Origin: Paenibacillus antibioticophila
Lineage (GTDB): Bacteria; Bacillota; Bacilli; Paenibacillales; Paenibacillaceae
Assembly (NCBI RefSeq): GCF_000455265.1
Contig: NZ_HG005139.1
Location: forward strand, 1,091,850-1,155,849
Reading direction: 5' to 3'
Length of the DNA: 64,000 nt
This document shows positions 1 through 64,000 of this stretch, piece by piece. The position numbers and the translations under genes were made by a program. Numbering within the stretch: position 1 is the stretch's first letter; the number at the start of each line of letters is the position of its first letter. The notes beneath the pieces were generated by a model, which saw nothing but the letters and a program-made list of their open reading frames with translations, had not been told where the DNA came from and ran no database searches.

Positions 1-2
1 CG

Positions 3-89
3 ATCGTCATCTCGACCATTCCAACTGCGATTGTATTTTTTGTCATGCAGAAGCATTTTGTGGCAGGAATGATCGGCTCGATCAAGTAG
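3..89 (+). CDS. Carbohydrate ABC transporter permease, C-terminal end (partial)
   Basis: The window opens inside a reading frame that runs to a TAG at 87-89. The 28 visible residues end in a membrane helix and the tail FVAGMIGSIK. This is the typical C-terminus of MalG-type sugar ABC permeases (compare the KxFVxGxxxGSVKG endings of the family; the permease at 5502-6386 ends in the same style). The rest of the gene and its operon lie to the left of the window. The family call rests on a short tail only. Confidence 0.65.
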   Translation: MVISTIPTAIVFFVMQKHFVAGMIGSIK

Positions 90-531
90 TGAGTAACATA
101 TATGTTGAATATATGACTGTACGTTGGGGGCAACGTGTGAAGTATGCTTACGATCGTTGTTGTTCGCGGATTTCTATGATTGAACTAAGTTCTAATAGGG
201 GAGAAATCCGCTCACAAAGGCGAACGCTTTCTGCTGCTCGCTAACGGACATTTTAGCCTCTTAGCAGACTTTTTCTCATGATTCGAAGGGTTAACGGACA
301 TTTCGGGCGCTTAGGACGCTCAAACGACTCTGGTTCACTCGATTCTACTCTCTAAGCAGCCAAAATGTCCGTTACAATTCTGGTTCATCCAAAGGCGGAC
401 CGTAAGGAGACATAATGTCCGTAAGACAAAGTACTTACTTCCCTTAGACCAACTACTTACTTCCCTTAGATCAAATGCACCGTATTGCTTATATTGGTAA
501 ACAGAGTTGATCCCTGCTATATCGAATGTAC
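90..531. repeat. Intergenic spacer with dispersed AACGGACATTTT-type repeats
   Basis: There is no convincing gene here. The block AACGGACATTT plus a following CTTAG occurs at about 242-264 and 291-314. It is inverted at about 352-375 (CTAAGCAGCCAAAATGTCCGTTA) and, in a shorter form, at 403-424. A second motif, ACTTACTTCCCTTAGA, is repeated in tandem at about 431-448 and 453-470. The copies can fold against each other. Such palindromic spacers are common between Paenibacillus genes; function is unknown. Confidence 0.55.
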
Positions 532-600
532 AAAGAAACCGTCTCCTATTGGTTTATGGTTGGGTGGTACCACCAGTTTCCAGAGAAGGGTTTCTTTTTG
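532..600 (+). terminator. Strong stem-loop ending in a T tract, with a T-box-like core
   Basis: AAAGAAACC at 532-540 pairs with GGTTTCTTT at 589-597, extended inside by TCTC/GAGA, and is followed by more Ts. The loop carries a perfect 12-base palindrome GGTGGTACCACC at 563-574. That core resembles the GGGTGGNACCGCG box of T-box leaders, but no Stem I is evident upstream and no plus-strand gene follows closely. It is most simply a terminator hairpin, possibly the remnant of a T-box leader. Confidence 0.5.
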
Positions 601-652
601 TTTGACGAAATGAAAGAGGGTGCCTCTTACTTAATATCGGCGATGTGTGCAA

Positions 653-1120
653 TCAGTCTAACCAAACGCAGTCCACAATGTCCCTGTCCACTTTAACAAA
701 TTCTTCGTCTATAAATACAGCTGCCCAACCATGTTCTTCATCCCATGGACAATCAAGCACCAGTATCACACACACATCGACATGCTGCGACTCATACTCG
801 TCTATTGCTGTTTTGCTTTTGGCGTAGATACTGTCTTCCAAAGCATAGAGCGTAACATTTGTGCCTGTATGCTTTACAAGGTCTGCGGGCGACTTCATTT
901 CCGGCCAATACTCTTTATTTTGCTCCTCGTCATCAGGACCCCATTGTTCGTACATATCATCATAATAAAGAGTGATAAAGGCTTCTAACATCTCAGTTTC
1001 CAGTGCAGGTGTCCATTTTTCTAATAGTCTTTTACAAGCGGCTATGCCCTTTTCCGCATCTTCGCAACAATCATCTTGAATCTCAAACTGAATTGGATTT
1101 AATAGTGTCTTTCCCCACAT
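653..1120 (-). CDS. Small acidic protein of unknown function (possibly DUF6985-like)
   Basis: The 155-residue protein starts at the ATG at 1118-1120, chosen because GGAGG lies just upstream (CGGAGGAAATATC); an upstream in-frame ATG at 1192 has no such site. It is soluble and strongly acidic, with many Asp/Glu and Trp residues. Landmarks are YYDDMYEQWGPDDEE in the middle and CPWDEEHGWAAVF near the end. The Trp-Asp-Glu-His-Gly segment recalls Firmicute DUF6985/immunity-like proteins, but I cannot confirm this. It is monocistronic; the next leftward structure is the hairpin at 532-600. Function is not assigned. Confidence 0.7.
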   Translation of the reverse strand: MWGKTLLNPIQFEIQDDCCEDAEKGIAACKRLLEKWTPALETEMLEAFITLYYDDMYEQWGPDDEEQNKEYWPEMKSPADLVKHTGTNVTLYALEDSIYAKSKTAIDEYESQHVDVCVILVLDCPWDEEHGWAAVFIDEEFVKVDRDIVDCVWLD

Positions 1121-1243
1121 GATATTTCCTCCGAAAGTATAAGTTCTCTTTATGTAAACAATGAGCAACTCGAGTTTTGTATAGAAAAGCATACCACATT
1201 TTTCAGCAACCTTTCACCAGCTTTAGCCAACAATTGATTGAAC

Positions 1244-1336
1244 TTATACTTGATAGATCTGAACAGGTGAAGTATAGGCCAGGCTATCCAACCGACTCAA
1301 GTAGCTTTTTTTCAGTGCCTCAAATTTATCCATTCC
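1244..1336 (-). pseudogene. Relic: duplicated 3' end of a CdsA-like gene
   Basis: Bases 1262-1330 match 1891-1959, the 3' end of the intact CdsA-like gene, at 64 of 69 positions by my alignment. Read on the minus strand this gives GMDKFEALKKSYLSRLDSLA and then YTSPV, against the intact DDKFEALKKSYLSRVDSLAYTSPV. The frame then diverges to its own stop at 1244-1246. The 5' part of the gene is missing. The mismatches keep the frame open and the changes conservative, which suggests a decayed paralogue and not a recent copy. Confidence 0.6.
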
Positions 1337-1347
1337 CGGACTGAAAC

Positions 1348-1839
1348 TCAAATCAAGTCTATGTCAATATCAGAGCGCGTCTTTTCACGAAACACCATGT
1401 GCCACTCCACATGTTCCACCGGCTCAAAATGCAGCGCGGAGCAGGCCACCCGGAGTTTACCTTGGTTGCCGCGACCGAACACGACAGCGGTTGGGTCATT
1501 CGCCCCAGCGCTGGTACCGATGCAGAAAACATCGCCGTTTGCCTGCGGCTCCATTGGGTCGTTGTGTTTTTGACGTGGGCGGTCGCCCCGCGCGCAATCC
1601 GTGATCATAAAAGATTACGGATGGACGTAATTCCCTGCTGTATTCATCGGACTGACAGCAAACACCATCTCGCCAAAGCCACGTACAAAGCAAAAATGAA
1701 TGCCGTCAACACCTGCCCACCCGATCATTCTCGCCCCCTTTGGTGTACAGAAATAGGGGGGATCGTTTTGTCTTTGTTCCAAGCCGATATGAGATCCATT
1801 TATATCCAGCTTCAAATATTTTTTATATATTGTCTTCAT
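1348..1839 (-). pseudogene. Probable broken gene of unknown family
   Basis: An ATG at 1839 opens a 74-residue frame (MKTIYKKYLKLDINGSHIGL..., then ICF-like WAGVDGIHFCFVRGFGEMVF) that looks coding but stops at 1615, just after NYVHP. A second open frame starts at 1608 with no obvious domain. Proteins with this N-terminus continue well past the PVxP region in relatives I recall, so this copy seems truncated or frameshifted. It lies between the CdsA relic and the intact CdsA-like gene. No function can be given. Confidence 0.35.
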
Positions 1840-1851
1840 TATGTCCTCACT

Positions 1852-2766
1852 TTACATAAAATCAAAGTAATAACGAATAACATGAAAAAGAACAGGAGAA
1901 GTATAGGCCAGGCTATCTACCCGACTCAAGTAGCTTTTTTTCAATGCTTCAAATTTATCGTCAGCCCCGATCAACAAATCTCGCCGCAGAACGGAGACGG
2001 TCAGGCTGCCTAAATAACCGCTTAAGCTAATGAGCATACCGGATACGAACCCGAAGGTTGGGGTAAGCGGAGTAAGGTAAGGGTAAATCAAATAAGACAC
2101 GGCGGTTGTTATGAAAAATGCACAAATGAAGCCTTCCCAGGTCAAATAGGGATTAGCGGTAGGAACGACTTTGTGCTTGCCGAGAATAATCGAAGCCAGA
2201 TGATGTACGACATCATTTAACTGCGTTAACACGACCAGAAAAAGTACAAGTCCCGCTCCGTATTGCGGCGTTGCAAATTGAAAGTAGGCTAAATGGCTGA
2301 GTCCGAACACCATGAGCATCAGTCCCCATTGGGTCGAACTGACACTGCGCAGGAAGCCAACCGTCCCTTTGTTGATGATTCGTGGTAATGGCAGGAACAG
2401 GAATACATAGATGGGGATGAAAATAATAAACATGCCGTACCATTCGATATAAATCCAGTAGAATTGCACAGGGATCGACAGGTAGGCCCACAGATATATC
2501 CGGCGATCGGCTTTCCTTGATCGAATCATGGTGAAATACTCCTTTAATGCAAAGAAGGTAAGCACCATAAGGGACAATAGGGAAACTACAGGATTGAACA
2601 GGGTAGCCAAACAAAATATGAAGAACATCCCCCACCAGGTTTTGATACGTATACTAATGGCAGAGTAGTCCTTGAGAGGTTTGACTTTTCCCAGCACATA
2701 ATAAACCAGATGGATAACAGATAAAATAATAAATATAAGGAGTAACGTATAGTATGAGCTGTCCAT
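1852..2766 (-). CDS. Phosphatidate cytidylyltransferase-like integral membrane protein (CdsA family)
   Basis: The 304-residue protein has about eight hydrophobic segments. The family core is visible as TQLNDVVHHLASIILGKHK at 181-199, followed by NPYLTWEGF. This corresponds to the TQxND...GRHK...SPxKTWEG region of CDP-diglyceride synthetases and YnbB-like proteins, which make CDP-diacylglycerol from phosphatidate and CTP at the membrane. The C-terminus retains the SRVDSLAYTSPVLFHVIRY part of the signature, but the usual K-D-x-x-P-x-H-G-G-x-x-D stretch is replaced by RRDLLIGADDKFEALKKSYL. Activity or substrate may therefore differ from housekeeping CdsA. The start ATG has a weak upstream AAGATGG. 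Confidence 0.8.
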   Translation of the reverse strand: MDSSYYTLLLIFIILSVIHLVYYVLGKVKPLKDYSAISIRIKTWWGMFFIFCLATLFNPVVSLLSLMVLTFFALKEYFTMIRSRKADRRIYLWAYLSIPVQFYWIYIEWYGMFIIFIPIYVFLFLPLPRIINKGTVGFLRSVSSTQWGLMLMVFGLSHLAYFQFATPQYGAGLVLFLVVLTQLNDVVHHLASIILGKHKVVPTANPYLTWEGFICAFFITTAVSYLIYPYLTPLTPTFGFVSGMLISLSGYLGSLTVSVLRRDLLIGADDKFEALKKSYLSRVDSLAYTSPVLFHVIRYYFDFM

Positions 2767-2911
2767 TGCTAATCACCATCTTCTTGCAAGATAAGGATTC
2801 CATAGAAGGAAGTGTTCCCCAAAGCAGAGTTTTCAGCATCAGCAACCTTCAGCAGGGATCATATGTTATTATGAAGGAATAGTTCACACTTGATAAGGGG
2901 AAATTTCGTAA

Positions 2912-3454
2912 ATGGCAGCAGATTGCTCGGTCTTTATCTTACTTACGAATACAGGAACGCTTTTCACAAAAATGATTAAGAGCTATACGAGGGCGCCTTA
3001 TAATCATGCCTCTATTTCTTTTAATCGGGAGCTTTCCGAGCTGTACAGCTTCGGGAGAAAGAAACCCGGCAATCCTCTAAACGGCGGATTTGTACGGGAA
3101 GACATCAAGACGGGCACCTTCAGCAAATATCCGAATACGACGTGTGTTATTTACGAGCTTCAGGTATCTGAACGCGAGGTTGAAAAAATGAAACGCGTCC
3201 TCCAGCTTTTTATAAAACAGCGTAATAAGTACTTGTATAACATTCTGGGCGTCATTGGTATTGCGTTAAAAGAGCCGGTGGAATTTAGCAACTCCTATTT
3301 TTGCTCACAATTTGTTGCAGAGATTCTGGAGCGTTCCGGCATCAAGCTGTGGAACAAGCTGCCTGCGCTCGTTACACCGGACGATTTTCGGCAAAGCGAC
3401 CGGTTGCATTTGATTTACGAAGGTAAATTAAGTGATTATAACGCAGAAGCGTGA
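2912..3454 (+). CDS. YiiX/NlpC-P60-like permuted papain-fold cysteine hydrolase
   Basis: The 180-residue protein has the layout of permuted NlpC/P60 (YiiX/YebB-type, LRAT-like) enzymes. A His lies in APYNHASISF (His32) near the N-terminus and the Cys in NSYFCSQFVAEIL (Cys131) near the C-terminus. These enzymes act on peptidoglycan peptides, amides or lipids; the substrate here is unknown. There is no signal peptide, though the first 20 residues are fairly hydrophobic. The ATG has GATAAGGGGAAATTTCGTAA upstream. The gene stands alone, divergent from the CdsA-like gene. Confidence 0.75.
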   Translation: MAADCSVFILLTNTGTLFTKMIKSYTRAPYNHASISFNRELSELYSFGRKKPGNPLNGGFVREDIKTGTFSKYPNTTCVIYELQVSEREVEKMKRVLQLFIKQRNKYLYNILGVIGIALKEPVEFSNSYFCSQFVAEILERSGIKLWNKLPALVTPDDFRQSDRLHLIYEGKLSDYNAEA

Positions 3455-3743
3455 GATGAATGAAACGTCTTTTCTCAGTCAGGTGGAGGGGGATCACTGA
3501 TAGGGGGGCATCCGGAGGGGCTGGGTCAGTCCCGCTGTCCCAAAAGTTGTTTAGTGAATTTTTTTCCATTACATTCGCCATATGACGCTCAAACCCCATT
3601 TTAGTGAAAAATCTTCGCTTACATTTCCAATAATGATGGATTTCCCTGTTTTAGCCCGCGCTAAGGTCAAAAATTTCACTAGAGATGCTCTCGGACGATT
3701 TTCCTGAAATTTAATGTCCTTTTGTTCACTGCAACCAAAAACA

Positions 3744-3778
3744 AAGGAACTAAGCGAGAACATATCGCTCAGTTCCTT
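3744..3778 (-). terminator. Rho-independent terminator of the sugar transporter operon
   Basis: On the minus strand AAGGAACTGAGCG and CGCTTAGTTCCTT form a 13-base stem with one G-T pair, followed by TGTTTTTGG. It lies 55 bases beyond the stop of the binding-protein gene at 3833. The spacer between it and 3480 contains several TTTAGTGAA motifs but no credible gene. Confidence 0.8.
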
Positions 3779-3832
3779 GGCTTCTTTCAAATCTCCTCCT
3801 GGACAGTCCACTTCCGCTCACTGCTCTACCGA

Positions 3833-5341
3833 TTAGTTTTGCTTGGCATACCATTCCGAGTATTGCTTTTGATATTCGGCGATGTATTTATCCAAGCCCG
3901 CAGCCTTTAACTTCTCCAGCGCTCTCGGATAGACTTCATCGTAATCGACGAACCCGCTGCCAATGGGAGCCAGGTATTCCGTGAACACACCGTTCAACTT
4001 AGTTTCTTCATTCTTGACAGGGGTATTATCGAAGTTGAAGCCAGCCCCTTTGGAAATGATTGCTCCGTCATCCCATGCTTTATATTCGGCAATGAAATCC
4101 TCCGGTACGGAATTATCGAAGCGCATGAAGTTTTTGTTCATCAACAGCCAGTCAGGAATCAGCGCATCATTGTTGATTTTCGTTAGACGGCCATTTTCAT
4201 CCAGTGTAAAGTCGGTTCCTTCGATACCGTAGGCGAACAGATCATACAACTCCTGGTTCTTTTGCAGCAGGTTAAAGAACATGACGTAACGCTCGGGATC
4301 CTTCGCTGCGGAGGATACGAAGAAGGCGGTGCTGTAAGTGCCGCGGCTGATTTTTGGACGTCCTGTGCCCAGGAAATAATTGGCCAGCTTGGCTCCTGGT
4401 ACGGCTTGCGTGATGGTTGCAGCTCCTTCGAAAGGACGTGCCGCTGTCCCTGCCCAGAAAATCGCTTTGCCCGAGTTCCAGTCGGATTGAAGCTGTGGCG
4501 TATTGGTTGCGGCATATTTAGGAATGATGCCTTTTTGATACCAGCCGCGCATCAGCTCGGCGTATTTCTTGAAATCCTCGGATTCGAACCAGCTGATGAT
4601 TTGATCGTCCTCTGCGGACTCGTCCAGCGCAATGAATTCATTTTGCCAGTAGAGATTTTTATCTGTATAGTCGTAAAGCAGCATGCGGCGCGCATCGGTA
4701 CTGGCGTATCCGATCAATTCCGGATGAAGCGCATGGACCTTGTCATAGAATTCTTCCAGTTCCGCCAGCGAGGAGACACTTGTCATTCCGACCTCTTCCA
4801 GCAAGTCCTGGCGAACGAGCACACTGTAGAACTCTGCGGAATTCGGCTTGTTGCCGACCGGAATCGCATATTGCTTGCCGCCCAACTGGAAGGCGGTGAA
4901 GGAAGCTTCATCCACATTCGCGCGTAAGTCCGGAGCGGCGTCCAGATAAGGCGTAAGGTCAGCATATACCCCCTTGGCAACTGACTTTACCATGTAATTG
5001 ATGTCCGTATAAGTCGCAAAGTCCTCGCCGGTAGACAGCATCAAGTCGGTCTTGCCGCCGGCATATTCACTCCATGGAAGGAACTGAAATTCAACCTCGG
5101 CGTTAATCTCCTGCTTGATCACATCGTAAAATTCGGTCTTGGCCAATTCCTTCATTCGATTGGTCTCGTCGCCATAGAGCACGATAGTTAATTTGGCGGG
5201 AGCCATGCCAGCATTCTCGCCTGCGCTCCCTTCCTTGCTGCCTGCATTCGTGTTAGCGCTTCCGTTATTGCCCGAAGAACAAGCGCTTAGCAGAAATGCG
5301 AATGTCAGGAACAAGCTTAACCAGACTCTGTTCTTTTTCAT
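3833..5341 (-). CDS. Extracellular sugar-binding lipoprotein of an LplA-like ABC transporter
   Basis: The 502-residue protein starts at ATG 5339-5341 behind an ideal AGGAGGGG. The signal peptide ends in a lipobox LLSACSS (lipid anchor Cys21), followed by a Gly/Asn/Ser-rich linker. The mature part (LTIVLYGDETNRMKELAKTE...) is a family 1 solute-binding protein of the long LplA/YtcQ type used for oligosaccharides. It is the last gene of the operon permease-permease-binding protein. Its neighbours (GH43, GH28, pectinesterase) suggest a pectin- or hemicellulose-derived oligosaccharide; this is inference. Confidence 0.9.
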   Translation of the reverse strand: MKKNRVWLSLFLTFAFLLSACSSGNNGSANTNAGSKEGSAGENAGMAPAKLTIVLYGDETNRMKELAKTEFYDVIKQEINAEVEFQFLPWSEYAGGKTDLMLSTGEDFATYTDINYMVKSVAKGVYADLTPYLDAAPDLRANVDEASFTAFQLGGKQYAIPVGNKPNSAEFYSVLVRQDLLEEVGMTSVSSLAELEEFYDKVHALHPELIGYASTDARRMLLYDYTDKNLYWQNEFIALDESAEDDQIISWFESEDFKKYAELMRGWYQKGIIPKYAATNTPQLQSDWNSGKAIFWAGTAARPFEGAATITQAVPGAKLANYFLGTGRPKISRGTYSTAFFVSSAAKDPERYVMFFNLLQKNQELYDLFAYGIEGTDFTLDENGRLTKINNDALIPDWLLMNKNFMRFDNSVPEDFIAEYKAWDDGAIISKGAGFNFDNTPVKNEETKLNGVFTEYLAPIGSGFVDYDEVYPRALEKLKAAGLDKYIAEYQKQYSEWYAKQN

Positions 5342-5501
5342 CTTAACCCCTCCTGAAATATATTCAGCCTTACGGCTTATATTGCAAAGGCAGGCGATTC
5401 CTCTCCGTATGGTACTATGGTACACCAAAATGCCACCATGAGCCGCAGGAATCTCTGCCTGAAGCAATCTTGCAAATGAGTTCGGACGTCCTGGGCGGAA
5501 A

Positions 5502-6386
5502 TCAGCCCTTGACCGAGCCTACAACAATGCCTCTGACAAAGAAGCGTTGGAGAAACGGATACAGAATCGCAATGGGCAGAACCGTCAGACAAGTCATGGC
5601 CATCTTGGCGGTCTCCAGCGGCGGAGCGATGATCGCGCCGCTCACCTGGGCTGCGTTGCCGGAAGCCAGAAATTGAATGTTAGCCATCATGTTGTACATC
5701 ATGTATTGAATCGTGTAGAGCTCCTGATTGGATACAAGCATGAGCGGCAGGTAGAAGTCATTCCAGAACTGCAGCGCATAGAACAATGAGATGGTAACGA
5801 GTCCGACTCTTCCTAAGGGAATCATCATGCTGAAGAAAATACGCATATGGCCTGCTCCGTCCATCTCTGCCGATTCCATAATCTCATGCGGAATACTGCG
5901 GAAATAGTTGGTCATCAGGAACATGAGAAACACATTCAGCAGATAGGGAACGAACAGCCCGATCAGCGTGTCGTTCAAGTGATAATATTTGGTGCTTAGC
6001 AAATACCAGGGCAGCGTGCCCCCGCTGAACAACATCGTAAAATAAGCGAAGAAGGCGAGCACATTTTTGAATCGGAAGCCTTTAACCGATACGACATAGG
6101 CATAAGCCGTGGTAACCAGCACCGCTGAGACTGTGCCAAGCGCCGTTACAAGCAAGGAAACGGAATAGGCCCTAATAATCTGCTCCGCCTTTGAACCGAA
6201 TAGAAACTGATAGGTTTCAAGCGAAAATCCCCGGGGCAGGAAGGAGTAGCCTTCGGCAGCGATTCTGGCTTCCGTCGACAACGAGCCGGATACAGCCAGC
6301 ACAAACGGGATCAGGCAAATAATCGAGAAGATCGCAATAAAGCAATAGAAGAAGATCATCAGCCCTTTGCTTTCTGTGGTTGCCAT
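5502..6386 (-). CDS. Carbohydrate ABC transporter permease (LplC/YtcP-like)
   Basis: The 294-residue protein has six predicted membrane helices. The permease EAA-loop signature ESAEMDGAG is at 171-179 in the loop contacting the ATPase, and the family ending FVRGIVVGSVKG is present. The start at 6386 follows AAGGAGGTATCAAA. It is the second gene of the minus-strand sugar-uptake operon. No ATPase gene is present; in Firmicutes one shared MsmX-type ATPase usually energises such transporters. Confidence 0.92.
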   Translation of the reverse strand: MATTESKGLMIFFYCFIAIFSIICLIPFVLAVSGSLSTEARIAAEGYSFLPRGFSLETYQFLFGSKAEQIIRAYSVSLLVTALGTVSAVLVTTAYAYVVSVKGFRFKNVLAFFAYFTMLFSGGTLPWYLLSTKYYHLNDTLIGLFVPYLLNVFLMFLMTNYFRSIPHEIMESAEMDGAGHMRIFFSMMIPLGRVGLVTISLFYALQFWNDFYLPLMLVSNQELYTIQYMMYNMMANIQFLASGNAAQVSGAIIAPPLETAKMAMTCLTVLPIAILYPFLQRFFVRGIVVGSVKG

Positions 6387-6431
6387 TTTGATACCTCCTT
6401 AAAGTAGGTGAGCGTACATCTGACGTAATAT

Positions 6432-7412
6432 CTAGAAGAGCTTGCTGTCCTTGTCGTACCAGCCGGCCAGTCTATTAGCCGCCAGCACCAGAAGGAAGCC
6501 AAAGACGGATTGATAGAGCGTGATCGCCGATGCAAAGCCGAACTCGCCGGAACGAATGGCCGTGCGGTAGACATACACATCGATAATGTCGGTTGTTGGC
6601 AGCAGCAGCGGATTCAGGAAGGTGACCCCCATGATCATGCTGAGATCTCCCTTGAGCATGCCGCCGATGCTCAGCAGCGTCATTAGAATAATGGAAGGAA
6701 TCAGCATCGGCAGCGTGATTCGGGTAATAAGCTGCCATCTGGAGGCGCCGTCGATCCGTCCGGCCTCATAATAGGAAGTATCAATGCCCTGCAGCACGGC
6801 GTAGTAGATGATGGCGCCATAGCCTGCGCTTTTCCAGATATTCGCCAGCACCAATATGATGACGAACAGCCATGGGCTGGAGTACCATTCAACTTCGGGG
6901 ATGCCAATAGCTGTGAACAGCTGGTTCAGAATCCCTTTGTCGTAATCGAGCAAGGAGAAGAGAATTGCCCCGATAATGATCCAGGAAATAAAGTAAGGGA
7001 AGAACATGACGCTTTGCGTTACTTTAATGAACCATTTGCTGCGCAGCTCATTCAAAATAATAGCGATCGCTACCGAGAAGAACGTACCGGTCAGCATATA
7101 CAGCGCGTTCAGCATCACGGTATTGCGGGTGGCTCTGAAGGCTTCCTCCATGCTGGAGAAGAAGAATTCGAAATTGGAGAATCCTGCCCAGGGACTGCCG
7201 AATATGCCGTCATTAAAGTTGTAATTTTTGAAGACCAGGATCAGTCCGCTCATCGGCAGGTACGCGAAAAGAATCAGAACGATGATCCCCGGGAGAGCGA
7301 GCAGATAAAGCGAGCCATCCTTCCGAAGGGCTTTACGGAAGCTTCCGGGTTTCGGGGTTCGGGACTTCGGGACATTTCGTCCGGGGACCTCCGGTAAGGT
7401 CTCTTGCATCAT
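6432..7412 (-). CDS. Sugar ABC transporter permease (LplB-like)
   Basis: The 326-residue protein has a cytoplasmic basic N-terminus, then LALPGIIVLILFAYLPM and five further helices. The EAA loop is visible as SYYEAGRIDGASRWQ around residue 220. This is the LplB/YtcP partner type. Two adjacent ATG codons (7412 and 7409) follow AAAGGAG. It is the first gene of the operon and sits directly behind a cre-like site at 7432-7445. Confidence 0.92.
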   Translation of the reverse strand: MMQETLPEVPGRNVPKSRTPKPGSFRKALRKDGSLYLLALPGIIVLILFAYLPMSGLILVFKNYNFNDGIFGSPWAGFSNFEFFFSSMEEAFRATRNTVMLNALYMLTGTFFSVAIAIILNELRSKWFIKVTQSVMFFPYFISWIIIGAILFSLLDYDKGILNQLFTAIGIPEVEWYSSPWLFVIILVLANIWKSAGYGAIIYYAVLQGIDTSYYEAGRIDGASRWQLITRITLPMLIPSIILMTLLSIGGMLKGDLSMIMGVTFLNPLLLPTTDIIDVYVYRTAIRSGEFGFASAITLYQSVFGFLLVLAANRLAGWYDKDSKLF

Positions 7413-7431
7413 GACCGGTTCAACTCCTTTA

Positions 7432-7445
7432 TGTTAGCGTTAACA
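7432..7445. promoter_or_regulatory. Candidate cre (CcpA operator)
   Basis: TGTTAGCGTTAACA matches the Bacillus cre consensus TGWNANCGNTNWCA at every fixed position on both strands. It sits inside a longer palindrome ATGTTA-N4-TAACAT (7431-7446). It lies 20 bases upstream of the permease start, which would place it in the leader or over the promoter. CcpA binding would then repress sugar uptake when preferred carbon sources are present. Confidence 0.65.
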
Positions 7446-7618
7446 TTTTGCTGCGTCCTGGCGATTGGGCCAACGCTCTTTATATGGCAGAGCATAAATC
7501 AGCGGTTTATGAAAGCGCCATCATAATAATCGAGAAAAGGTTAAAAAAAGCGGATTTTCAAGGCTTAAAAAAACCGGAAAAGCTTCGTTTTTTTGTTGTA
7601 TCGGCTCGAATGCCCATG

Positions 7619-7676
7619 AAAAAAGGGATTATCTTTAGCCTGCCGAAAGGTAAGGAGGCTTCAGATATCCCTTTTA
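7619..7676 (-). terminator. Terminator of the AraC/Cache regulator gene
   Basis: On the minus strand AAAAGGGATATCTGAAGCCT pairs imperfectly with AGGCTAAAGATAATCCCTTTT, followed by further Ts. It starts 18 bases past the regulator stop at 7694, so the regulator and the transporter operon are probably separate transcripts. Confidence 0.65.
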
Positions 7677-7693
7677 AGAGGTTGTTCAAAAAA

Positions 7694-9919
7694 TTATTTT
7701 GACTGCAAAATATGATTCATTCTCCATTTGGAGGGGGTGACCCCATAACGCTTTTTGAATTGAGTGGTGAAATAGGTGCTGCTGCCGTAACCGACCCGTG
7801 CAGCAATCTCTCGAATGTCCAGCTCCAGGTTCGTGACCAGCAGCGATTTGGCTTGTTCCAGACGCAGCTGGTTGATGAAATCCGGGAAGCTGCTGCCGAC
7901 TTCCTCGGCAATCAGTTTACTGAGATACGCGGGACTGATCGACAGCTTATCGGCCAATACGTTTAGCGAGATCCCGGGATCATGATAATGCTCCCTGATG
8001 TAGTGAACAGCTTCTGCGGCAAGGCTCCTGGTCCGTATGGCAGCTATGTTGGCCAAGCGTTCAAGGGCGGCGAAGCAGCACTCTTCCAGCCAGCTCTTTA
8101 GCTTGTCATAGCTCTGAATCTGCCAGACCTGCCGGTAATAATCCCAGAACTCGGCGTGCCAGGCATCTGCTCCCGCTGCGGCAGTGCGGCTCAATTCAAA
8201 GGCAAGCCTGGATAGAGCGGTTGTGGCGGACTCGGCACGATAGCTGCAGGCTACGGCCAGCAGCCGCTCCACCGCCTGAGGGATCCGGTCTGTCTGATCC
8301 GGGTGCCGGACGGCTTGAAGCACAGGCTCAAGAGTGCTGTCCGGCATCGGGCTGCTGTTCAAGTGAATAATGTCGTCTGCAAATACAATATTTTGCTGTT
8401 GATGAAACTTGATGTATTGCAAACAGTCAGCCCCCTCGCTGTACTTGGGTCGCAGCAGGCCGACATCACTCGTAAGACCGCTGATCCCCAGCGCATGACT
8501 GGCGCCGGCTTCAGACAACCACGCGGCAATCTCTTCCCATTTCTTCCGGTAGAGCGCATAGTCTCCCAGACTTCCGGCGGATACCTCACTGAGAATGATC
8601 ACGGCGCCTCCTTGATGCGGACGGAAGGACTGAATCGAACCTCGGCCCGAAAAGGCGGCCTCAATTCCCGCGATGATCTCTTCGACGGTTGCGGCCGGGC
8701 TGTCATCCTGACTAGGTTGTATAGCGTCCAGCACACATACGCAGTAAGCCCCTCCGGAGGCACAGATGTTCATCCTGGGCGTCTCGGCATGACTGGCGTC
8801 ACTGTGCGGAGAGAGCAGCCAGCGCATTAAGGCGCTGTCGTCGCTTTCTTTTTTGAGCTGCTTTAATTTGGCTCCGATCATTTCCAGCTCCAGGTCTGCT
8901 GCATCCAGATCATTACCGAATCTTAAGGCCTCTTGATTACCGGAGATATGAAAGATATTTCCGAACAACCGCCTGATCGGCTGATAAATCCTCCGGGAGA
9001 CAAGATTAGCACTTACCGATACAGCAGCAATGAGGAACAGACATAACAAGACAAGGATATTGCGGAGCCTTGAAATATCACGGACGCTGTCCTTATAGGA
9101 TGTCTCGGATAAGAACCACAGCTTGTCCCGGGGAGAATAGATGAAGGTAATCAATTGCGGCTCTTCAGCGCCCTTATAGACAAAGGAACCCCGCTCGGAA
9201 GGAGAGGCAACGACACGGCTCAGCATTTCAGCATTCAACGAAGTACCGGAAAGCGTGCTGTGCATGAGTACACTGCCCTGCTCGTCAAGGACAGCATACC
9301 GGGTAGATTCTTCGGTCTTTTGCGAAAACAGGTTCTTCTGCAGCTTGCCGAGGTTGACGGTCAGTGCAACGCCTCCGTAATACTCGCTATGTGCGAACGC
9401 CATGTCATTATAGAAGACAATCATCAGGGTCATGGGGGTTCCGTCATTCATGACAGCCTTCCATAGAAAGGGAGAGTCAACGAGCTGGCTGCCCTTCACC
9501 AATTCAAACAGCTCCTGCTTGGATTCAGCGCTAAGCGGCATATTTTCAAACATCGCAACAGGCTTGTCCACCCCGAAAATATAGGCATTCTCCAGATATT
9601 GATTGACGACCAGGGCCCCGCGTACCTGACTGAGGGCATTGTAGAGCTGATCGCTCCATTCCGTGTCGCCGCTCATCATCAGGGAGTTGATATTCGGGTT
9701 CGCGTAGAAGTCCATCGTGTAGTTCTGGACGATTTCTTTATAGTTCGTAAAAACGGTTTCCGTATTCAGCAGCACATTCTGGTTTGCCTTGTTGACATTG
9801 GCGATGGAAATATTCCTGTACAGGTAGAAGATCACGGTGGCCAGCACGAGAATACAGCAAACAGAAATGAGGGTGAAGCTGACAAAGAGGCGGGTATAGA
9901 GCGTCCTTCTTTTTCCCAA
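7694..9919 (-). CDS. Membrane-anchored AraC-family transcriptional regulator with extracellular Cache sensor
   Basis: The protein has about 741 residues. An N-terminal helix (RLFVSFTLISVCCILVLATV) is followed by roughly 250 extracellular residues of dCache type. A second helix (ILVLLCLFLIAAVSVSANLV), a linker, and a C-terminal AraC double HTH follow (LNVLADKLSISPAYLSKLI and IREIAARVGYGSSTYFTTQF). I chose the TTG at 9917-9919 because AAAGGGGAG lies six bases before it; an ATG at 9953-9955 would add 12 residues. Such one-component sensors sit beside LplABC transporters in Paenibacillus and are thought to sense extracellular saccharides. It is encoded just upstream of the transporter operon. Confidence 0.88.
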   Translation of the reverse strand: MGKRRTLYTRLFVSFTLISVCCILVLATVIFYLYRNISIANVNKANQNVLLNTETVFTNYKEIVQNYTMDFYANPNINSLMMSGDTEWSDQLYNALSQVRGALVVNQYLENAYIFGVDKPVAMFENMPLSAESKQELFELVKGSQLVDSPFLWKAVMNDGTPMTLMIVFYNDMAFAHSEYYGGVALTVNLGKLQKNLFSQKTEESTRYAVLDEQGSVLMHSTLSGTSLNAEMLSRVVASPSERGSFVYKGAEEPQLITFIYSPRDKLWFLSETSYKDSVRDISRLRNILVLLCLFLIAAVSVSANLVSRRIYQPIRRLFGNIFHISGNQEALRFGNDLDAADLELEMIGAKLKQLKKESDDSALMRWLLSPHSDASHAETPRMNICASGGAYCVCVLDAIQPSQDDSPAATVEEIIAGIEAAFSGRGSIQSFRPHQGGAVIILSEVSAGSLGDYALYRKKWEEIAAWLSEAGASHALGISGLTSDVGLLRPKYSEGADCLQYIKFHQQQNIVFADDIIHLNSSPMPDSTLEPVLQAVRHPDQTDRIPQAVERLLAVACSYRAESATTALSRLAFELSRTAAAGADAWHAEFWDYYRQVWQIQSYDKLKSWLEECCFAALERLANIAAIRTRSLAAEAVHYIREHYHDPGISLNVLADKLSISPAYLSKLIAEEVGSSFPDFINQLRLEQAKSLLVTNLELDIREIAARVGYGSSTYFTTQFKKRYGVTPSKWRMNHILQSK

Positions 9920-10118
9920 GATGATCTCCCCTTTAAATGGTAGTTCTTTCTCCATTTTAGAGGTGCAGGTGTTCAACTGACAAGCACTGAATTTATTTAT
10001 GATAGCATGAAAGTATAAAAATATATAAATATGACATGCAACAATCAAGAAAATTAAATTTGGTTGTACTATAATTGTTTATGCTTACAATTCATTTATG
10101 TGAAGGGAGCCTTTTGCC

Positions 10119-11684
10119 TTGAGAACATTTCGCAATCCGATACTGCCTGGATTTTACCCCGACCCTTCGGCTATTCGAGTCGGCGAGGACTACTATCTGG
10201 TAACTTCAAGCTTTGAATTTTTCCCCGGTGTTCCGATTTTTCACAGCAAGGACCTGGTAAATTGGAAGCAGCTCGGCCATGTGCTGGACCGTCCGTCCCA
10301 GCTCAACCTGGACAGCATTATCCCATCCAGAGGAATCTGGGCGCCAACCTTGCGGTATCATGAGGGTGTTTTTTATATGATCACGACATACGTCGATAAT
10401 GACAAGGAGCAGCACAACTTCTATGTCACTGCAACAGATCCTGCCGGGGACTGGTCTGATCCCGTATGGCTGGAGGATGCTCCGGGAATCGACCCTTCCC
10501 TGTTTTTTGACGATGACGGGAAAGTGTATTACACAGGGAACCGTGTTCCTCCTGAAGGTCAGGACTACCCGAAGCATATGGATATTTGGCTGCAGGAGAT
10601 TGATTTGGAGTCGGGCAAGCTGGTTGGACCCAAGCACAGCATTTGGCAAGGGGCTCTAAAAGTGGGCCATGCCCAGGAAGGACCGCATATCTATAAAATC
10701 GGAGGCTGGTACTATGTGCTGATTGCCGAGGGCGGCACCGGCCATACCCATGCAGTCACGATTGCCAGAAGCCGCAACGTACTTGGCCCTTATGAGGGCA
10801 ACAAAGCAAATCCGATCTTGACCCATCGTCATCTGGGAAGAGGCTATCCGATCGTTAACGTCGGTCATGCCGAGCTTGTGGAAACCCAGCATGGGGATTG
10901 GTGGATGTTCTGTCTGGCCTCCCGAACCTGCGGAGGATACTACCGCAATCTGGGAAGAGAGACCTTCCTGACACCGGTTAGCTGGGAAAATGAATGGCCT
11001 GTCGTGAACCCGGGTAAAGGGGTGGTTGAATTTGAAAGTGCAGCACCTGATTTGCCGGAGCAAAAATGGCCTCAGTCTCCGGCGCGTGATGATTTCACGG
11101 ACGGCGAGCTTGCACTGGTATGGAACTTCCTGCGAACCCCCCGCGGCGAGTTCTGGAGTCTGTCCGACCGTCCGGGTTATCTGCGGCTTCAGCTTAAGCC
11201 GGAGCGTCTGTCGGATCTGGCAAACCCTTCATTTGTGGGGCGCAGGCAGCAGCATCTGAGCTTCCGGGCGGCGGCGGATATGACGTTTGATCCCCAGGCA
11301 GAGGGTGAAGTTGCCGGGCTGGTTCTGCTGCAGAATGAGAACTATCATTTCCGTTATGAGCTGGGGCTGGAGGCAGGAAAGCCGGCACTTCGTCTGATCG
11401 AACGCCGTAATGGCCAGGAGAAGCAGCTCGCCTCCGTACCTTATAACTCAGAAAAGGTACAGCTAAAGGTCGAAGCGAGAGGACAGGATTATAGCTTCTA
11501 TTACCGGACAGATGAGAGAGATAAATGGAATCTGCTGCTTGGCGGAGCTAATGGAACCGTGCTCAGCACGGATCTGGCCGGCGGATTCACCGGAGCGTAT
11601 ATGGGGATGTATGCCAGCTCTCAAGGAGCAGAAAGCTCACGCTATGCCGACTTTGATTGGTTTAGCTATGAGGAGCTCAACTAG
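10119..11684 (+). CDS. Glycoside hydrolase family 43 (beta-xylosidase/alpha-arabinofuranosidase)
   Basis: The 521-residue protein has no signal peptide, so it is cytoplasmic. The five-blade GH43 domain shows the expected triad: Asp15 in GFYPDPSAI, Asp125 in GIDPSLFFDDDG, and Glu187 in HAQEGPHIYK. From about residue 320 a C-terminal beta-sandwich of the xylosidase C2 type follows (FWSLSDRPGYLRL...). The start is TTG 10119 behind GAAGGGAG. It probably removes xylose or arabinose from imported side-chain oligosaccharides. The GH28 gene follows 18 bases downstream, so the two are co-transcribed. Confidence 0.92.
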   Translation: MRTFRNPILPGFYPDPSAIRVGEDYYLVTSSFEFFPGVPIFHSKDLVNWKQLGHVLDRPSQLNLDSIIPSRGIWAPTLRYHEGVFYMITTYVDNDKEQHNFYVTATDPAGDWSDPVWLEDAPGIDPSLFFDDDGKVYYTGNRVPPEGQDYPKHMDIWLQEIDLESGKLVGPKHSIWQGALKVGHAQEGPHIYKIGGWYYVLIAEGGTGHTHAVTIARSRNVLGPYEGNKANPILTHRHLGRGYPIVNVGHAELVETQHGDWWMFCLASRTCGGYYRNLGRETFLTPVSWENEWPVVNPGKGVVEFESAAPDLPEQKWPQSPARDDFTDGELALVWNFLRTPRGEFWSLSDRPGYLRLQLKPERLSDLANPSFVGRRQQHLSFRAAADMTFDPQAEGEVAGLVLLQNENYHFRYELGLEAGKPALRLIERRNGQEKQLASVPYNSEKVQLKVEARGQDYSFYYRTDERDKWNLLLGGANGTVLSTDLAGGFTGAYMGMYASSQGAESSRYADFDWFSYEELN

Positions 11685-11702
11685 GCGGGGAGGAATGCTG
11701 TC

Positions 11703-13163
11703 ATGATGAACGATATTCAGGGTCAGGCATATCCGGTGCCCGAGTTGCCTTCCATTTCTGAGCGTACCTTTCATGTAACCGATTATGGAGCGAATGGAGA
11801 CGGACTGTCACTCTGCACTGCTGCTATTCAGGCAGCACTGGACGATTGCGCCTCATCGGGCGGAGGGATGGTAGTCATCCCCCCAGGTATTTGGCGGACA
11901 GGACCGCTTACACTCCATAGCCGGCTCAATCTTTGCGTTGAACGGGGAGCTTTGCTGCAGTTTGACTCCGATTACACCCTGTATCCCCTTGTGCAGTCCC
12001 ACTATGAGGGTAATTCCGGTTGGCGCTGCCAGGCACCCTTGGATGGTGCCGGTCTAAGTGATGTGGCGATTACAGGCCAAGGAATTATCGATGGAGGCGG
12101 CGAGGGATGGAGACCGGTAAAGCGCTTCAAAATGACGGAGCAGCAGTGGGATCGGCTGACCGCTTCCGGAGGAGCGCTTGATCCGGACGGGGAGATCTGG
12201 TGGCCTTCCCTTGCTGCATTGGAAGGGGAGGGCATCTGCCGGAAGCTGCAAGACGAAGGTGAGACGAGCCGGGAAGCTTATATGGCTGCCCGTGCTTACC
12301 TCCGTCCGGTGTTGCTGAGCTTGCGAGACTGTCGAAGAGTGCTGCTGGAGGGGCCGACCTTTCAGAATTCTCCGGCCTGGTGCCTTCATCCTCAGGGATG
12401 TGAGCAAATTACCATGCGAAATATCCGGGTGCGAAATCCATGGTACTCGCAGAATGGAGACGGTCTGGATCTGGAATCCTGCTCCCACGCCCTCGTCGAG
12501 CACAGCAGCTTCGATGTAGGGGATGACGCTATTTGCTTGAAATCAGGAAAGGGCGAGGAAGGGCGCAGGCTGGGTATGCCCAGCCAGTACATCACCATTC
12601 GCCATTGCACGGTCTATCATGGTCATGGCGGCGTCGTCATCGGCAGCGAGATGTCCGGAGGCGTTCGGGCGGTCAGGGTGAATCATTGCACATTTATCGG
12701 CACCGATATTGGATTGCGTTTCAAAAGTGTTCGGGGGAGGGGCGGCGTCGTCGAGGATATCGTCATGGAGAATATTCTGATGAGCGGTATTGTGCATGAA
12801 GCCGTGTCCTTCCATCTGTTCTATGCAGGGGTTGAAGGCTCGGAAGGATACATGGATGATCCGGTTCCGGTGACCGAGGAAACCCCGGTATTTCGGAATA
12901 TCCGGCTGAGCAATGTAATTTGCCGCGGAGCGGATACCGCCCTGCTCGTCAATGGTCTGCCGGAGATGCCGCTGACCGACCTCGGCATTACTAATTTTCG
13001 CGCAATGAGCCGGCGGGGCATTGTTCTGCGCAATGCCGACCGCTTGCTTCTGGATGAGATTGTCCTGCACACGGAAGAGCAGACACAGCCTAAGGTTGCA
13101 GCATACCGATGCGGCGATGTCCAACTGATCCGGTCCGGCGGGCTTTCGGTAACAACGATATAG
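11703..13163 (+). CDS. Glycoside hydrolase family 28 (polygalacturonase-like)
   Basis: The 486-residue protein is a right-handed beta-helix without a signal peptide. All GH28 catalytic motifs are present: NGDGLD (Asp253), GDDAICLKSG (Asp274, Asp275), GHGGVVIGSE (His308) and RFKSVRGRGG (Arg339, Lys341). Substrate may be oligogalacturonate or a rhamnogalacturonan-derived oligosaccharide; the cytoplasmic location favours exo-action on imported oligomers. The start ATG follows GGGGAGG; a second ATG three bases later is equally possible. Confidence 0.92.
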   Translation: MMNDIQGQAYPVPELPSISERTFHVTDYGANGDGLSLCTAAIQAALDDCASSGGGMVVIPPGIWRTGPLTLHSRLNLCVERGALLQFDSDYTLYPLVQSHYEGNSGWRCQAPLDGAGLSDVAITGQGIIDGGGEGWRPVKRFKMTEQQWDRLTASGGALDPDGEIWWPSLAALEGEGICRKLQDEGETSREAYMAARAYLRPVLLSLRDCRRVLLEGPTFQNSPAWCLHPQGCEQITMRNIRVRNPWYSQNGDGLDLESCSHALVEHSSFDVGDDAICLKSGKGEEGRRLGMPSQYITIRHCTVYHGHGGVVIGSEMSGGVRAVRVNHCTFIGTDIGLRFKSVRGRGGVVEDIVMENILMSGIVHEAVSFHLFYAGVEGSEGYMDDPVPVTEETPVFRNIRLSNVICRGADTALLVNGLPEMPLTDLGITNFRAMSRRGIVLRNADRLLLDEIVLHTEEQTQPKVAAYRCGDVQLIRSGGLSVTTI

Positions 13164-13197
13164 CTGCAGCAGGACAGTAGGAGAGGAAGCCGGGCTT

Positions 13198-14070
13198 TTA
13201 TTTTTCAGTACGGGATGGAGCACTTTGTGACCGGGCTTCTTTCCGATACTGAAGCGGAGTAAGTCCGGTCACTCTTTTAAAGGTTTTATTGAAATGAGAT
13301 AAATGCTCGAACCCGATTGCCGGAGCGATCTCTTGAATCTTGTCCGAAGACTCGGCAAGCAGCCGTTCCGCCTCCTTAACACGAAGATGAACGATATATT
13401 CGCGAAAATGAAAGCCCGTGAACCGATAGAAAACCCGGCTTAAATAGGAAGGGCTGATGAAAAAGTGCTTGGCTGTTTCTTCGATGGTCAGCGCCTTATT
13501 ATAATGGGTGCGAATAAAGGTGGCTACATCGGTTACCAGCTCATGAAGCGGATGCTTGCGTTCTCCAGCCACGGGAGGAGGACTTGAGCGCTGCAGCAAA
13601 ATCAGCAGTTCGGTCAGCAAAGCGATGACAGAGCTTTCATAGTAAGGCTTCTCCAGCCGGCATTCCTCCAGCATTCGGTTCAGGAGACTTTGCGCATCGT
13701 TCTGTTCACGCAAGCTCAGTCTGAACAGGCGGTATCTCCGTCCATAAAACCAGGCGGATTCATCGCGGAGCGCAGGGGGAAGCAGCGCAGGATCGAAGTG
13801 GATCAGAATCCGCTCAAATTCGGCAATTTCGGAGCTGGCGGTGGAGTGAAGCTCCCCTCCGGGAATCAGAATGAGCTCCCCCTTATGGACGGTAACGACT
13901 CGATTATCCACAAAATAGACGCGTTCGCCCTCTGATAAGTAATAGAGCTCTGTCCATGGATGGCTATGAGGACGCGGCATGGCGGTGACGCCTTTGCGCA
14001 TCATATGCTGAATGCTGTAACGTCCCTGCTCGATTTGATATTTGGGGTTGGGGCCAGTTACTTTAGTCAT
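13198..14070 (-). CDS. AraC-family transcriptional regulator with cupin sensor
   Basis: The 290-residue protein begins at ATG 14068-14070 behind GAGGCAG. The N-terminal AraC_binding cupin is visible (RPHSHPWTELYYLSEGERVY... IPGGELHS). The C-terminal double HTH is complete (LTIEETAKHFFISPSYLSRV and IQEIAPAIGFEHLSHFNKTF, ending TGLTPLQYRKE). It is divergent from the pectinesterase gene with 70 bases between starts, and convergent with the GH43-GH28 pair. It is the obvious candidate regulator of the pectin-degradation genes, with a small sugar or uronate as effector (inference). Confidence 0.9.
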   Translation of the reverse strand: MTKVTGPNPKYQIEQGRYSIQHMMRKGVTAMPRPHSHPWTELYYLSEGERVYFVDNRVVTVHKGELILIPGGELHSTASSEIAEFERILIHFDPALLPPALRDESAWFYGRRYRLFRLSLREQNDAQSLLNRMLEECRLEKPYYESSVIALLTELLILLQRSSPPPVAGERKHPLHELVTDVATFIRTHYNKALTIEETAKHFFISPSYLSRVFYRFTGFHFREYIVHLRVKEAERLLAESSDKIQEIAPAIGFEHLSHFNKTFKRVTGLTPLQYRKEARSQSAPSRTEK

Positions 14071-14140
14071 TGTGAGCTGCCTCTTTTCTTGGAACAATCT
14101 CTTATAGAATAAATACCTTGAAATTCGAAAGGAGTCAAAC

Positions 14141-15031
14141 ATGCTGATCACGGTTTCCAAACAAGGCGATGAGGGCTTCGGCAGTCTGCAGGCAGCGCTG
14201 GATTCCATTCCGCGGGGCCACAAATCGGAAGTGACGATACGGATCAAGCCCGGCGTCTATGAAGAGAAGATTACGGTGGGCCCGGAGGCTCCGCCGATCC
14301 TGTTGCTTGGGGAAGACTCGCAGTCGACAATCCTATCCTGGTCGGATAATGCACATACCCTTGGTCCGGATGGAGAGCCGCTCGGAACCTTCAGAAGCGG
14401 TACGCTGAATGTATTTGCGGAGAATTTCACGGCCGAGAATTTGACGATCCGCAATACCTCCGGGCCTGGGACCGGGCAAGCGGTGGCAGCCTTCGTGGAT
14501 GCCGGACGGGCGGTGTTCCGCCGTGTGAGCTTGCTCGGCGATCAGGATACGCTATATACCGGATGCGGCAAGCAATATTACCACGAGTGCTACATCGAAG
14601 GAGATGTGGATTATATATTCGGCGCGGCGACGGCGTTGTTTGACCGCTGCCATCTGCATAACAAGCGGTCTCGCGGGTACATTACCGCCGCATCCACACC
14701 GGAAGGCGAGCCGTTCGGTTATGTGTTCCTGGACTGTCGCATCACCGGGGGCGAAGGGGTAAGCGAGGTGTACCTGGGACGTCCATGGCGTCCGCATGCG
14801 TATGTCGCTTTTATTCGTACTCAGATGGATGCTTCAATTATCGGAGAAGGCTGGCACAATTGGGGACAGCCTGACCGAGAGCAGACCAGCCGGTATGAGG
14901 AATTCGGCAGCAGCGGTCCCGGTGCGAACCCTGCGGCCAGAGCAGCTTGGTCCCGTCAACTGACAGACAAGGAAGCCGCGGAGTACCGAGTGATTACGGT
15001 GTTGGACGGCTGGCATCCCGAAGGTTACTAA
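14141..15031 (+). CDS. Pectinesterase (carbohydrate esterase family 8)
   Basis: The 296-residue beta-helix protein has the CE8 signatures in order: GVYEEKI, GQAVAAF (Gln113), GDQDTLY (catalytic Asp136), GDVDYIFGAA (nucleophile Asp157) and YLGRPWRP (Arg214). It would remove methyl esters from galacturonate residues, releasing methanol. No signal peptide is present, so it acts on imported oligomers. The ATG follows GAAAGGAG. The alpha/beta hydrolase follows 50 bases downstream in the same operon. Confidence 0.93.
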   Translation: MLITVSKQGDEGFGSLQAALDSIPRGHKSEVTIRIKPGVYEEKITVGPEAPPILLLGEDSQSTILSWSDNAHTLGPDGEPLGTFRSGTLNVFAENFTAENLTIRNTSGPGTGQAVAAFVDAGRAVFRRVSLLGDQDTLYTGCGKQYYHECYIEGDVDYIFGAATALFDRCHLHNKRSRGYITAASTPEGEPFGYVFLDCRITGGEGVSEVYLGRPWRPHAYVAFIRTQMDASIIGEGWHNWGQPDREQTSRYEEFGSSGPGANPAARAAWSRQLTDKEAAEYRVITVLDGWHPEGY

Positions 15032-15081
15032 GGCGTTCTCCGCATGGTATCGTTACATCAGTTAGGAAGGGAGAAGCGAGC

Positions 15082-16176
15082 ATGTCCACCACATTGGAGC
15101 AGTTTATGAAAGGATTGACCGATGCCGCACCCCGCAGGGGATCATTTCACCAAGATATTTCCTTTGAGGAGTGGAGGGCCAAGCTTGCAGACGGCTTGAC
15201 GGCACGGCTTGGCGGGTTCCCGGAATCTCCGGCGGAGCTGCAGCCGGTAAGGCTTGAACAGGTATCCTGCCCCGGTTATATACGGGAACGGATAGAAATC
15301 ACGACCTGCGAGGGAACGCGCATGGCAGTCTATATCCTGCGGCCAGAACGCCCGTTGGCTTCACCTGCTCCGGCGGTTATTGCTGTTCATGGACACGGCT
15401 ATGGCAGCCGGGATATCGTCGGTCTGATAGCAGACGGAACGGAGCGCACGGGACCGCCTGGATTGCATAAGGATTTCGCAGTGTCCCTGGTGAAGCAAGG
15501 CTTTATCGTCGCGGCCCCGGAGCTGCTTGGATTTGGGGATAGAAGGCTGGCGGAGGACATAGCCAGCGGAGATCCGGCGAAAAATTCCTGCTACCGCCTG
15601 TCCACGGCCTTGCTGCTGGCCGGGCAGACGATGGCGGGATTCCGTATTTATGAGAATATGAGGATGCTGGACTATTTACGGACCCTCGAAGAAGTGGCGC
15701 CGGACCGCATAGGTATTATGGGGATTTCCGGCGGAGGCTTGGTAGCCGGCTTCACGGCTGCGCTTGATGAGCGAATTGCCTGTGCGGTGGTCAGCGGCTA
15801 TGCGGGCACTTTTGCATCGAGTATTTTAACCCGGCACCATTGCCTCGATAACTATATCCCCGGGATCTTGCTGGAGGCCGAAATGCCGGATTTGCTTGGC
15901 TTGATCGCTCCGCGCGGGTTGTTTCTGGAATCGGGAGATACCGATCACTTATTCGGACCGGAGGGAGCAAGGCAGGCGCTCGACCGGCTCAAGCTGATCT
16001 ATGATGCGGCGGGCTGCTCTGAGCAGGTAGAGGCAGACTTTTTTGCCGGGGGACACGAGATCCATGGTGATCCGGCATTCGCCTGGCTGCGAGAGCAGTT
16101 AGCGGATGAACGCCGTCCTGTTAGCGCAGCCAATCAAAAGGAGGGATCTACGGAGCTTTTGCGTGACGAATTGTAA
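15082..16176 (+). CDS. Alpha/beta hydrolase (sugar-ester esterase, acetyl-xylan-esterase-like)
   Basis: The 364-residue enzyme has the nucleophile elbow GISGGG (Ser216), the acid in ESGDTDHLF (Asp286 or Asp288) and the His in GGHEIHG (His325). The oxyanion segment is AVIAVHGHGYGSRD near 98-111. The Abhydrolase/dienelactone-hydrolase-like fold with a long N-terminal cap resembles carbohydrate esterases including pectin-active families such as CE19; the exact family is not certain. Together with the upstream pectinesterase it would de-esterify pectin oligomers. ATG 15082 follows AGGAAGGGAG. Its 3' end overlaps the convergent deaminase gene by 43 bases. Confidence 0.82.
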   Translation: MSTTLEQFMKGLTDAAPRRGSFHQDISFEEWRAKLADGLTARLGGFPESPAELQPVRLEQVSCPGYIRERIEITTCEGTRMAVYILRPERPLASPAPAVIAVHGHGYGSRDIVGLIADGTERTGPPGLHKDFAVSLVKQGFIVAAPELLGFGDRRLAEDIASGDPAKNSCYRLSTALLLAGQTMAGFRIYENMRMLDYLRTLEEVAPDRIGIMGISGGGLVAGFTAALDERIACAVVSGYAGTFASSILTRHHCLDNYIPGILLEAEMPDLLGLIAPRGLFLESGDTDHLFGPEGARQALDRLKLIYDAAGCSEQVEADFFAGGHEIHGDPAFAWLREQLADERRPVSAANQKEGSTELLRDEL

Positions 16177-17108
16177 TCGTTCAGTCCGTACTCGCGGATG
16201 AGGTTGAGCTCCTCCGGAGTCATCAGGCCGGATCGAAATAAATTCAGATATTCCTCCGAAACGCTTTGGTTAAAAATCAGCAAATCATCTGTGTTGATCG
16301 TAACCGGGACTCCGTGATCGAAGAGGGTGCGGATGGGATGCTTATCATAGCTGTCCGCTACCTTCAGCATCACATTGCTGGTAGGGCATATATGCAGGGT
16401 AATAAGGTGATTGGCCAGCCATTTCATGATCTGAGGCGATGCAGCGGCGGCGATGCCGTGATGAACCTCCTGTAATTCAAGCTCCTCAACGGCTTCCATT
16501 ACATCGTCGGCGGAGCCGAACTCCCCGACATGGGCACGAAGCTTCACCCCGTAGGATTGGGCGCACCGATATACAGGCTTGAAAGCAGTAATGGGTTGAG
16601 CGAGCTCATTATTGCATATATCGATTGACGTAAACCAGCCGTAGGAGAACAATTCCTCAACCCGATTCAGGATCGCTTCCGGGCGGTCTGCCCGGTCCAA
16701 GGCTAATTCCGGATAAAATTTCGTGCGGGGAGCAAAGAGCTGATGAAGCTCATTAATCGTAGTCATGAAATGCTCCATGGAGCCAAGGGAATCCACTTCA
16801 CCCATGCCGAAGCTCATGGACAGTACGGTAACTTGATCCTGGTGCGCTTGGGCAAAGGAGGCTTCGATTCGCTTAAGGTATCCCTGAAGTCCTTGACAAT
16901 GCACCTTAATATTTTCCTCAAACCACTGCTGCATCTCGCTCAAATCCTCAAACGGCTGAATCGGGGGATGGATGGCGGTTCCGGCCCATTGCCCGATATA
17001 GCTCATACTTCCTCCGCGTCCGGCGTGGTTATGTAGATCGCTCTTGGGGATGTGTTGCAATTCGGCTAAGGAATCAAGAGTAAGCGCCTGGATAAATGCA
17101 TCCTTCAT
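16134..17108 (-). CDS. Adenosine deaminase-family amidohydrolase
   Basis: The 324-residue protein starts at ATG 17106-17108 behind GGAAGGGG. Zinc-site and catalytic motifs of the adenosine/adenine deaminase family are all visible: DLHNHAGRGG (His26, His28), HVGEFG (His and catalytic Glu), HHGIAAA, CPTSNVML and TINTDDLLIF. It would deaminate adenosine or a related purine in the cytoplasm. The Gly-rich segment after HxH differs from classic Add (HLDG), so the substrate is not fixed. Its last 43 bases overlap the 3' end of the convergent esterase gene. Confidence 0.88.
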   Translation of the reverse strand: MKDAFIQALTLDSLAELQHIPKSDLHNHAGRGGSMSYIGQWAGTAIHPPIQPFEDLSEMQQWFEENIKVHCQGLQGYLKRIEASFAQAHQDQVTVLSMSFGMGEVDSLGSMEHFMTTINELHQLFAPRTKFYPELALDRADRPEAILNRVEELFSYGWFTSIDICNNELAQPITAFKPVYRCAQSYGVKLRAHVGEFGSADDVMEAVEELELQEVHHGIAAAASPQIMKWLANHLITLHICPTSNVMLKVADSYDKHPIRTLFDHGVPVTINTDDLLIFNQSVSEEYLNLFRSGLMTPEELNLIREYGLNDYNSSRKSSVDPSF

Positions 17109-17135
17109 AAACCGTAACCCCTTCCAATCTGCTTG

Positions 17136-17164
17136 TTGACTATCTATTCGTATCATGATAACAT
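17136..17164 (+). promoter_or_regulatory. Sigma-A type promoter of tRNA-Leu
   Basis: TTGACT at 17136-17141 and TAACAT at 17159-17164 are separated by exactly 17 bases, with a predicted transcript start about 30 bases before the mature tRNA. The fit to TTGACA-N17-TATAAT is good at the -35 and moderate at the -10. Confidence 0.5.
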
Positions 17165-17202
17165 ATATTTCGTTGCCGCTAAATCAACGGCATCACAAAA
17201 AT

Positions 17203-17290
<88 letters not shown>

Positions 17291-17304
17291 ATCCTAAGAT
17301 GAAT

Positions 17305-17346
17305 AAGCTCTTGAATTTCCCGATGGGGGAGTTCAAGAGCTTTTTT
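17305..17346 (+). terminator. Terminator of tRNA-Leu
   Basis: AAGCTCTTGAA and TTCAAGAGCTT form an 11-base perfect stem followed by TTTTT, 15 bases after the tRNA. Confidence 0.9.
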
Positions 17347-17540
17347 ACTTAATGGCTTCAGCCAGTTAAGCACGCGAAGCGTGCGAAACAAAACAACAGT
17401 TATACGGGTGCAAGATTTAAACATTTTACGGCTGGTTTTGAACAATTTCTGAATGTCCGGATAGATATAATTAGTCATATCATCAAAATTTGTAAGCGCT
17501 TTATTATCGTTGGATCAATCGAAAAGGGGGAGCAACCCTG

Positions 17541-17771
17541 TTCAGCGAAGGGACGAAAAGCTCGTTTACCGAATATGTAACCAAGCTCAGACTGGATCAA
17601 GCCGCGGAACTGCTTATCGCCAATTCGCGGTTGCCGGTATCGGCCGTTGCCGAACGGGTCGGTTACAGGAACGTTCAATACTTCCACAGTAAATTCAAAG
17701 CGCGATTCGGCGTGACTCCTGTCCAATATCGAAAATCGCAGCAGGGGTTTAAAGATTTGCAAACGCTATAA
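17541..17771 (+). pseudogene. Relic of an AraC-family regulator (C-terminal HTH only)
   Basis: An open frame without a plausible start reads FSEGTKSSFTEYVTKLRLDQ, continues through AVAERVGYRNVQYFHSKFK and ends GVTPVQYRKSQQGFKDLQTL before TAA. This is the second half of an AraC double-HTH domain. The first HTH and everything before it is missing. The hairpin at 17807 is probably its old terminator. It suggests a deleted regulator gene downstream of the tRNA. Confidence 0.7.
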
Positions 17772-17806
17772 CCGAACAAACCGCGATGCTTTGTTTCAGA
17801 AAGAAC

Positions 17807-17836
17807 CGCCCGACACGACATTCCGGGCGTTTTTTT
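17807..17836 (+). terminator. Terminator after the AraC relic
   Basis: CGCCCG and CGGGCG pair around an 11-base loop and are followed by TTTTTTT. It lies 35 bases beyond the relic's stop codon. Confidence 0.75.
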
Positions 17837-17898
17837 CTTTATAAATCTAAAGAAATCAAACCTTCGGGAGACGTCAAAACGAAAAATGACGGGATTTG

Positions 17899-18015
17899 GA
17901 GAGCCCCTGGGTCGGGTTTAAACACTTCTGCCAAGACAAAACCGCAATCATCGTGACTCACAGGCTGGGTTCGGTTCAGATCGCCGATAGAATTATCGTA
18001 TTAAAGGCGTGTTGA
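17899..18015 (+). pseudogene. Relic of an ABC exporter ATPase (H-loop end)
   Basis: The frame ending at TGA 18013-18015 reads HFCQDKTAIIVTHRLGSVQI and then ADRIIVLKAC. KTxIIVTHRLxSVxxADRIIVL is the H-loop/D-loop tail of peptide and multidrug ABC exporters. Walker motifs and membrane domain are absent. It is a small fragment of a formerly larger gene, next to the AraC relic. Confidence 0.65.
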
Positions 18016-18043
18016 TGGCAAAGGAAACGGGCGTTTCAAACCG

Positions 18044-18079
18044 AAAAGGCTACGATGAAACGATTCATCGTAGCCTTTT
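18044..18079. terminator. Bidirectional terminator at the hcp 3' end
   Basis: AAAAGGCTACGATGAA and TTCATCGTAGCCTTTT form a perfect 16-base stem with a 4-base loop; T-rich sequence follows on both strands. It is 36 bases beyond the hcp stop and also closes the relic region coming from the left. Confidence 0.88.
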
Positions 18080-18114
18080 CTTTGTGCTTTCCGCATACTG
18101 GGATAATCTGAATG

Positions 18115-19800
18115 TTACGCGCCCAAGAACATTTTCATATCGTCCTCGACGTTAGTAATTCCGCCGATGCCGAATTTCTCGACCAGGATGTTGGCCACGT
18201 TCGGCGAAAGGAACGCGGGGAGCGTCGGGCCCAGGTGGATGTTCTTCACGCCGAGGTAGAGTAAGGCAAGCAGGACGATCACCGCTTTTTGCTCATACCA
18301 GGCGATATTGTACGAAATCGGCAGTTCGTTGATATCCTCCAGGCCCAGGATTTCCTTCAGTTTCAGAGCGATGACGGCAAGGGAATAAGAGTCGTTGCAC
18401 TGTCCGGCGTCCAGGACGCGGGGGATGCCTCCGATTTCACCCAACTCGAGCTTGTTGTATTTGTACTTCGCGCATCCCGCGGTCAAAATGACCGTATCGC
18501 CGGGAAGTTCCTGGGCGAATTCCGTATAGTAGTTGCGCGACTTCATCCGTCCATCGCAGCCGGCCATGACGAAAAAGCGCTTGATCGCCCCGGCCTTCAC
18601 GGCATCCACGACCTGATCGGCGATCCCGGTTACGGTATGATGGGCAAAGCCGCCGACGATTTCGCCGTTCTCCAGCTCGGTTGGCGGGCTGCACCGCTTG
18701 GCGCGGGCGATGATTCCCGAGAAGTCCTTCGGCTGCCCTTCAGGACCTTCCGGAATATGCCGTACGCCGGGATATCCGGTGTTACCGGTCGTATAGATCC
18801 GGTCCATGTAGCTGGATTTCGGCGGGACGATACAGTTGGTGGTCATCAGAACCGGCCCGTTGAAAGCGGCGAATTCCGTCGTTTGCTGCCACCAGGCATT
18901 CCCGTAGTTGCCGACGAAATGCTCGTATTTCTTGAAGGCCGGATAGTAATGGGCCGGCAGCATTTCACTGTGCGTGTACACATCGACCCCCGTGCCTTCG
19001 GTTTGCCGCAGCAATTCCTCCAAGTCTTTCAAGTCATGTCCGCTGATGAGGATGCCCGGCCGGTCGCGGACGCCGATATTCACCCGGGTTACTTCCGGAT
19101 GCCCATAGGTTCCGGTATTGGCCCGATCGAGCAGGGACATGGCTTCCACGCCGAATTTGCCCGTCTCCATGACCAAAGCGACGAGATCGTCCGCGGTTAA
19201 GGCATCGTCCAAAGTGGCGGCGAGGGCCCGGCGCATAAATAGATCAATAGCCGCATCCGAATGGTTTAGGTGAAAAGCATGATACGTGTAAGCGGCCATT
19301 CCTTTAAGGCCATAGGTCAACAGTTCACGCAAAGAGCGGATGTCCGGATCGTTTGTGGCGAGAACGCCGACTTGCTTGGCCTTGGCGTCAAACGAGGCTT
19401 CGTCGTCAGCCAGCCAAACCGCGGCATCGGGAAGCGCAGCGTCATCGCCGGAGTGCCGTTCGTCCCAGTGGCTTCGGACGTCGGCCCGCAGCGCGAGCGC
19501 TTCCCGGATTTTGGAGATGAACACGTCGCGGTCAAAATTAGCGTTCGTAATCGTAGCAAAGAGAGAATCCATAATGAAGACGGAAATCCGTTTCTCCAAC
19601 ACTTCGGGGAGGCGGGCATCGATCGAAAGAAACGAGATGCCTTTCAATACATAGATCAGCAGATCCTGCAGGTTGGCGACATCATGCGGTTTCCCGCAAA
19701 CGCCTTTAATCGTGCAGCCGGTTCCTCCGGCCGATTCCTGACACTGAAAACAAAACATGGATGACTGCTGGATGCCAACAGGGGATGCGGATGAGGTCAT
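18115..19800 (-). CDS. hcp: Hydroxylamine reductase / hybrid-cluster protein
   Basis: The 561-residue protein starts at ATG 19798-19800 behind AGGAGG. The N-terminal cluster-binding cysteines are Cys17, Cys20, Cys29 and Cys35 ([15 protein letters not shown], then GVCGK). Hybrid-cluster ligand regions follow, including [28 protein letters not shown] and [10 protein letters not shown]. Hcp reduces hydroxylamine to ammonia and is implicated in NO reduction under anaerobic nitrosative stress. No hcr reductase gene is adjacent, as usual in Firmicutes. An Fnr-type box lies upstream. Confidence 0.95.
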
Positions 19801-19856
19801 CTTTAAAAAACCTCCTATGGAAAAATATAGTGGAAATATGTAGCTGACATCCAGAA

Positions 19857-19898
19857 GCATAACGCCGGGGGCAAGATGGTCAGGTGATTTCAATCACA
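19857..19898 (-). promoter_or_regulatory. Fnr-dependent promoter of hcp
   Basis: On the minus strand TGTGATTGAAATCACC (19898 to 19883) matches the Crp/Fnr consensus TGTGA-N6-TCACA at nine of ten positions. A -10 like TATGCT lies at 19862-19857. The box centre is then about 40-41 bases before the predicted start, the standard class II activator position. This suits anaerobic or NO-linked expression of hcp. Confidence 0.65.
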
Positions 19899-20144
19899 TT
19901 TTTAACAGGGACGAACGGTTACCAAACAAATAGTTCATCGGACGAGGTATTTTTGCGGCAACTTGCCGAGCTCGGGCTTGCGGTGACCGGTCTGGAGGAA
20001 TTGACTCCGTTGCTCCCTGACGGAAGCATCGACTATTCTGGCATGCTGGTTGGGGCAACGTTCTATAAGGAAGTTCTCAATCTGCTGGATAACTATGCCG
20101 GAAGCTTCGCTTTCTTAGTTCAACTTATATATGAGAAATTTTAA
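19884..20144 (+). pseudogene. Unrecognised reading frame, probably truncated by a repeat end
   Basis: The frame opens at a GTG inside the hcp Fnr box and has no Shine-Dalgarno sequence. It reads [20 protein letters not shown], then LRQLAELGLAVTGLEELTPL and further to NLLDNYAG, which looks coding. Its last residues (FLVQLIYEKF) come from TAGTTCAACTTATATA at 20116-20131, a 16-base match to the end of the inverted-repeat element at 55212-55341. It is best read as an internal piece of a lost gene, cut by that element. The family is not recognised. Confidence 0.4.
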
Positions 20145-20156
20145 TTTTAAATTATC

Positions 20157-20184
20157 TAAATTCTAGACGGGGATGTGTCGAAAT
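20157..20184 (+). promoter_or_regulatory. Possible sigma-D promoter of the chemoreceptor gene
   Basis: TAAA at 20157-20160 and GTCGAAAT at 20177-20184 are 16 bases apart. The Bacillus motility sigma factor reads TAAA-N14..16-GCCGATAT, and the match is six of eight in the -10. Chemoreceptor genes are commonly sigma-D dependent. A TATAAT at 20191-20196 offers an alternative sigma-A -10 without a good -35. Confidence 0.35.
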
Positions 20185-20226
20185 ATGTATTATAATGACG
20201 AAATATAACCAGAGGAGATACCGCTT

Positions 20227-21975
20227 ATGATGAAAACAATCCGCTTTAACGCTTTACGTCCCAAGTTTCTTTTGCTATGTCTTTTACTTTTGGCTGTCCC
20301 TTCGCTTCTGCTTGGCTACTTGGCGTATAATACTTCCAAGCAACAACTGGATGCGTCGGGCCAAGCCCAGTTGAAAAACAGCGTTCGTTTAGGGATCGCC
20401 ATGATCAACAATTTGAACAAAGAAGTCGAAGCGGGCCATTTAACGCTTGAGCAAGCGCAGGATATGTTCCGTGAGGAGATTCTTGGGCCCAAAGGCACAG
20501 ATAATACACGACCGATTAACTTCAAGTATGTTGTCGGCCAAAGCGGATACTTATATGCGGTCGATAAAAGCGGCATCTCCGTTATGAATCCCGCCAACGA
20601 GGGAGCGGACATGAATACGATCGTGACCGAAGACGGCGTGGAAATGGGCAAAACGATCATCGAACTCGGCACGGCCGGGGGAGGCTTTTACACATACATC
20701 TGGAACAATCCGGTCTCCGGTGAAGACGAAACTAAAATTTCTTATGTGGAAATGGACGAAAACTGGGGGTGGATTGTAGGTTCGGGGGCTTATATGAGCG
20801 AGTTTAATCAAGGGGCAAACGAGGTGCTGCGTATTCTCGTCATGACTCTGGCGATCTCTTTGGCGATCGGCGCAATCGCCGCAGGGCTGTTCGTCAACTC
20901 GATCGTGAAGCCGATCTCCGTGATGGCCCGACAAGTGGAAAAAGTAGCCGACGGCGATTTGACGATGGAACCGATGACCGTCAAAAATAAAGACGAAGTG
21001 GGAAGATTGGCGGAAGGCTTTAACACAATGACAGGCAACCTGAGAGCGTTGATTCGTCATGTATCGGGCAGCTCCGAGCAGGTGGCCGCTTCATCCGAAG
21101 AATTGAACGCAAGTGCGCAGCAAACGTCCAAAGCCACCGAACAAATCGCGCTTTCCGCCCAGGAAGTGGCGGTGGGAGCGGAGCAACAAGTCAAAACCGC
21201 GCACGATGCCAATGCGGTCGTCAGTGAAATTTCCAAAGGCATGGAGCAGGTTGCTCATTCGATTCAGGCGGTTGCCGAAGCGGCCGTAAGCGCAAATGAG
21301 GAAACCGTAAAGGGGCATGAAGTGGTTAAGCAAACGGCGGAGCAAATGAGCGTGGTGCAGGAGCGGGTTGAAGCGACGGCCCAGGTGATCCACACGTTAG
21401 GGGAGAAATCCGGCGAGATCGGAGAAGTCATATCTTTGATTACGGAGATCGCCAATCAAACCAATTTGCTTGCCTTGAATGCGGCGATTGAGGCAGCCAG
21501 AGCCGGGGAAGACGGAAAAGGCTTCGCCGTAGTGGCTAATGAGGTTCGGAAATTGGCCGGGCAATCCTCCGTAGCCGCCGATAAGATACGCTTGATGATT
21601 CAGGACATTCAAAATGAAACCCAGGGCGCGGTAACGGCCATCCTGGAGGGAACTCGCGCCGTTGACGAAGGGTTGAGACAAACCCGGGAAACAGGAGACA
21701 GCTTCAGGATCATCACCCGTATGATCGGCGAAGTATCCTCCCAATCCCAGGAGGTGTCCGCCGTTGTGCAGGAAGTTAGCGCATCTTCCCAGAACATGGT
21801 GGCAATGATCGAAGCCGTGGCGCTGATCTCCGATCAAACCGCCGGGAACTCCCAAAGTATGGCAGCGGCTTCCGAAGAGCAGCTGGCATCGATGGAAGAG
21901 ATTACGGCCTCCGCAGCCAATTTGGCAAGTATGGCTGAAGAGCTGCAGAGTTTGGTAACCAAATTTAAAGCGTGA
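20227..21975 (+). CDS. Methyl-accepting chemotaxis protein with single Cache domain
   Basis: The 582-residue protein has a first helix ([20 protein letters not shown]), then an extracellular sCache_2 domain to about 195 ([32 protein letters not shown]). A second helix, a HAMP domain ([20 protein letters not shown]) and the cytoplasmic coiled-coil signalling domain follow. The conserved hairpin tip is present ([20 protein letters not shown]). Cache receptors of this type sense small organic acids or amino acids. The ATG follows AGAGGAGAT. Confidence 0.95.
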
Positions 21976-21983
21976 TGTTTACC

Positions 21984-22024
21984 GGGAGGATGCCGGCCGC
22001 AGGGCCGTGTCATCCTCCCTTTTT
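21984..22024 (+). terminator. Terminator of the chemoreceptor gene
   Basis: GGGAGGATG and CATCCTCCC form a nine-base stem, followed by TTTTT, nine bases after the stop codon. Confidence 0.9.
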
Positions 22025-22118
22025 ATTCCCAATGAAATGTTTTTTAGCCTAAACGATGTGGCGCCAAAGGGTCGGTCTGTCCCATGCGTATTTATGCTAA
22101 CGCTGACCAGGATGCTTA

Positions 22119-22668
22119 TTGGGGCGAAATGCCGTCGTGAAAGAGCAGTACACGATCCTTGAGCAGTATTCGTCCCAGATCGATGATCAGGCGCTGATGC
22201 AAATGAATATTCACTACCATGTGCTGGTGCTCGAAAGCCTGAGGCTGCTGCTTGGCGAAGAAAAGGATATGCAGGTGCGCGTGGCCGGTGACGGGAGGCA
22301 GGCGAAGGAGGCCTGCGAACGGGAGCTGCCGGACCTCATCTGATGGACATCCACATGCCTGAAATGGACTGTCTTCATGCAACCAGGCTGGTGAAAGAGA
22401 AGTGGCCGGAAGTTCGCGTCATCATGATGACCACGTTGGATGAAGTCGATGTCGTCGCAGAGTCGCTGCGCCTGAGGGCGGAGGGGTATCTGCTGAAATC
22501 GGTTCATCCCAAGGAACTCGCGGCGACGATCAGACTCGTGTATAGCGGAGGCACGATGATCTCGCCGCATGTCGCGCAGCAGCTTTTTCAGCAGCCGGAC
22601 AACAACATGACGAATCCTTACGGCTTAACCGAGAGGGAACGGGATATTACTTGCCGGAGTGCTGGGTA
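22119..22668 (+). pseudogene. Frameshifted NarL/FixJ-type response regulator
   Basis: The first frame (22119-22343) carries HVLVLESLRLLLGEE and ends RELPDLI. A second frame resumes at 22343 with MDIHMPEMDCLHATRLVKEK and EGYLLKSVHPKELAATIRLV. Joining them needs one extra base before ATGGAC (PDLI-L-MDIHMPEMD), so a one-base deletion broke the receiver domain. The C-terminus stops within GLTERERDITCRSAG, the first turn of the LuxR-type HTH, so DNA binding is lost too. The usual partner kinase is missing. Confidence 0.75.
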
Positions 22669-22747
22669 ACATTTCCACGCAGCCGGGTTTCATGCTATCT
22701 TAATGGGATGAATATGTTCAAATTCTGGCGAATCATGGAGCGTAAAT

Positions 22748-23434
22748 ATGAACTTTGACTGCTTAATTGTAGATGACGAGCAAGTGCTTGCGGAGACGAC
22801 ATGCGAATATTTCAATATGTTTGAGGTAAAAACGGCCTGTGTGACCAGCGCGGAGGCATGCGAACGCTTCCTGCGGGAGAACGACACCTCGCTGATTCTT
22901 CTCGATATCAATCTTGGCGGGAGTTCGGGGTTTGACCTGTGCAAAAAATTGCGGCGGACGATGGATCTCCCGATCCTTTTTATCAGCGCCCGCAGCAGTG
23001 ATGACGATGTGCTGATCGCCCTGAACATCGGGGGCGACGATTATATCCAAAAGCCGTATACACTAAGCGTTCTGCTGGCCAAGGTCAAAACCGTACTCCG
23101 GCGTTACGGAAAGCAACATCCCGCGGCGGACGTGCTGGAATTCGGGCGGGTGCGGATCGATTTGGCTCTTTCCCGTGTTCGGGTAAACGGCGAGGAAGTT
23201 AAATTCAAAACACTGGAGTACCGTCTGCTCTGCTATTTGGCACAGCATAAAAACCGGGTGGTGCCCAAAGAGGAGCTGTTCGCCAAGGTATGGGGCGAAT
23301 CGATTACCGGAGACGGAACTCTAAATGTGCATATCCGTCACTTACGCGAAAAGATCGAGGATGATCCCAACCATCCCCAATATATCAAAACGGTGTGGGG
23401 TACGGGATATGTGCTGGAGGACGGCACGCGATGA
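22748..23434 (+). CDS. OmpR-family response regulator
   Basis: The 228-residue protein has a receiver domain (LIVDDEQ, phospho-acceptor Asp53 in LLDINLG, KPY switch lysine) and a winged-helix Trans_reg_C domain ending YIKTVWGTGYVLE. It overlaps the kinase start by four bases (ATGA). It likely controls the ABC genes that follow, a common layout for antimicrobial-peptide or envelope-stress sensing. Confidence 0.95.
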   Translation: MNFDCLIVDDEQVLAETTCEYFNMFEVKTACVTSAEACERFLRENDTSLILLDINLGGSSGFDLCKKLRRTMDLPILFISARSSDDDVLIALNIGGDDYIQKPYTLSVLLAKVKTVLRRYGKQHPAADVLEFGRVRIDLALSRVRVNGEEVKFKTLEYRLLCYLAQHKNRVVPKEELFAKVWGESITGDGTLNVHIRHLREKIEDDPNHPQYIKTVWGTGYVLEDGTR

Positions 23435-24690
23435 GAATAAAGAGGATGCTCCTGACGTTGCTTGCGGTATGGATCCTCGGTTTCACGTTAGCGCTCCGGG
23501 TGATTGAACCGGACGTCGACCCCCGGTTTGATACGGTGATGGCGAACCGGTTGTTAAAGACGGTGGAAAGCCGCTGGAACGAGATTGAGGCAGGCGATTA
23601 CAGCGGCATCCCACAGCAATTTGTCGTGCTTGACTCACTCGGGAATGTGCGCTACCGGACGACCGGCGGGCTGCCCGAAACCGTGAACGATGCCGTCAGG
23701 AACAGGGATGTGGTGCTCGATGTGGTGGTTTCGGGGCAGCCTGCGGGAAAACTGATCATCCACGATGATTACGGGCAAACCATTCAGCGCAGCAAACGGC
23801 ATTTGGCGTCGGTGGCTCTGACCACATTTAGCGTTTTAATAGTAATGTGCGCGCTCTATGTCCTGTTTTTAAACCGTTCTCTATTCCGGCCGTTCCAAAA
23901 GCTGCAAAAATTCGCCCTGCATGTGGCCCGCGGAAATCTGGACTACCCGCTTGAAATGGAAAAAAACAATCCATTCGGCGCTTTCACAGAAAGCTTTGAC
24001 ATGATGCGTGAGGAGCTGGCGGCGGCGCGGAAGAGCGAATATGAGGCCAACCGAAGCAAGAAGGAGCTTGTCGCCAGCTTGAGCCATGATATCAAGACGC
24101 CGGTCTCCTCCATCAAGGCGATCAGCGAATTGATGCTGGTGCGCGCAAACGATGAGAAGACGGTCAGCCAGCTAAGCATGATTCATGCCAAGGCCGAGCA
24201 AATCAATCGGCTGGTTACCGATATGTTCCATGCGACCCTAGAGGAATTGCAGGAGCTGAAGGTGAATGTGACCGAGGAATACAGTTCAATCCTGCAAGAA
24301 ATGATCAAGAACGTAAATTACGATGACCGGATTGAATGCGGACCTATTCCGGAATGCCTTATGTTGGTGGATCCTATGCGTTTGCAGCAAGTTCTCGACA
24401 ACGTTCTGAGCAACTCCTACAAATACGCGGGCACCAGGATTAAAATCAATGCATATATTCATCGGGACAGGCTGCAGATCGAGATAATGGATTACGGAAA
24501 AGGAGTTAGCCCGGAGGAGCTGCCGTTACTGTTTAACAAGTTTTACCGCGGTCACAACATCGAAAGCCAGACCGGGGCCGGGCTGGGGCTATTTATTTCA
24601 CGATATTTGATGCGGAGCATGCAAGGCGACATCGAGTGTCATAACCGTATCGACGGTTTTACCGTCACCTTGAGCATCAAGTTGGCCTGA
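23431..24690 (+). CDS. Sensor histidine kinase
   Basis: The 419-residue kinase starts at the ATG overlapping the regulator stop. It has an N-terminal helix (MLLTLLAVWILGFTLALRV), about 95 extracellular residues, and a second helix (ALTTFSVLIVMCALYVLFL). Then come a HAMP domain, HisKA with SLSHDIKTPVSSIKA and a HATPase domain (NVLSNSYKYAG, DYGKGVSPEELP, GAGLGLFISRYL). The modest extracellular domain indicates direct ligand sensing, unlike the BceS-type kinases that lack one. Confidence 0.93.
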   Translation: MRIKRMLLTLLAVWILGFTLALRVIEPDVDPRFDTVMANRLLKTVESRWNEIEAGDYSGIPQQFVVLDSLGNVRYRTTGGLPETVNDAVRNRDVVLDVVVSGQPAGKLIIHDDYGQTIQRSKRHLASVALTTFSVLIVMCALYVLFLNRSLFRPFQKLQKFALHVARGNLDYPLEMEKNNPFGAFTESFDMMREELAAARKSEYEANRSKKELVASLSHDIKTPVSSIKAISELMLVRANDEKTVSQLSMIHAKAEQINRLVTDMFHATLEELQELKVNVTEEYSSILQEMIKNVNYDDRIECGPIPECLMLVDPMRLQQVLDNVLSNSYKYAGTRIKINAYIHRDRLQIEIMDYGKGVSPEELPLLFNKFYRGHNIESQTGAGLGLFISRYLMRSMQGDIECHNRIDGFTVTLSIKLA

Positions 24691-24805
24691 CCTATTTAAG
24701 GAATGGTTAAGGATTAGACAAAGATTAACTAAGAATTGATCTTGTAGGATAGTAATGTAGCGGACAGCCGATGGTGCAATTCGTCGACAAGGGAATGATC
24801 GTTTC

Positions 24806-25567
24806 GTGCCAAATAAGATATTGAGAACGGAGAAACTATGCAAAACCTTCTCCACGGGCGGAAATCAGCAGCATGTGCTCAAAAATCTGGACCTCGAAAT
24901 ACCGGAGGGAGACTTTACGGTGATTATGGGCAGCTCAGGCTCCGGCAAATCGACATTGCTCTATGCGCTTTCCGGCATGGACAAACCCACTTTGGGCGAG
25001 ATTTATTTTGATGGGAAAAATATTACGCGCTACACCGAAGACCAGCTTGCCGTTTTTCGCCGAACTCACTGCGGATTCGTGTTTCAGCAAACGCACCTGC
25101 TGGATCACATGAGCTTGATGGATAATGTGCTGGCGAGCGGACTGCTGATGAACAGAAACAGGCGGGCGCTTACGGCCAAAGCGGAGCAGCTTTTAACCCA
25201 AGTCGGATTACCCGCCTCTTCCTGGGGCAAATTTCCGTCCCAGTTATCGGGCGGAGAGGCCCAGCGGGCCGGCATGGTCCGCGCCTGTATAAACGACCCG
25301 TTAGTCTTGTTCGCGGACGAGCCTACAGGCGCCCTTAATTCCGCGTCCAGCGACAGCGTGTTGGATGTGATGACAGGGATGAACCGGGGCGGACAGAGTA
25401 TCGTGATGGTTACGCATGATGTGAGAACGGCTTTAAGGGGCAGCCGTATCCTGTATTTGCGCGACGGCACCATCTACGGTGACTTGACATTGGGGGCTTT
25501 CCAGGACGAACAGGATGGGGGACGGCGGGAGAGACTCAACGAATTTTTGGCCGAAATGGGGTGGTAA
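24806..25567 (+). CDS. ABC transporter ATP-binding protein (MacB/LolD/BceA class)
   Basis: The 253-residue ATPase starts at GTG 24806 and has Walker A GSSGSGKST, Q-loop FVFQQTHLL, signature LSGGEAQRAGM, Walker B VLFADEPTG and H-loop MVTHD. The family partners FtsX-type permeases and usually drives peptide or lipid efflux across the envelope. It is 115 bases downstream of the kinase and one base before the permease. Confidence 0.94.
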   Translation: MPNKILRTEKLCKTFSTGGNQQHVLKNLDLEIPEGDFTVIMGSSGSGKSTLLYALSGMDKPTLGEIYFDGKNITRYTEDQLAVFRRTHCGFVFQQTHLLDHMSLMDNVLASGLLMNRNRRALTAKAEQLLTQVGLPASSWGKFPSQLSGGEAQRAGMVRACINDPLVLFADEPTGALNSASSDSVLDVMTGMNRGGQSIVMVTHDVRTALRGSRILYLRDGTIYGDLTLGAFQDEQDGGRRERLNEFLAEMGW

Positions 25568-25568
25568 G

Positions 25569-27917
25569 TTGAACGTATTAAATCCGGCCTCTTACCATTA
25601 CAAAAAGTCAAAAAGCACTGCCGTTTTCCTGTTTATTCTGATCATGATTGCCGGACTTTTGATGAACCTAGGTCTATCCTCGCTCACCGACATGGACGGT
25701 TTTTATGCGGATAAGGTGCGGGAGCTGCACGACCCGCACGTGAGCATTACGATGAACAGCGCGAGCTACAAGGCGGCTTACCGGGATTTTTTGTCATCTT
25801 ATCCGGGGGTACAAGAGGTGGAGACGGAGCGCGTAATCTTGCTGTCCTCGGCTACGATTCCTTTCTATAAATATGACTTGGGTTATGGTATTCGTACCAT
25901 GGTGCTTGATGCGGATGCCGCCCGGAATATCGCTCCGGTTAAGCTGATTGAGGCGGCTTCCATCGAGTATAAGGACGGGATTTATATTCCGTATACCCTC
26001 AAAGTGAGAGGCGGTTACGAACTGGGGGATAACTTCCCCGTTACTTATCGGGATAAGCAGTATACCTATCGCGTGGCTGGATTTTTCGAGTCGACTTTAA
26101 TGGGGACTCCCAAGCTGGATATGCTGAAGTTATATTTGTCGCAGGCCAGCTACCTCCAGTTGTCCAAGGATGCGGGACCTGCAGCCCAAGGAACGCTAAT
26201 GTCCGCCATCTTAACGGACAGCGAGCAATCGGGCACGCTCTTAATGGATTACTACAGAGCGTTTCCTCAGTCCAACGAGACCGTGATTCCCGGTTTTTGG
26301 GCTGCGGATACGCATATGGCCGAGGATGGCGGGGCATTCATCGTTTACTTTGTCAGCCTGATTCTGGTCGTCTTTGCGGCGGTTATGGTGTTGGTGTCAC
26401 TTCTTGTGATCAAATTCCGCGTAACGGACCGTATCGAAACGGGGATGGTCGGTATCGGCGTTCTGAAAGCGATGGGCTACACTCGTCTCCAGATTGTATT
26501 CATGTATGTCGTGCCGTTTATATGGCTTGCATTCGCGGCAAGCGTCGCTGGTGTGGCCGTCTCCTGCGCGGTTATGCCCCTATACGGGAACATGGTCTCT
26601 GCATTGGCGGGACTGGTATGGAACGGAAGCGCGCATGCGGTCTTTACGCTGGCCTGCGTCGGGATGGTGACTTTCCTGGTCTTTGCGGTGGCGTACCTTT
26701 CGGCTGCGCCCATTTATCGGCTTCATCCCGTCGAAGCCTTGCGGGGAGGAATTAAGTCCCATAATTTCAAGCGCAACTATCTCCCGCTAAGCCGTACCCG
26801 AGGCGGCGTTCATTGGTTGCTCGCCTGCAAAACGACATTAGCCGCCGGACGCCAAAATTTGCTTCTTGGATGTATTATGGCCGCGGTCACATTCGCTTCG
26901 GTTTTCTCGGTGATTCTGTATTACAACACGGCCATGGACAAAACAGCTCTGTTCCGCATGCTCGGGTCGGAAACGCCCGATGTCGGTATCCAGGTCGAGT
27001 CCGGCGTGGACAGTTTACAATTACTTGCGGCGATCCGGCAGATGGCAGGGGTGAACAAAGCTATTTTAATGGAGTCGATTCCAACAGTGATTCAGGGTCA
27101 GAACGTAAGTACGGAAATTATCGATCAATTCGAATATATGGACAACCAAACGGTGTATGAAGGGCGCTATCCGCTATATGACAATGAGATTGCCGTCACC
27201 GGCAAGCTGGCGGGTCTGCTCGGCAAAACGATCGGGGACTCCATCAAGGTGGAAGCCGTTAACGGTTCCTATATATATTTGATCACAGGGTTGAATCAAT
27301 CATTCAGTGCGGAAGGAAAGGGGGCTTCACTGACCCTGACGGGCGTGAATCACTTAATCCCCGGGCTCAAGGGGATGTCCATCAATGTATACTTGCAGGA
27401 GGGCAGTAAGACGGCTTTTATGCAAGAGGTCCAGGCGGAGTACGGGAATCTGATCCGTTCCTTAACGGATGTGAACGAATCCAAGGAAAGCGGGACACAA
27501 GTATATGGTTCGGCCTTGTTGGCCGTGATGACAGTCATTCTATCCATATCGGTACTGGTGGTCGTATTAATTCTGTTTCTTGTGATCAAGACATCCATTC
27601 TGAAACGGCGAAGAGATGTGGGAATCCTCAAAGTGGCGGGCTACACTTCATTTCAACTGATAGCCCAGTTGACGCTAAGTATCATTCCCGTAACGATTGC
27701 CGGTGTTGTGGCGGGCGGCGCTCTGGGCGCCCTGTATACCAACGCCATTTTGGAACTCCTGCTTGCGGATGCAGGAATTTCCAGAGTCCGTTTCATCGTC
27801 CCGATGCCGTATATTGCCATGTTATGCACGGTCATCGTAGCCTTTTCCTGTCTGGTTTCGCTGTTTGTGGCGCGCAGAATCAAAGGGGTTACCCCCTATG
27901 TGTTAATAACGGAGTAG
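25569..27917 (+). CDS. FtsX-family ABC transporter permease
   Basis: The likely start is TTG 25569, one base after the ATPase stop and behind GGGGTGG, giving 782 residues. A first helix (AVFLFILIMIAGLLMNLGL) precedes a large extracellular domain. Two FtsX modules follow (VFAAVMVLVSLLVIKFRVTD and later VVVLILFLVIKTSILKRRRD), each with the typical Ile/Leu-Lys-x-x-Gly-Tyr loop (LKAMGYT and LKVAGYT). It forms an exporter or peptide-handling complex with the preceding ATPase. Confidence 0.9.
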   Translation: MNVLNPASYHYKKSKSTAVFLFILIMIAGLLMNLGLSSLTDMDGFYADKVRELHDPHVSITMNSASYKAAYRDFLSSYPGVQEVETERVILLSSATIPFYKYDLGYGIRTMVLDADAARNIAPVKLIEAASIEYKDGIYIPYTLKVRGGYELGDNFPVTYRDKQYTYRVAGFFESTLMGTPKLDMLKLYLSQASYLQLSKDAGPAAQGTLMSAILTDSEQSGTLLMDYYRAFPQSNETVIPGFWAADTHMAEDGGAFIVYFVSLILVVFAAVMVLVSLLVIKFRVTDRIETGMVGIGVLKAMGYTRLQIVFMYVVPFIWLAFAASVAGVAVSCAVMPLYGNMVSALAGLVWNGSAHAVFTLACVGMVTFLVFAVAYLSAAPIYRLHPVEALRGGIKSHNFKRNYLPLSRTRGGVHWLLACKTTLAAGRQNLLLGCIMAAVTFASVFSVILYYNTAMDKTALFRMLGSETPDVGIQVESGVDSLQLLAAIRQMAGVNKAILMESIPTVIQGQNVSTEIIDQFEYMDNQTVYEGRYPLYDNEIAVTGKLAGLLGKTIGDSIKVEAVNGSYIYLITGLNQSFSAEGKGASLTLTGVNHLIPGLKGMSINVYLQEGSKTAFMQEVQAEYGNLIRSLTDVNESKESGTQVYGSALLAVMTVILSISVLVVVLILFLVIKTSILKRRRDVGILKVAGYTSFQLIAQLTLSIIPVTIAGVVAGGALGALYTNAILELLLADAGISRVRFIVPMPYIAMLCTVIVAFSCLVSLFVARRIKGVTPYVLITE

Positions 27918-28101
27918 CAGGATGGCAGCTTATTGCTTGAAGATACAGATGTATCGCACCGCAAAGATGGGTCGCGTTGTGCCTGAAATCAATAAGCTGC
28001 GGAAATCCGGAGGACGAGCAAAAACTAATTGTGGTTATTAAATACCTACTATGTCTGCATTAAAAAGATATGAAATACTCTCTTGGAAGGAGAACAACAA
28101 A

Positions 28102-30039
28102 ATGAGCACTGCAATGCGGAAGCCGTTATTTGCGCTTTTGATAAGTGTACTTCTTTTTACCGTTTTTTTGGTTCCGGCCTCTGCGGCGGATACGACCCAA
28201 ACCGGGGAAACCCCTTCGGGGATTCCTTACAACCGACTGGAGCGGGAGATCGACGCCTACGTAAACTCATATATCGGCAAATCAACACCTGGCGCCGCGG
28301 TTGTGGTCACCAAGGGTGACCGGATTATTTTCTCCAAGGGGTACGGCTATGCCGATTTGGAGCGCAAGACAGCGGATGATCCCGCTGCTACCGTGTTTGC
28401 TTACGGCTCCATCAACAAAGCCTTCGTCTGGACGTCTGTGATGCAGTTGGTGGAAGCGGGCAAGATGCGGCTGGATCAGGATATCCGGGCGTATTTTCCA
28501 AAAGAGGTCGCGGAGAAGCTGCGTTACGACAAGCCGATAACGATGTTGGATATCATGAGTCATACCGCCGGTTATGAACAGCACCCGTTGAGTACGTTTA
28601 CGCTGTCGGCGGAGAGCTTGACCTCGCTGGAAGAGACGCTGCTGTCCAATCAGCCGGAACAAATCTATGAACCCGGCCAAGTGATCGCTTACTCCAACTT
28701 TGCCACGGCCTTGGCCGGCCTGGCGGTGGAGAAGGTGAGCGGGGAATCTTTCTCCGACTATGAAATGAACCATATTCTGAAGCCTCTGGGAATGAACCGC
28801 ACATCCGGCCATCCTACCTTGGCGGATCATCCGGATTTGCGGGAGGCGGAAGCTGCAGGTTACGCAGTGAAGCAGGAAGGTGGCTTCGAAGCGAGAGCGC
28901 ACTATTATGTCCCCTTGTATCCTGCGGGAGCCATGGAAGGTACGGCGGAGGATCTGGCCCGCTTCGCCATGGCACTGTACGCCGCGGATAGCCCGCTCTT
29001 CACCCGACCGGAGACGGCGCGGACAATGCTTTCCCGCAGTTATACGCCGAACGGGGAAATTCTCTCCAATGCGCACGGATTCTGGGAATACCGGGCAGAG
29101 CCACATGTCGTCGGTCACAGCGGGAATGTGAAGGGTTTTTCCAGCAACTTTGCGGTCGTTCCCGAGGAGCGGCTTGGCATCGTTGTTTTGACGAACACAG
29201 AGATCGAGCAGAAGCTTACCTCAGGCATTATAAATCTGCTGGTTCAGGACAAGGCGAAGGAAACCGAGGAACCGGCCCCGGAGGCCGATTTGTCACCGTC
29301 CAGCAAATTGGCCGGATACTACGTTCAATCGGGCGGTACTTACTCCACCTATCACGAGGTTACCAATTATCTGGGGTTGATCAAGGTGGAAGCGAAAGGG
29401 GAGCATGATCTTACCTTGAGCGTGATGGGCATGTCGGGCGAGCTTAAACAAACAAGTCCAAATGTATACAAGTTCGCCAAGTCCGACAATCCGAGATTTG
29501 AAAGATTGGCGCCGGTGCTGTATGCGGAAATTTCGGACGGAGAAGTAGTCAGGTTAAGCAAAGGAATTGCCACGGATATATTGCCGCTCAAGGGAAGCCG
29601 CTCGCTTCCCGCGCTGATCAGCTATTTGGCAGTGGCTATCCTTGCAATCGTGTTTTTTCTGCTGGCTCCCTTTGTTCTGTTGATCCGCTGGCTTCTGCGT
29701 AAAAGAAAAGGCGCCCTGTCCGCGTCGGCAGGATCGGCAGGCGGTCGTTTGTTGGCGGCCGCAGTCCTGTGCGGGACACTTCTCGTAGTCAACATTCTCT
29801 ACCTGCTGGTGAACGCCATGATCAACGAAAACGTGACGGTAGGCCAGATGAATTTTGGCGTTGCCCTAAATGGGGTGCTGACCTTGCTTGCCGCAGGAAT
29901 GTATGTGTTCTCCCTGGTTAAAAGCAGAAGTATACCGCAATCCAAATGGCAGAAAGGGGGGCGGATCGCCACGGGCGTGCTGTTCACCGGCTTTGTCTTG
30001 CTGTTGGCCAACTGGCACTTCTTCTACTTCATCCCGTAA
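28102..30039 (+). CDS. Membrane-anchored beta-lactamase-family serine hydrolase (class C PBP-like)
   Basis: The 645-residue protein starts at ATG 28102 behind GGAAGGAG and has a signal peptide ending VPASA-AD. The penicillin-binding fold shows SxxK in YGSINKAFVW, YxN in AYSNFATALAG and HSG in GHSGNVKGFS. After about residue 400 there is a beta-barrel-like region and then four membrane helices (for example YLAVAILAIVFFLLAPFVLL). Such proteins are D-amino-acid peptidases or esterases acting outside the membrane. Its position between two antimicrobial-peptide-type systems suggests a resistance role (inference), as in flavomycin/bacitracin-type serine hydrolases. Confidence 0.9.
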   Translation: MSTAMRKPLFALLISVLLFTVFLVPASAADTTQTGETPSGIPYNRLEREIDAYVNSYIGKSTPGAAVVVTKGDRIIFSKGYGYADLERKTADDPAATVFAYGSINKAFVWTSVMQLVEAGKMRLDQDIRAYFPKEVAEKLRYDKPITMLDIMSHTAGYEQHPLSTFTLSAESLTSLEETLLSNQPEQIYEPGQVIAYSNFATALAGLAVEKVSGESFSDYEMNHILKPLGMNRTSGHPTLADHPDLREAEAAGYAVKQEGGFEARAHYYVPLYPAGAMEGTAEDLARFAMALYAADSPLFTRPETARTMLSRSYTPNGEILSNAHGFWEYRAEPHVVGHSGNVKGFSSNFAVVPEERLGIVVLTNTEIEQKLTSGIINLLVQDKAKETEEPAPEADLSPSSKLAGYYVQSGGTYSTYHEVTNYLGLIKVEAKGEHDLTLSVMGMSGELKQTSPNVYKFAKSDNPRFERLAPVLYAEISDGEVVRLSKGIATDILPLKGSRSLPALISYLAVAILAIVFFLLAPFVLLIRWLLRKRKGALSASAGSAGGRLLAAAVLCGTLLVVNILYLLVNAMINENVTVGQMNFGVALNGVLTLLAAGMYVFSLVKSRSIPQSKWQKGGRIATGVLFTGFVLLLANWHFFYFIP

Positions 30040-30109
30040 GGCACTGCAAAGCTATGCACAATGGCTTCGTCAAGAAAGTGAAATTTATTAGGAAGAAGGT
30101 CGCCAGACG

Positions 30110-30994
30110 ATGCGGTTTATTTTTATAAATAAGTCCAATCAATTGCGCGCGGGATGGGAAGTCTTGCTTGCGGTAGCGGCTATGTTTGTGTTGAAGAGGA
30201 TCTGTATGCTCGGTCTGTCACTGTGGACGGATTCCGGGGACGGATGGGCGCGCCTATTTAATGGGCTTGGCTTGTATATCCTGCTTGTTGTCGGGTTTGT
30301 CGTCAAAGTTATTCGTAAAAAGCCGCTCGCTTCGATTGGCCTTGTCCGTCCGGACGGCAAAAGGCTTTTAACCGGCTTTTTAAGCGGAACATTGCTGCTG
30401 AGCACCATTATCGTGATTCTGCTGGCATTGGGCATAGCAAATGTACAAGGAGATTGGCTGCATCCGAAATGGGGACGGATCGATTTCGTTGATTTGTTCA
30501 TCGTCTCCATCCTGGCGGGAATTTCCGAAGAGGTTCTCTGCAGGGGGTACATTCAGCAGCTTCTCTCCAGCCGATTGTCTCCCTTCTGGGCCATGGCAAT
30601 CATATCAGCCGGATTCTCGCTCGGGCATATGATGAACGGCGGGTTCACCTGGATTAGCGCCCTTAATATCACGCTCGTGTCGCTGGTTTTCTCGGGTGTG
30701 ACGATCTTGACGGGGAATCTTTACTTCGCCGTCGCCTTTCACACCGCCTGGAATTTGTTCCAGGGTTATGTATTTGGCGTTGCGGTCAGCGGGCATCCGG
30801 TTGAAGGAATTTACAGCATGGAACTGCAGGGTGTAAGCTGGCTCAGCGGAGGCAGCTTTGGTCTGGAAGGAAGCGCAATAACAACGCTGGTGCTTGGACT
30901 GGTCTGCGCGGCGATGTTGATTGCAGGCCGCAAGAAGACTAGCGGTCACAAAGAGGCTGTCGATGATCCCCGGTACCATAGTCCATTGCGATGA
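30110..30994 (+). CDS. CPBP-family intramembrane glutamic endopeptidase
   Basis: The 294-residue protein has about eight helices and the CPBP/Abi motifs: EEVLCRG (motif 1), SLGHMMNGG (motif 2) and HTAWNLFQG (motif 3). Relatives cleave prenyl-CAAX-like or other membrane substrates and often serve as bacteriocin self-immunity proteins. It lies 70 bases after the serine hydrolase and is probably co-transcribed. Confidence 0.9.
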   Translation: MRFIFINKSNQLRAGWEVLLAVAAMFVLKRICMLGLSLWTDSGDGWARLFNGLGLYILLVVGFVVKVIRKKPLASIGLVRPDGKRLLTGFLSGTLLLSTIIVILLALGIANVQGDWLHPKWGRIDFVDLFIVSILAGISEEVLCRGYIQQLLSSRLSPFWAMAIISAGFSLGHMMNGGFTWISALNITLVSLVFSGVTILTGNLYFAVAFHTAWNLFQGYVFGVAVSGHPVEGIYSMELQGVSWLSGGSFGLEGSAITTLVLGLVCAAMLIAGRKKTSGHKEAVDDPRYHSPLR

Positions 30995-31056
30995 CTCCCT
31001 ATAGCTGGAGTTTTCAGGGGGAGGCAATGAGTTAATTGGAGCAACATGCCCTGAAG

Positions 31057-31247
31057 AATAACGGGAAAACTTCCCGTTATTTTGGCCTATGTTGACAGTA
31101 ACTCGCAATTAGCTGGAAAACCTCCAGCTAATCTTAGACACTCCTACTAATTCCGCCCTTTTGAGCGGAATTAGCGGGAGTATTTCCAGTTAAAGGGTGA
31201 CGTTTGTGCGAAACAAGCCAAATTAACGGGAGAAACTCCCGTTAATT
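31057..31247. repeat. Run of four short perfect hairpins between convergent genes
   Basis: Four separate inverted repeats follow one another: AATAACGGGAA/TTCCCGTTATT (31057-31081), ATTAGCTGGA/TCCAGCTAAT (31108-31132), CTAATTCCGC/GCGGAATTAG (31147-31174) and AATTAACGGGAG/CTCCCGTTAATT (31221-31247). The last is followed by GGATTTTT. One or more may terminate the CPBP or LanG-like transcripts. The shared TTA-N4-GGA theme suggests a family of Paenibacillus palindromic spacers. Confidence 0.6.
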
Positions 31248-31308
31248 GGATTTTTGCCACCGTTTCTCAAATCTCGTAATCAGTCCACCACCGCTCCTTC
31301 CCAAAGCT

Positions 31309-32046
31309 TCAAGCTCCCAATGGTTTTCTTCGAAACATGTACTTACCCAGTAAGAAATAAAAGACAAAACTGATGCCGACCATCGCGTACAAGCTCCATT
31401 CCTGAACTCGCGGCGAGAAAGGTGTACCTTGCGGCATCATGGTATAGAAAGGCAGAACAAACGGAAACCACATGCCAAGCGCAGACGGAAGGCCGGAGAA
31501 CACGATGTTCAGCAGGACGCAGACGACATTGATGCTGAAGGCGATGCCGAAGTTTTTAAACCGGCTGGAAAACCATAACTGGATGGCGGCCAACGGCAGG
31601 ATGCCGATCCAGCCCAACACGGCGCCGCTCACCACGAATAGCCAATCGAGGTTGCCTTCAACGCCGGCAACCATGCCGCTGCCGATCTCCGCCGCGATGA
31701 ATAGCACCTGTATGATCGCCAGCATGCAGAGCAACACGGCGTACTTGGCCGAATAGATGCTGGAACGGGAGTAAGGTGTGGCAAGCAACTGCTTCCATCC
31801 CCCTGATCTATGCTCGTACAAGCAGATCAGACCCGCGATGGTCCCGGATAACAGCGGAAAGAAAAACGACGTATGCAGGTTTATGATATACATCAGGTAA
31901 TTCGGCCAACTCGGTTCGTAAACGGCGGAAAGCATGCCCCAATTGCTGCTAGCCAATGTTACATCCGCCATCAGGGCGATGAGGATAAGGAGGGCGATCA
32001 GCCTCCATTGGATTTTCATGAATTCTGCGGTAATTAGTTTGTTCAT
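31309..32046 (-). CDS. ABC-2 type permease of a LanFEG-like exporter (second permease)
   Basis: The 245-residue protein has six helices and a lantibiotic-immunity-permease style N-terminus (MNKLITAEFMKIQWRLIALL) with YEHRSGGWKQLLATP after helix 2. It is the last gene of the run regulator-kinase-ATPase-permease-permease. LanFEG exporters remove lantibiotics or other cationic peptides from the membrane. The start is close to ATAGGAGGGATATCGAG. Confidence 0.87.
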   Translation of the reverse strand: MNKLITAEFMKIQWRLIALLILIALMADVTLASSNWGMLSAVYEPSWPNYLMYIINLHTSFFFPLLSGTIAGLICLYEHRSGGWKQLLATPYSRSSIYSAKYAVLLCMLAIIQVLFIAAEIGSGMVAGVEGNLDWLFVVSGAVLGWIGILPLAAIQLWFSSRFKNFGIAFSINVVCVLLNIVFSGLPSALGMWFPFVLPFYTMMPQGTPFSPRVQEWSLYAMVGISFVFYFLLGKYMFRRKPLGA

Positions 32047-32059
32047 CTCGATATCCCTC

Positions 32060-32761
32060 CTACCAGTTTTTCCTGTTAAAATGCCAACATCCCGCGGCCA
32101 ATAGAACGACTCCGACGGCTAGGCCGGCAAATACCCACCGCCCATGTCCAGGAATGAGAGGGGTGGACAGTGCGGGATACGTCCACGGCATGTAATGGAG
32201 GACGGGAAATGTCGAGCGCGCCAAAAACAAACTGGCCATGGAACCGGCTGCCCCCGCTCCAATCGCCATCGATTGGTTGGCAAAGACGATGGATAACCAG
32301 GTTTGGATGGAGACAAAAGCTAAAACGGCGCAAAAACAATAGAGCGGCTGTTTGACGATGATTTCGAGCGGTGCCGGTTCATGAAAAAACAGCTTCCAGA
32401 GCACGATCGTGCCCGCGATAATCAGCAATACTTCGATGAACAGCAGCAGGCATGTGACGATCCATTTGCTTAAGTAAATTTTCGGCTTCGCTATAGGTAT
32501 CGTGCAGATCCGGTTCCAGACTTTCGTTTCATGCTCCGTAGAAGCAATGATACTGGTGAGCAAGGTGACACTAAGCATAAGGGTAAAAGAAAGGAAAAAG
32601 TACATCACGGACATTGTGGCATAAGCACCGCCGGGCGTTCCTCGAAAATTCATGTACCAGAACGCGCTTATCACCCCTAATAGCAAAACCGCCGCGGCGA
32701 CCGGCAGCACGAGGCAGAACGTTCTCAATTTCATCCATTCCGCGCGAAGCAGCCTGATCAT
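32060..32761 (-). CDS. ABC-2 type permease of a LanFEG-like exporter (first permease)
   Basis: The 233-residue protein has six helices. MIRLLRAEWMKLRTFCLVLP and STEHETKVWNRICTIPIAKP match the layout of its neighbour, so the two permeases are paralogues. It overlaps the ATPase stop by four bases, showing translational coupling. Confidence 0.87.
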   Translation of the reverse strand: MIRLLRAEWMKLRTFCLVLPVAAAVLLLGVISAFWYMNFRGTPGGAYATMSVMYFFLSFTLMLSVTLLTSIIASTEHETKVWNRICTIPIAKPKIYLSKWIVTCLLLFIEVLLIIAGTIVLWKLFFHEPAPLEIIVKQPLYCFCAVLAFVSIQTWLSIVFANQSMAIGAGAAGSMASLFLARSTFPVLHYMPWTYPALSTPLIPGHGRWVFAGLAVGVVLLAAGCWHFNRKNW

Positions 32762-33489
32762 AAGCTTCTCCCCATGCCGGTCATGCCGAGGAAGATTTGC
32801 TCCAGTGACCGATCCCCGCCTAGCTCCTTTAGGGAGGACAGGCTGCCCTGATAAATGAGTTTTCCTTCATTGATGATTCCCACATGATCCGCGACCTGTT
32901 CAATTTCATACAATAGGTGGCTCGACACCAATACAGTCATGCCGTACATGTTTGGCATAGCGGTGATCAAACTGCGGATTTCCTGTATACCCGAAGGATC
33001 CAACCCGTTGGTCGGCTCATCAAGGATCAATAGTTTGGGGCGGTGGAGGATCGCCATCGCAATGGCGAGTCTCTGTTTCATGCCCAGCGAGTACTTCCGG
33101 ACCGCTTTGTCGGCTTGATCCGTTAAACGGACCAATTCCAGCGTTTCCGCTATGCGTGACTCCGAAGCCTCCAACAAGGTGGCTGCGATTTTCATATTTT
33201 GATATCCCGACAAATGTCCGTAATAGGACGGGGATTCAACCAAGGATCCGACCTGCCTCAGAATTTCAATCCGCGCTTCGGGGAAGGGCCTGCCAAAAAT
33301 CGTGATGTTCCCGCCGTCGGGCTTGATCAGTCCGAGCAGCATCTTGATGGTGGTCGATTTTCCGGCTCCATTAGGTCCCAAAAACCCGTAAACCGAGCCT
33401 TCGGGGATTTGCAAATCAACCCGGTTCACGGATAGATGATCGCCAAATTGTTTGGATAAAGCGTCTGTCTCTAGGACGTACTTTGCCAT
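32758..33489 (-). CDS. ABC transporter ATP-binding protein (LanF/BcrA-like)
   Basis: The 243-residue ATPase has Walker A GPNGAGKST, Q-loop LVESPSYYGHLSG, signature YSLGMKQRLAIA, Walker B LLILDEPTNGLDP and H-loop VSSHLL. It is the BcrA/NatA/LanF class that exports bacitracin or lantibiotics. It starts at ATG 33489 behind GAGGTG, 72 bases after the kinase gene. Confidence 0.93.
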   Translation of the reverse strand: MAKYVLETDALSKQFGDHLSVNRVDLQIPEGSVYGFLGPNGAGKSTTIKMLLGLIKPDGGNITIFGRPFPEARIEILRQVGSLVESPSYYGHLSGYQNMKIAATLLEASESRIAETLELVRLTDQADKAVRKYSLGMKQRLAIAMAILHRPKLLILDEPTNGLDPSGIQEIRSLITAMPNMYGMTVLVSSHLLYEIEQVADHVGIINEGKLIYQGSLSSLKELGGDRSLEQIFLGMTGMGRSL

Positions 33490-33561
33490 TCTCTTTGTTC
33501 ACCTCTGTTCATATTCTTTCCACAGAGTAAGCGAACAAAGTAAACGTCAGGTAAACGAAAT

Positions 33562-34647
33562 TTACCTGACGGCATCAAGCGGAAGCAGGATCGTGATGGT
33601 CGTTCCTTGGTTCGGACGGCTGTGAACCTCCAGTTCTCCCCGGTGTTCCTCGATCAAGTCTTTCACGACGAACAAGCCGATCCCCTCGTCCTTATCCTGG
33701 AGATCGCCCGGGTGGCGGCGGTCGAAACGTTGAACGACCTCGGAAGGCATGCCTACGCCATCGTCGGTTATAATGATTTGTATGTTCTGATCCGTTCTTA
33801 TCTGGACGGTGATGCTCGTTTCGGGCGGGTTGTGCAATACGGCATTCATCAAAATATTTTGAACCGCTCTTTTGAGTAGCTTGGAATCGAAATAGTACGG
33901 CAATACGGAGATCTGGGATTCAAAGCTGAACTGGCAGGCAGCGGATTTGGGATTGTTGGCCGCGTCGAGCGTCAGTTCCCTCAAGAAACGGACAAGATCG
34001 CTTCTTGTCTTCAGTACCCGAGGCTTTCCGTGTTTGAACTGAAACGTTCGGATCAACCCCTCGATTTCTTGCACTTTCTGAGATAGCAACCGGAAAATGC
34101 GCTCCTTCTCCTCCTTGACCAATTCAATTTGCGGGCTAACCATCACATCGAGATATCCTTTGATGTAAGAGAGGGGGGTCTTAATGTCATGGGATACGCC
34201 CGAAATCCACTGTTCCCTTAATTCGTTGGCCTGCTCAAGTTCCTGGCGGTTGTGCTCCAGCGTGGCCGTCAATTCCTGAAGACGAACAATCATATCCTTG
34301 AAAGGGATATAGATCAGTTTAATTTTATCCTTTTTCCTCCACAGAAAAGAATACCGCTCGCCATAAAAACGGGAGTCGTACTTCCCTTCGGAGAGCCCTT
34401 TCATCCAGCCGACAACAGCGAGGGAAGGCTTGCCGATTAACCAACCGGCCGTATACATATAGAAGCCTAAAATAGAGACAAAAACCAAGACATGATAAAC
34501 CTTGATATCCAGAAGTTGAAGGGCCGGGAAATATTGCATCAGAAAGATTAACACAACGGTAACGGCCACAAACCCGACGGAGATCACTAATACGGAAGCC
34601 ATTAAAAATACAAGGGACAACAGCATAGAGCGTTGCACAATCGTCAT
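33562..34647 (-). CDS. Sensor histidine kinase (two-helix membrane sensor)
   Basis: The 361-residue kinase has two long helices near the N-terminus (LVFLMASVLVISVGFVAVTV and YHVLVFVSILGFYMYTAGWL) with only about 15 residues outside, so it senses in or at the membrane or through the transporter. HisKA carries GVSHDIKTPLSYIKGYL and HATPase carries NAVLHNPPE, DDGVGMP and DEGIGLFVVKDLI. Its ATG overlaps the regulator stop by four bases. The architecture matches kinases controlling peptide-detoxification exporters. Confidence 0.92.
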   Translation of the reverse strand: MTIVQRSMLLSLVFLMASVLVISVGFVAVTVVLIFLMQYFPALQLLDIKVYHVLVFVSILGFYMYTAGWLIGKPSLAVVGWMKGLSEGKYDSRFYGERYSFLWRKKDKIKLIYIPFKDMIVRLQELTATLEHNRQELEQANELREQWISGVSHDIKTPLSYIKGYLDVMVSPQIELVKEEKERIFRLLSQKVQEIEGLIRTFQFKHGKPRVLKTRSDLVRFLRELTLDAANNPKSAACQFSFESQISVLPYYFDSKLLKRAVQNILMNAVLHNPPETSITVQIRTDQNIQIIITDDGVGMPSEVVQRFDRRHPGDLQDKDEGIGLFVVKDLIEEHRGELEVHSRPNQGTTITILLPLDAVR

Positions 34648-35351
34648 TGAACATTCCTCGCTTTTTTCACCAATTTATAGCCCAGCCCTTTCATATTGAC
34701 GAGAAACTGCGGTCGTCCGGGATCGGGCTCAATTTTCTTCCGGATTCTTGAAATATGGATCACCACCGTTTTTTCATCGCCTTCCTGATAGGGCCTCCAC
34801 ACTTTTGCATATAATTCGCTCACCGTAAAAATAAAATTGGGATGCTCGCAAAAGAAAGCAAGCAATAAAAATTCCATCGGCGCACATGAGACCTCCCGCC
34901 CTTGAACGAATAATTGCCCGCTTTGCTTGTTCAGTTGAAAATGCTCAAAATCGTAAACCGCTTTGGACAACGTTTGAAGCTTGGCCATTCTGCGCAAATG
35001 AACCTGCACTCTCGCCGCCACTTCGGTCGGGTTAAACGGCTTGGTAATGTAGTCGTCCGCCCCCAGCTCAAACCCGGTAATCTTGTGTATATCCTGATTT
35101 TTCGCGGTCAGAAACAGCACAGGCGCTTCGGTGATCGTTCTGATCCGCCGGCAAACGTCAAATCCGTCCCCGTCAGGGAGCATGACATCCAGGACGATCA
35201 GGGATACATCATGACGTGCAATGATCTCTAACGCTTCATGGGCGGTTGTTGCGGTTAGCAGATTAGGGATCCCGAATTTCCGCAACGTAAACGCCAACAG
35301 GTCCAACAAGCCCTGTTCGTCATCAACCAGTAAAACAGTTCCGTTTTCCAT
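34644..35351 (-). CDS. OmpR-family response regulator
   Basis: The 235-residue protein starts at ATG 35349-35351 behind GTGGAGTG; an upstream frame extension has no ribosome site. The receiver has LLVDDEQ, Asp55 in IVLDVMLPDGDG and the KPF switch. The C-terminal winged helix ends FLVNMKGLGYKLVKK. It is the first gene of the five-gene operon with the kinase and the LanFEG-like exporter. Confidence 0.93.
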   Translation of the reverse strand: MENGTVLLVDDEQGLLDLLAFTLRKFGIPNLLTATTAHEALEIIARHDVSLIVLDVMLPDGDGFDVCRRIRTITEAPVLFLTAKNQDIHKITGFELGADDYITKPFNPTEVAARVQVHLRRMAKLQTLSKAVYDFEHFQLNKQSGQLFVQGREVSCAPMEFLLLAFFCEHPNFIFTVSELYAKVWRPYQEGDEKTVVIHISRIRKKIEPDPGRPQFLVNMKGLGYKLVKKARNVQ

Positions 35352-35425
35352 TTGACTCACTCCACTTGAAAAAATTCCTGCATCTACCATCATACCAGTT
35401 CCATGAATGGTTAACATAAAAACTA

Positions 35426-35457
35426 GCCCATCCAGGGACTATAATTCCTGGATGGGC
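35426..35457. other. Long hairpin in a divergent promoter region
   Basis: GCCCATCCAGGGA and TTCCTGGATGGGC nearly perfectly pair around a short AT loop. It lies between two divergently transcribed regulators (starts at 35351 and 35674) and has no T tract, so it is unlikely to be a terminator. It could be an operator or a 5' leader structure. Confidence 0.4.
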
Positions 35458-35673
35458 CAGTTTCGGATTGATTATAACGGTTTTCCAAGAATGAGCGTGA
35501 AATATTCAATATTTTGGGTTAAAGTCTTTGTTTTCAAAGGAAAATTTTTGGACTTAATCGTTCATATCCCATAAAAACGCGCCATATCCTAGGTGCCAAG
35601 CTTTTTAATGGATTTCCTATTAATCTCGGGTATACTAAAAGATATAGAGATCGGATACTAGAGGAGCTGTCGG

Positions 35674-36834
35674 ATGAAGGTAATCTTGGTAGATGATGAG
35701 CACCTGGCTTTGAATTATTTGGAGCACCAATTGCGAAAAGTATCAGAAATCGAGATCTGCGGCAAGTTTGCCGATCCATACGAAGGCAAGCGGTTTGCCT
35801 TGGCGGAGGAATTGGACGTGGTGTTCCTGGATATCCACCTGCCCGAAATCAACGGTATCGAATTGGCGGAGCAACTGCTTCAGGACAAGCCGCAGCTTAA
35901 CGTCGTATTCGTAACGGCTTACGACGAATACGCGATCAAAGCCTTCGAGCTGAATGCGCTTGATTATGTTATGAAGCCGGTCCGCAAAGAACGCCTGGAG
36001 ATCACCTTGCGGCGGATTCAGGAGCGCTTGGGAAGCCGGCCGCAGCGGCGGGAACCCCGTTCCGAACCTGGCGAGCCGTTAAGGATCAGGATGTTTCAGC
36101 AGCTGCAGATTGAGACCCGCGACCGCCAAATCGCTCCGGTTCGCTGGCGGACGACCAAGGCGCAGGAATTGTTCCTGTATTTGCTGCAGTATCGGGGACA
36201 GCTTGTCCGGAAATCCGCACTGATCGATTTGCTGTGGCCGGAGTACGAGCCTGGCAGGGCTTTTTCCCAATTATATACGGCGGTTTACCATATCCGAAAA
36301 ACGCTGGAGCCTTTTGGCGAACACGTGCATATTTCCAGCGCTACAGACGGGTATATGCTGCACCTTGAGAACGTGAGGCTGGACGTGGAGGAATGGGAGC
36401 GATTCACCGCCTCCGGGACACCGCTCCATGAAGGCACCGTCGCTGATTATGAAGTAGCATTGGACATCTGCCAAGGGGACTATCTGCAAGATTACGAGTA
36501 TTGGTGGGCGGAAAGCGAACGCTACCGGTTGAAATCGCTGTGGCTTCAAATCGCTACCCAATTGGCCGAGTGGCATGCTTCGCACGGAGGACTGGAACAG
36601 GCGCTCAAGCGGTATCAGCATATCTGTGATCGCTACCCGTTGGCGGAAGAAGCCCATTTCGCCCTGATGAAGTTGTATGCTTTGCTGGACAATCACGCCC
36701 TCGTGCATCGCCAATACCGCCGCTTGGAAGAGGTGCTGGCCGAAGAGCTCAACGAACCGCCAAGCCCTCTGATCGCCAAATGGTACCGCGACTGGTCGCT
36801 TACTCAAAAAAGCCTTCCCAAAAGCAGCGTATAG
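35674..36834 (+). CDS. Response regulator with SARP/BTAD activator domain
   Basis: The 386-residue protein has a receiver (ILVDDEH, Asp53 in VFLDIHLPEING, KPV switch). An OmpR-like DNA-binding segment follows (TTKAQELFLYLLQYRGQLVR, AVYHIRKTLEPFG). A bacterial transcriptional activator domain of TPR-like helices runs to the end (LDICQGDYLQDYEYWWAE, LALLDNHALVHRQYRRLEE). It is convergent with the hybrid kinase gene, with a shared terminator, and is its likely partner. Confidence 0.9.
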   Translation: MKVILVDDEHLALNYLEHQLRKVSEIEICGKFADPYEGKRFALAEELDVVFLDIHLPEINGIELAEQLLQDKPQLNVVFVTAYDEYAIKAFELNALDYVMKPVRKERLEITLRRIQERLGSRPQRREPRSEPGEPLRIRMFQQLQIETRDRQIAPVRWRTTKAQELFLYLLQYRGQLVRKSALIDLLWPEYEPGRAFSQLYTAVYHIRKTLEPFGEHVHISSATDGYMLHLENVRLDVEEWERFTASGTPLHEGTVADYEVALDICQGDYLQDYEYWWAESERYRLKSLWLQIATQLAEWHASHGGLEQALKRYQHICDRYPLAEEAHFALMKLYALLDNHALVHRQYRRLEEVLAEELNEPPSPLIAKWYRDWSLTQKSLPKSSV

Positions 36835-36854
36835 CTGCGGGAAGGCTTTTTTTT
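36806..36854. terminator. Bidirectional terminator shared by regulator and hybrid kinase
   Basis: AAAAAAGCCTTCCC and GGGAAGGCTTTTTT form a 14-base stem with A and T tracts on both sides, enclosing a second small GCAGC/GCTGC stem. It overlaps the last codons of the regulator and abuts the kinase stop at 36854. Confidence 0.85.
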
Positions 36855-39800
36855 CATGCGGGGATATGAAAAGAGACCGAAGTGCCTTTGCCCGAGGCGC
36901 TGCGAATCCGCAGCCCTTCACCATAATACTGCTTGAGGCGGCGGTCCGTATTCCGCAGTCCGACCCCCTGGCCGGGGCCGGCGGAGGATTCGAAAATCAG
37001 ACGCTGCCGTTCCTCGCTCATGCCGACGCCGTCGTCGCTCACACTAACTACGAAGCCTTCGGCGGAGCGGAGGATCCGGATTTCCAGCGTGCCTCCTTGG
37101 GAGCGTCTAAGAATGCCGTGATTGACGGCGTTCTCCACCAGCGTCTGGATGGACAGTGGAGGGAGCATGAAATGCAGGTCTTCGTCCAGGTCCCAGCGGA
37201 CGTTCAGCCGGTCGCCGAAGCGTTCCTTCTCGATGAACAGGTAGGAGCGGACGAGCTCTAGCTCGTGCCCAACCGGCACGACCCGATCGGAATTGTGAAA
37301 GCCAAAGCTTGTACGCAGGTAGCTGCTGAACTCCTCCAGCAGCCGCTGCATTTTGTCGATGTCCATCGTGCCGAGTGCGGCGATGGAATTAATCGTATTG
37401 TGCAGAAAATGCGGTTGGATTTGGGCTTGCAGCCAGGCGGCTTCCAGGCGCAGCCGCTCCTCAATCGACACCTTCAACTGGGCTAACGCCTGTACCCGTG
37501 ATCTCAACTCCCAGGCCTCAACCGGTTTGGTCACATAATCGTTGGCGCCGGACTCAAAGCCGGTGTAAATATCCTCCGGCCGATTTCGGGCCGTCAGCAG
37601 GAGAACCGGAAGCTCGGAGATAGAATAGCGGCGGCGGATATCGCGTGTCAGTTCGTAGCCCGAAACGTTCGGCATCATCACATCGGCGATGACCAGATCG
37701 AATTTTCCGCGCTTCAATAAGCCGAGCGCTTCCTCGGCGCTCGATGCGGTGACGATTTCGTATTCGGCCGGCCCGAGCAAATCCGCCAGAATTTTCAGAT
37801 TGAGCGGGTCGTCATCGACTGCCAGAATGACGGGCTTGCTGCTGTTCATAAGCGGCTGCGCCGTCGGTGGATCCCGCAACTCCTCTGCGCCGCTGGCTGT
37901 TGTCGCTTCGTCAAGGACCGGCATCGTCACTGGGGCCGTATCGGCCGTCTCGCGGATGCGTTCCGCTTCTTCGGCCAGAGGCAGCGTAAAGGTGAAGACG
38001 GAGCCGCGGCCCGGAACGGAAGACACCTCCAAAGTCCCGCCATGCAGGGCGACCAGCTGCTTGCAAATGCTGAGGCCCAATCCGAACCCGCCGTCGGCTC
38101 TTATCATCGTTGACGGGCCTTGTTCATATGGCAAAAAGATGCGCCGGCAGGTCTCCTCATCCATGCCGATGCCCGTATCCTTGACGCGAATGCAGGCCAT
38201 CTCGCCTTTTACGTCGGCTTCCAGGGCGATTTCGCCGCGGTCGGTGAATTTGACGGCGTTATGCAGCAGGTTAAACAGGATTTGAATCAACCGGTTCTCG
38301 TCGGCCCGGACCGGCGGGAAGCTGTCCGGGATGCCGATGCGCACGCGTATCGGCTTGCCTTCGAGCAGATATCCGAGCATTTGCAGGGTGCCCGACACCA
38401 CATTTTGCAGTTTGACGTCGGAAAATTCCAGCCGAAGCGTGTTCTCCTTCAGCCGGGTCGCATCCAGCAGGTCGTCGAGCAGCCGCGACATACGTCTGGC
38501 CACGGACAGCTGAACCTCCAATTTTTGGCGCTGGGGTTCGCTCGCCGGGTGTTCCCGATCGTCCAGGACGCTTTGGGTGATGTTCATGATGCCGTGCAGC
38601 GGGTTCCTTAATTCGTGCGAGGTATTGACGAGAAAATCGTCCTTTTGCCGGTTGGCCAACTGCAGCTGGCCAGCCAGTCGTTCCGTTTGCTGGGTGGTTC
38701 GAAAAAACCGCTTGAACCAAAAAGCGGCAAACGCCAGGACGGTGAAGATCAGGTCAAACGGGTAATGCATCATGTATAGGTCAAGCCGGCTTTGGGCGAT
38801 AGTCCAAACGATGTTGGTACCCAAGCTTGCGCAGGCCAGCAGCAGGAAAATGACGTCCTGCTGGTTGCGGATGGCTTTTTGCAGCTGAAAAGCCATGATC
38901 AGAACCGACGACAGCAGCACGGTCGTCAGCAGCCCCCGCTCCGTAGGGATCGTAACCCGCGTAGGAAAAATCAGCACGAACAGGGCATAACCGCCGGAAA
39001 AATAAGCAAAGATGCGAAGCAAAACGGGATGGCCGGTGTTTGGAAACATATTTTTCACCAGCGGAGGAATAAAGGAAACGACCCCGATATAGGACAGCAG
39101 CACGATTCTTACGCCGAATTCGAAGGGAAGCTGCGGAAACCACACGTAGAGCAGTTTGTCATCTGCTCCTATGACGCTAACGATGGCGCAGACGACCACG
39201 GCGGCGAAATAGAGCAGCCCCTTCCTGGGCGCTCCCAACAAATACAGCATGATCGCGTAGATACCGTGAACCAGCAGTACGGCGCACAGCAACCCCTGCA
39301 GCGCCATAGACTTCAATATGCGGCTATTCATCGCGGTTTCCGTCCCGAAATGGATCGGTTCGACAATGCCGCCATCGCCGGTATGGCTGGCTACATGAAT
39401 CACGATGTCCAGCCGGGTCGCGCCGGACGGTGTCGGCACGCTATACGGCAGATACTTTGCCCGGAAATCCTGCTCCCGTTCCGCAGGATACCCTTCGCCT
39501 GCGGCCCACCGCCCGTTGACGTATACGGCGGAAGCGCGTTTGATGTCGCCTGTGCGCAGCAGGTAAGTGGAAGCTGCCGTCTCCTCGTCCATGAAGATTC
39601 GCAAACGGTAGGTTCCGAAATAATAGGAACCTTGGTGTTCTTTCGGAAAATTCTTCTGCCAAGCTCCCGGCACGGGAATATAGGTATTACCACGAGAAAC
39701 GGCAGTCTCTTCTCCCGGATCCGACGCAGGCACGATCAGCTCGTCCGGGTAAAATTCCCATTCTCCTTCCAGCGGAATTGTATGGTTTGGGGGGAGACTC

Positions 39801-39937
39801 AAGCCCCGGAGGTCCAGAATCCCGCCCGATGCTTGCGGATAGTCGACGGTATGGTGAAATCCGAGCCATGCAAGGCGGATTCCGGAAATAGCGATAACGA
39901 AAAGCGCAATGATGAGTAATGTTTTTTTAGTTCCCAT
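36854..39937 (-). CDS. 7TM hybrid sensor histidine kinase with receiver and second (LytS-type) kinase module
   Basis: The protein has about 1027 residues from ATG 39935-39937 (a start chosen because the next segment is a clear signal-anchor; the ribosome site is weak). Order: anchor helix, extracellular 7TMR-DISMED2-like beta domain (PLEGEWEFYPDEL), seven helices, and HisKA (NTSHELRNPLHGIMNITQS). HATPase follows (NLLHNAVKFTD, GFGLGLSICKQL), then a receiver (VILAVDDDPLNL, LVIADVMMPNVSG). Last is a His_kinase/LytS module (QAQIQPHFLHNTINSIAAL) with a second HATPase (VGLRNTDRRLKQYYG). The carbohydrate-like extracellular domain suggests a soluble ligand. The convergent activator-domain regulator is the probable output. 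Confidence 0.9.
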   Translation of the reverse strand: MGTKKTLLIIALFVIAISGIRLAWLGFHHTVDYPQASGGILDLRGLSLPPNHTIPLEGEWEFYPDELIVPASDPGEETAVSRGNTYIPVPGAWQKNFPKEHQGSYYFGTYRLRIFMDEETAASTYLLRTGDIKRASAVYVNGRWAAGEGYPAEREQDFRAKYLPYSVPTPSGATRLDIVIHVASHTGDGGIVEPIHFGTETAMNSRILKSMALQGLLCAVLLVHGIYAIMLYLLGAPRKGLLYFAAVVVCAIVSVIGADDKLLYVWFPQLPFEFGVRIVLLSYIGVVSFIPPLVKNMFPNTGHPVLLRIFAYFSGGYALFVLIFPTRVTIPTERGLLTTVLLSSVLIMAFQLQKAIRNQQDVIFLLLACASLGTNIVWTIAQSRLDLYMMHYPFDLIFTVLAFAAFWFKRFFRTTQQTERLAGQLQLANRQKDDFLVNTSHELRNPLHGIMNITQSVLDDREHPASEPQRQKLEVQLSVARRMSRLLDDLLDATRLKENTLRLEFSDVKLQNVVSGTLQMLGYLLEGKPIRVRIGIPDSFPPVRADENRLIQILFNLLHNAVKFTDRGEIALEADVKGEMACIRVKDTGIGMDEETCRRIFLPYEQGPSTMIRADGGFGLGLSICKQLVALHGGTLEVSSVPGRGSVFTFTLPLAEEAERIRETADTAPVTMPVLDEATTASGAEELRDPPTAQPLMNSSKPVILAVDDDPLNLKILADLLGPAEYEIVTASSAEEALGLLKRGKFDLVIADVMMPNVSGYELTRDIRRRYSISELPVLLLTARNRPEDIYTGFESGANDYVTKPVEAWELRSRVQALAQLKVSIEERLRLEAAWLQAQIQPHFLHNTINSIAALGTMDIDKMQRLLEEFSSYLRTSFGFHNSDRVVPVGHELELVRSYLFIEKERFGDRLNVRWDLDEDLHFMLPPLSIQTLVENAVNHGILRRSQGGTLEIRILRSAEGFVVSVSDDGVGMSEERQRLIFESSAGPGQGVGLRNTDRRLKQYYGEGLRIRSASGKGTSVSFHIPA

Positions 39938-40105
39938 AATCACTTTACATTCGCTAAGCAGGCCTCTTTTTCCTTTTTCTTGCCCGATTGCGACAATAAC
40001 AGTATGATTCCCAACCTTCGCTGCTGTCGAGAAAATGTAGAGACCCACGTGGGAAAATGGGGAGATGTAGATTGATTTAACGTTTTTTATTTGGGAGTGA
40101 ACGAA

Positions 40106-41182
40106 ATGGACATCAAGGACGGCGGATTTGACATGAATATAGTCGCGCTTTCGGCGGCAGTAGCGGTATTGGCATCGTTTTCCGCTTTGAGCATAGCGGT
40201 CAAAATAACAAAAACGCCACGAACAGACGGAAAAACCAGAGCGCTTATGTTGTGCGGCGGCGGCATGGTGATGGGCGTGGGTCTCTGGGCGGCACATATG
40301 ATCAGCCTGCTGGCGTACGAACCGTACCGTGCTTTGAGATTCGAGGCCGGGGCCATCTTGTTTTCGATTGCCATTTGCACGCTTTGCTCTTTTATCGCGT
40401 TTTACCTTTTGCAGATTAAGCAAGGCAGCGGTTACGGGATTGCTGTGGGAGCTTTGACCATGGGGCTAGGATTGACGGGCATGCACTTCGCCAGCTTGAA
40501 AGCGGGCGGTGTTCCGGGCTACTCCGGAGAAGGAGGGACCCTGCGAACCGGCATCTCCGTCGATATGCTGGCGATTTACGGGATCACAGCAGCCTTGCTA
40601 CTCACTTTTCTCATTTCTTGGCTGGCATGGGTGGCTGATCGCCGCATGCTGGAGCAGATGGCTTACCGGGACCCGCTTACCGGATTGTCGAACCGGAACG
40701 AAATGAACCGATATTTTGATACGTACCAAAACGAAGGCGCCCTGGGTCTTCTGTTTCTCGACCTGGATCATTTTAAGAAGGTGAATGATACGTTCGGGCA
40801 TACTATGGGCGATCTGCTGGTTCAGGAATTGGGGCTCCGACTTCGCCAGTTCGTGTGCAGCGATCAGCAGGTATACCGGATCGGCGGAGACGAATTTCTG
40901 TTCATCGTGCAGCCCTGCAGCAGGGAACGGGCGGAGCGGTTGGCCGAGGATATTCTTAGCAGTATCCAGAGACCGTTTCACTTCGATGACCGCGAATGTT
41001 TCGTTACCGCAAGCATCGGCATTCGACTTGGCTCCCCCCGGGAATCCGACCGGTCTATCCTGCTGAGAACGGCGGATCTGGCGATGTACCAGGCCAAAAA
41101 ACTGGGGAAAAACCGCTACTGCGTTTACGAGGAACCCGCGGATCACGCCTTGAGCGGGGATAAGCAGGGTAAGATGGCATGA
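40106..41182 (+). CDS. MHYT-domain diguanylate cyclase (GGDEF)
   Basis: The 358-residue protein starts at ATG 40106 behind GGGAGTG. The N-terminal seven helices contain MHYT-type motifs (GVGLWAAHMISLLAY and LTGMHFASLKAG), which are proposed to bind a metal or diatomic gas. A C-terminal GGDEF domain begins with YRDPLTGLSNRNEMN and has the intact active site RIGGDEFLF. No RxxD inhibitory site precedes it, so product inhibition may be absent. There is no EAL domain. It is divergent from the hybrid kinase. Confidence 0.92.
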   Translation: MDIKDGGFDMNIVALSAAVAVLASFSALSIAVKITKTPRTDGKTRALMLCGGGMVMGVGLWAAHMISLLAYEPYRALRFEAGAILFSIAICTLCSFIAFYLLQIKQGSGYGIAVGALTMGLGLTGMHFASLKAGGVPGYSGEGGTLRTGISVDMLAIYGITAALLLTFLISWLAWVADRRMLEQMAYRDPLTGLSNRNEMNRYFDTYQNEGALGLLFLDLDHFKKVNDTFGHTMGDLLVQELGLRLRQFVCSDQQVYRIGGDEFLFIVQPCSRERAERLAEDILSSIQRPFHFDDRECFVTASIGIRLGSPRESDRSILLRTADLAMYQAKKLGKNRYCVYEEPADHALSGDKQGKMA

Positions 41183-41232
41183 TGAAAGCGCGGTAATGGC
41201 ATAGACTGATATACTCGCTTGTGAATAAGAAG

Positions 41233-41270
41233 CCGCAGTTGGCCCCGGTTGAGGGCGCTGCGGTTTTTTT
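41233..41270 (+). terminator. Terminator of the diguanylate cyclase gene
   Basis: CCGCAG (41233-41238) and CTGCGG (41258-41263) pair, with GCCCC/GGGC inside, followed by TTTTTTT. Confidence 0.7.
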
Positions 41271-41420
41271 GCTATTGCGCGGCACGGGGGAGGCCTGCTT
41301 GCTTTGGGGCGCCGCAATCTTTACATTCCGCTTTTTTTTGTATTTTTCCTACTCATTCCCCGCTAAATAAATGAAGCCTTTCGTAAGTATTCACCGTGAT
41401 TTATCGCAGTAGCCTGCATG

Positions 41421-41526
41421 CTTTAAGCGGCAAGCCGGATGCACCGCCTCCGTCTTAAGACGGGGGACCAACCAGTACCTCAGCCCATATGCTCCGTCAG
41501 CTAAATCGCCTATGATAATTAAGGAA
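41421..41526 (+). promoter_or_regulatory. Possible shortened or decayed ydaO-type (c-di-AMP) riboswitch
   Basis: The segment contains CCGCCTCCGTCTTAAGACGG, then GGGACCAACC, then CCGTCAGCTAAATCGCCTA and AATTAAGGA. From memory, ydaO-yuaA leaders carry GCCGAAUCCG...CGGGGGACCAA near the 5' side, and CCGUCAGCUAACCUCGUAGGC...AUAAGGA at the 3' side. Both ends are recognisable, but the middle (GGGGUGAAUC and the helix after it) is missing. TCAGCTAAATCG is repeated at about 41547. It lies 80-180 bases before the YkoP-like gene, a cell-envelope class often under ydaO control. The call is tentative. Confidence 0.4.
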
Positions 41527-41606
41527 TTGATAGGGGAATATGATTTCAGCTAAATCGTCTCAATCCATTCCTTAGATTAAAATAAAAATGAGGAGTGGAT
41601 GGATCA

Positions 41607-42209
41607 ATGTTGCTGCATTTATGCAAATCTTCTATGCAGGCGGCCTGGATGGTGTGGGAAAGAGGGTTCGATTGGATCTCGCGCTTTCGCGGCTCGCATA
41701 CATCACACTTTGGAATTTGCAAAGTCATGATTAAGAAGCATCGGGGGGAGAGTATCGTCTGTGCGGACTCAACCATTATCAATAAAGGCGACCTGGTCGG
41801 GGAGCTCCATCTCAATAATGAAACGATCCTGGCACTGATCAAATCCGAAGGCTCAGACCGCGCGGCGCTCATGACAGCCCGGCTTACACGGAAATCCATG
41901 CAGCAAATCAGCGAGGCCTTTGCAATTCAGCCGGAGTTCAAAGAGGTGAAGGCGTTAGTCGGCATTACGCTGCTTCATCGTGGCTTGACGCATGGTCTTG
42001 GTTTTGAACAGCAGCCGATGAAGTCCGATCTGTTCCAACGCATTACAACGGCTTATCTCCGCTTGTTGTTATCCGTTATGCATCCTGAAGGCAAGAGGCG
42101 GATTAGCCGAAAGACCGAACAATTGATACCGATGATGCTGATTCACTCGCGCGGCTCGCTAAGGAACCGGTTTATGACGGTGAAGAAGCTGCCCGTTTCA
42201 AAGGAATAA
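41607..42209 (+). CDS. YkoP-like protein (polysaccharide-deacetylase-associated family)
   Basis: The 200-residue protein starts at ATG 41607, 11 bases after GAGGAG. The sequence VCADSTIINKGDLVGELHLN and KEVKALVGITLLHRGLTHGL is the YkoP pattern, a domain also found fused to polysaccharide deacetylases. Its biochemical role is unknown. It starts an operon with PAP2 phosphatase, glycosyltransferase and MFS genes, resembling the Bacillus subtilis yko envelope cluster. The next gene starts 44 bases downstream. Confidence 0.75.
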   Translation: MLLHLCKSSMQAAWMVWERGFDWISRFRGSHTSHFGICKVMIKKHRGESIVCADSTIINKGDLVGELHLNNETILALIKSEGSDRAALMTARLTRKSMQQISEAFAIQPEFKEVKALVGITLLHRGLTHGLGFEQQPMKSDLFQRITTAYLRLLLSVMHPEGKRRISRKTEQLIPMMLIHSRGSLRNRFMTVKKLPVSKE

Positions 42210-42253
42210 GATACTAAGCGCGTCGTGAGTGGGCGAGCGGGGGAAGATAAGGA

Positions 42254-42823
42254 ATGAATATCAACCGATTGAAAAAACAAGGAATGGAGACGGAAAGCAG
42301 AATGCAGTGGATCAGGCGAATGGATCGAATGATATTCTTCTGGTTCAACCGGCGGATTAGCAGTCGGAAGCTGGACCGATTGTTCGGATGGATTACCCAT
42401 TTGGGCGGAGCTTCGTTTACGATTATTTGCGCATTGTTTCTGGTATGGTTTACCAAGGGGGAGCTTAGCAGAATCGGACTGCAAAGCTTGATCGCGCTGG
42501 CCGCCAGCCATATCGTTGCTGTCTTGATCAAGAGAAAGGTGCGCAGAGACCGGCCTTTCCGCACGCTGGAGCAGGTGAAGGTAGGCAAATACCCTTTGAA
42601 GGATTATTCCTTCCCTTCGGGTCATACCACTGCTATTTTCGCTCTGGTTACACCATTTTTGTTGGTCTCATCGCCGGCAATTATGCTGGCCTTGATGGGT
42701 CTGGCCTTATTGGTGGCTATATCGCGGATTTATTGGGGATACCATTATCCGATCGATTGTGTGGCCGGCGGGATGGTCGGATTTCTCACAGCGGTGCTGG
42801 TTGTTATGTTTATGCATAGTTGA
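42254..42823 (+). CDS. PAP2-family membrane phosphatase
   Basis: The 189-residue protein has the three PAP2 motifs KRKVRRDRPF, PSGHTT and SRIYWGYHYPIDCVAGG, and about five helices. It is likely an undecaprenyl-pyrophosphate or phosphatidate-type phosphatase acting at the outer face of the membrane. The ATG follows GGGGGAAGATAAGG. It is 19 bases from the following glycosyltransferase gene. Confidence 0.93.
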   Translation: MNINRLKKQGMETESRMQWIRRMDRMIFFWFNRRISSRKLDRLFGWITHLGGASFTIICALFLVWFTKGELSRIGLQSLIALAASHIVAVLIKRKVRRDRPFRTLEQVKVGKYPLKDYSFPSGHTTAIFALVTPFLLVSSPAIMLALMGLALLVAISRIYWGYHYPIDCVAGGMVGFLTAVLVVMFMHS

Positions 42824-42842
42824 ATTTTATGAGGTGACAGTA

Positions 42843-43976
42843 ATGGGACAAGAAGCTCGGATTTTAATTTTAACGGCCGATTACGGCGAAGGTCATCATC
42901 AGGTGTCCAAGGTGTTGCAGCAAAGCCTGATCCGCAATGGTTATAATCAGGTGACGGTTGTAGACTTGTTCCGGGAAGCTTATCCTGTAATGAACAAAAT
43001 CTTTCGCTATCTGTATCGGCAAAGCCAGCATGCAGCCACCTTGGGCATTCCCTATTACGGATGGTCCTACCATCTGACCAATCGGCTCCCTATGAAGGGG
43101 AGGATCGCAACCTGGATGAACAGCCTTGGCGGCGACAGGCTCAAGGAGATCATCCTCCAGTACAAGCCGGAGGTCGTCATATATACATTCCCGTTTGGCA
43201 GCTTGCCAAGCAGGGAGGCATTATCCGGGCTCCGCCCCAGAACTGCGGTTGTCATAACGGACTTTGAGGTTCACCAAAGATGGCTGTTCTCCAAGCCAGA
43301 TCATTATTTTGTCCCTGCCAGCGATGTGAAAGAGGCAATGATTCGGCAGGGAGTCCCTGAGAATCGTATTACTGTGACCGGTGTTCCGGTTAGAGACTCA
43401 TTTGATAAGGCGGCAATGCGCGGCTTCGGCTCCGGCAAAGAAGCAAATGAGCAGGTGATTCTGCTTATGGCTAATGTTTGCGGCACATTGCATTCGCTAT
43501 CGCGGCTCATTAGGGAGCTGCTGCTTTTGTCGGGCGTCCGAATTCAAGTGATTTGCGGCCGGCAGGAAGGGTGGAGACGGAAGCTTGCGGAGAACTGGGC
43601 GGTTGAGGCAAGGGTGGATGTAATCGGCTTCACCGATCAATTGGACGTTCTGATGAGCAGCGCCTGCTGTATCGTCACGAAAGCAGGAGGTGTTACACTA
43701 TCCGAGACGATTCAGGCTGCGGTTCCGATTTTTATCCTCAAGCCGTTTATGGGGCAGGAGAAGGAAAATGCCCTGTATTTGCAGCGCAAAGGAGCGGCCG
43801 TCGTAGCCTTTACGATTCATGATCTGGTGCTGCGGATTCAAGCGATGATTTCCTCTGCGTCCATCAAGCAGACCATGATAAATGGGCTGCTTGCAGCAAG
43901 ACAGGAAGCGGCTGCGGACCATATTGTCCGTCATTTGTTTCCGGAGACAAGTCCCATTAGAAGGAGTGGAATGTGA
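42843..43976 (+). CDS. MGDG synthase-type glycosyltransferase (UgtP/YkoN-like)
   Basis: The 377-residue enzyme begins ILILTADYGEGHHQVSKVL, the N-terminal signature of MGDG_synth/UgtP enzymes. The nucleotide-sugar site shows IVTKAGGVTLSETIQAAVP followed by PFMGQEKENA, the GT28 C-terminal pattern. It would transfer glucose or galactose from UDP-sugar to diacylglycerol or a related lipid. ATG 42843 follows TGAGGTGA. The stop overlaps the MFS start. Confidence 0.9.
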   Translation: MGQEARILILTADYGEGHHQVSKVLQQSLIRNGYNQVTVVDLFREAYPVMNKIFRYLYRQSQHAATLGIPYYGWSYHLTNRLPMKGRIATWMNSLGGDRLKEIILQYKPEVVIYTFPFGSLPSREALSGLRPRTAVVITDFEVHQRWLFSKPDHYFVPASDVKEAMIRQGVPENRITVTGVPVRDSFDKAAMRGFGSGKEANEQVILLMANVCGTLHSLSRLIRELLLLSGVRIQVICGRQEGWRRKLAENWAVEARVDVIGFTDQLDVLMSSACCIVTKAGGVTLSETIQAAVPIFILKPFMGQEKENALYLQRKGAAVVAFTIHDLVLRIQAMISSASIKQTMINGLLAARQEAAADHIVRHLFPETSPIRRSGM

Positions 43977-45199
43977 TGAACGGAAGAAGTAAATTCAAGC
44001 TTTCTACTCTGACGCTATTTATGGTGCTTTTTTGCACAGAGTTTGTCAGGAGTGCTTTCTTGTTTTCGTTCCTGCCGAACTTTGCCGTCAACGAATCGGG
44101 TCATACCGTTGCTTTGGTCGGTCTTGCCGTCTCGCTTCATTATACAGCCGACACGCTGATTAAATGTGTGGCTGGATATTTGCTGGACAGGTTTTCACTG
44201 CGCTGGCTGCTGCCCGCTACTTTTGTCATGATGCTGTCCGGACTGGCCATCGTGTTCTTTAGTCCGTATGCTTGGGGCCTCGTTGCCGGTTCCGTGATGC
44301 TTGGGATGGGGGCGTCGCCGATATGGCTTATTTGTCTGGAGAAAATCCGGCTGACAGAGCGGGCGGCCCAGATGGGAGCAATATATACCGTCTGGCTGGC
44401 CAGTATTGGTCTGGGGCCGGTCACGATCAATCTTACCTTTGATTATGGCTTTGAACCTGCCTTCCGGCTGATGATTGCGCTGCTCGCCGTGGGCTGCATT
44501 CTATCGTTTGCGATTAACAGAACAACCCCCTTGCAGCTCCAGAACGTCAGCTTTGCCGAACAAGCGGCAGGATTGCGGAGAAGGCTCGTTCAGCTGAAAT
44601 GGCTGCTGCCAGGCATGGTCCTGCAGATGACCGCCGCAGGACTGCTGCTGCCGATACTGCCCAGTTTTGCCGCTGACCATCTCGGCTTAAGCCAGCCGCA
44701 ATATTCGCTAATGCTCATGTTGGGTGGAGCCGGGGCGATGCTGTTCCTTGTCCCGATGGGGAAGCTGGCCGATCGATGGGGACACAAGCAAATGCTGGTC
44801 GCCGGCTTCGTAGCGCTTACGGTTGTATTGACTCTGTTAGTCCTATCCATGCCGTCGCCTGCATTAACGATGCTGTTTGCCTTTATGCTGGGGTTGTCCT
44901 ACTCCGTTGTGCTTCCGGCCTGGAATGCGGTGCTGTCGTATCTTGTTCCGGAGGATCAGAAGGGGACCGGGTGGGGAGTGCTCTCCGGGATTGAAGGGCT
45001 TGGCATTATGATCGGTCCGGTTATCGGAGGATGGATGGCCAGCCATTATACGAATGCTGCGGCCATTAGCATCAGCATTACTATGCTGGCAGCTCTTGCA
45101 ATTTTTTATTTGATTTTGCCGCAAAGCAAGCTTGTCTCGGCTGGCGGGACTTTGCAGCATAAGAAGGAGAATGCTCATGGACGTGACCGGGTATCTTAA
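43976..45199 (+). CDS. MFS transporter
   Basis: The 407-residue protein has 12 helices and the loop 2-3 motif GYLLDRFSLR, mirrored in the second half by GKLADRWGHK. I chose ATG 43976, nine bases after AAGGAG; GTG 43973 is also possible. The cluster with lipid phosphatase and glycolipid glycosyltransferase suggests a lipid or glycolipid flippase-like role, but a general efflux function cannot be excluded. Confidence 0.88.
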   Translation: MNGRSKFKLSTLTLFMVLFCTEFVRSAFLFSFLPNFAVNESGHTVALVGLAVSLHYTADTLIKCVAGYLLDRFSLRWLLPATFVMMLSGLAIVFFSPYAWGLVAGSVMLGMGASPIWLICLEKIRLTERAAQMGAIYTVWLASIGLGPVTINLTFDYGFEPAFRLMIALLAVGCILSFAINRTTPLQLQNVSFAEQAAGLRRRLVQLKWLLPGMVLQMTAAGLLLPILPSFAADHLGLSQPQYSLMLMLGGAGAMLFLVPMGKLADRWGHKQMLVAGFVALTVVLTLLVLSMPSPALTMLFAFMLGLSYSVVLPAWNAVLSYLVPEDQKGTGWGVLSGIEGLGIMIGPVIGGWMASHYTNAAAISISITMLAALAIFYLILPQSKLVSAGGTLQHKKENAHGRDRVS

Positions 45200-45433
45200 G
45201 ATATAATGAGAACTGATGTTCTGAATTCTGGAGAGAGGGGTCCGAGGCACTTGAGTGGAGAAAGATTGAAAATAGAATCGCCTAGAATATTTCTCATAGA
45301 ACCAAGTTTAACGAATGTAAAATGGTTGGCATTAATTTAGCGGGCGCAAAACAGAATGCTGGCGAGAAAAGCTTGCGTTTTCTCGCCCAAGGTGTGTAAA
45401 TTGTGATTCGTATGGCGGGAGCCGACCAGCATT

Positions 45434-45633
45434 TGACAAGTAGGACTGTATATGCTAGTTTTGTAGCTATAATATTTATGGGGGTGGTAAGGAATGTCCA
45501 GTGACAGGAGCGATAGGTGTAGCTTCTATGATGTCTCGTATTTTCAAATGGAGTAGACCAGGTGCGTCATCAATTGTGATGAGGTGCTATTTTTGTTTGC
45601 TCTTTTAAGAAAATACGGGAGGATGTAAATGAA
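45434..45633 (+). promoter_or_regulatory. Promoter and possible attenuator leader of the P-type ATPase gene
   Basis: TTGACA at 45433-45438 lies 17 bases before a weak extended -10 (TGC-TAGTTT); a perfect TATAAT at 45468-45473 has no good -35. A stem with TCATCA/TGATGA plus an outer helix (45562-45588) followed by TATTTTTG sits only 40 bases before the start codon. A terminator inside the leader would suggest attenuation, for example by metal ions. I could not match it to a known riboswitch. Confidence 0.35.
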
Positions 45634-48366
45634 ATGAAAACACAATCCGAGCATTATCAAACAACGGTTGAGCATTTGGCAAGCCATTATGAGCAGGGGA
45701 ATTTCGAATCTGGCTTGAGTCATGCCGAAGCCAGGAAGCGTCTGAATTTGTACGGGCCGAATAAGCTGGTTGGCGAAAGAGTCCCCAAATGGAAGCTGTT
45801 CGTTCGGCAATTTAACAACATGATTATCTATATCTTGATTTTTGCCGCATTTTTGACTGTAGTCATGGGGCATATCTCAGATGCCATCATTATTGGCCTC
45901 GTGGTCGTCATTAACGCCCTGATCGGCTACTATCAAGAAGCCAACGCCTCCGACGCGCTTGAGAAGATCAAGGGAATGCTGTCCACTCAGGCAACCGTAT
46001 ACCGGGATGGCGCCCGAATCGATATTCCTGCCGAGGAATTGGTTGTTGGGGATGTTGTATTTCTCGAAGCTGGCGACAGCGTGCCTGCGGATTTGCGGAT
46101 CGTAGATGCCGATAACTTAAGAATTCAGGAATCTGCCTTAACGGGAGAAGCTGACTCCGTTGAGAAGGTGACGCAAGAGCTGACAGCGGAAAATGTTGCA
46201 CTGGCAGATCAAATAAACATGGCATTTGCTTCCACATCTGTAACGAATGGCAGCGGGCTGGGCGTGGTCGTTGCAACAGCCGAGAACACGGAAATAGGGA
46301 AAATTTCCATGGAGGTTCAAGGGGTACAGGAAAGAAAGACCCCTTTGATGAAAGAAATTGACGGTTTGGGTAAAGGTGTTTCTTATGTCGTCATTGGTGC
46401 GGCCGTAGTTCTCTTTATCATGGGGTTGTTCATGGAAATCTACTCCTTGTCTGTTCTTTCATTAGCCGTAGTGACCATGGTCGTTGGCTCTATTCCTGAA
46501 GGCCTTCCCGCTACAACCTCAGTCATATTGGCGATGGGCGTAAGCGACATGGCGAAGAGAAAGCATACGATCGTCAAATCGCTTCCAGCCGTTGAAACTT
46601 TAGGGTCCGTTGACATCATTGCGACAGACAAGACGGGAACCCTGACGAAAAATGAGATGACCGTTAAAGACATTTATATAGATAACTATCACTATGAAGT
46701 GACAGGGGACGGCTACAAGCCGGAAGGGGAAATCAGAGAGTTCGGTGAACCCGTTGAATTGAAGCCTCGGCTGCGGCTGTTTCTGGAGGCCGGTTACGAA
46801 GCCAACGATACCTTGCTCCTGCATGAGCAGGACACCTGGTCCTTGAATGGCGAGCCTACGGATGGCGCCTTCCTGACTTTGTATCATAAAATTTTTGATT
46901 ATAGGCAAGAAAGCCAATATATCGAATTGGATATGCTTCCATTTGACTCCGATTACCGGTATATGGCTAAGCTGGTTATGCATAAAGAGTCCAGGCAGAA
47001 GCTGTTGTTTATTAAAGGTTCCCCAGACAAATTGTTTCCGATGGCCAGCAAGTGCGATGAGGGCTTTGATCAGAACAAGTGGAATCGGATCGTCCGGGAG
47101 CTTTCGCTCCAGGGAAAGCGCGTCGTTGCTGTCGGGTATAAACACTGCCCGGATGATATGGAAGAGATTAGTCATGAACTGCTTCACTCGGGAATTCAAT
47201 TCCTGGGCGTAGCGGGAATCATCGACCCTCCGCGCGAGGAAGTTATTGATGCGTTGAAGGTGATGCGTCAGGCAGGCGTTGAGGTCAAGATGATTACAGG
47301 CGATCATCCGCTCACGGCCAAGACGATTGGCGAGAAGCTGGGGCTGGCCGATGAAATACAAGTGATTACGGGGCCGGAGTGGGATCAGCTATCCGCAGAT
47401 GAGCAGAAGGAAGCTGCATTGAAGCATCAGGTGTTTGCCCGAACCACGCCTAAGAACAAGCTGGAGATTGTCTCCGCGCTTCAGGCAAGCAAGAAGGTTA
47501 CCGCTATGACAGGCGATGGCGTCAATGATGCCCCGGCGCTGAAGAAAGCGGATATCGGCATAGCCATGGGGATCAAGGGGACCGATGTGGCCAAGGATTC
47601 TGCCGATATGATTTTGGCTAATGATAACTTTGCAACGATGTCTGTAGCTATTAAAGAAGGGCGCCGCATTTATGATAATATCAAGAAGAGTATTCTCTTC
47701 CTGCTGCCAACCTCTTTTGCAGAAGGATTAATTATTGCCTTTACCATTTTGATGCAGCAAAGTATGCCGCTTCAAGCATCCCAGTTGCTATGGATTAACA
47801 TGGTGTCCGCCATTACGATTCAGTTTGCCTTTATTTTTGAACCGGCTGAAGAGGGAATTATGAACAGGCCGCCGAGAAGAACGGGCGGGGCGCTGATGAG
47901 TAAGCATGATATTTTTCAGATGGCTTACGTTTCGGTTCTGATGGCTATCGTTAGTCTGATCGCTTATGATTGGCTTATATACATGGGGGCTGATCAAGCT
48001 ATAGCCAGTACGATGATGGTGAACATTATCGTGATGAGCAAGATCTTCTATCTGTTTAATATTCGCACTTCCAGGCTGGCCTTCTCTTCTTCGTTCTTTA
48101 CTAATCCGAAGGCATTTTTGATTATTGGAATCATGATTTTGCTGCAACTGATTCTGACTTACGCACCGTTTATGCAGGGAGCTTTCCATACCGCTTCTAT
48201 GACGCTGGTGGAGTGGGCGATTGCTGTTCTGTGTGGATTGATCGTACTTATCGTTGCGGAAATTGACAAATTCATTCGCCTGCGTCTGCAAGCAAGGAAA
48301 AAAGGCGAAATTAGAATGCGGCAAGAAGCGCGTCAGCGCACCGTTACACAATCTTCTTCCGAATAA
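45634..48366 (+). CDS. Cation-translocating P-type ATPase (P2 type)
   Basis: The 910-residue pump has an N-terminal cation ATPase domain, the actuator loop LTGEAD (170-174), M4 motif SIPEGLPATT (286-295) and the phosphorylation site DKTGTLTKNE (Asp332). The hinge MTGDGVNDAPALKKADIGIA follows, with four to six C-terminal helices. The M4 IPEGLP motif places it with Ca2+, Na+ or other P2 pumps, not heavy-metal P1B pumps. The ATG follows GGGAGGATGTAAATGAA. The C-terminal tail is basic and cytosolic. Confidence 0.92.
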   Translation: MKTQSEHYQTTVEHLASHYEQGNFESGLSHAEARKRLNLYGPNKLVGERVPKWKLFVRQFNNMIIYILIFAAFLTVVMGHISDAIIIGLVVVINALIGYYQEANASDALEKIKGMLSTQATVYRDGARIDIPAEELVVGDVVFLEAGDSVPADLRIVDADNLRIQESALTGEADSVEKVTQELTAENVALADQINMAFASTSVTNGSGLGVVVATAENTEIGKISMEVQGVQERKTPLMKEIDGLGKGVSYVVIGAAVVLFIMGLFMEIYSLSVLSLAVVTMVVGSIPEGLPATTSVILAMGVSDMAKRKHTIVKSLPAVETLGSVDIIATDKTGTLTKNEMTVKDIYIDNYHYEVTGDGYKPEGEIREFGEPVELKPRLRLFLEAGYEANDTLLLHEQDTWSLNGEPTDGAFLTLYHKIFDYRQESQYIELDMLPFDSDYRYMAKLVMHKESRQKLLFIKGSPDKLFPMASKCDEGFDQNKWNRIVRELSLQGKRVVAVGYKHCPDDMEEISHELLHSGIQFLGVAGIIDPPREEVIDALKVMRQAGVEVKMITGDHPLTAKTIGEKLGLADEIQVITGPEWDQLSADEQKEAALKHQVFARTTPKNKLEIVSALQASKKVTAMTGDGVNDAPALKKADIGIAMGIKGTDVAKDSADMILANDNFATMSVAIKEGRRIYDNIKKSILFLLPTSFAEGLIIAFTILMQQSMPLQASQLLWINMVSAITIQFAFIFEPAEEGIMNRPPRRTGGALMSKHDIFQMAYVSVLMAIVSLIAYDWLIYMGADQAIASTMMVNIIVMSKIFYLFNIRTSRLAFSSSFFTNPKAFLIIGIMILLQLILTYAPFMQGAFHTASMTLVEWAIAVLCGLIVLIVAEIDKFIRLRLQARKKGEIRMRQEARQRTVTQSSSE

Positions 48367-48381
48367 TGAACAGCTTCTGAC

Positions 48382-48442
48382 ACACCTCCTGGACACATTG
48401 GGCAGCCTTCGGGTTATCCAATGAGCTGGGAGGTGTTTTTTT
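48382..48442 (+). terminator. Terminator of the P-type ATPase gene
   Basis: ACACCTCC (48382-48389) pairs with GGAGGTGT (48429-48436) around a structured loop and is followed by TTTTTT. Confidence 0.82.
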
Positions 48443-48468
48443 GTCGGAGGCGATAGCCGTGCTTTACA

Positions 48469-48486
48469 TTCTGACGATCGTCAGAA
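48469..48486. promoter_or_regulatory. Perfect 18-base palindrome, likely operator
   Basis: TTCTGACGATCGTCAGAA is its own reverse complement. TetR-family operators often have this size and form. It lies right in front of an MFS relic, and no TetR gene is close, so it seems to be an orphan operator of a lost efflux locus. Confidence 0.5.
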
Positions 48487-48516
48487 AAAATGATGAAGGC
48501 ACTTATCAGAGATGGA

Positions 48517-48618
48517 GGTAACAGCAAGATCACGCTGTCCAGCAGCAACCTTATGTTCTTGCTTTCGGGAGTCTTGTACGGTTTCGGCTTCGGGGCGATC
48601 TTTCCGGCCTTGCAAACC
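48517..48618 (+). pseudogene. Relic of an MFS transporter
   Basis: In frame from 48490 the sequence reads SNLMFLLSGVLYGFGFGAIF and then PALQT, the periplasmic-helix motif of drug-efflux MFS proteins (GFGxGxxFPxLQ). Before and after it the frame is unrelated and runs into the antisense of the next gene. Only about 25 codons survive. Confidence 0.55.
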
Positions 48619-48633
48619 GGAAACGCCGTCTTC

Positions 48634-49014
48634 TCAATTTTCACCCATCAGCTCTTGGCTAAGCCGCATAATCTCCGGCGCCAGCTTCTCGCGTTGTTTT
48701 TTCGTGATGGATTGGAACAACGGATAGGCCAGAGCTACGCCCGCGAGACCGATAAGCCCGATTACGATGCCCGGGACCATCAGGGTGTCTTCCCAAACCA
48801 TCGTACAGCTCATTCCAAGGCCAAGGAGCAGCGCGCCGACCGTACCGACCAGAATCGAAATGAAGGTTCCACGCGATTCGGCGCTTTTATCCAGCCTGCG
48901 CAGTTGTTCCATCTTATTTTCTTCCTTAGGGATATACTTCTGGCGAATGCTTTTGACTTCCTCTTGTTGTTTTGCGGAATACATGTAGGTGAAAGTTTTG
49001 TTATCATCATCCAT
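48634..49014 (-). CDS. Small two-helix membrane protein of unknown function
   Basis: The 126-residue protein starts at ATG 49012-49014 behind TAAAGGAGG. A charged N-terminal half (KQQEEVKSIRQKYIPKEENK) precedes two helices (FISILVGTVGALLLGLGMSC and LMVPGIVIGLIGLAGVALAY) and a basic tail. No family is recognised with confidence, though many Firmicutes encode similar proteins. It follows the membrane protein at 49078 by about 60 bases and may be part of its operon. Confidence 0.75.
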   Translation of the reverse strand: MDDDNKTFTYMYSAKQQEEVKSIRQKYIPKEENKMEQLRRLDKSAESRGTFISILVGTVGALLLGLGMSCTMVWEDTLMVPGIVIGLIGLAGVALAYPLFQSITKKQREKLAPEIMRLSQELMGEN

Positions 49015-49077
49015 GTCTATAGCCTCCTTTAAATTATAAATTTATTTTAGAAAGCAGTTATTTAAATCATGATGACG

Positions 49078-49977
49078 TTATGTTTCGGAATGATTTAGTT
49101 GAAGTTTTTTTAACGCACGTTTGGCGCGAACCACCATAAACACGGCCATAGCGATTACGGTCAGGCTGACGCTTGTGCCGGTTATGCTATTCATATATCG
49201 GCGCAACAAAGGGTCCTCGCCGAACTGGGTCATCATGGCCGACTGCAGAGCCAGAATGGACATCAATGCCCCCGCAACGCTGAGCATTTTGGCTGCGGAC
49301 AAAAGAGGGCGATCCATTTTGCGGAATTTTACCATATTGATGATGGCCACGGTTAAATTGTAAAAGGCATACAAGGCAAAGGCGTAGATAGCCAGGCCCA
49401 GGGAATGAATTCCCTTGTTTTTCTCGATCATCTGAACCATCATACCGACCATGGCAATATTCAGCGCAAACAGCAACCGGCCCGTCAGCCGATAACGTTG
49501 CAGTTCGTGCGCTATTTTCTCCTCATCCGTTTCCAGCTTTGACTTCATCTGTTCACTCCGCAGCAGAAGGAAGCGCATGAAGCTCAAGATAATATGGTAG
49601 CTCGCTACGGCGGCAAACCAGAGAGAGGTATAAATCCAGCTCGCCAGAACATGGAAAACGGCAAACAGCGAATTGATGAACAGTCCTTGATAAAGGGAGA
49701 TTCTCGCCCGAAGTCTGGCGTCGCTCAAGTAGCGTGAGATCAGCGGATTTTGGCGGATGATGAAGCTCATCCTTCGTCCTCCGTTTGTGGCAGCCACGAT
49801 AAGGACGACCAGAGCGTAAGCGGAGATTCCGTAGGAAATATAGGTCAAGGGTGTATCAGTCCGCTCCCTTGAAAGGGTGAAAACGGTCAATCCGACCGCA
49901 AATATCACGAGGACTATCGTCCACATCATACCGGGTCGAACCCACCGGGACAGGACGTCTTTAATTCGTTTCATCAC
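49078..49977 (-). CDS. Multi-pass membrane protein of unknown function
   Basis: The 299-residue protein has about eight helices in pairs, with a charged central loop (LRSEQMKSKLETDEEKIAHE). No catalytic motif is seen. Its start overlaps the 3' end of the upstream kinase gene by 17 bases, so it is translationally coupled to the regulator-kinase pair. It may be the target or accessory sensor of that system (inference). Confidence 0.75.
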   Translation of the reverse strand: MMKRIKDVLSRWVRPGMMWTIVLVIFAVGLTVFTLSRERTDTPLTYISYGISAYALVVLIVAATNGGRRMSFIIRQNPLISRYLSDARLRARISLYQGLFINSLFAVFHVLASWIYTSLWFAAVASYHIILSFMRFLLLRSEQMKSKLETDEEKIAHELQRYRLTGRLLFALNIAMVGMMVQMIEKNKGIHSLGLAIYAFALYAFYNLTVAIINMVKFRKMDRPLLSAAKMLSVAGALMSILALQSAMMTQFGEDPLLRRYMNSITGTSVSLTVIAMAVFMVVRAKRALKKLQLNHSET

Positions 49978-51040
49978 TGGTTCTCCTTAGCTTCACAAGG
50001 AATGTGCTTCCTTTTCCCGCTTCGCTCTCCACCCTAATCTCGCCGTCGACAATATCAATGACCCGCTTGACCAGCGCAAGCCCAAGGCCGTTGCCTTGCG
50101 TCGCACGCGAGGGATCGCCTTGATAGAATTTCTCAAAGATATGCATTCCTACCTCCGGGCTCATCCCGCAGCCTGTATCCGAGACCTTAACCACAACCCA
50201 GTCTTCATCCGCCGTCAAACTGACGGTAATTTTGCCATGCGGTTCGGTAAACTTCAGAGCATTGGAAAAAAGGTTGTTCCACACCAGCGTCAAAAGCTCC
50301 GTATCCGCTTCAATCAAGATGTCTTCTTCAATGCTGGTATCGATTTCCAATTCTTTCTCTTCCCAGATATTTTCAAACCCCAACAGGCATCCGGACAGCT
50401 GCTCGCCGAGGTTGAATTTTTGGACATCCGGGAAAATCTCCTGATTCTCCAGCTTGTTCAGCTTCAAGATGTTAGTGATCAAATCCGACAGCCGGCGGGA
50501 AGCCGAGGTGAGCGTCTTGGCGTACTCTATTCTTTTCGATTCCGGTAATGCGGGGGCTTGCAGCAAGGTTGAATAATTTTGGATCACGGCCAGCGGCGTC
50601 TTCAGTTCGTGGGAGATATTCGCGATGAAGTCCGCGCGTAACGTTTCGATCCCGGAGAGTTCCTTCGCCATCCGATTGAAATTTTCGATGATCATATCGA
50701 ATTCATTTCTGCTGTCCGATCCATGAATCGTCCGGATTCTTGCTTTGAAATCGCCCTGCGTGATGCGGCGTGTGGCTTCCAGAATTCGTTTTACGGGAAG
50801 CTCTACGGTATATTTTCGGCGAATCCCGTCAAGCAAGCCAAAAAGCAAGCTAAGGAAAATCACATTCCCGAAGGTCCTTAGCGCATTTTGCCGGACTTCC
50901 GCCTCCGAAATATCCATTCCGGCGAAAAACAGCAGGAAACTGCAACCGACCACATATGAGATCACCAGGAAAAAGATCAGATAATTCCACCAGGAAAACA
51001 GGCTGCGGGTCGTTAGTTTGCTTAGTTCCTTTCCTTTCAC
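49961..51040 (-). CDS. Sensor histidine kinase with HAMP domain
   Basis: The 359-residue kinase starts at GTG 51038-51040, overlapping the regulator stop as GTGA. It has helices YLIFFLVISYVVGCSFLLFF and a second one near 65, a HAMP domain, HisKA with NISHELKTPLAVIQNYSTLL, and HATPase motifs NNLFSNALKF, DTGCGMSPE and GNGLGLALVKRVI. The extracellular segment is only about 15 residues, so sensing is probably intramembrane or through a partner. Confidence 0.92.
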   Translation of the reverse strand: MKGKELSKLTTRSLFSWWNYLIFFLVISYVVGCSFLLFFAGMDISEAEVRQNALRTFGNVIFLSLLFGLLDGIRRKYTVELPVKRILEATRRITQGDFKARIRTIHGSDSRNEFDMIIENFNRMAKELSGIETLRADFIANISHELKTPLAVIQNYSTLLQAPALPESKRIEYAKTLTSASRRLSDLITNILKLNKLENQEIFPDVQKFNLGEQLSGCLLGFENIWEEKELEIDTSIEEDILIEADTELLTLVWNNLFSNALKFTEPHGKITVSLTADEDWVVVKVSDTGCGMSPEVGMHIFEKFYQGDPSRATQGNGLGLALVKRVIDIVDGEIRVESEAGKGSTFLVKLRRTSDETN

Positions 51041-51708
51041 TTCAACACCGCCTTGTATCCCAATCCATGCACGGTGACGATTTCGAACTCGCTGCATTCG
51101 GAAAATTTATCCCGCAGTTTTGTCATATACACGTCCACGGTTCTGGGGCTGGAGGAGGTCTCGGAATCCCAGAACTCGTCCATTAATTGGAGGCGGGTAA
51201 AGGTTTTCTTTGGATAGGCCAGCAGTTTGTACAACAGGTTGAATTCCCGTACGGTCAAGGGAATTTCCTCTTCTTTTAAATAGGCAGTATGTTCTTCGGC
51301 ATCCAGGATCAGATTTCCGATTTCCAGCCGTTTGCTGGACGCGATCTTCGCTCTGCGCAGCAATGCGCCAATACGCAGCAGCAATTCATCCAAATCGATC
51401 GGCTTTACCATATAGTCGTCGATTCCCGCACGAAATCCCCGTTGTTTGGAGGCAAAATCATCTCGCGCCGTTATAAAAAGGATCGGGATCTCTTGATTCA
51501 GCCCCCGGATGGTTTCGGCAAATTCAAAGCCGTCGATCTCGGGCATCATGATGTCGGAGACGATCAGATCGAATAGATTGCCATACATGGTGTCGTAGGC
51601 TTCATTCGCGTTAAGACACCCTGCAGCCTGATATCCGTTCTGATTTAAATAAGAGCAGATAGCGTGATTCAACTCTCTATTATCTTCGGTAACTAATATT
51701 TTGAACAT
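51037..51708 (-). CDS. OmpR-family response regulator
   Basis: The 223-residue protein has a receiver (ILVTEDN, Asp52 in IVSDIMMPEIDG, KPI switch) and winged helix ending FEIVTVHGLGYKAVLK. It is the first gene of a three-gene unit (regulator, kinase, membrane protein). ATG 51708 is preceded by GGGGAGGCTTATCCT. Confidence 0.94.
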   Translation of the reverse strand: MFKILVTEDNRELNHAICSYLNQNGYQAAGCLNANEAYDTMYGNLFDLIVSDIMMPEIDGFEFAETIRGLNQEIPILFITARDDFASKQRGFRAGIDDYMVKPIDLDELLLRIGALLRRAKIASSKRLEIGNLILDAEEHTAYLKEEEIPLTVREFNLLYKLLAYPKKTFTRLQLMDEFWDSETSSSPRTVDVYMTKLRDKFSECSEFEIVTVHGLGYKAVLK

Positions 51709-51877
51709 AGGATAAGCCTCCCCATGAAATTAATTTTATTATAACGGAGAGTTGTTAAAGTTATGTTGTTGTTTGCTTTTAGCATTTTATAAACATTTCT
51801 GAAGCAATTCATAAACAACCCCTTGGTAAGGTAGGATATGTAATTTCATTCCGAGATAGGAGAGGAGATTTATATTT

Positions 51878-52882
51878 ATGAAAGAGACAATTTATTTGCT
51901 GACTGGTGCCGCCGGATTTTTGGGCAACAACATTTCCCACCAGCTTGTTTCCGAAGGAAAAAAAGTGCGTGCGCTGGTATTGAAAGGCGATCCTGCAGTG
52001 AAATACGTGCCGAGTGAAGCGGAAGTTGTGTTTGGTGATCTGACGGATTTGAATTCGTTGAAAGCTTTCTTTGACGTCCCTGAAAACCACGAAGTCATCG
52101 TGATCCACTGTGCCAGCCTCGTAACGACTTCTCCCGAGCCGAGCCCAAAAGTATACGACGTTAATGTAACGGGGACACAGAACATCGTAGATCTGTGTGT
52201 GGCCAAGCAGGTGAAAAAGTTGGTGCACGTGAGTTCTACCGGGGCCATTCTTGAAGAGCCGCATGGACAGGTCATCCGGGAGCCGGAACAGTTTCACCCG
52301 GACCAGGTAGTCGGCTATTACGCAAAAACCAAAGCGATCGCGACGCAATATGTTCTGGAGGCGGTGCGGAACAAAGGCCTGGATGCCTCGATTGTTTATC
52401 CTTCGGGAATAGCGGGGCCGAATGACAGTGCCTTTGGTCCATTGGTGAGGTTTGTAATTCGCTATTGCCGGGGAGAAATTCGCGTAGGAGTTGACGGATC
52501 TTTCAATGCTGTAGATGTTCGCGACCTTGCGGACGGCATCATTGCATGCACCGAGCAAGGACGGCGGGGAGAAGGATACATTTTGAGCAATGAGATGGTG
52601 CCGATGCGGAAGATGTTTGATCTGATCAGCGAAGCCAGCGGTGCCGGACGGGTCGAAACCATTCTGACGCCGGAGCAGATGCAAGCCATGTCGCAGGGAA
52701 GTATGGTCGAGTCCGAAGGCGGGTCCAATCTGGAGGCTTTGAAATTTGAAATCTATAACTTAACCCGGAATAATCAGTTTTCATCCGAGAAAGCGGAGCG
52801 TGAGCTCGGCTTCCACACGAGACCGTTTGAGGAAACGATTGCAGATACAGTAGCATGGCTTCGCAGCGAGGGAGAAATCTAA
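51878..52882 (+). CDS. NAD(P)-dependent epimerase/dehydratase (extended SDR)
   Basis: The 334-residue protein has the dinucleotide motif [12 protein letters not shown], an early GDLTD acidic site, HCASLV, VSSTGAI and catalytic YYAKTK. It resembles dihydroflavonol-4-reductase-like SDRs, reducing an aldehyde or ketone; the substrate is unknown. ATG 51878 follows ATAGGAGAGGAG. It is divergent from the regulator-kinase unit. A chemoreceptor relic begins 10 bases beyond its stop. Confidence 0.9.
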
Positions 52883-52892
52883 ACCATATGAA

Positions 52893-53237
52893 AATGCGGC
52901 CATTGAGGCATCCAGAGCAGGTGAGCAGGGAAGAGGGTTTGCTGTCGTGGCTAATGAAGTGAAGAAGCTGGCCGAACAATGTTCATCGGCTATCAACAAT
53001 ATTGATTCGGTCGTAAATAGAATCAGAGTCGTTTTTAATCAATTATCCTCAAGCTCCCAAAAGGTTTTGGATTACATCAGCACGGGTGTTACATCTCAGT
53101 TCGAACTGTTGCTTCAAACGGGTGCAGAGTATGAACGCGACGCAGAATCGATCTCTAATCTATCAATCGAGGTAGACGGTTGCGCCAACTCTGTAACGGT
53201 TCGATGGAGCGACAAAATGATTTATCTGTGCAGTTAA
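52893..53237 (+). pseudogene. Relic of a methyl-accepting chemotaxis protein (C-terminal part)
   Basis: In the frame starting at 52893 the sequence reads [20 protein letters not shown] and [18 protein letters not shown], the conserved tip of a chemoreceptor signalling domain. It lacks any start and everything N-terminal to the tip. It ends in a divergent sequence ([15 protein letters not shown]). The junction with the reductase gene is only 10 bases, which points to a deletion or insertion that removed the 5' three quarters. Confidence 0.75.
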
Positions 53238-53488
53238 AAAAATCGGTGGGCCAGTTCACTTTTTCGTAGCTATTGAAAGATTGAATCCTCTGAGCGCACC
53301 ACCTACAATGAAATAAGCTCGTGAATTTGTCCTTGAGACAGCTTTGAACAAGGGGCGGTCCAGGTTGAAACGGCTGAAGAAAACAACCTGGGGGGAACGG
53401 AGTGTTCTCTTCCGCTTGTTGTCAGCCGGGCAAAAGCGGCGGGCGGTGAGAATATTGCTCTAGTAGAGTGTTAGAGTGGAGGCGGATC

Positions 53489-54220
53489 ATGAAGCAGAAC
53501 AAATATGACGACTCGTCTTTTTTTACGAAGTACAGCCAGATGAACCGCTCCGTTCAAGGCCTTGCCGGCGCGGGGGAATGGTCGGAGCTGAAGAAGCTTC
53601 TGCCTGATTTCAAAGGGCGGCGAGTGCTTGATCTGGGCTGCGGTTATGGCTGGCATTGCATTTACGCTGCTGAGCAAGGGGCGGAATACGTGCTCGGAAC
53701 GGATATTTCCGAGAAAATGCTTGAGGTGGCGAGCGGCAAAACAGCTTCTTCTGCCGTGGAATACCGGAAATGCGCGATGGAGGAATTGGAGCTGGACAAT
53801 GAAAGCTTCGATGTGGTGATCAGCTCGCTGGCTCTGCATTATATCGAGGATTACCGGGCACTGGTTGAGAAGATCCACGGTTGGTTGACTGCGGGCGGCT
53901 CATTCGTATTTTCTGTGGAGCACCCTGTATTTACGGCTGAGGGAACGCAGAACTGGCATTACGATAAGAACGGGGAAATTCTGCATTTTCCTGTAGATAA
54001 CTATTATTATGAAGGGAAGAGAAGTGCGGTTTTTCTTGGAGAGCCGGTCGAAAAGTATCATCGAACGTTAACCACTTATTTAAGTGTCTTAGGGAGAGCG
54101 GGCTTTAAGCTTAACCGTATCGTGGAACCTAAGCCGCCTGAAGACATGATGGGGCTTCCCGGTATGAGGGATGAGCTGCGGCGTCCAATGATGCTGCTAG
54201 TGTCGGCTGAGAAAGAATAG
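53489..54220 (+). CDS. Class I SAM-dependent methyltransferase
   Basis: The 243-residue protein starts at ATG 53489 behind GTGGAGG. Motif I is VLDLGCGYGWHCIYAAEQ, motif II is GTDISEKMLEVAS, and a later FDVVISSLALHYIEDY fits UbiE/Methyltransf_11 enzymes. The substrate is unknown (small molecules are typical). It is monocistronic. The 250 bases upstream hold no recognisable gene. Confidence 0.9.
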   Translation: MKQNKYDDSSFFTKYSQMNRSVQGLAGAGEWSELKKLLPDFKGRRVLDLGCGYGWHCIYAAEQGAEYVLGTDISEKMLEVASGKTASSAVEYRKCAMEELELDNESFDVVISSLALHYIEDYRALVEKIHGWLTAGGSFVFSVEHPVFTAEGTQNWHYDKNGEILHFPVDNYYYEGKRSAVFLGEPVEKYHRTLTTYLSVLGRAGFKLNRIVEPKPPEDMMGLPGMRDELRRPMMLLVSAEKE

Positions 54221-54252
54221 GATTAGGGCAACAAGGAATTAATGATTGTGAG

Positions 54253-54310
54253 CTCCCCATAAGATAGACAGGCGAAATGATAAAGCCTAGCTGTCTTATG
54301 GGGAGTTTTT
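54253..54310 (+). terminator. Terminator of the methyltransferase gene
   Basis: CTCCCCATAAGA and TCTTATGGGGAG form a 12-base stem with an inner GACAGGC/GCCTAGCTGTC extension, followed by TTTTT. Confidence 0.9.
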
Positions 54311-54350
54311 CGTACGATCAAGGGTCATTTCACTAGGAGGGAAATCAGCC

Positions 54351-55106
54351 TCAATAAATCAACTCAATATTAAGCTCCGCCAATTTGCGTACCCAAGGAT
54401 CGGACGGCGCTTGATCTGTAACCAGATAATCAACCCGCTCCAATTCGCTCAGTACGGTAAAGGCCACTTTATCGAACTTGGTATGGTCGGCGAGAAGGAT
54501 GACCTTGTCGCATTGCTTGAGCATGTACTTTTTCAACTCGCATTCAGGCTCGTTGGATTCGGTAATGCCCTTGTCCAGATCAATGCCCTTGCAGCTGATG
54601 ATCGCCTTATCTACGTTGTATCTTTGGAGGGTGTGATGAGCCACCGGACCGACCAGGGACAAGGAGCGCGGTCTCAGGTTGCCGCCGGTGGAGACAATAT
54701 TCATTTCTGATCCGGAGAAATCATTCAAAATATGTACGGAATTCGTGATCACGGTCAGGTTGTTCTTATTGGTTAGCAGCTTTAGCAATTCAAATGAGGT
54801 GGAGCTTGGATCCACCATCAAGGTATCGCCTTCATTGATTAAATCCATCGCCTTGATGGCGATGCTCTGTTTGATATCGGTATTCATGATATTGCGGGCG
54901 GTAAACGGAAGATCCTCATTCGTATGCCGGTTCAGCATGGCGCCTCCGTAGGTCCGGCTTACAATGCCTTCCTTTTCCAGCTTCTCAAGATCACGCCGGA
55001 TCGTCTCTTCGGTGACCTCAAACATGCGGCTGAGAACCGATACTAGCACTCTCTTTTCCTGATGGGCTAAATCTATAATTTTCTTTCGTCTTTCGGCAGC
55101 TAACAT
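54351..55106 (-). CDS. DeoR-family repressor, probable regulator of the rhamnose genes
   Basis: The 251-residue protein starts at ATG 55104-55106 behind AAAGGAAG. The N-terminal DeoR HTH (LVSVLSRMFEVTEETIRRDL) is followed by the sugar-phosphate-sensing domain (EGDTLMVDPSSTSFELLKLL, LTVITNSVHIL, ADHTKFDKVAF). It is divergent from the rhamnose operon, across a 400-base region with shared T-rich motifs, so it is very likely the rhamnose repressor. The effector is probably rhamnulose-1-phosphate or a product of it (inference). Confidence 0.87.
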   Translation of the reverse strand: MLAAERRKKIIDLAHQEKRVLVSVLSRMFEVTEETIRRDLEKLEKEGIVSRTYGGAMLNRHTNEDLPFTARNIMNTDIKQSIAIKAMDLINEGDTLMVDPSSTSFELLKLLTNKNNLTVITNSVHILNDFSGSEMNIVSTGGNLRPRSLSLVGPVAHHTLQRYNVDKAIISCKGIDLDKGITESNEPECELKKYMLKQCDKVILLADHTKFDKVAFTVLSELERVDYLVTDQAPSDPWVRKLAELNIELIY

Positions 55107-55189
55107 AATTCTTCCTTTCTGCGAAACCGCAATGGAGGAGTTGGTAGTACAAGCTTTTCCTATTAAGTATGGAATAATAATTCTGTGTT

Positions 55190-55380
55190 TGCAACAAAAA
55201 CAAAGGGTTTCGCTATAAGTTGAACGGCGAACGCTTACGACCTTATGCTTCCGAAGCAGCATTCCTGCAGAAAGCTTTCACTACAGCACACTTCACTCTT
55301 ATGCCCTTCCTACGTAATTAATATAGTTCAACTTATATAGCATTTTCAATTCGAAAATGTCACAAAACAAACAAAAACAA
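55190..55380. promoter_or_regulatory. Candidate DeoR-type operator repeats
   Basis: Near-identical runs lie on both flanks of the divergent region: GCAACAAAAACAAAG (55191-55205) and AACAAACAAAAACAACAAA (about 55364-55382). DeoR-family operators are often direct repeats of such A/C-rich strings. They sit next to the predicted promoters of the repressor and of the rhamnose operon. Binding by the repressor is inferred only. Confidence 0.35.
55212..55341. mobile_element. MITE-like element with terminal inverted repeats
   Basis: The element begins GCTATAAGTTGAAC and ends GTTCAACTTATATAGC. The ends are inverted repeats except for an extra TA. The 130 bases between have no coding capacity. The end sequence TAGTTCAACTTATATA also occurs at 20116-20131. 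The form suggests a miniature inverted-repeat element sitting in the divergent promoter region of the rhamnose genes. No target duplication could be fixed by eye. Confidence 0.5.
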
Positions 55381-55400
55381 CAAATATAATCTTTATTTCG

Positions 55401-55429
55401 TTGACAACAAAGATTTACGCGGATAGGAT
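55401..55429 (+). promoter_or_regulatory. Sigma-A promoter of the rhamnose operon
   Basis: TTGACA at 55401-55406 and TAGGAT at 55424-55429 are 17 bases apart, about 80 bases before the first start codon. The -35 is perfect. Confidence 0.6.
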
Positions 55430-55509
55430 ATAAGATATAAACACAGAGAAACGGGCAGGATGGCGGAATTATTGCTTCGTCAATTTTTATTAGGGAGGCT
55501 GGTCAAATC

Positions 55510-56661
55510 ATGAGTACGCATGTGTATTATGTTCCACCGGTTAATCTGATGGGCAAGGGCTGTCTGAAGGATATCGGACCTTACATTCAGGAATTGGGCT
55601 TGAAAAAAGCGCTGGTCGTGACCGACAAATTTCTGGTTCAAAGCGGAATCGCAGGCAAAGTAACCGCTGTGCTTGATGACATCGGCCTGGATTATGCGCT
55701 GTATGATGATGTTAAGCCAAATCCTACCTGCAAGAATGTTCATGACGGACATGATTTTCTGACCGTTAACGGCTGTGACAGTCTGATTTCGATCGGCGGC
55801 GGCTCACCGCAGGATACAGCCAAGGCCATAGGCATTATCGCCACGAATGGAGGACATATCTCCGAATACGAAGGTGTTCATAAGTCCAAATCTAAAGCGT
55901 TGCCAATTGTAGCCGTGAACACAACGGCCGGTACTTCAGCCGAAGTTACGATTAATTATGTTATCACGGACGAGGATCGCAAGGTGAAGATGGTGATGGT
56001 GGATAAAAATAGCCTGGCCTCGATCTCCGTCAATGATCCCGAGCTGATGGTCGACAAGCCGGCTGCACTGACTGCGGCAACAGGGATGGATGCCTTGACT
56101 CATGCGATTGAAGCACTCGTTACGCCGGGCTCGTACCCCGTGACAGATGCTACCGCGCTTGCAGCGGTCGAGTTGATCTTCAACAATCTGGCCCGCACCG
56201 TAAAGAACGGTCATGATATCGAAGCCAGAGAACAAATGGTTTATGCGATTTTTCTGGGCGGACTTGCTTTTAATAATGCAGGACTTGGCTATGTCCACGC
56301 GATGGCTCACCAGCTGGGCGGAGTGTATGACCTGCCGCACGGCGTGTGCAATGCGATGCTTCTCCCGATCGTGGAGGAAGAGAATGCGAAGGTTGTACCG
56401 GAGAAATTCAGGAAAATTGCCCAAGTCATCGGTTATGATATTCAAGGAAAGAGCGACAAGGCATGTGCGGATTATGTGATTCAGCGGATTAAGGACTTGG
56501 CCGCGGAGGTCGGCATTCCGACCAAGCTGTCTGAGCTGGGTGTCAGCGATCCTGATCTGGATCTGCTTGCGGAGAATTCGATGAAGGATGCCTGCGCACC
56601 GGGCAATCCCTTCCTTCCTACGAAGGAAGAAGTTATTGCGATGTTCAAAAAAATCATCTAG
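55510..56661 (+). CDS. Iron-containing alcohol dehydrogenase (lactaldehyde reductase-like)
   Basis: The 383-residue enzyme has GGGSPQDTAKAIG (NAD site) and TTAGTSAEVT. Putative metal ligands are in TGMDALTHAIEA (Asp, His), HAMAHQLGG (His) and LPHGVCNAMLLP (His). The family includes FucO, which reduces L-lactaldehyde to 1,2-propanediol. Lactaldehyde is the product of the aldolase encoded at the end of this operon, so that role fits. The start follows GGGAGGCTGGTCAATC-like sequence (AGGGAGG). It is the first gene of the rhamnose operon. Confidence 0.9.
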   Translation: MSTHVYYVPPVNLMGKGCLKDIGPYIQELGLKKALVVTDKFLVQSGIAGKVTAVLDDIGLDYALYDDVKPNPTCKNVHDGHDFLTVNGCDSLISIGGGSPQDTAKAIGIIATNGGHISEYEGVHKSKSKALPIVAVNTTAGTSAEVTINYVITDEDRKVKMVMVDKNSLASISVNDPELMVDKPAALTAATGMDALTHAIEALVTPGSYPVTDATALAAVELIFNNLARTVKNGHDIEAREQMVYAIFLGGLAFNNAGLGYVHAMAHQLGGVYDLPHGVCNAMLLPIVEEENAKVVPEKFRKIAQVIGYDIQGKSDKACADYVIQRIKDLAAEVGIPTKLSELGVSDPDLDLLAENSMKDACAPGNPFLPTKEEVIAMFKKII

Positions 56662-56673
56662 GAGATTGTTTCT

Positions 56674-58146
56674 ATGACCCATCATATTGCCGTTGATATC
56701 GGCGCCTCTAGCGGAAGATTGGTGCTGGGAACGCTTCAGGACGGGAAAATCAGATTGAAAGAAATCCATCGCTTCGCCAACGGGTTCCAGGAGCGGGACG
56801 GCTCCTGCTTCTGGGATATCGATTATCTGTTTGGTGAGATTATCTCCGGACTTGTAAAGGCAAAGGCGGAGGGAATCGGGCAATGCACACTGGGGATCGA
56901 TACCTGGGCCGTGGATTATGTGCTGCTGGATCAAGCGGGCAATCGGATTCAGGAGGTCTACGCTTATCGCGACCGCCGGACCGAGCAGGCCATGCAGCTT
57001 CTGGCAGAGTTCATCCCGCCTGAAGATGTCTATAGCAAAACGGGTATTCAGCAGCTGAACTTTAATACCCTGTATCAGTTGTTCGTGCATGACCGTGAAG
57101 AGCTGTCTCGTACAGACAGCATCCTGATGGTGCCGGATTATTTATACTACCTGTTGACCGGGAAAAAAGGAAACGAAACGACGAATGCTTCGACGATGCA
57201 GCTGTTGAATCTGGATACGCGCGATTTCGATACCGAGCTGTTGGAACTGCTTGGCTTGCGCAAGGAGCAGTTTCCGGGATTAATTGAACCAGGGACTGAG
57301 CTCGGCTCACTTCGTCCGGAGCTCATGGAGCAGTACGATCTGCCGGAGTGCTGTGTCATCGTGGCCGCAACGCATGATACCGCATCAGCGGTGCTCGGAG
57401 TTCCGGCAGCCAAGGGGCGTCATGCCGCCTACCTCAGCAGCGGAACCTGGTCATTGCTTGGGGTTGAACTGGCTCAGCCGCTGAATGATGCCAAAGCGAT
57501 GGCTGCGAATTATACGAATGAATGGGGAGCATATGGTACCTTCCGCTTCCTCAAGAACATTATGGGGCTTTGGCTGATTCAGGAGGTCCGCAGGCTGGAA
57601 GGCAATCGATACAGCTTTGCGGAGTTAGCTGATCTTGCTGCAGCAGCTGAGCCTTTTCGGAGCTTGATTCCTTGTAATCATGACCGATTCCTTAACCCGG
57701 AGCATATGATTGAGGAAATTCAGGAGGCCTGCGAGCAATATGGCGAGCCTGTTCCGGAGAGTATTGGGCAAGTGGCGCGCTGCATCTTTGACAGCTTGGC
57801 ACTGTCCTACCGCAGTTATTTGGAGGAGCTGGAGCAGTTGACCGGTGAATCGTTGGATATCCTGCAGATCGTTGGCGGGGGAGCGAACAATAAATTGCTG
57901 TGTCAGCTTACTGCGAATGTGCTGGGACGAGACGTCTCGGCCGGACCTACCGAGTCGACAGCGCTCGGAAATCTGGCTGTTCAGGTGATCAGTAGCGATG
58001 TACTCCCGGATATTAAGGAAGCGCGAGAAGTGATTTTGAACTCATTTGATATTAAGTATTACAAGCCGGAGCCAATTCAGGATTTGGACCGGATTGTCGA
58101 GCGCTGGAGCAAAGTGAACAAGACAGCCGAAGCACAGAACAACTGA
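56674..58146 (+). CDS. rhaB: Rhamnulokinase
   Basis: The 490-residue FGGY-family kinase begins AVDIGASSGRLVLGTLQ and has the ATP-site and hinge segments LSSGTWSLLGVEL and IVGGGANNKLLCQLTANVLG. FWDIDYLF near residue 46 is typical of RhaB. It phosphorylates L-rhamnulose at position 1. It lies 12 bases after the dehydrogenase and 38 before rhaA. Confidence 0.95.
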   Translation: MTHHIAVDIGASSGRLVLGTLQDGKIRLKEIHRFANGFQERDGSCFWDIDYLFGEIISGLVKAKAEGIGQCTLGIDTWAVDYVLLDQAGNRIQEVYAYRDRRTEQAMQLLAEFIPPEDVYSKTGIQQLNFNTLYQLFVHDREELSRTDSILMVPDYLYYLLTGKKGNETTNASTMQLLNLDTRDFDTELLELLGLRKEQFPGLIEPGTELGSLRPELMEQYDLPECCVIVAATHDTASAVLGVPAAKGRHAAYLSSGTWSLLGVELAQPLNDAKAMAANYTNEWGAYGTFRFLKNIMGLWLIQEVRRLEGNRYSFAELADLAAAAEPFRSLIPCNHDRFLNPEHMIEEIQEACEQYGEPVPESIGQVARCIFDSLALSYRSYLEELEQLTGESLDILQIVGGGANNKLLCQLTANVLGRDVSAGPTESTALGNLAVQVISSDVLPDIKEAREVILNSFDIKYYKPEPIQDLDRIVERWSKVNKTAEAQNN

Positions 58147-58184
58147 ATCGGAACATTTGAAACAGAAGGAAGGGGACTAGCAGC

Positions 58185-59441
58185 ATGAATCAAAGCGTAG
58201 TCAATAGCTATAACGAAGCGAAGAAGTTGTATGAATCCCACGGGATTGATGTAGATCAGGTCTTAAAGCAGCTGTCGGAGATTAAAATCTCTTTGCATTG
58301 CTGGCAGGGGGATGATGTTCGGGGCTTCCTGTTCCGCGACAAGGAGCTTAGCGGCGGCATTGCCGTCACAGGCAGCTATCCGGGGCGTGCAAGCACTCCG
58401 CAAGAGCTGCGCGAGGATCTGGAGAAGGCGCTATCCCTTATTCCGGGCAAGCACAAGGTAAACCTGCATGCCATCTACGCAGATACGGATGAGCAGGTCG
58501 ATCTGGATGAGCTGGAGCCGCGCCACTTCGAGAAATGGGTGGAATGGGCGAAGGAGCAGGACTTGGGTCTTGATTTTAACCCGACGTATTTCTCCCACCC
58601 GAATGCTGCAGACGGTTTTACCTTGAGTCATGCGAACGACGAGATTCGTGAGTTCTGGATTCGTCATGGCAAGGCTTCCCGTAAAATTGCCGAGCATTTC
58701 GGCCGGGAGCTGGGTCAGACCTGCTTCACGAATTTCTGGGTACCGGATGGCTATAAGGATACGCCGGTGGATCGTCTGGCCCCAAGACAACGGCTGGCGG
58801 CCTCGCTGGATGAGATTTTCAGCGAACCGATTGATGAGCAATTCAATGTGGACGGCGTGGAAAGCAAACTGTTCGGTATCGGCTCGGAGAGCTATGTAGT
58901 AGGCTCGCATGAGTTCTATATGGGATACGGAATATCGCGCGGCAAGGCCATCACACTGGATGCGGGGCACTTCCATCCGACCGAGGTGATCAGCAACAAG
59001 CTGTCGTCGATCCTGATGTTCAGCAAGCATTTGCTGCTGCATGTCAGCCGTCCGGTTCGCTGGGACAGCGACCATGTGGTCACCATGGATGATGAATTGC
59101 TGGAAATTGCTCGTGAGCTGGTTCGTGGAGATTTACTGTCGAAGACAAGTCTGGGTCTCGATTTCTTTGACGGCAGCATTAATCATTTGGCTGCTTGGGT
59201 AATCGGAACGCGGAATACAATCAAGGCGCTGCTGCGCGCCATGCTGGAGCCGGTGGAGGAACTGCGGAAGATTGAATTGGCCGGCGACTATACCTCACGC
59301 TTGGCTTTGGTTGAAGAATTCAAGTCCTATCCGTTCGGAGCCGTATGGGATTATTACTGTGCTTCGCAAGGCGTGCCTGTCAGGGAGCAATGGCTCAACG
59401 AGGTGAAGCGGCACGAACAGGAAGTATTGCTGAAGAGATAA
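58185..59441 (+). CDS. rhaA: L-rhamnose isomerase
   Basis: The 418-residue protein matches RhaA length and contains [13 protein letters not shown] near the N-terminus, [20 protein letters not shown], and the metal-site region [15 protein letters not shown]. It interconverts L-rhamnose and L-rhamnulose. The ATG follows GAAGGAAGGGG. It is the third gene of the operon. Confidence 0.96.
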
Positions 59442-59480
59442 ATGAGCTATTATCCATTATCTAAGGAGAGAGAAGAAATC

Positions 59481-60323
59481 ATGACAACATCTCTGATTGA
59501 AACGTCAGGATACATCGGAAGCGCGGAAGCTCCTTTTATTCAGGAAATGGCCGAGATTACCCATCATATGTGGACCCTGGGCTGGGATGAGCTGAACGGC
59601 GGCAATATCAGCTATTTATTGGATGAAGAGGAAGTTGGCAAGTACATTGATATCCACACCTCTTTACGCTCTCTGGATCTTGCCTTCCCGGTAAAGGAAT
59701 TGGCCGGCAAATACTTTATCGTCACCGGATCGGGCAAATACTTCAGAAACGTAATCAAAGACCCGGAAGCCAACCTTGGCGTAGTGCGTGTATCTGCGAG
59801 CGGCGAGCAAGTAGAAATTCTGTGGGGACTGCGCAATGGGGCAAGACCAACCAGCGAGCTGGCCTCTCACTTTATGAGCCACATCGAGCGTCTGAAGGTA
59901 GATCCGAAGCATCGCATCGTGCTGCATACCCACGCTACCAATGTCATTGCCATGACATTTACCCATGAGCTGGATGAGTCGAAGTTCACCAAAACCTTGT
60001 GGCAGATGTGTACGGAATGTCTTGTGGTCTTCCCGGATGGCATAAGCATCCTGCCTTGGATGGTTCCGGGAAGTAATGAAATCGGCCGGGAAACGGCCAA
60101 GAAGATGAAGGATTACCGCGTAGTCATCTGGCCGCATCACGGCATCTTTGGCACAGGCGCTACCATGGACGAAACCTTCGGTTTGATCGAGACCGTGGAG
60201 AAGGCTGCTGCAGTATATAATTTGATCGGCGGAAGAGAGATCAAGCAAGTGATTACCGATTCGGAGTTGGCCGATTTGGCTAGGGCGTTTGGAGTGGAGC
60301 CGAAGGCTGGGGTTTTGGGGTAG
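59481..60323 (+). CDS. rhaD: Rhamnulose-1-phosphate aldolase
   Basis: The 280-residue class II aldolase starts at ATG 59481 behind AAGGAGAG. The zinc histidines are in [11 protein letters not shown] and [18 protein letters not shown] and TGSGKYFRN bind substrate phosphate. It splits rhamnulose-1-phosphate into dihydroxyacetone phosphate and L-lactaldehyde, which the first operon gene can reduce. Confidence 0.95.
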
Positions 60324-60444
60324 TGGGGTTAGTGTGAGATGATGGAGAAGTATTTTGACTCACGAAGTCAATCTCAAGAAGAAAAAGTAATCAATTAACG
60401 ACAAACCTATTATTTTATCACTATAATTTATAGTCAACGATTAG

Positions 60445-60476
60445 TAGGTCCACAGACTTATCGGTGGGCCTATTTT
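60445..60476 (+). terminator. Terminator of the rhamnose operon
   Basis: TAGGTCCAC and GTGGGCCTA pair with one G-T pair around a ten-base loop, followed by TTTTC. It is 120 bases past the rhaD stop. The spacer to 60631 holds nothing else recognisable. Confidence 0.65.
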
Positions 60477-60631
60477 CATACCAGATTTCACCAAACTTAT
60501 GATATAGTAGAAAGAATCTAGGCGGAATTTAGAAATTTCAGAAGAATGATCAAAGGGATCATCAAATAGTGCGGGCAAATAGTCCTTTGAATTGTTTGAA
60601 TGGTTCTATTATAGCCTGAGGTGGTCGAATT

Positions 60632-61318
60632 ATGGCTAAAACGTATTATGCAGAAGGTCGGCAAGTAGCCTATGTCCTCCGGGGCCTATTTATTCTTGGA
60701 GGTTTGGGAATCTATTTCAGCATTCCCGGTTTACATTGGGGATTCTTCTTTGGAATCCTGTTTGGTTCCGTTATTCTCGGTGAAATATTCGGCGGCATGT
60801 GGACTCGTAAGCGGCGAAAGGACAAAAAGGTAAAGAAGTCCAGCCGCACGAGTGGAGTGAGGCAAGTCAGTACAACCAAAGCTAAGAGTAGAGTACACAA
60901 TACATCGGCTAAGGCACCCATGAAGAAGTTGACAGATGCACAGCTTCTAAAAGCAGACGTAAGAACTTTGTCCGGCACGGATTTTGAGAGATTGATGGAG
61001 CTATATTACATAGATCAAGGCTACACCGTACAACGAGTCGGCGGTTCCGGCGATCACGAAGTGGATTTGATCCTCAAGGGCAAAGAGGGGTATAAAATCG
61101 CCGTGCAATGCAAGCGCTGGAAGCAGGATGTCGGAAATGACATTGTGCTGCGGCTCAAAGCCGGTAAGCAAGTACATGGCTGTTATGATGCTTGGATAGT
61201 GACGACGAGCAATTTTACGAAGGCGGCGAAAGAGGCGGCAGATAAGCTTAATATTAAGTTGATTAATGGGTTGTCGTTGGATGAAAGGTTGAAGAGATGG
61301 GATCGGATTGCCAAGTGA
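60632..61318 (+). CDS. Membrane-anchored Mrr-type restriction endonuclease
   Basis: The 228-residue protein has two N-terminal helices (VAYVLRGLFILGGLGIYFSI and WGFFFGILFGSVILGEIFGG) and a basic linker of Lys/Arg/Ser. A C-terminal Mrr_cat domain follows: GTDFERLMELYY, GGSGDHEVDLIL (Asp145) and IAVQCKRWKQDVG (Gln159, Lys161). This is the D...QxK variant of the PD-(D/E)XK nuclease. Mrr relatives cut methylated or foreign DNA; the membrane form is widespread in Bacillales and its role is unclear. The ATG follows GAGGTGG. Confidence 0.87.
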   Translation: MAKTYYAEGRQVAYVLRGLFILGGLGIYFSIPGLHWGFFFGILFGSVILGEIFGGMWTRKRRKDKKVKKSSRTSGVRQVSTTKAKSRVHNTSAKAPMKKLTDAQLLKADVRTLSGTDFERLMELYYIDQGYTVQRVGGSGDHEVDLILKGKEGYKIAVQCKRWKQDVGNDIVLRLKAGKQVHGCYDAWIVTTSNFTKAAKEAADKLNIKLINGLSLDERLKRWDRIAK

Positions 61319-61441
61319 ATTACGCTAAGCATTTAACACTTTGTGATTTATACTTATCTTTTCGATTAACGTCAATACATTGATAGTACTTTCTGGAACA
61401 ACCGCAAGTCTGCTTTTATTTAATTCTCGTCTTGCGTAAAC

Positions 61442-61608
61442 GAAAGTAATGAAGTAGATCATCCAATTTTTTTAAAAGACCTCCAAAAGTATAAGAAAAG
61501 CTAGATAATCAGTTTGAACTAGATGTATATTGGCATCTAAATGAATTAATTCCTAATGCAAAACCATTTGAAATGTACACTTGGGTCAAATTCCAACTGT
61601 TGGAATGA
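61442..61608 (+). pseudogene. Decayed gene of unknown family (first relic)
   Basis: One frame reads ESNEVDHPIFLKDLQKYKKS and stops at 61504. The next frame continues LDNQFELDVYWHLNELIPNA and KPFEMYTWVKFQLLE to a stop at 61608. Codon use and continuity suggest a single protein broken by a frameshift in the AAGAAAAG run. No family is recognised. It belongs to the AT-rich accessory patch. Confidence 0.45.
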
Positions 61609-61634
61609 AAAGCAAGGTAATTCTTCCAAGCTAA

Positions 61635-61791
61635 GTGGACGTCATTATGATTCATGAGAATGAAATGTTTGTTATTGAATGCAAAGAAATTCGCTTACCG
61701 GCTCATTTCAATGCAAAACTAGTTCCCTTGGTTAGAAGAGGCTTTTGAAATCGCCAAGCGCGACAACAATCCTGTCTTCCTTTCTGTATAG
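61635..61791 (+). pseudogene. Decayed gene with an ECK nuclease-like motif (second relic)
   Basis: The first frame reads VDVIMIHENEMFVIECKEIR to a stop at 61746-61748. A shifted frame then gives EEAFEIAKRDNNPVFLSV and TAG at 61789-61791. D-x(n)-E-C-K is the core of PD-(D/E)XK nucleases. The pieces fit one frameshifted gene that has lost both ends. Confidence 0.45.
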
Positions 61792-61799
61792 CTAATCTG

Positions 61800-62112
61800 T
61801 TGATTCACACGTACCTGTCATTGATGAGAGGTTCGTGAAATTAATTTTGTTAAAAATGAATATTGGTAGGAGTATTTTTGTGGTGTAGGAAAAAATAAAA
61901 TATTCTTCCATTTTTTAATAATATGACTATAGTTTATAGGTACAAATTAAGTTATTGTTTATTCGTTTATTTAATTCCATTTTGTAGAATGACAAACTTC
62001 CTAAATATTATTTTATAGGAAAGCACGCACAAAATTTGATAAAAGAATGAAACGTATAATTTATAATAAATTGCAAATAGATAAAACTATTGAAATGTAT
62101 TGATATCTTGCT
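61800..62112. other. AT-rich spacer without a gene
   Basis: About 310 bases of very AT-rich sequence separate the nuclease relics from the fusion protein. A promoter for the fusion gene must lie here, but several TATAAT-like strings (for example TATAAT at about 62056-62061) make a choice impossible by eye. No repeat or hairpin stands out. Confidence 0.4.
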
Positions 62113-62124
62113 GGGGTGAAATTT

Positions 62125-63534
62125 ATGATAGATACATCAGATCTGCAAAAAACATTCAACGATTTAGTTAACTTTAATGAAGAAAACGTCAAAATTAAAG
62201 TAGTAATAGAATTATTTAACAGGTTGGGTTTTGAACGAAATAATTTTATTTTTGAACATCCTGTGTTTCATAGGGATAAAAGAGTTGATTTTATTTATGA
62301 AGATGAAAATAAATATCCAGTTTACTTTGAAACTAAAAGAGGTGATAAAGACCTTTCCAATAGAGATATTGTTCAATTAGCGGGTTATTTGCACATTAGA
62401 AATATTGAATGGGGGTTTTTGTGTAACGGTCAAAGACTTATTTTAATTAATGATAAAATCCAGCCTACAAGTCAAACTGAATCTTCCTTACAAGATAAAA
62501 TAGTATTTGATATTAATATTTACTCTAAGAGAGATAAATCAATTTTGAATTTAATTACTAAAGAAGCTCTATTACAATCAAAAATCACTAATTTTTATAG
62601 AGATATTGCTCAATTTAGAGCAATAAAATTTCCGTTAGGAAGTAAGAGTTGGAGCGTCTATAGAAGTACATTAATGGGCTTTTTTAATTTTTATTCAGAA
62701 CGTGTGAATAAATACAGAAAATTGGATGAAATACTCATTGATGATTTTGAAGAATATCTAAGAAATGATCAAATGAAAAAAGTCAATTCTAAGAAAAGTG
62801 TTAATTCAGAGCAAACTTTCAATAATAAATACTCACATTTACGTTCGATGTTAATAGAACTGAAGAAGAATGGAATTATTCAATCGCATCATTTTGATCA
62901 AGAAAGAAAAACGATGATTAGAATTCTTGATACTATGAATGTATCAAAATCTACTGAATCTCTAAGTTTAGAAAATTTAAACACTATTCTTGATTTCTTG
63001 AATGAATCAGATACTTTTGAAAGAGATATTTTAATAATACTATTATGTGTGTTTCTAGGGCTAGAACGATCCACCATAGTATCGTTAAAGTGGAGTATGT
63101 TTAATTCTCAATTAACCCAAATTAATCTATCAGATAGAATGTTGTGTCTGCCAACTCGTATTACTCGCTACTTAAAACGGCTGTATGAGGAAAATAAGAG
63201 AAATGGGATTAAAGGGGATTATTTATTTTATACAAGGTATTGGAGAAAATACAATTTATTAAGTGAATCTACGGTTAATTTGATATTTGATAAACTACAG
63301 AAAATAGATGAAGGTAATTCTAAGTGGAAAGTGTATTCACCGCAATTTATTCGAATGAATTTACCCAAAATCCTATTTCACAATGGATTTGCAATTGAAG
63401 AAATTTCTTATCTTTTAGGCATGGATCTGCAAAGTCTCTCAAACTTGATTACACATGAGGATATAATATCAAAGGTTAAATTGATTGAAAATAATCAAAT
63501 AAATAAACATCCATTTGGGGAGATTCTAAAGTAG
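62125..63534 (+). CDS. HsdR-like nuclease domain fused to a degenerate tyrosine-recombinase domain
   Basis: The 469-residue protein starts at ATG 62125, six bases after GGGGTG (GTG 62116 is the alternative). Residues 1-130 resemble the N-terminal nuclease of type I restriction subunits: RVDFIYED (Asp55), VYFETKRG (Glu69, Lys71), DIVQLAGYLH (Gln84) and WGFLCNGQRLILIN. Residues 175-260 look like a recombinase core-binding domain (SVYRSTLMGFFNFYSERVNK). Residues 280-450 follow the phage-integrase fold: VFLGLERSTIVSLKW (Arg315), a PTRITRYLKRL strand, then SPQFIRMNLPKILFHNGFAI (Arg410) and EISYLLGMDLQSLSNLITH. The HxxR His is Gln407 and the GH His is Met; the nucleophile Tyr is not at its usual place. 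Base use is much AT-richer than most of the window. The function is unknown. Confidence 0.75.
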   Translation: MIDTSDLQKTFNDLVNFNEENVKIKVVIELFNRLGFERNNFIFEHPVFHRDKRVDFIYEDENKYPVYFETKRGDKDLSNRDIVQLAGYLHIRNIEWGFLCNGQRLILINDKIQPTSQTESSLQDKIVFDINIYSKRDKSILNLITKEALLQSKITNFYRDIAQFRAIKFPLGSKSWSVYRSTLMGFFNFYSERVNKYRKLDEILIDDFEEYLRNDQMKKVNSKKSVNSEQTFNNKYSHLRSMLIELKKNGIIQSHHFDQERKTMIRILDTMNVSKSTESLSLENLNTILDFLNESDTFERDILIILLCVFLGLERSTIVSLKWSMFNSQLTQINLSDRMLCLPTRITRYLKRLYEENKRNGIKGDYLFYTRYWRKYNLLSESTVNLIFDKLQKIDEGNSKWKVYSPQFIRMNLPKILFHNGFAIEEISYLLGMDLQSLSNLITHEDIISKVKLIENNQINKHPFGEILK

Positions 63535-63698
63535 TCACACGCCATTCTATAACATATTCACGCTGTGAATCTGATGGCTCAGTACTTAGAGGATTTAATG
63601 ATATAAAAAATAACTTTTAAAATATCCCTGATGCCCAGAGAGAAATTTCGGATAAGAATCAATATATTCTTATTATCAGCCAACCCCAATAAATAACT
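63535..63698. other. AT-rich spacer after the fusion gene
   Basis: No gene or clear terminator is visible. The frame of the HEPN-like relic is closed at TAA 63690-63692, so any upstream part of that gene is already destroyed here. Confidence 0.4.
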
Positions 63699-63857
63699 CA
63701 GCTCTACGGATATACTTCTGATCAAAATCGTATTCGTCATGCAGGTATTGACTTTGCAGGGGCCTCTATAGAAGATGCAAAATATATGTTGGTGTCTTGT
63801 TCTGGATTTGTTAATTATATTATTGAGAAATGGGAGAAAAATAATTCACTTGATTAG
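63699..63857 (+). pseudogene. Relic of a HEPN-like (abortive-infection type) protein
   Basis: The frame reads QLYGYTSDQNRIRHAGIDFA, then DAKYMLVSCSGFVNYIIEKW, then a tail and TAG at 63855-63857. LYGYTSDxxGIRHA followed by EDAKYMLVxCSxFxNYL is a C-terminal pattern I associate with HEPN-type proteins near phage-defence loci. The Arg-x-x-His pair (RIRH) could be the remnant of the HEPN Rx4-6H motif. The N-terminal part is missing. Confidence 0.5.
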
Positions 63858-63938
63858 TAGATAAATCAGTAGAGTTTTAAGGGGAAAAGTTACTTGAGAT
63901 AGTTATAACAAATCATTTTAGGGGAAGGTAGTTTTTTT

Positions 63939-64000
63939 GTGTTCGGCAATGTTCAAGAAGATTCTATTATTAGTTTTGAGGTGTATAATATGGATAATTT
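63939..64000 (+). CDS. Start of an unidentified gene running out of the window
   Basis: A GTG at 63939 follows AGGGGAAGG at about ten bases and opens a frame (MFGNVQEDSIISFEVYNMDN) that is still open at the edge. Twenty residues are too few to assign a family. Confidence 0.4.
   Translation, partial: MFGNVQEDSIISFEVYNMDN

What the first reader, a model, noticed from the sequence alone, without database searches (positions are those of the whole stretch)
62125..63534. Nuclease-recombinase fusion that has lost recombinase catalysis
Seen: an HsdR-type D...ExK...Q nuclease signature (Asp55, Glu69, Lys71, Gln84) in the first 130 residues, and a C-terminal half that follows the tyrosine-recombinase fold and keeps both arginines but not the HxxR His, the GH His or the Tyr. 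Known: active tyrosine recombinases need R-K-H-R-H/Y. Inference: the recombinase part is now a DNA-binding module that positions a nuclease, possibly in defence against integrating elements. Such a fusion is not one I know as a described system.
Basis: partly seen in the sequence, partly recalled or inferred. Interest (0 to 1): 0.75.

Follow-up and report, generated by a model that had tools for sequence, protein, structure and literature searches.

The report
Nuclease steered by a dead recombinase
This bacterial gene joins a predicted DNA-cutting domain, whose active-site residues are intact, to a predicted recombinase fold that has lost its own cutting residues; the dead half likely now only grips DNA and would steer the nuclease onto invading DNA such as phage.

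Summary
ORF 62125-63534 (469 aa) matches Pfam HSDR_N_2 and Phage_integrase. The model places residues 14-151 on HsdR and about 154-460 on Xer/Tn1549/Cre recombinases; a model of a divergent member agrees. The gene belongs to a rare two-domain family. In 27 aligned members the nuclease residues E19, D55, E69, K71, Y88 are invariant and Q84 is kept in 26; the recombinase Arg I column is acidic (19 Glu, 8 Asp) in 27 of 27, neither His nor the Tyr occurs in any, Arg II is kept in 24, and the hairpin-Lys stretch is missing in 22 of 22. So 'both arginines kept' is wrong: Arg I is E314, R315 is its neighbour. Copies are sporadic; 6 of 12 loci lie beside or near Wadjet, AbiD, AbiZ-like, PD-Lambda-3_B, PDC-M68 or Mrr genes, others do not. 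No relative was found in the phage, plasmid or viral-contig collections, nor such a fusion in ten paper searches. Best reading: a one-gene nuclease using a decommissioned tyrosine recombinase to bind DNA, likely anti-phage or anti-mobile-element. DNA target, cleavage and defence are untested.

The parts
62125..63534 (+). Two-domain gene, 469 aa: HsdR-type nuclease plus decommissioned tyrosine recombinase
   Evidence: family of 27 aligned members
62113..62119 (+). Likely ribosome-binding site GGGGTGA, 5 nt before ATG 62125 (an in-frame GTG lies upstream at 62116)
   Evidence: Read from the sequence
62125..62523 (+). Nuclease domain, residues 1-133; motif E19, E44, D55, E69-x-K71, Q84-x3-Y88
62584..62919 (+). 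Core-binding (SAM-like) part of the recombinase, residues about 154-265
   Evidence: Phage_int_SAM_5 174-258; model helices
62950..63510 (+). Former catalytic part of the recombinase, residues about 276-462
   Evidence: Phage_integrase 280-432; fold matches
63064..63066 (+). Glu314 in the Arg I column: Glu in 19 and Asp in 8 of 27 members, Arg in 11 of 11 ordinary integrases
63352..63354 (+). Arg410, the kept Arg II (24 of 27 members)
63343..63345 (+). Gln407 in the HxxR His column (no His in 27 members)
63421..63423 (+). Met433 in the GH His column (no His in 27 members)
63448..63450 (+). Ile442 in the nucleophile Tyr column (no Tyr in 27 members)
60632..61318 (+). Neighbour: 228-aa protein with a hydrophobic N-terminal segment and an Mrr_cat nuclease domain; a likely defence gene in the same variable slot
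   Evidence: Pfam Mrr_cat 9.2e-26; PADLOC ZorD and PDC-S02 matches through that domain

Best explanation
This is a predicted single-protein nuclease that has all its HsdR-type active-site residues and ends in a predicted tyrosine-recombinase fold that has lost its catalytic residues, so the dead recombinase likely serves as a DNA-binding clamp that would bring the nuclease to foreign DNA. Shown by sequence: both domains, their union in every intact member found, the intact nuclease motif and the destroyed recombinase motif. Inferred from fold, charge and the MrpR precedent: the recombinase half still wraps DNA. Inferred from sporadic distribution and neighbours: the role is defence against phage or other mobile DNA. 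Assumed by analogy with type I and type IIG/IIL enzymes that share this nuclease fold: metal-dependent cleavage after DNA engagement, perhaps as a dimer on an inverted-repeat target. How it would spare the host is unknown; there is no methyltransferase in the protein, so its target is probably rare in the host or cutting needs a second cue.
For: Pfam domains above cut-off. Nuclease residues E19, D55, E69, K71, Y88 27/27 and Q84 26/27. Recombinase catalysis lost in 27/27, with an acid at Arg I; hairpin-Lys stretch missing in 22/22. All 16 hits of a search with the recombinase half alone carry PF13588, and 27/27 aligned members match HSDR_N_2. Two models with both folds. Recombinase half net positive, +9 to +18 in 21 of 22 sequences, +7 in a fragment; ordinary integrases +2 to +15. 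dN/dS 0.15 and 0.16 for the two halves in L007 against L008, on few changes. Full fusion in 4 of 394 genomes of the family. Defence-type neighbours at 6 of 12 loci. MrpR: recombinase fold turned DNA-binding repressor (PMC10516654, passages).
Against: No activity, target or phenotype is known. Three loci (L004, L006, L031/L050) show no dedicated defence neighbour. Neighbours were chosen by eye: 12 of the 20 I gave to PADLOC matched, against 2 of 10 control genes of the window, so enrichment is not tested. An acid at Arg I could weaken phosphate contact and so DNA binding. pTM of 0.60 and 0.57 leaves the placement of the two halves open. No common palindrome was found upstream of nine copies.
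Confidence: 0.5

Rival explanations
1. The recombinase half recognises a DNA shape (junction, fork or bend) or a modified base rather than a sequence, making it a type IV-like or repair-type nuclease.
For: No methyltransferase in the protein and none among the 20 neighbours scanned with Pfam. Recombinases of this fold bind Holliday junctions in solved structures that the models match, such as 1kbu and 1z1g.
Against: MrpR, the solved dead relative by fold, binds a specific repeated element (PMC10516654, passages). No modified-base pocket was tested.
Confidence: 0.22
2. A selfish or homing-type gene: the nuclease cuts an empty site so that the gene is copied in.
For: At L004 the gene lies between a 169-nt duplication of the ytfJ start (82%), absent from the empty site of a relative. 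In the window's genome remnants of a yyaL-like gene flank about 8.9 kb that hold the gene.
Against: Insertion places differ (ytfJ; between rhaD-like and osmC-like genes; beside a prophage integrase; between lplA-like and a reductase-like gene), and no such duplication of 20 nt or more was found at L003 or L006.
Confidence: 0.1
3. A transcription regulator like MrpR with an added domain that no longer cuts; its job is control of a prophage or island.
For: Same fold and loss of catalysis as MrpR, YopR and SroF. L031 has a unique 24+2+24 palindrome 79 to 29 nt before its start codon.
Against: Invariant nuclease residues in 27 of 27 argue for kept cleavage. The palindrome was above shuffles in only one of nine copies.
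Confidence: 0.1
4. An ordinary integrase that still recombines, as two source names have it (integrase for P0004, XerD for P0014).
For: Those source names; PHROG integrase match.
Against: 0 of 27 members have Arg I, either His or the Tyr; hairpin-Lys stretch missing in 22 of 22.
Confidence: 0.02

Closest known systems
MrpR/YopR of Bacillus phage SPbeta (8a0a, 8bpz) and SroF of phi3T (9rd5, 9rgl)
   Different: MrpR keeps 3 of 7 catalytic residues, among them Lys and Tyr; here only Arg II is kept. The term 'nuclease' does not occur in the MrpR paper's main text. SroF is known to me from its PDB titles only.
Type I HsdR and type IIG/IIL restriction enzymes (3h1t, 2w00, BpuSI 3s1s, DrdV 7lvv)
   Different: No helicase, methyltransferase or specificity domain was matched in the protein; a dead recombinase follows the nuclease instead.
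Xer, Tn1549 integrase, Cre and lambda Int tyrosine recombinases
   Different: Five of the six catalytic positions lost, with an acid at Arg I.

Membership tests
Active tyrosine recombinases | Core-binding plus catalytic-domain fold | tested here: met
Active tyrosine recombinases | Arg-Lys-His-Arg-His/Trp-Tyr set | tested here: not met
   Arg I acid 27/27, no His and no Tyr in 27, Arg II in 24; hairpin-Lys stretch missing in 22/22
PD-(D/E)xK nucleases of the HsdR type | D...ExK with Q-x3-Y and the nuclease fold | tested here: met
PD-(D/E)xK nucleases of the HsdR type | DNA cleavage | not testable with these tools
   Needs purified protein
Type I or IIG restriction-modification | Methyltransferase and specificity parts in the protein or beside it | tested here: not met
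   None matched in the protein, nor among the 20 neighbours scanned with Pfam; not every neighbour was scanned
MrpR-type dead-recombinase DNA binders | Recombinase fold with lost catalysis | tested here: met
MrpR-type dead-recombinase DNA binders | Binding to a specific DNA element | not testable with these tools
   Net positive half only
Anti-phage systems held in PADLOC-DB 2.0.0 | A model that covers the protein | tested here: not met
   Only nuclease-half matches, mad2 1.1e-4 and Cas4 2.6e-4

The most novel reading that the evidence does not exclude
A new class of one-gene immunity in which bacteria turned an invader's own integrase into a weapon: a tyrosine recombinase stripped of catalysis, its phosphate-gripping arginine inverted to an acid, recognises integrase-type core sites of incoming mobile DNA and aims a restriction nuclease at them.
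Probability: 0.22. Interest if true: 0.87.

Novelty: new variant of a known kind. Interest (0 to 1): 0.62.

Why it matters
Restriction-type nucleases are usually aimed by methyltransferase-linked recognition domains, helicases or guide RNAs (recalled). A nuclease aimed by a decommissioned tyrosine recombinase would be another route to DNA targeting, and it would extend the MrpR case of a recombinase fold reused for DNA binding. The family is small, one gene long and marked by an acid at Arg I, so the question can be tested with one protein and two mutants.

Tried and rejected
Ordinary integrase: rejected on catalytic residues. Known PADLOC system: no covering match. Phage- or plasmid-borne gene: no match in tblastn of 50,697 phage and 72,556 plasmid records, and four scans of viral contigs confirmed no relative; these scans reach only relatives that share the patterns used. 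Conserved operator upstream of the gene: of nine upstream regions only L031 exceeded the 95% level of its shuffles. Site-specific islet: flanking gene duplications at L004 and in the window's genome, none of 20 nt or more at L003 or L006. Empty site for the G430 copy: the genus sample held only that genome. Sequence match of the nuclease half alone to solved structures: only rows at E 0.68 or worse. Enrichment of defence neighbours: not tested fairly; 8 of 10 and 4 of 10 hand-picked neighbours matched PADLOC models, 2 of 10 control genes of the window did so through generic domains, and some neighbour matches are generic too (XRE of L004, acetyltransferase-like gene of L009). Literature: searches listed no paper whose title or abstract start names such a fusion; only passages of PMC10516654 and PMC4619093 were read, and the library lacks most subscription papers and all bioRxiv preprints as such. 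The fold searches list top rows only, so a family missing there is no evidence.

Full report
What is there. The window is G000:C1:1091850-1155849 of a 5.58 Mb genome. ORF 62125-63534 encodes 469 aa and has one match in that genome, itself. Pfam finds HSDR_N_2 at 18-111, Phage_int_SAM_5 at 174-258 and Phage_integrase at 280-432, above their curated cut-offs. PADLOC and NCBIfam give only weak matches (mad2, Cas4). PHROGs gives an integrase match over 175-402.

The family. Searches of about 5.8 billion proteins gave 13 proteins with the single sequence and 14 with a profile. A search with the recombinase half alone gave 16, each with PF13588 in its precomputed domains. With members from genome loci I aligned 27 sequences (P0001-P0022 and L004-L008), 26 of them after removal at 90% identity. 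Left out: L009 (cut by the contig start), L010 and L011 (fragments); L003, L014 and L031 stand as P0003, P0014 and P0016. HSDR_N_2 matches 27 of 27 and Phage_integrase 20 of 27.

Residues. Nuclease columns: E19, D55, E69, K71 and Y88 27/27; E44 and Q84 26/27. Recombinase columns against 11 ordinary integrases of relatives, picked from 16 because their motifs could be read: Arg I is R in 11/11 of them, but E (19) or D (8) in the 27 fusions. HxxR His: 11/11 against 0/27. GH His: 11/11 against 0/27. Tyr: 9/11 in the same column (the other two have it one column on) against 0/27 (Ile in 23). Arg II: 11/11 against 24/27. In that alignment the integrases have five or six residues around the hairpin lysine that are missing in 22 of 22 fusions. 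hmmsearch against archaeal Xer also puts E314 on Arg I, and hhalign of the two groups gives Prob 99.3, E 1.4e-20. A salt bridge between E314 and R410 is my inference.

Constraint and charge. L007 against L008 gives dN/dS 0.15 (nuclease) and 0.16 (recombinase half), on few changes. The recombinase half is net +9 to +18 in 21 of 22 sequences and +7 in the L010 fragment; the 11 whole integrases are +2 to +15. This fits kept DNA binding and does not prove it.

Where it sits. Of 394 genomes of the window's family, 225 match at E 1e-3, but only 4 (the window's own, G018, G362, G177) with the full fusion; the rest of the listed matches cover one half. In an even sample of 398 genomes of the class there is one further genome, in 398 of the phylum none further. 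In the window's genome about 11.9 kb lie between a RhaD-like and an OsmC-like gene; in G041 and G062 the same two genes are 3.7 and 4.1 kb apart with other contents. The slot holds an Mrr_cat protein, the fusion, a stretch that reads N, a kinase with AbiJ_NTD3 and a weak KAP/AAA NTPase. Elsewhere: Cohnella, beside an AbiZ-like DUF6161 gene and near a phage-type integrase; an Anoxybacillus MAG, beside a PD-Lambda-3_B-like gene; two Lachnospiraceae MAGs, second gene after Wadjet JetD (scanned in L007; L008 has near-identical genes), one also beside AbiD; Pontibacillus, where a fragment lies beside PDC-M68-like genes. With the window that is 6 of 12 loci (window, L003-L011, L014, L031/L050). L004, L006 and L031/L050 showed no dedicated defence neighbour (L050's neighbours were judged from their sequences only); L009, L010 and L014 are short or hardly scanned. 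I chose the neighbours by eye, so this is no test of enrichment; the control is in Tried and rejected.

How it likely works. The nuclease has the fold of enzymes that cut after another module engages DNA (HsdR, type IIG/IIL; what these do is recalled, the fold matches are). Here that module is a recombinase fold that cannot cut. MrpR shows that such a fold can lose recombination and act as a specific DNA binder; it keeps 3 of 7 catalytic residues (PMC10516654, passages). I therefore favour a self-contained nuclease aimed by a dead recombinase. Defence is the likeliest role given sporadic occurrence, island surroundings and at least one broken copy (L011). Recognition of att-type sites is the boldest reading that the evidence leaves open.

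Verdict.

Noticed in passing
L002:6079-9131 (right of the window): A KAP/AAA-like NTPase (603 aa) followed directly by a 413-aa protein with hydrophobic segments and no Pfam or PADLOC match; possibly a second, undescribed pair in the same slot.
   Followed up: no
L002:3508-5079: Protein kinase domain joined to an AbiJ_NTD3 domain, matching PD-T4-6-type kinases of PADLOC.
   Followed up: no
window 61717-61854 and L002:9499-9640: Two decayed, 76% identical remnants of what looks like a yyaL/DUF255 gene (name recalled) flank about 8.9 kb that hold the fusion; a 181-base probe from one found no other copy in the genome.
   Followed up: partly
L004:9584-12968: An insert of about 3 kb with the fusion, an XRE gene and small ORFs lies between two copies of the 5' part of ytfJ (169 nt, 82%); a relative (L054) has the site without it.
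   Followed up: partly
L031:1404-1453: Palindrome of 24+2+24 nt, one mismatch, 79 to 29 nt before the fusion's start codon; its outer 13-mer occurs nowhere else in that genome at up to one mismatch. A possible self-operator or RNA hairpin.
   Followed up: partly
BFVD entry A0A6J5NY69: A 396-aa phage protein named as a type I restriction R N-terminal domain protein is rank 10 of the viral fold search over 357 alignment columns, though with TM 0.29; perhaps a phage cousin of the arrangement.
   Followed up: no
L002, from about position 2850: The sequence reads N from about the right edge of the window for roughly 0.6 kb; an ORF seems to run into it. Left alone.
   Followed up: no
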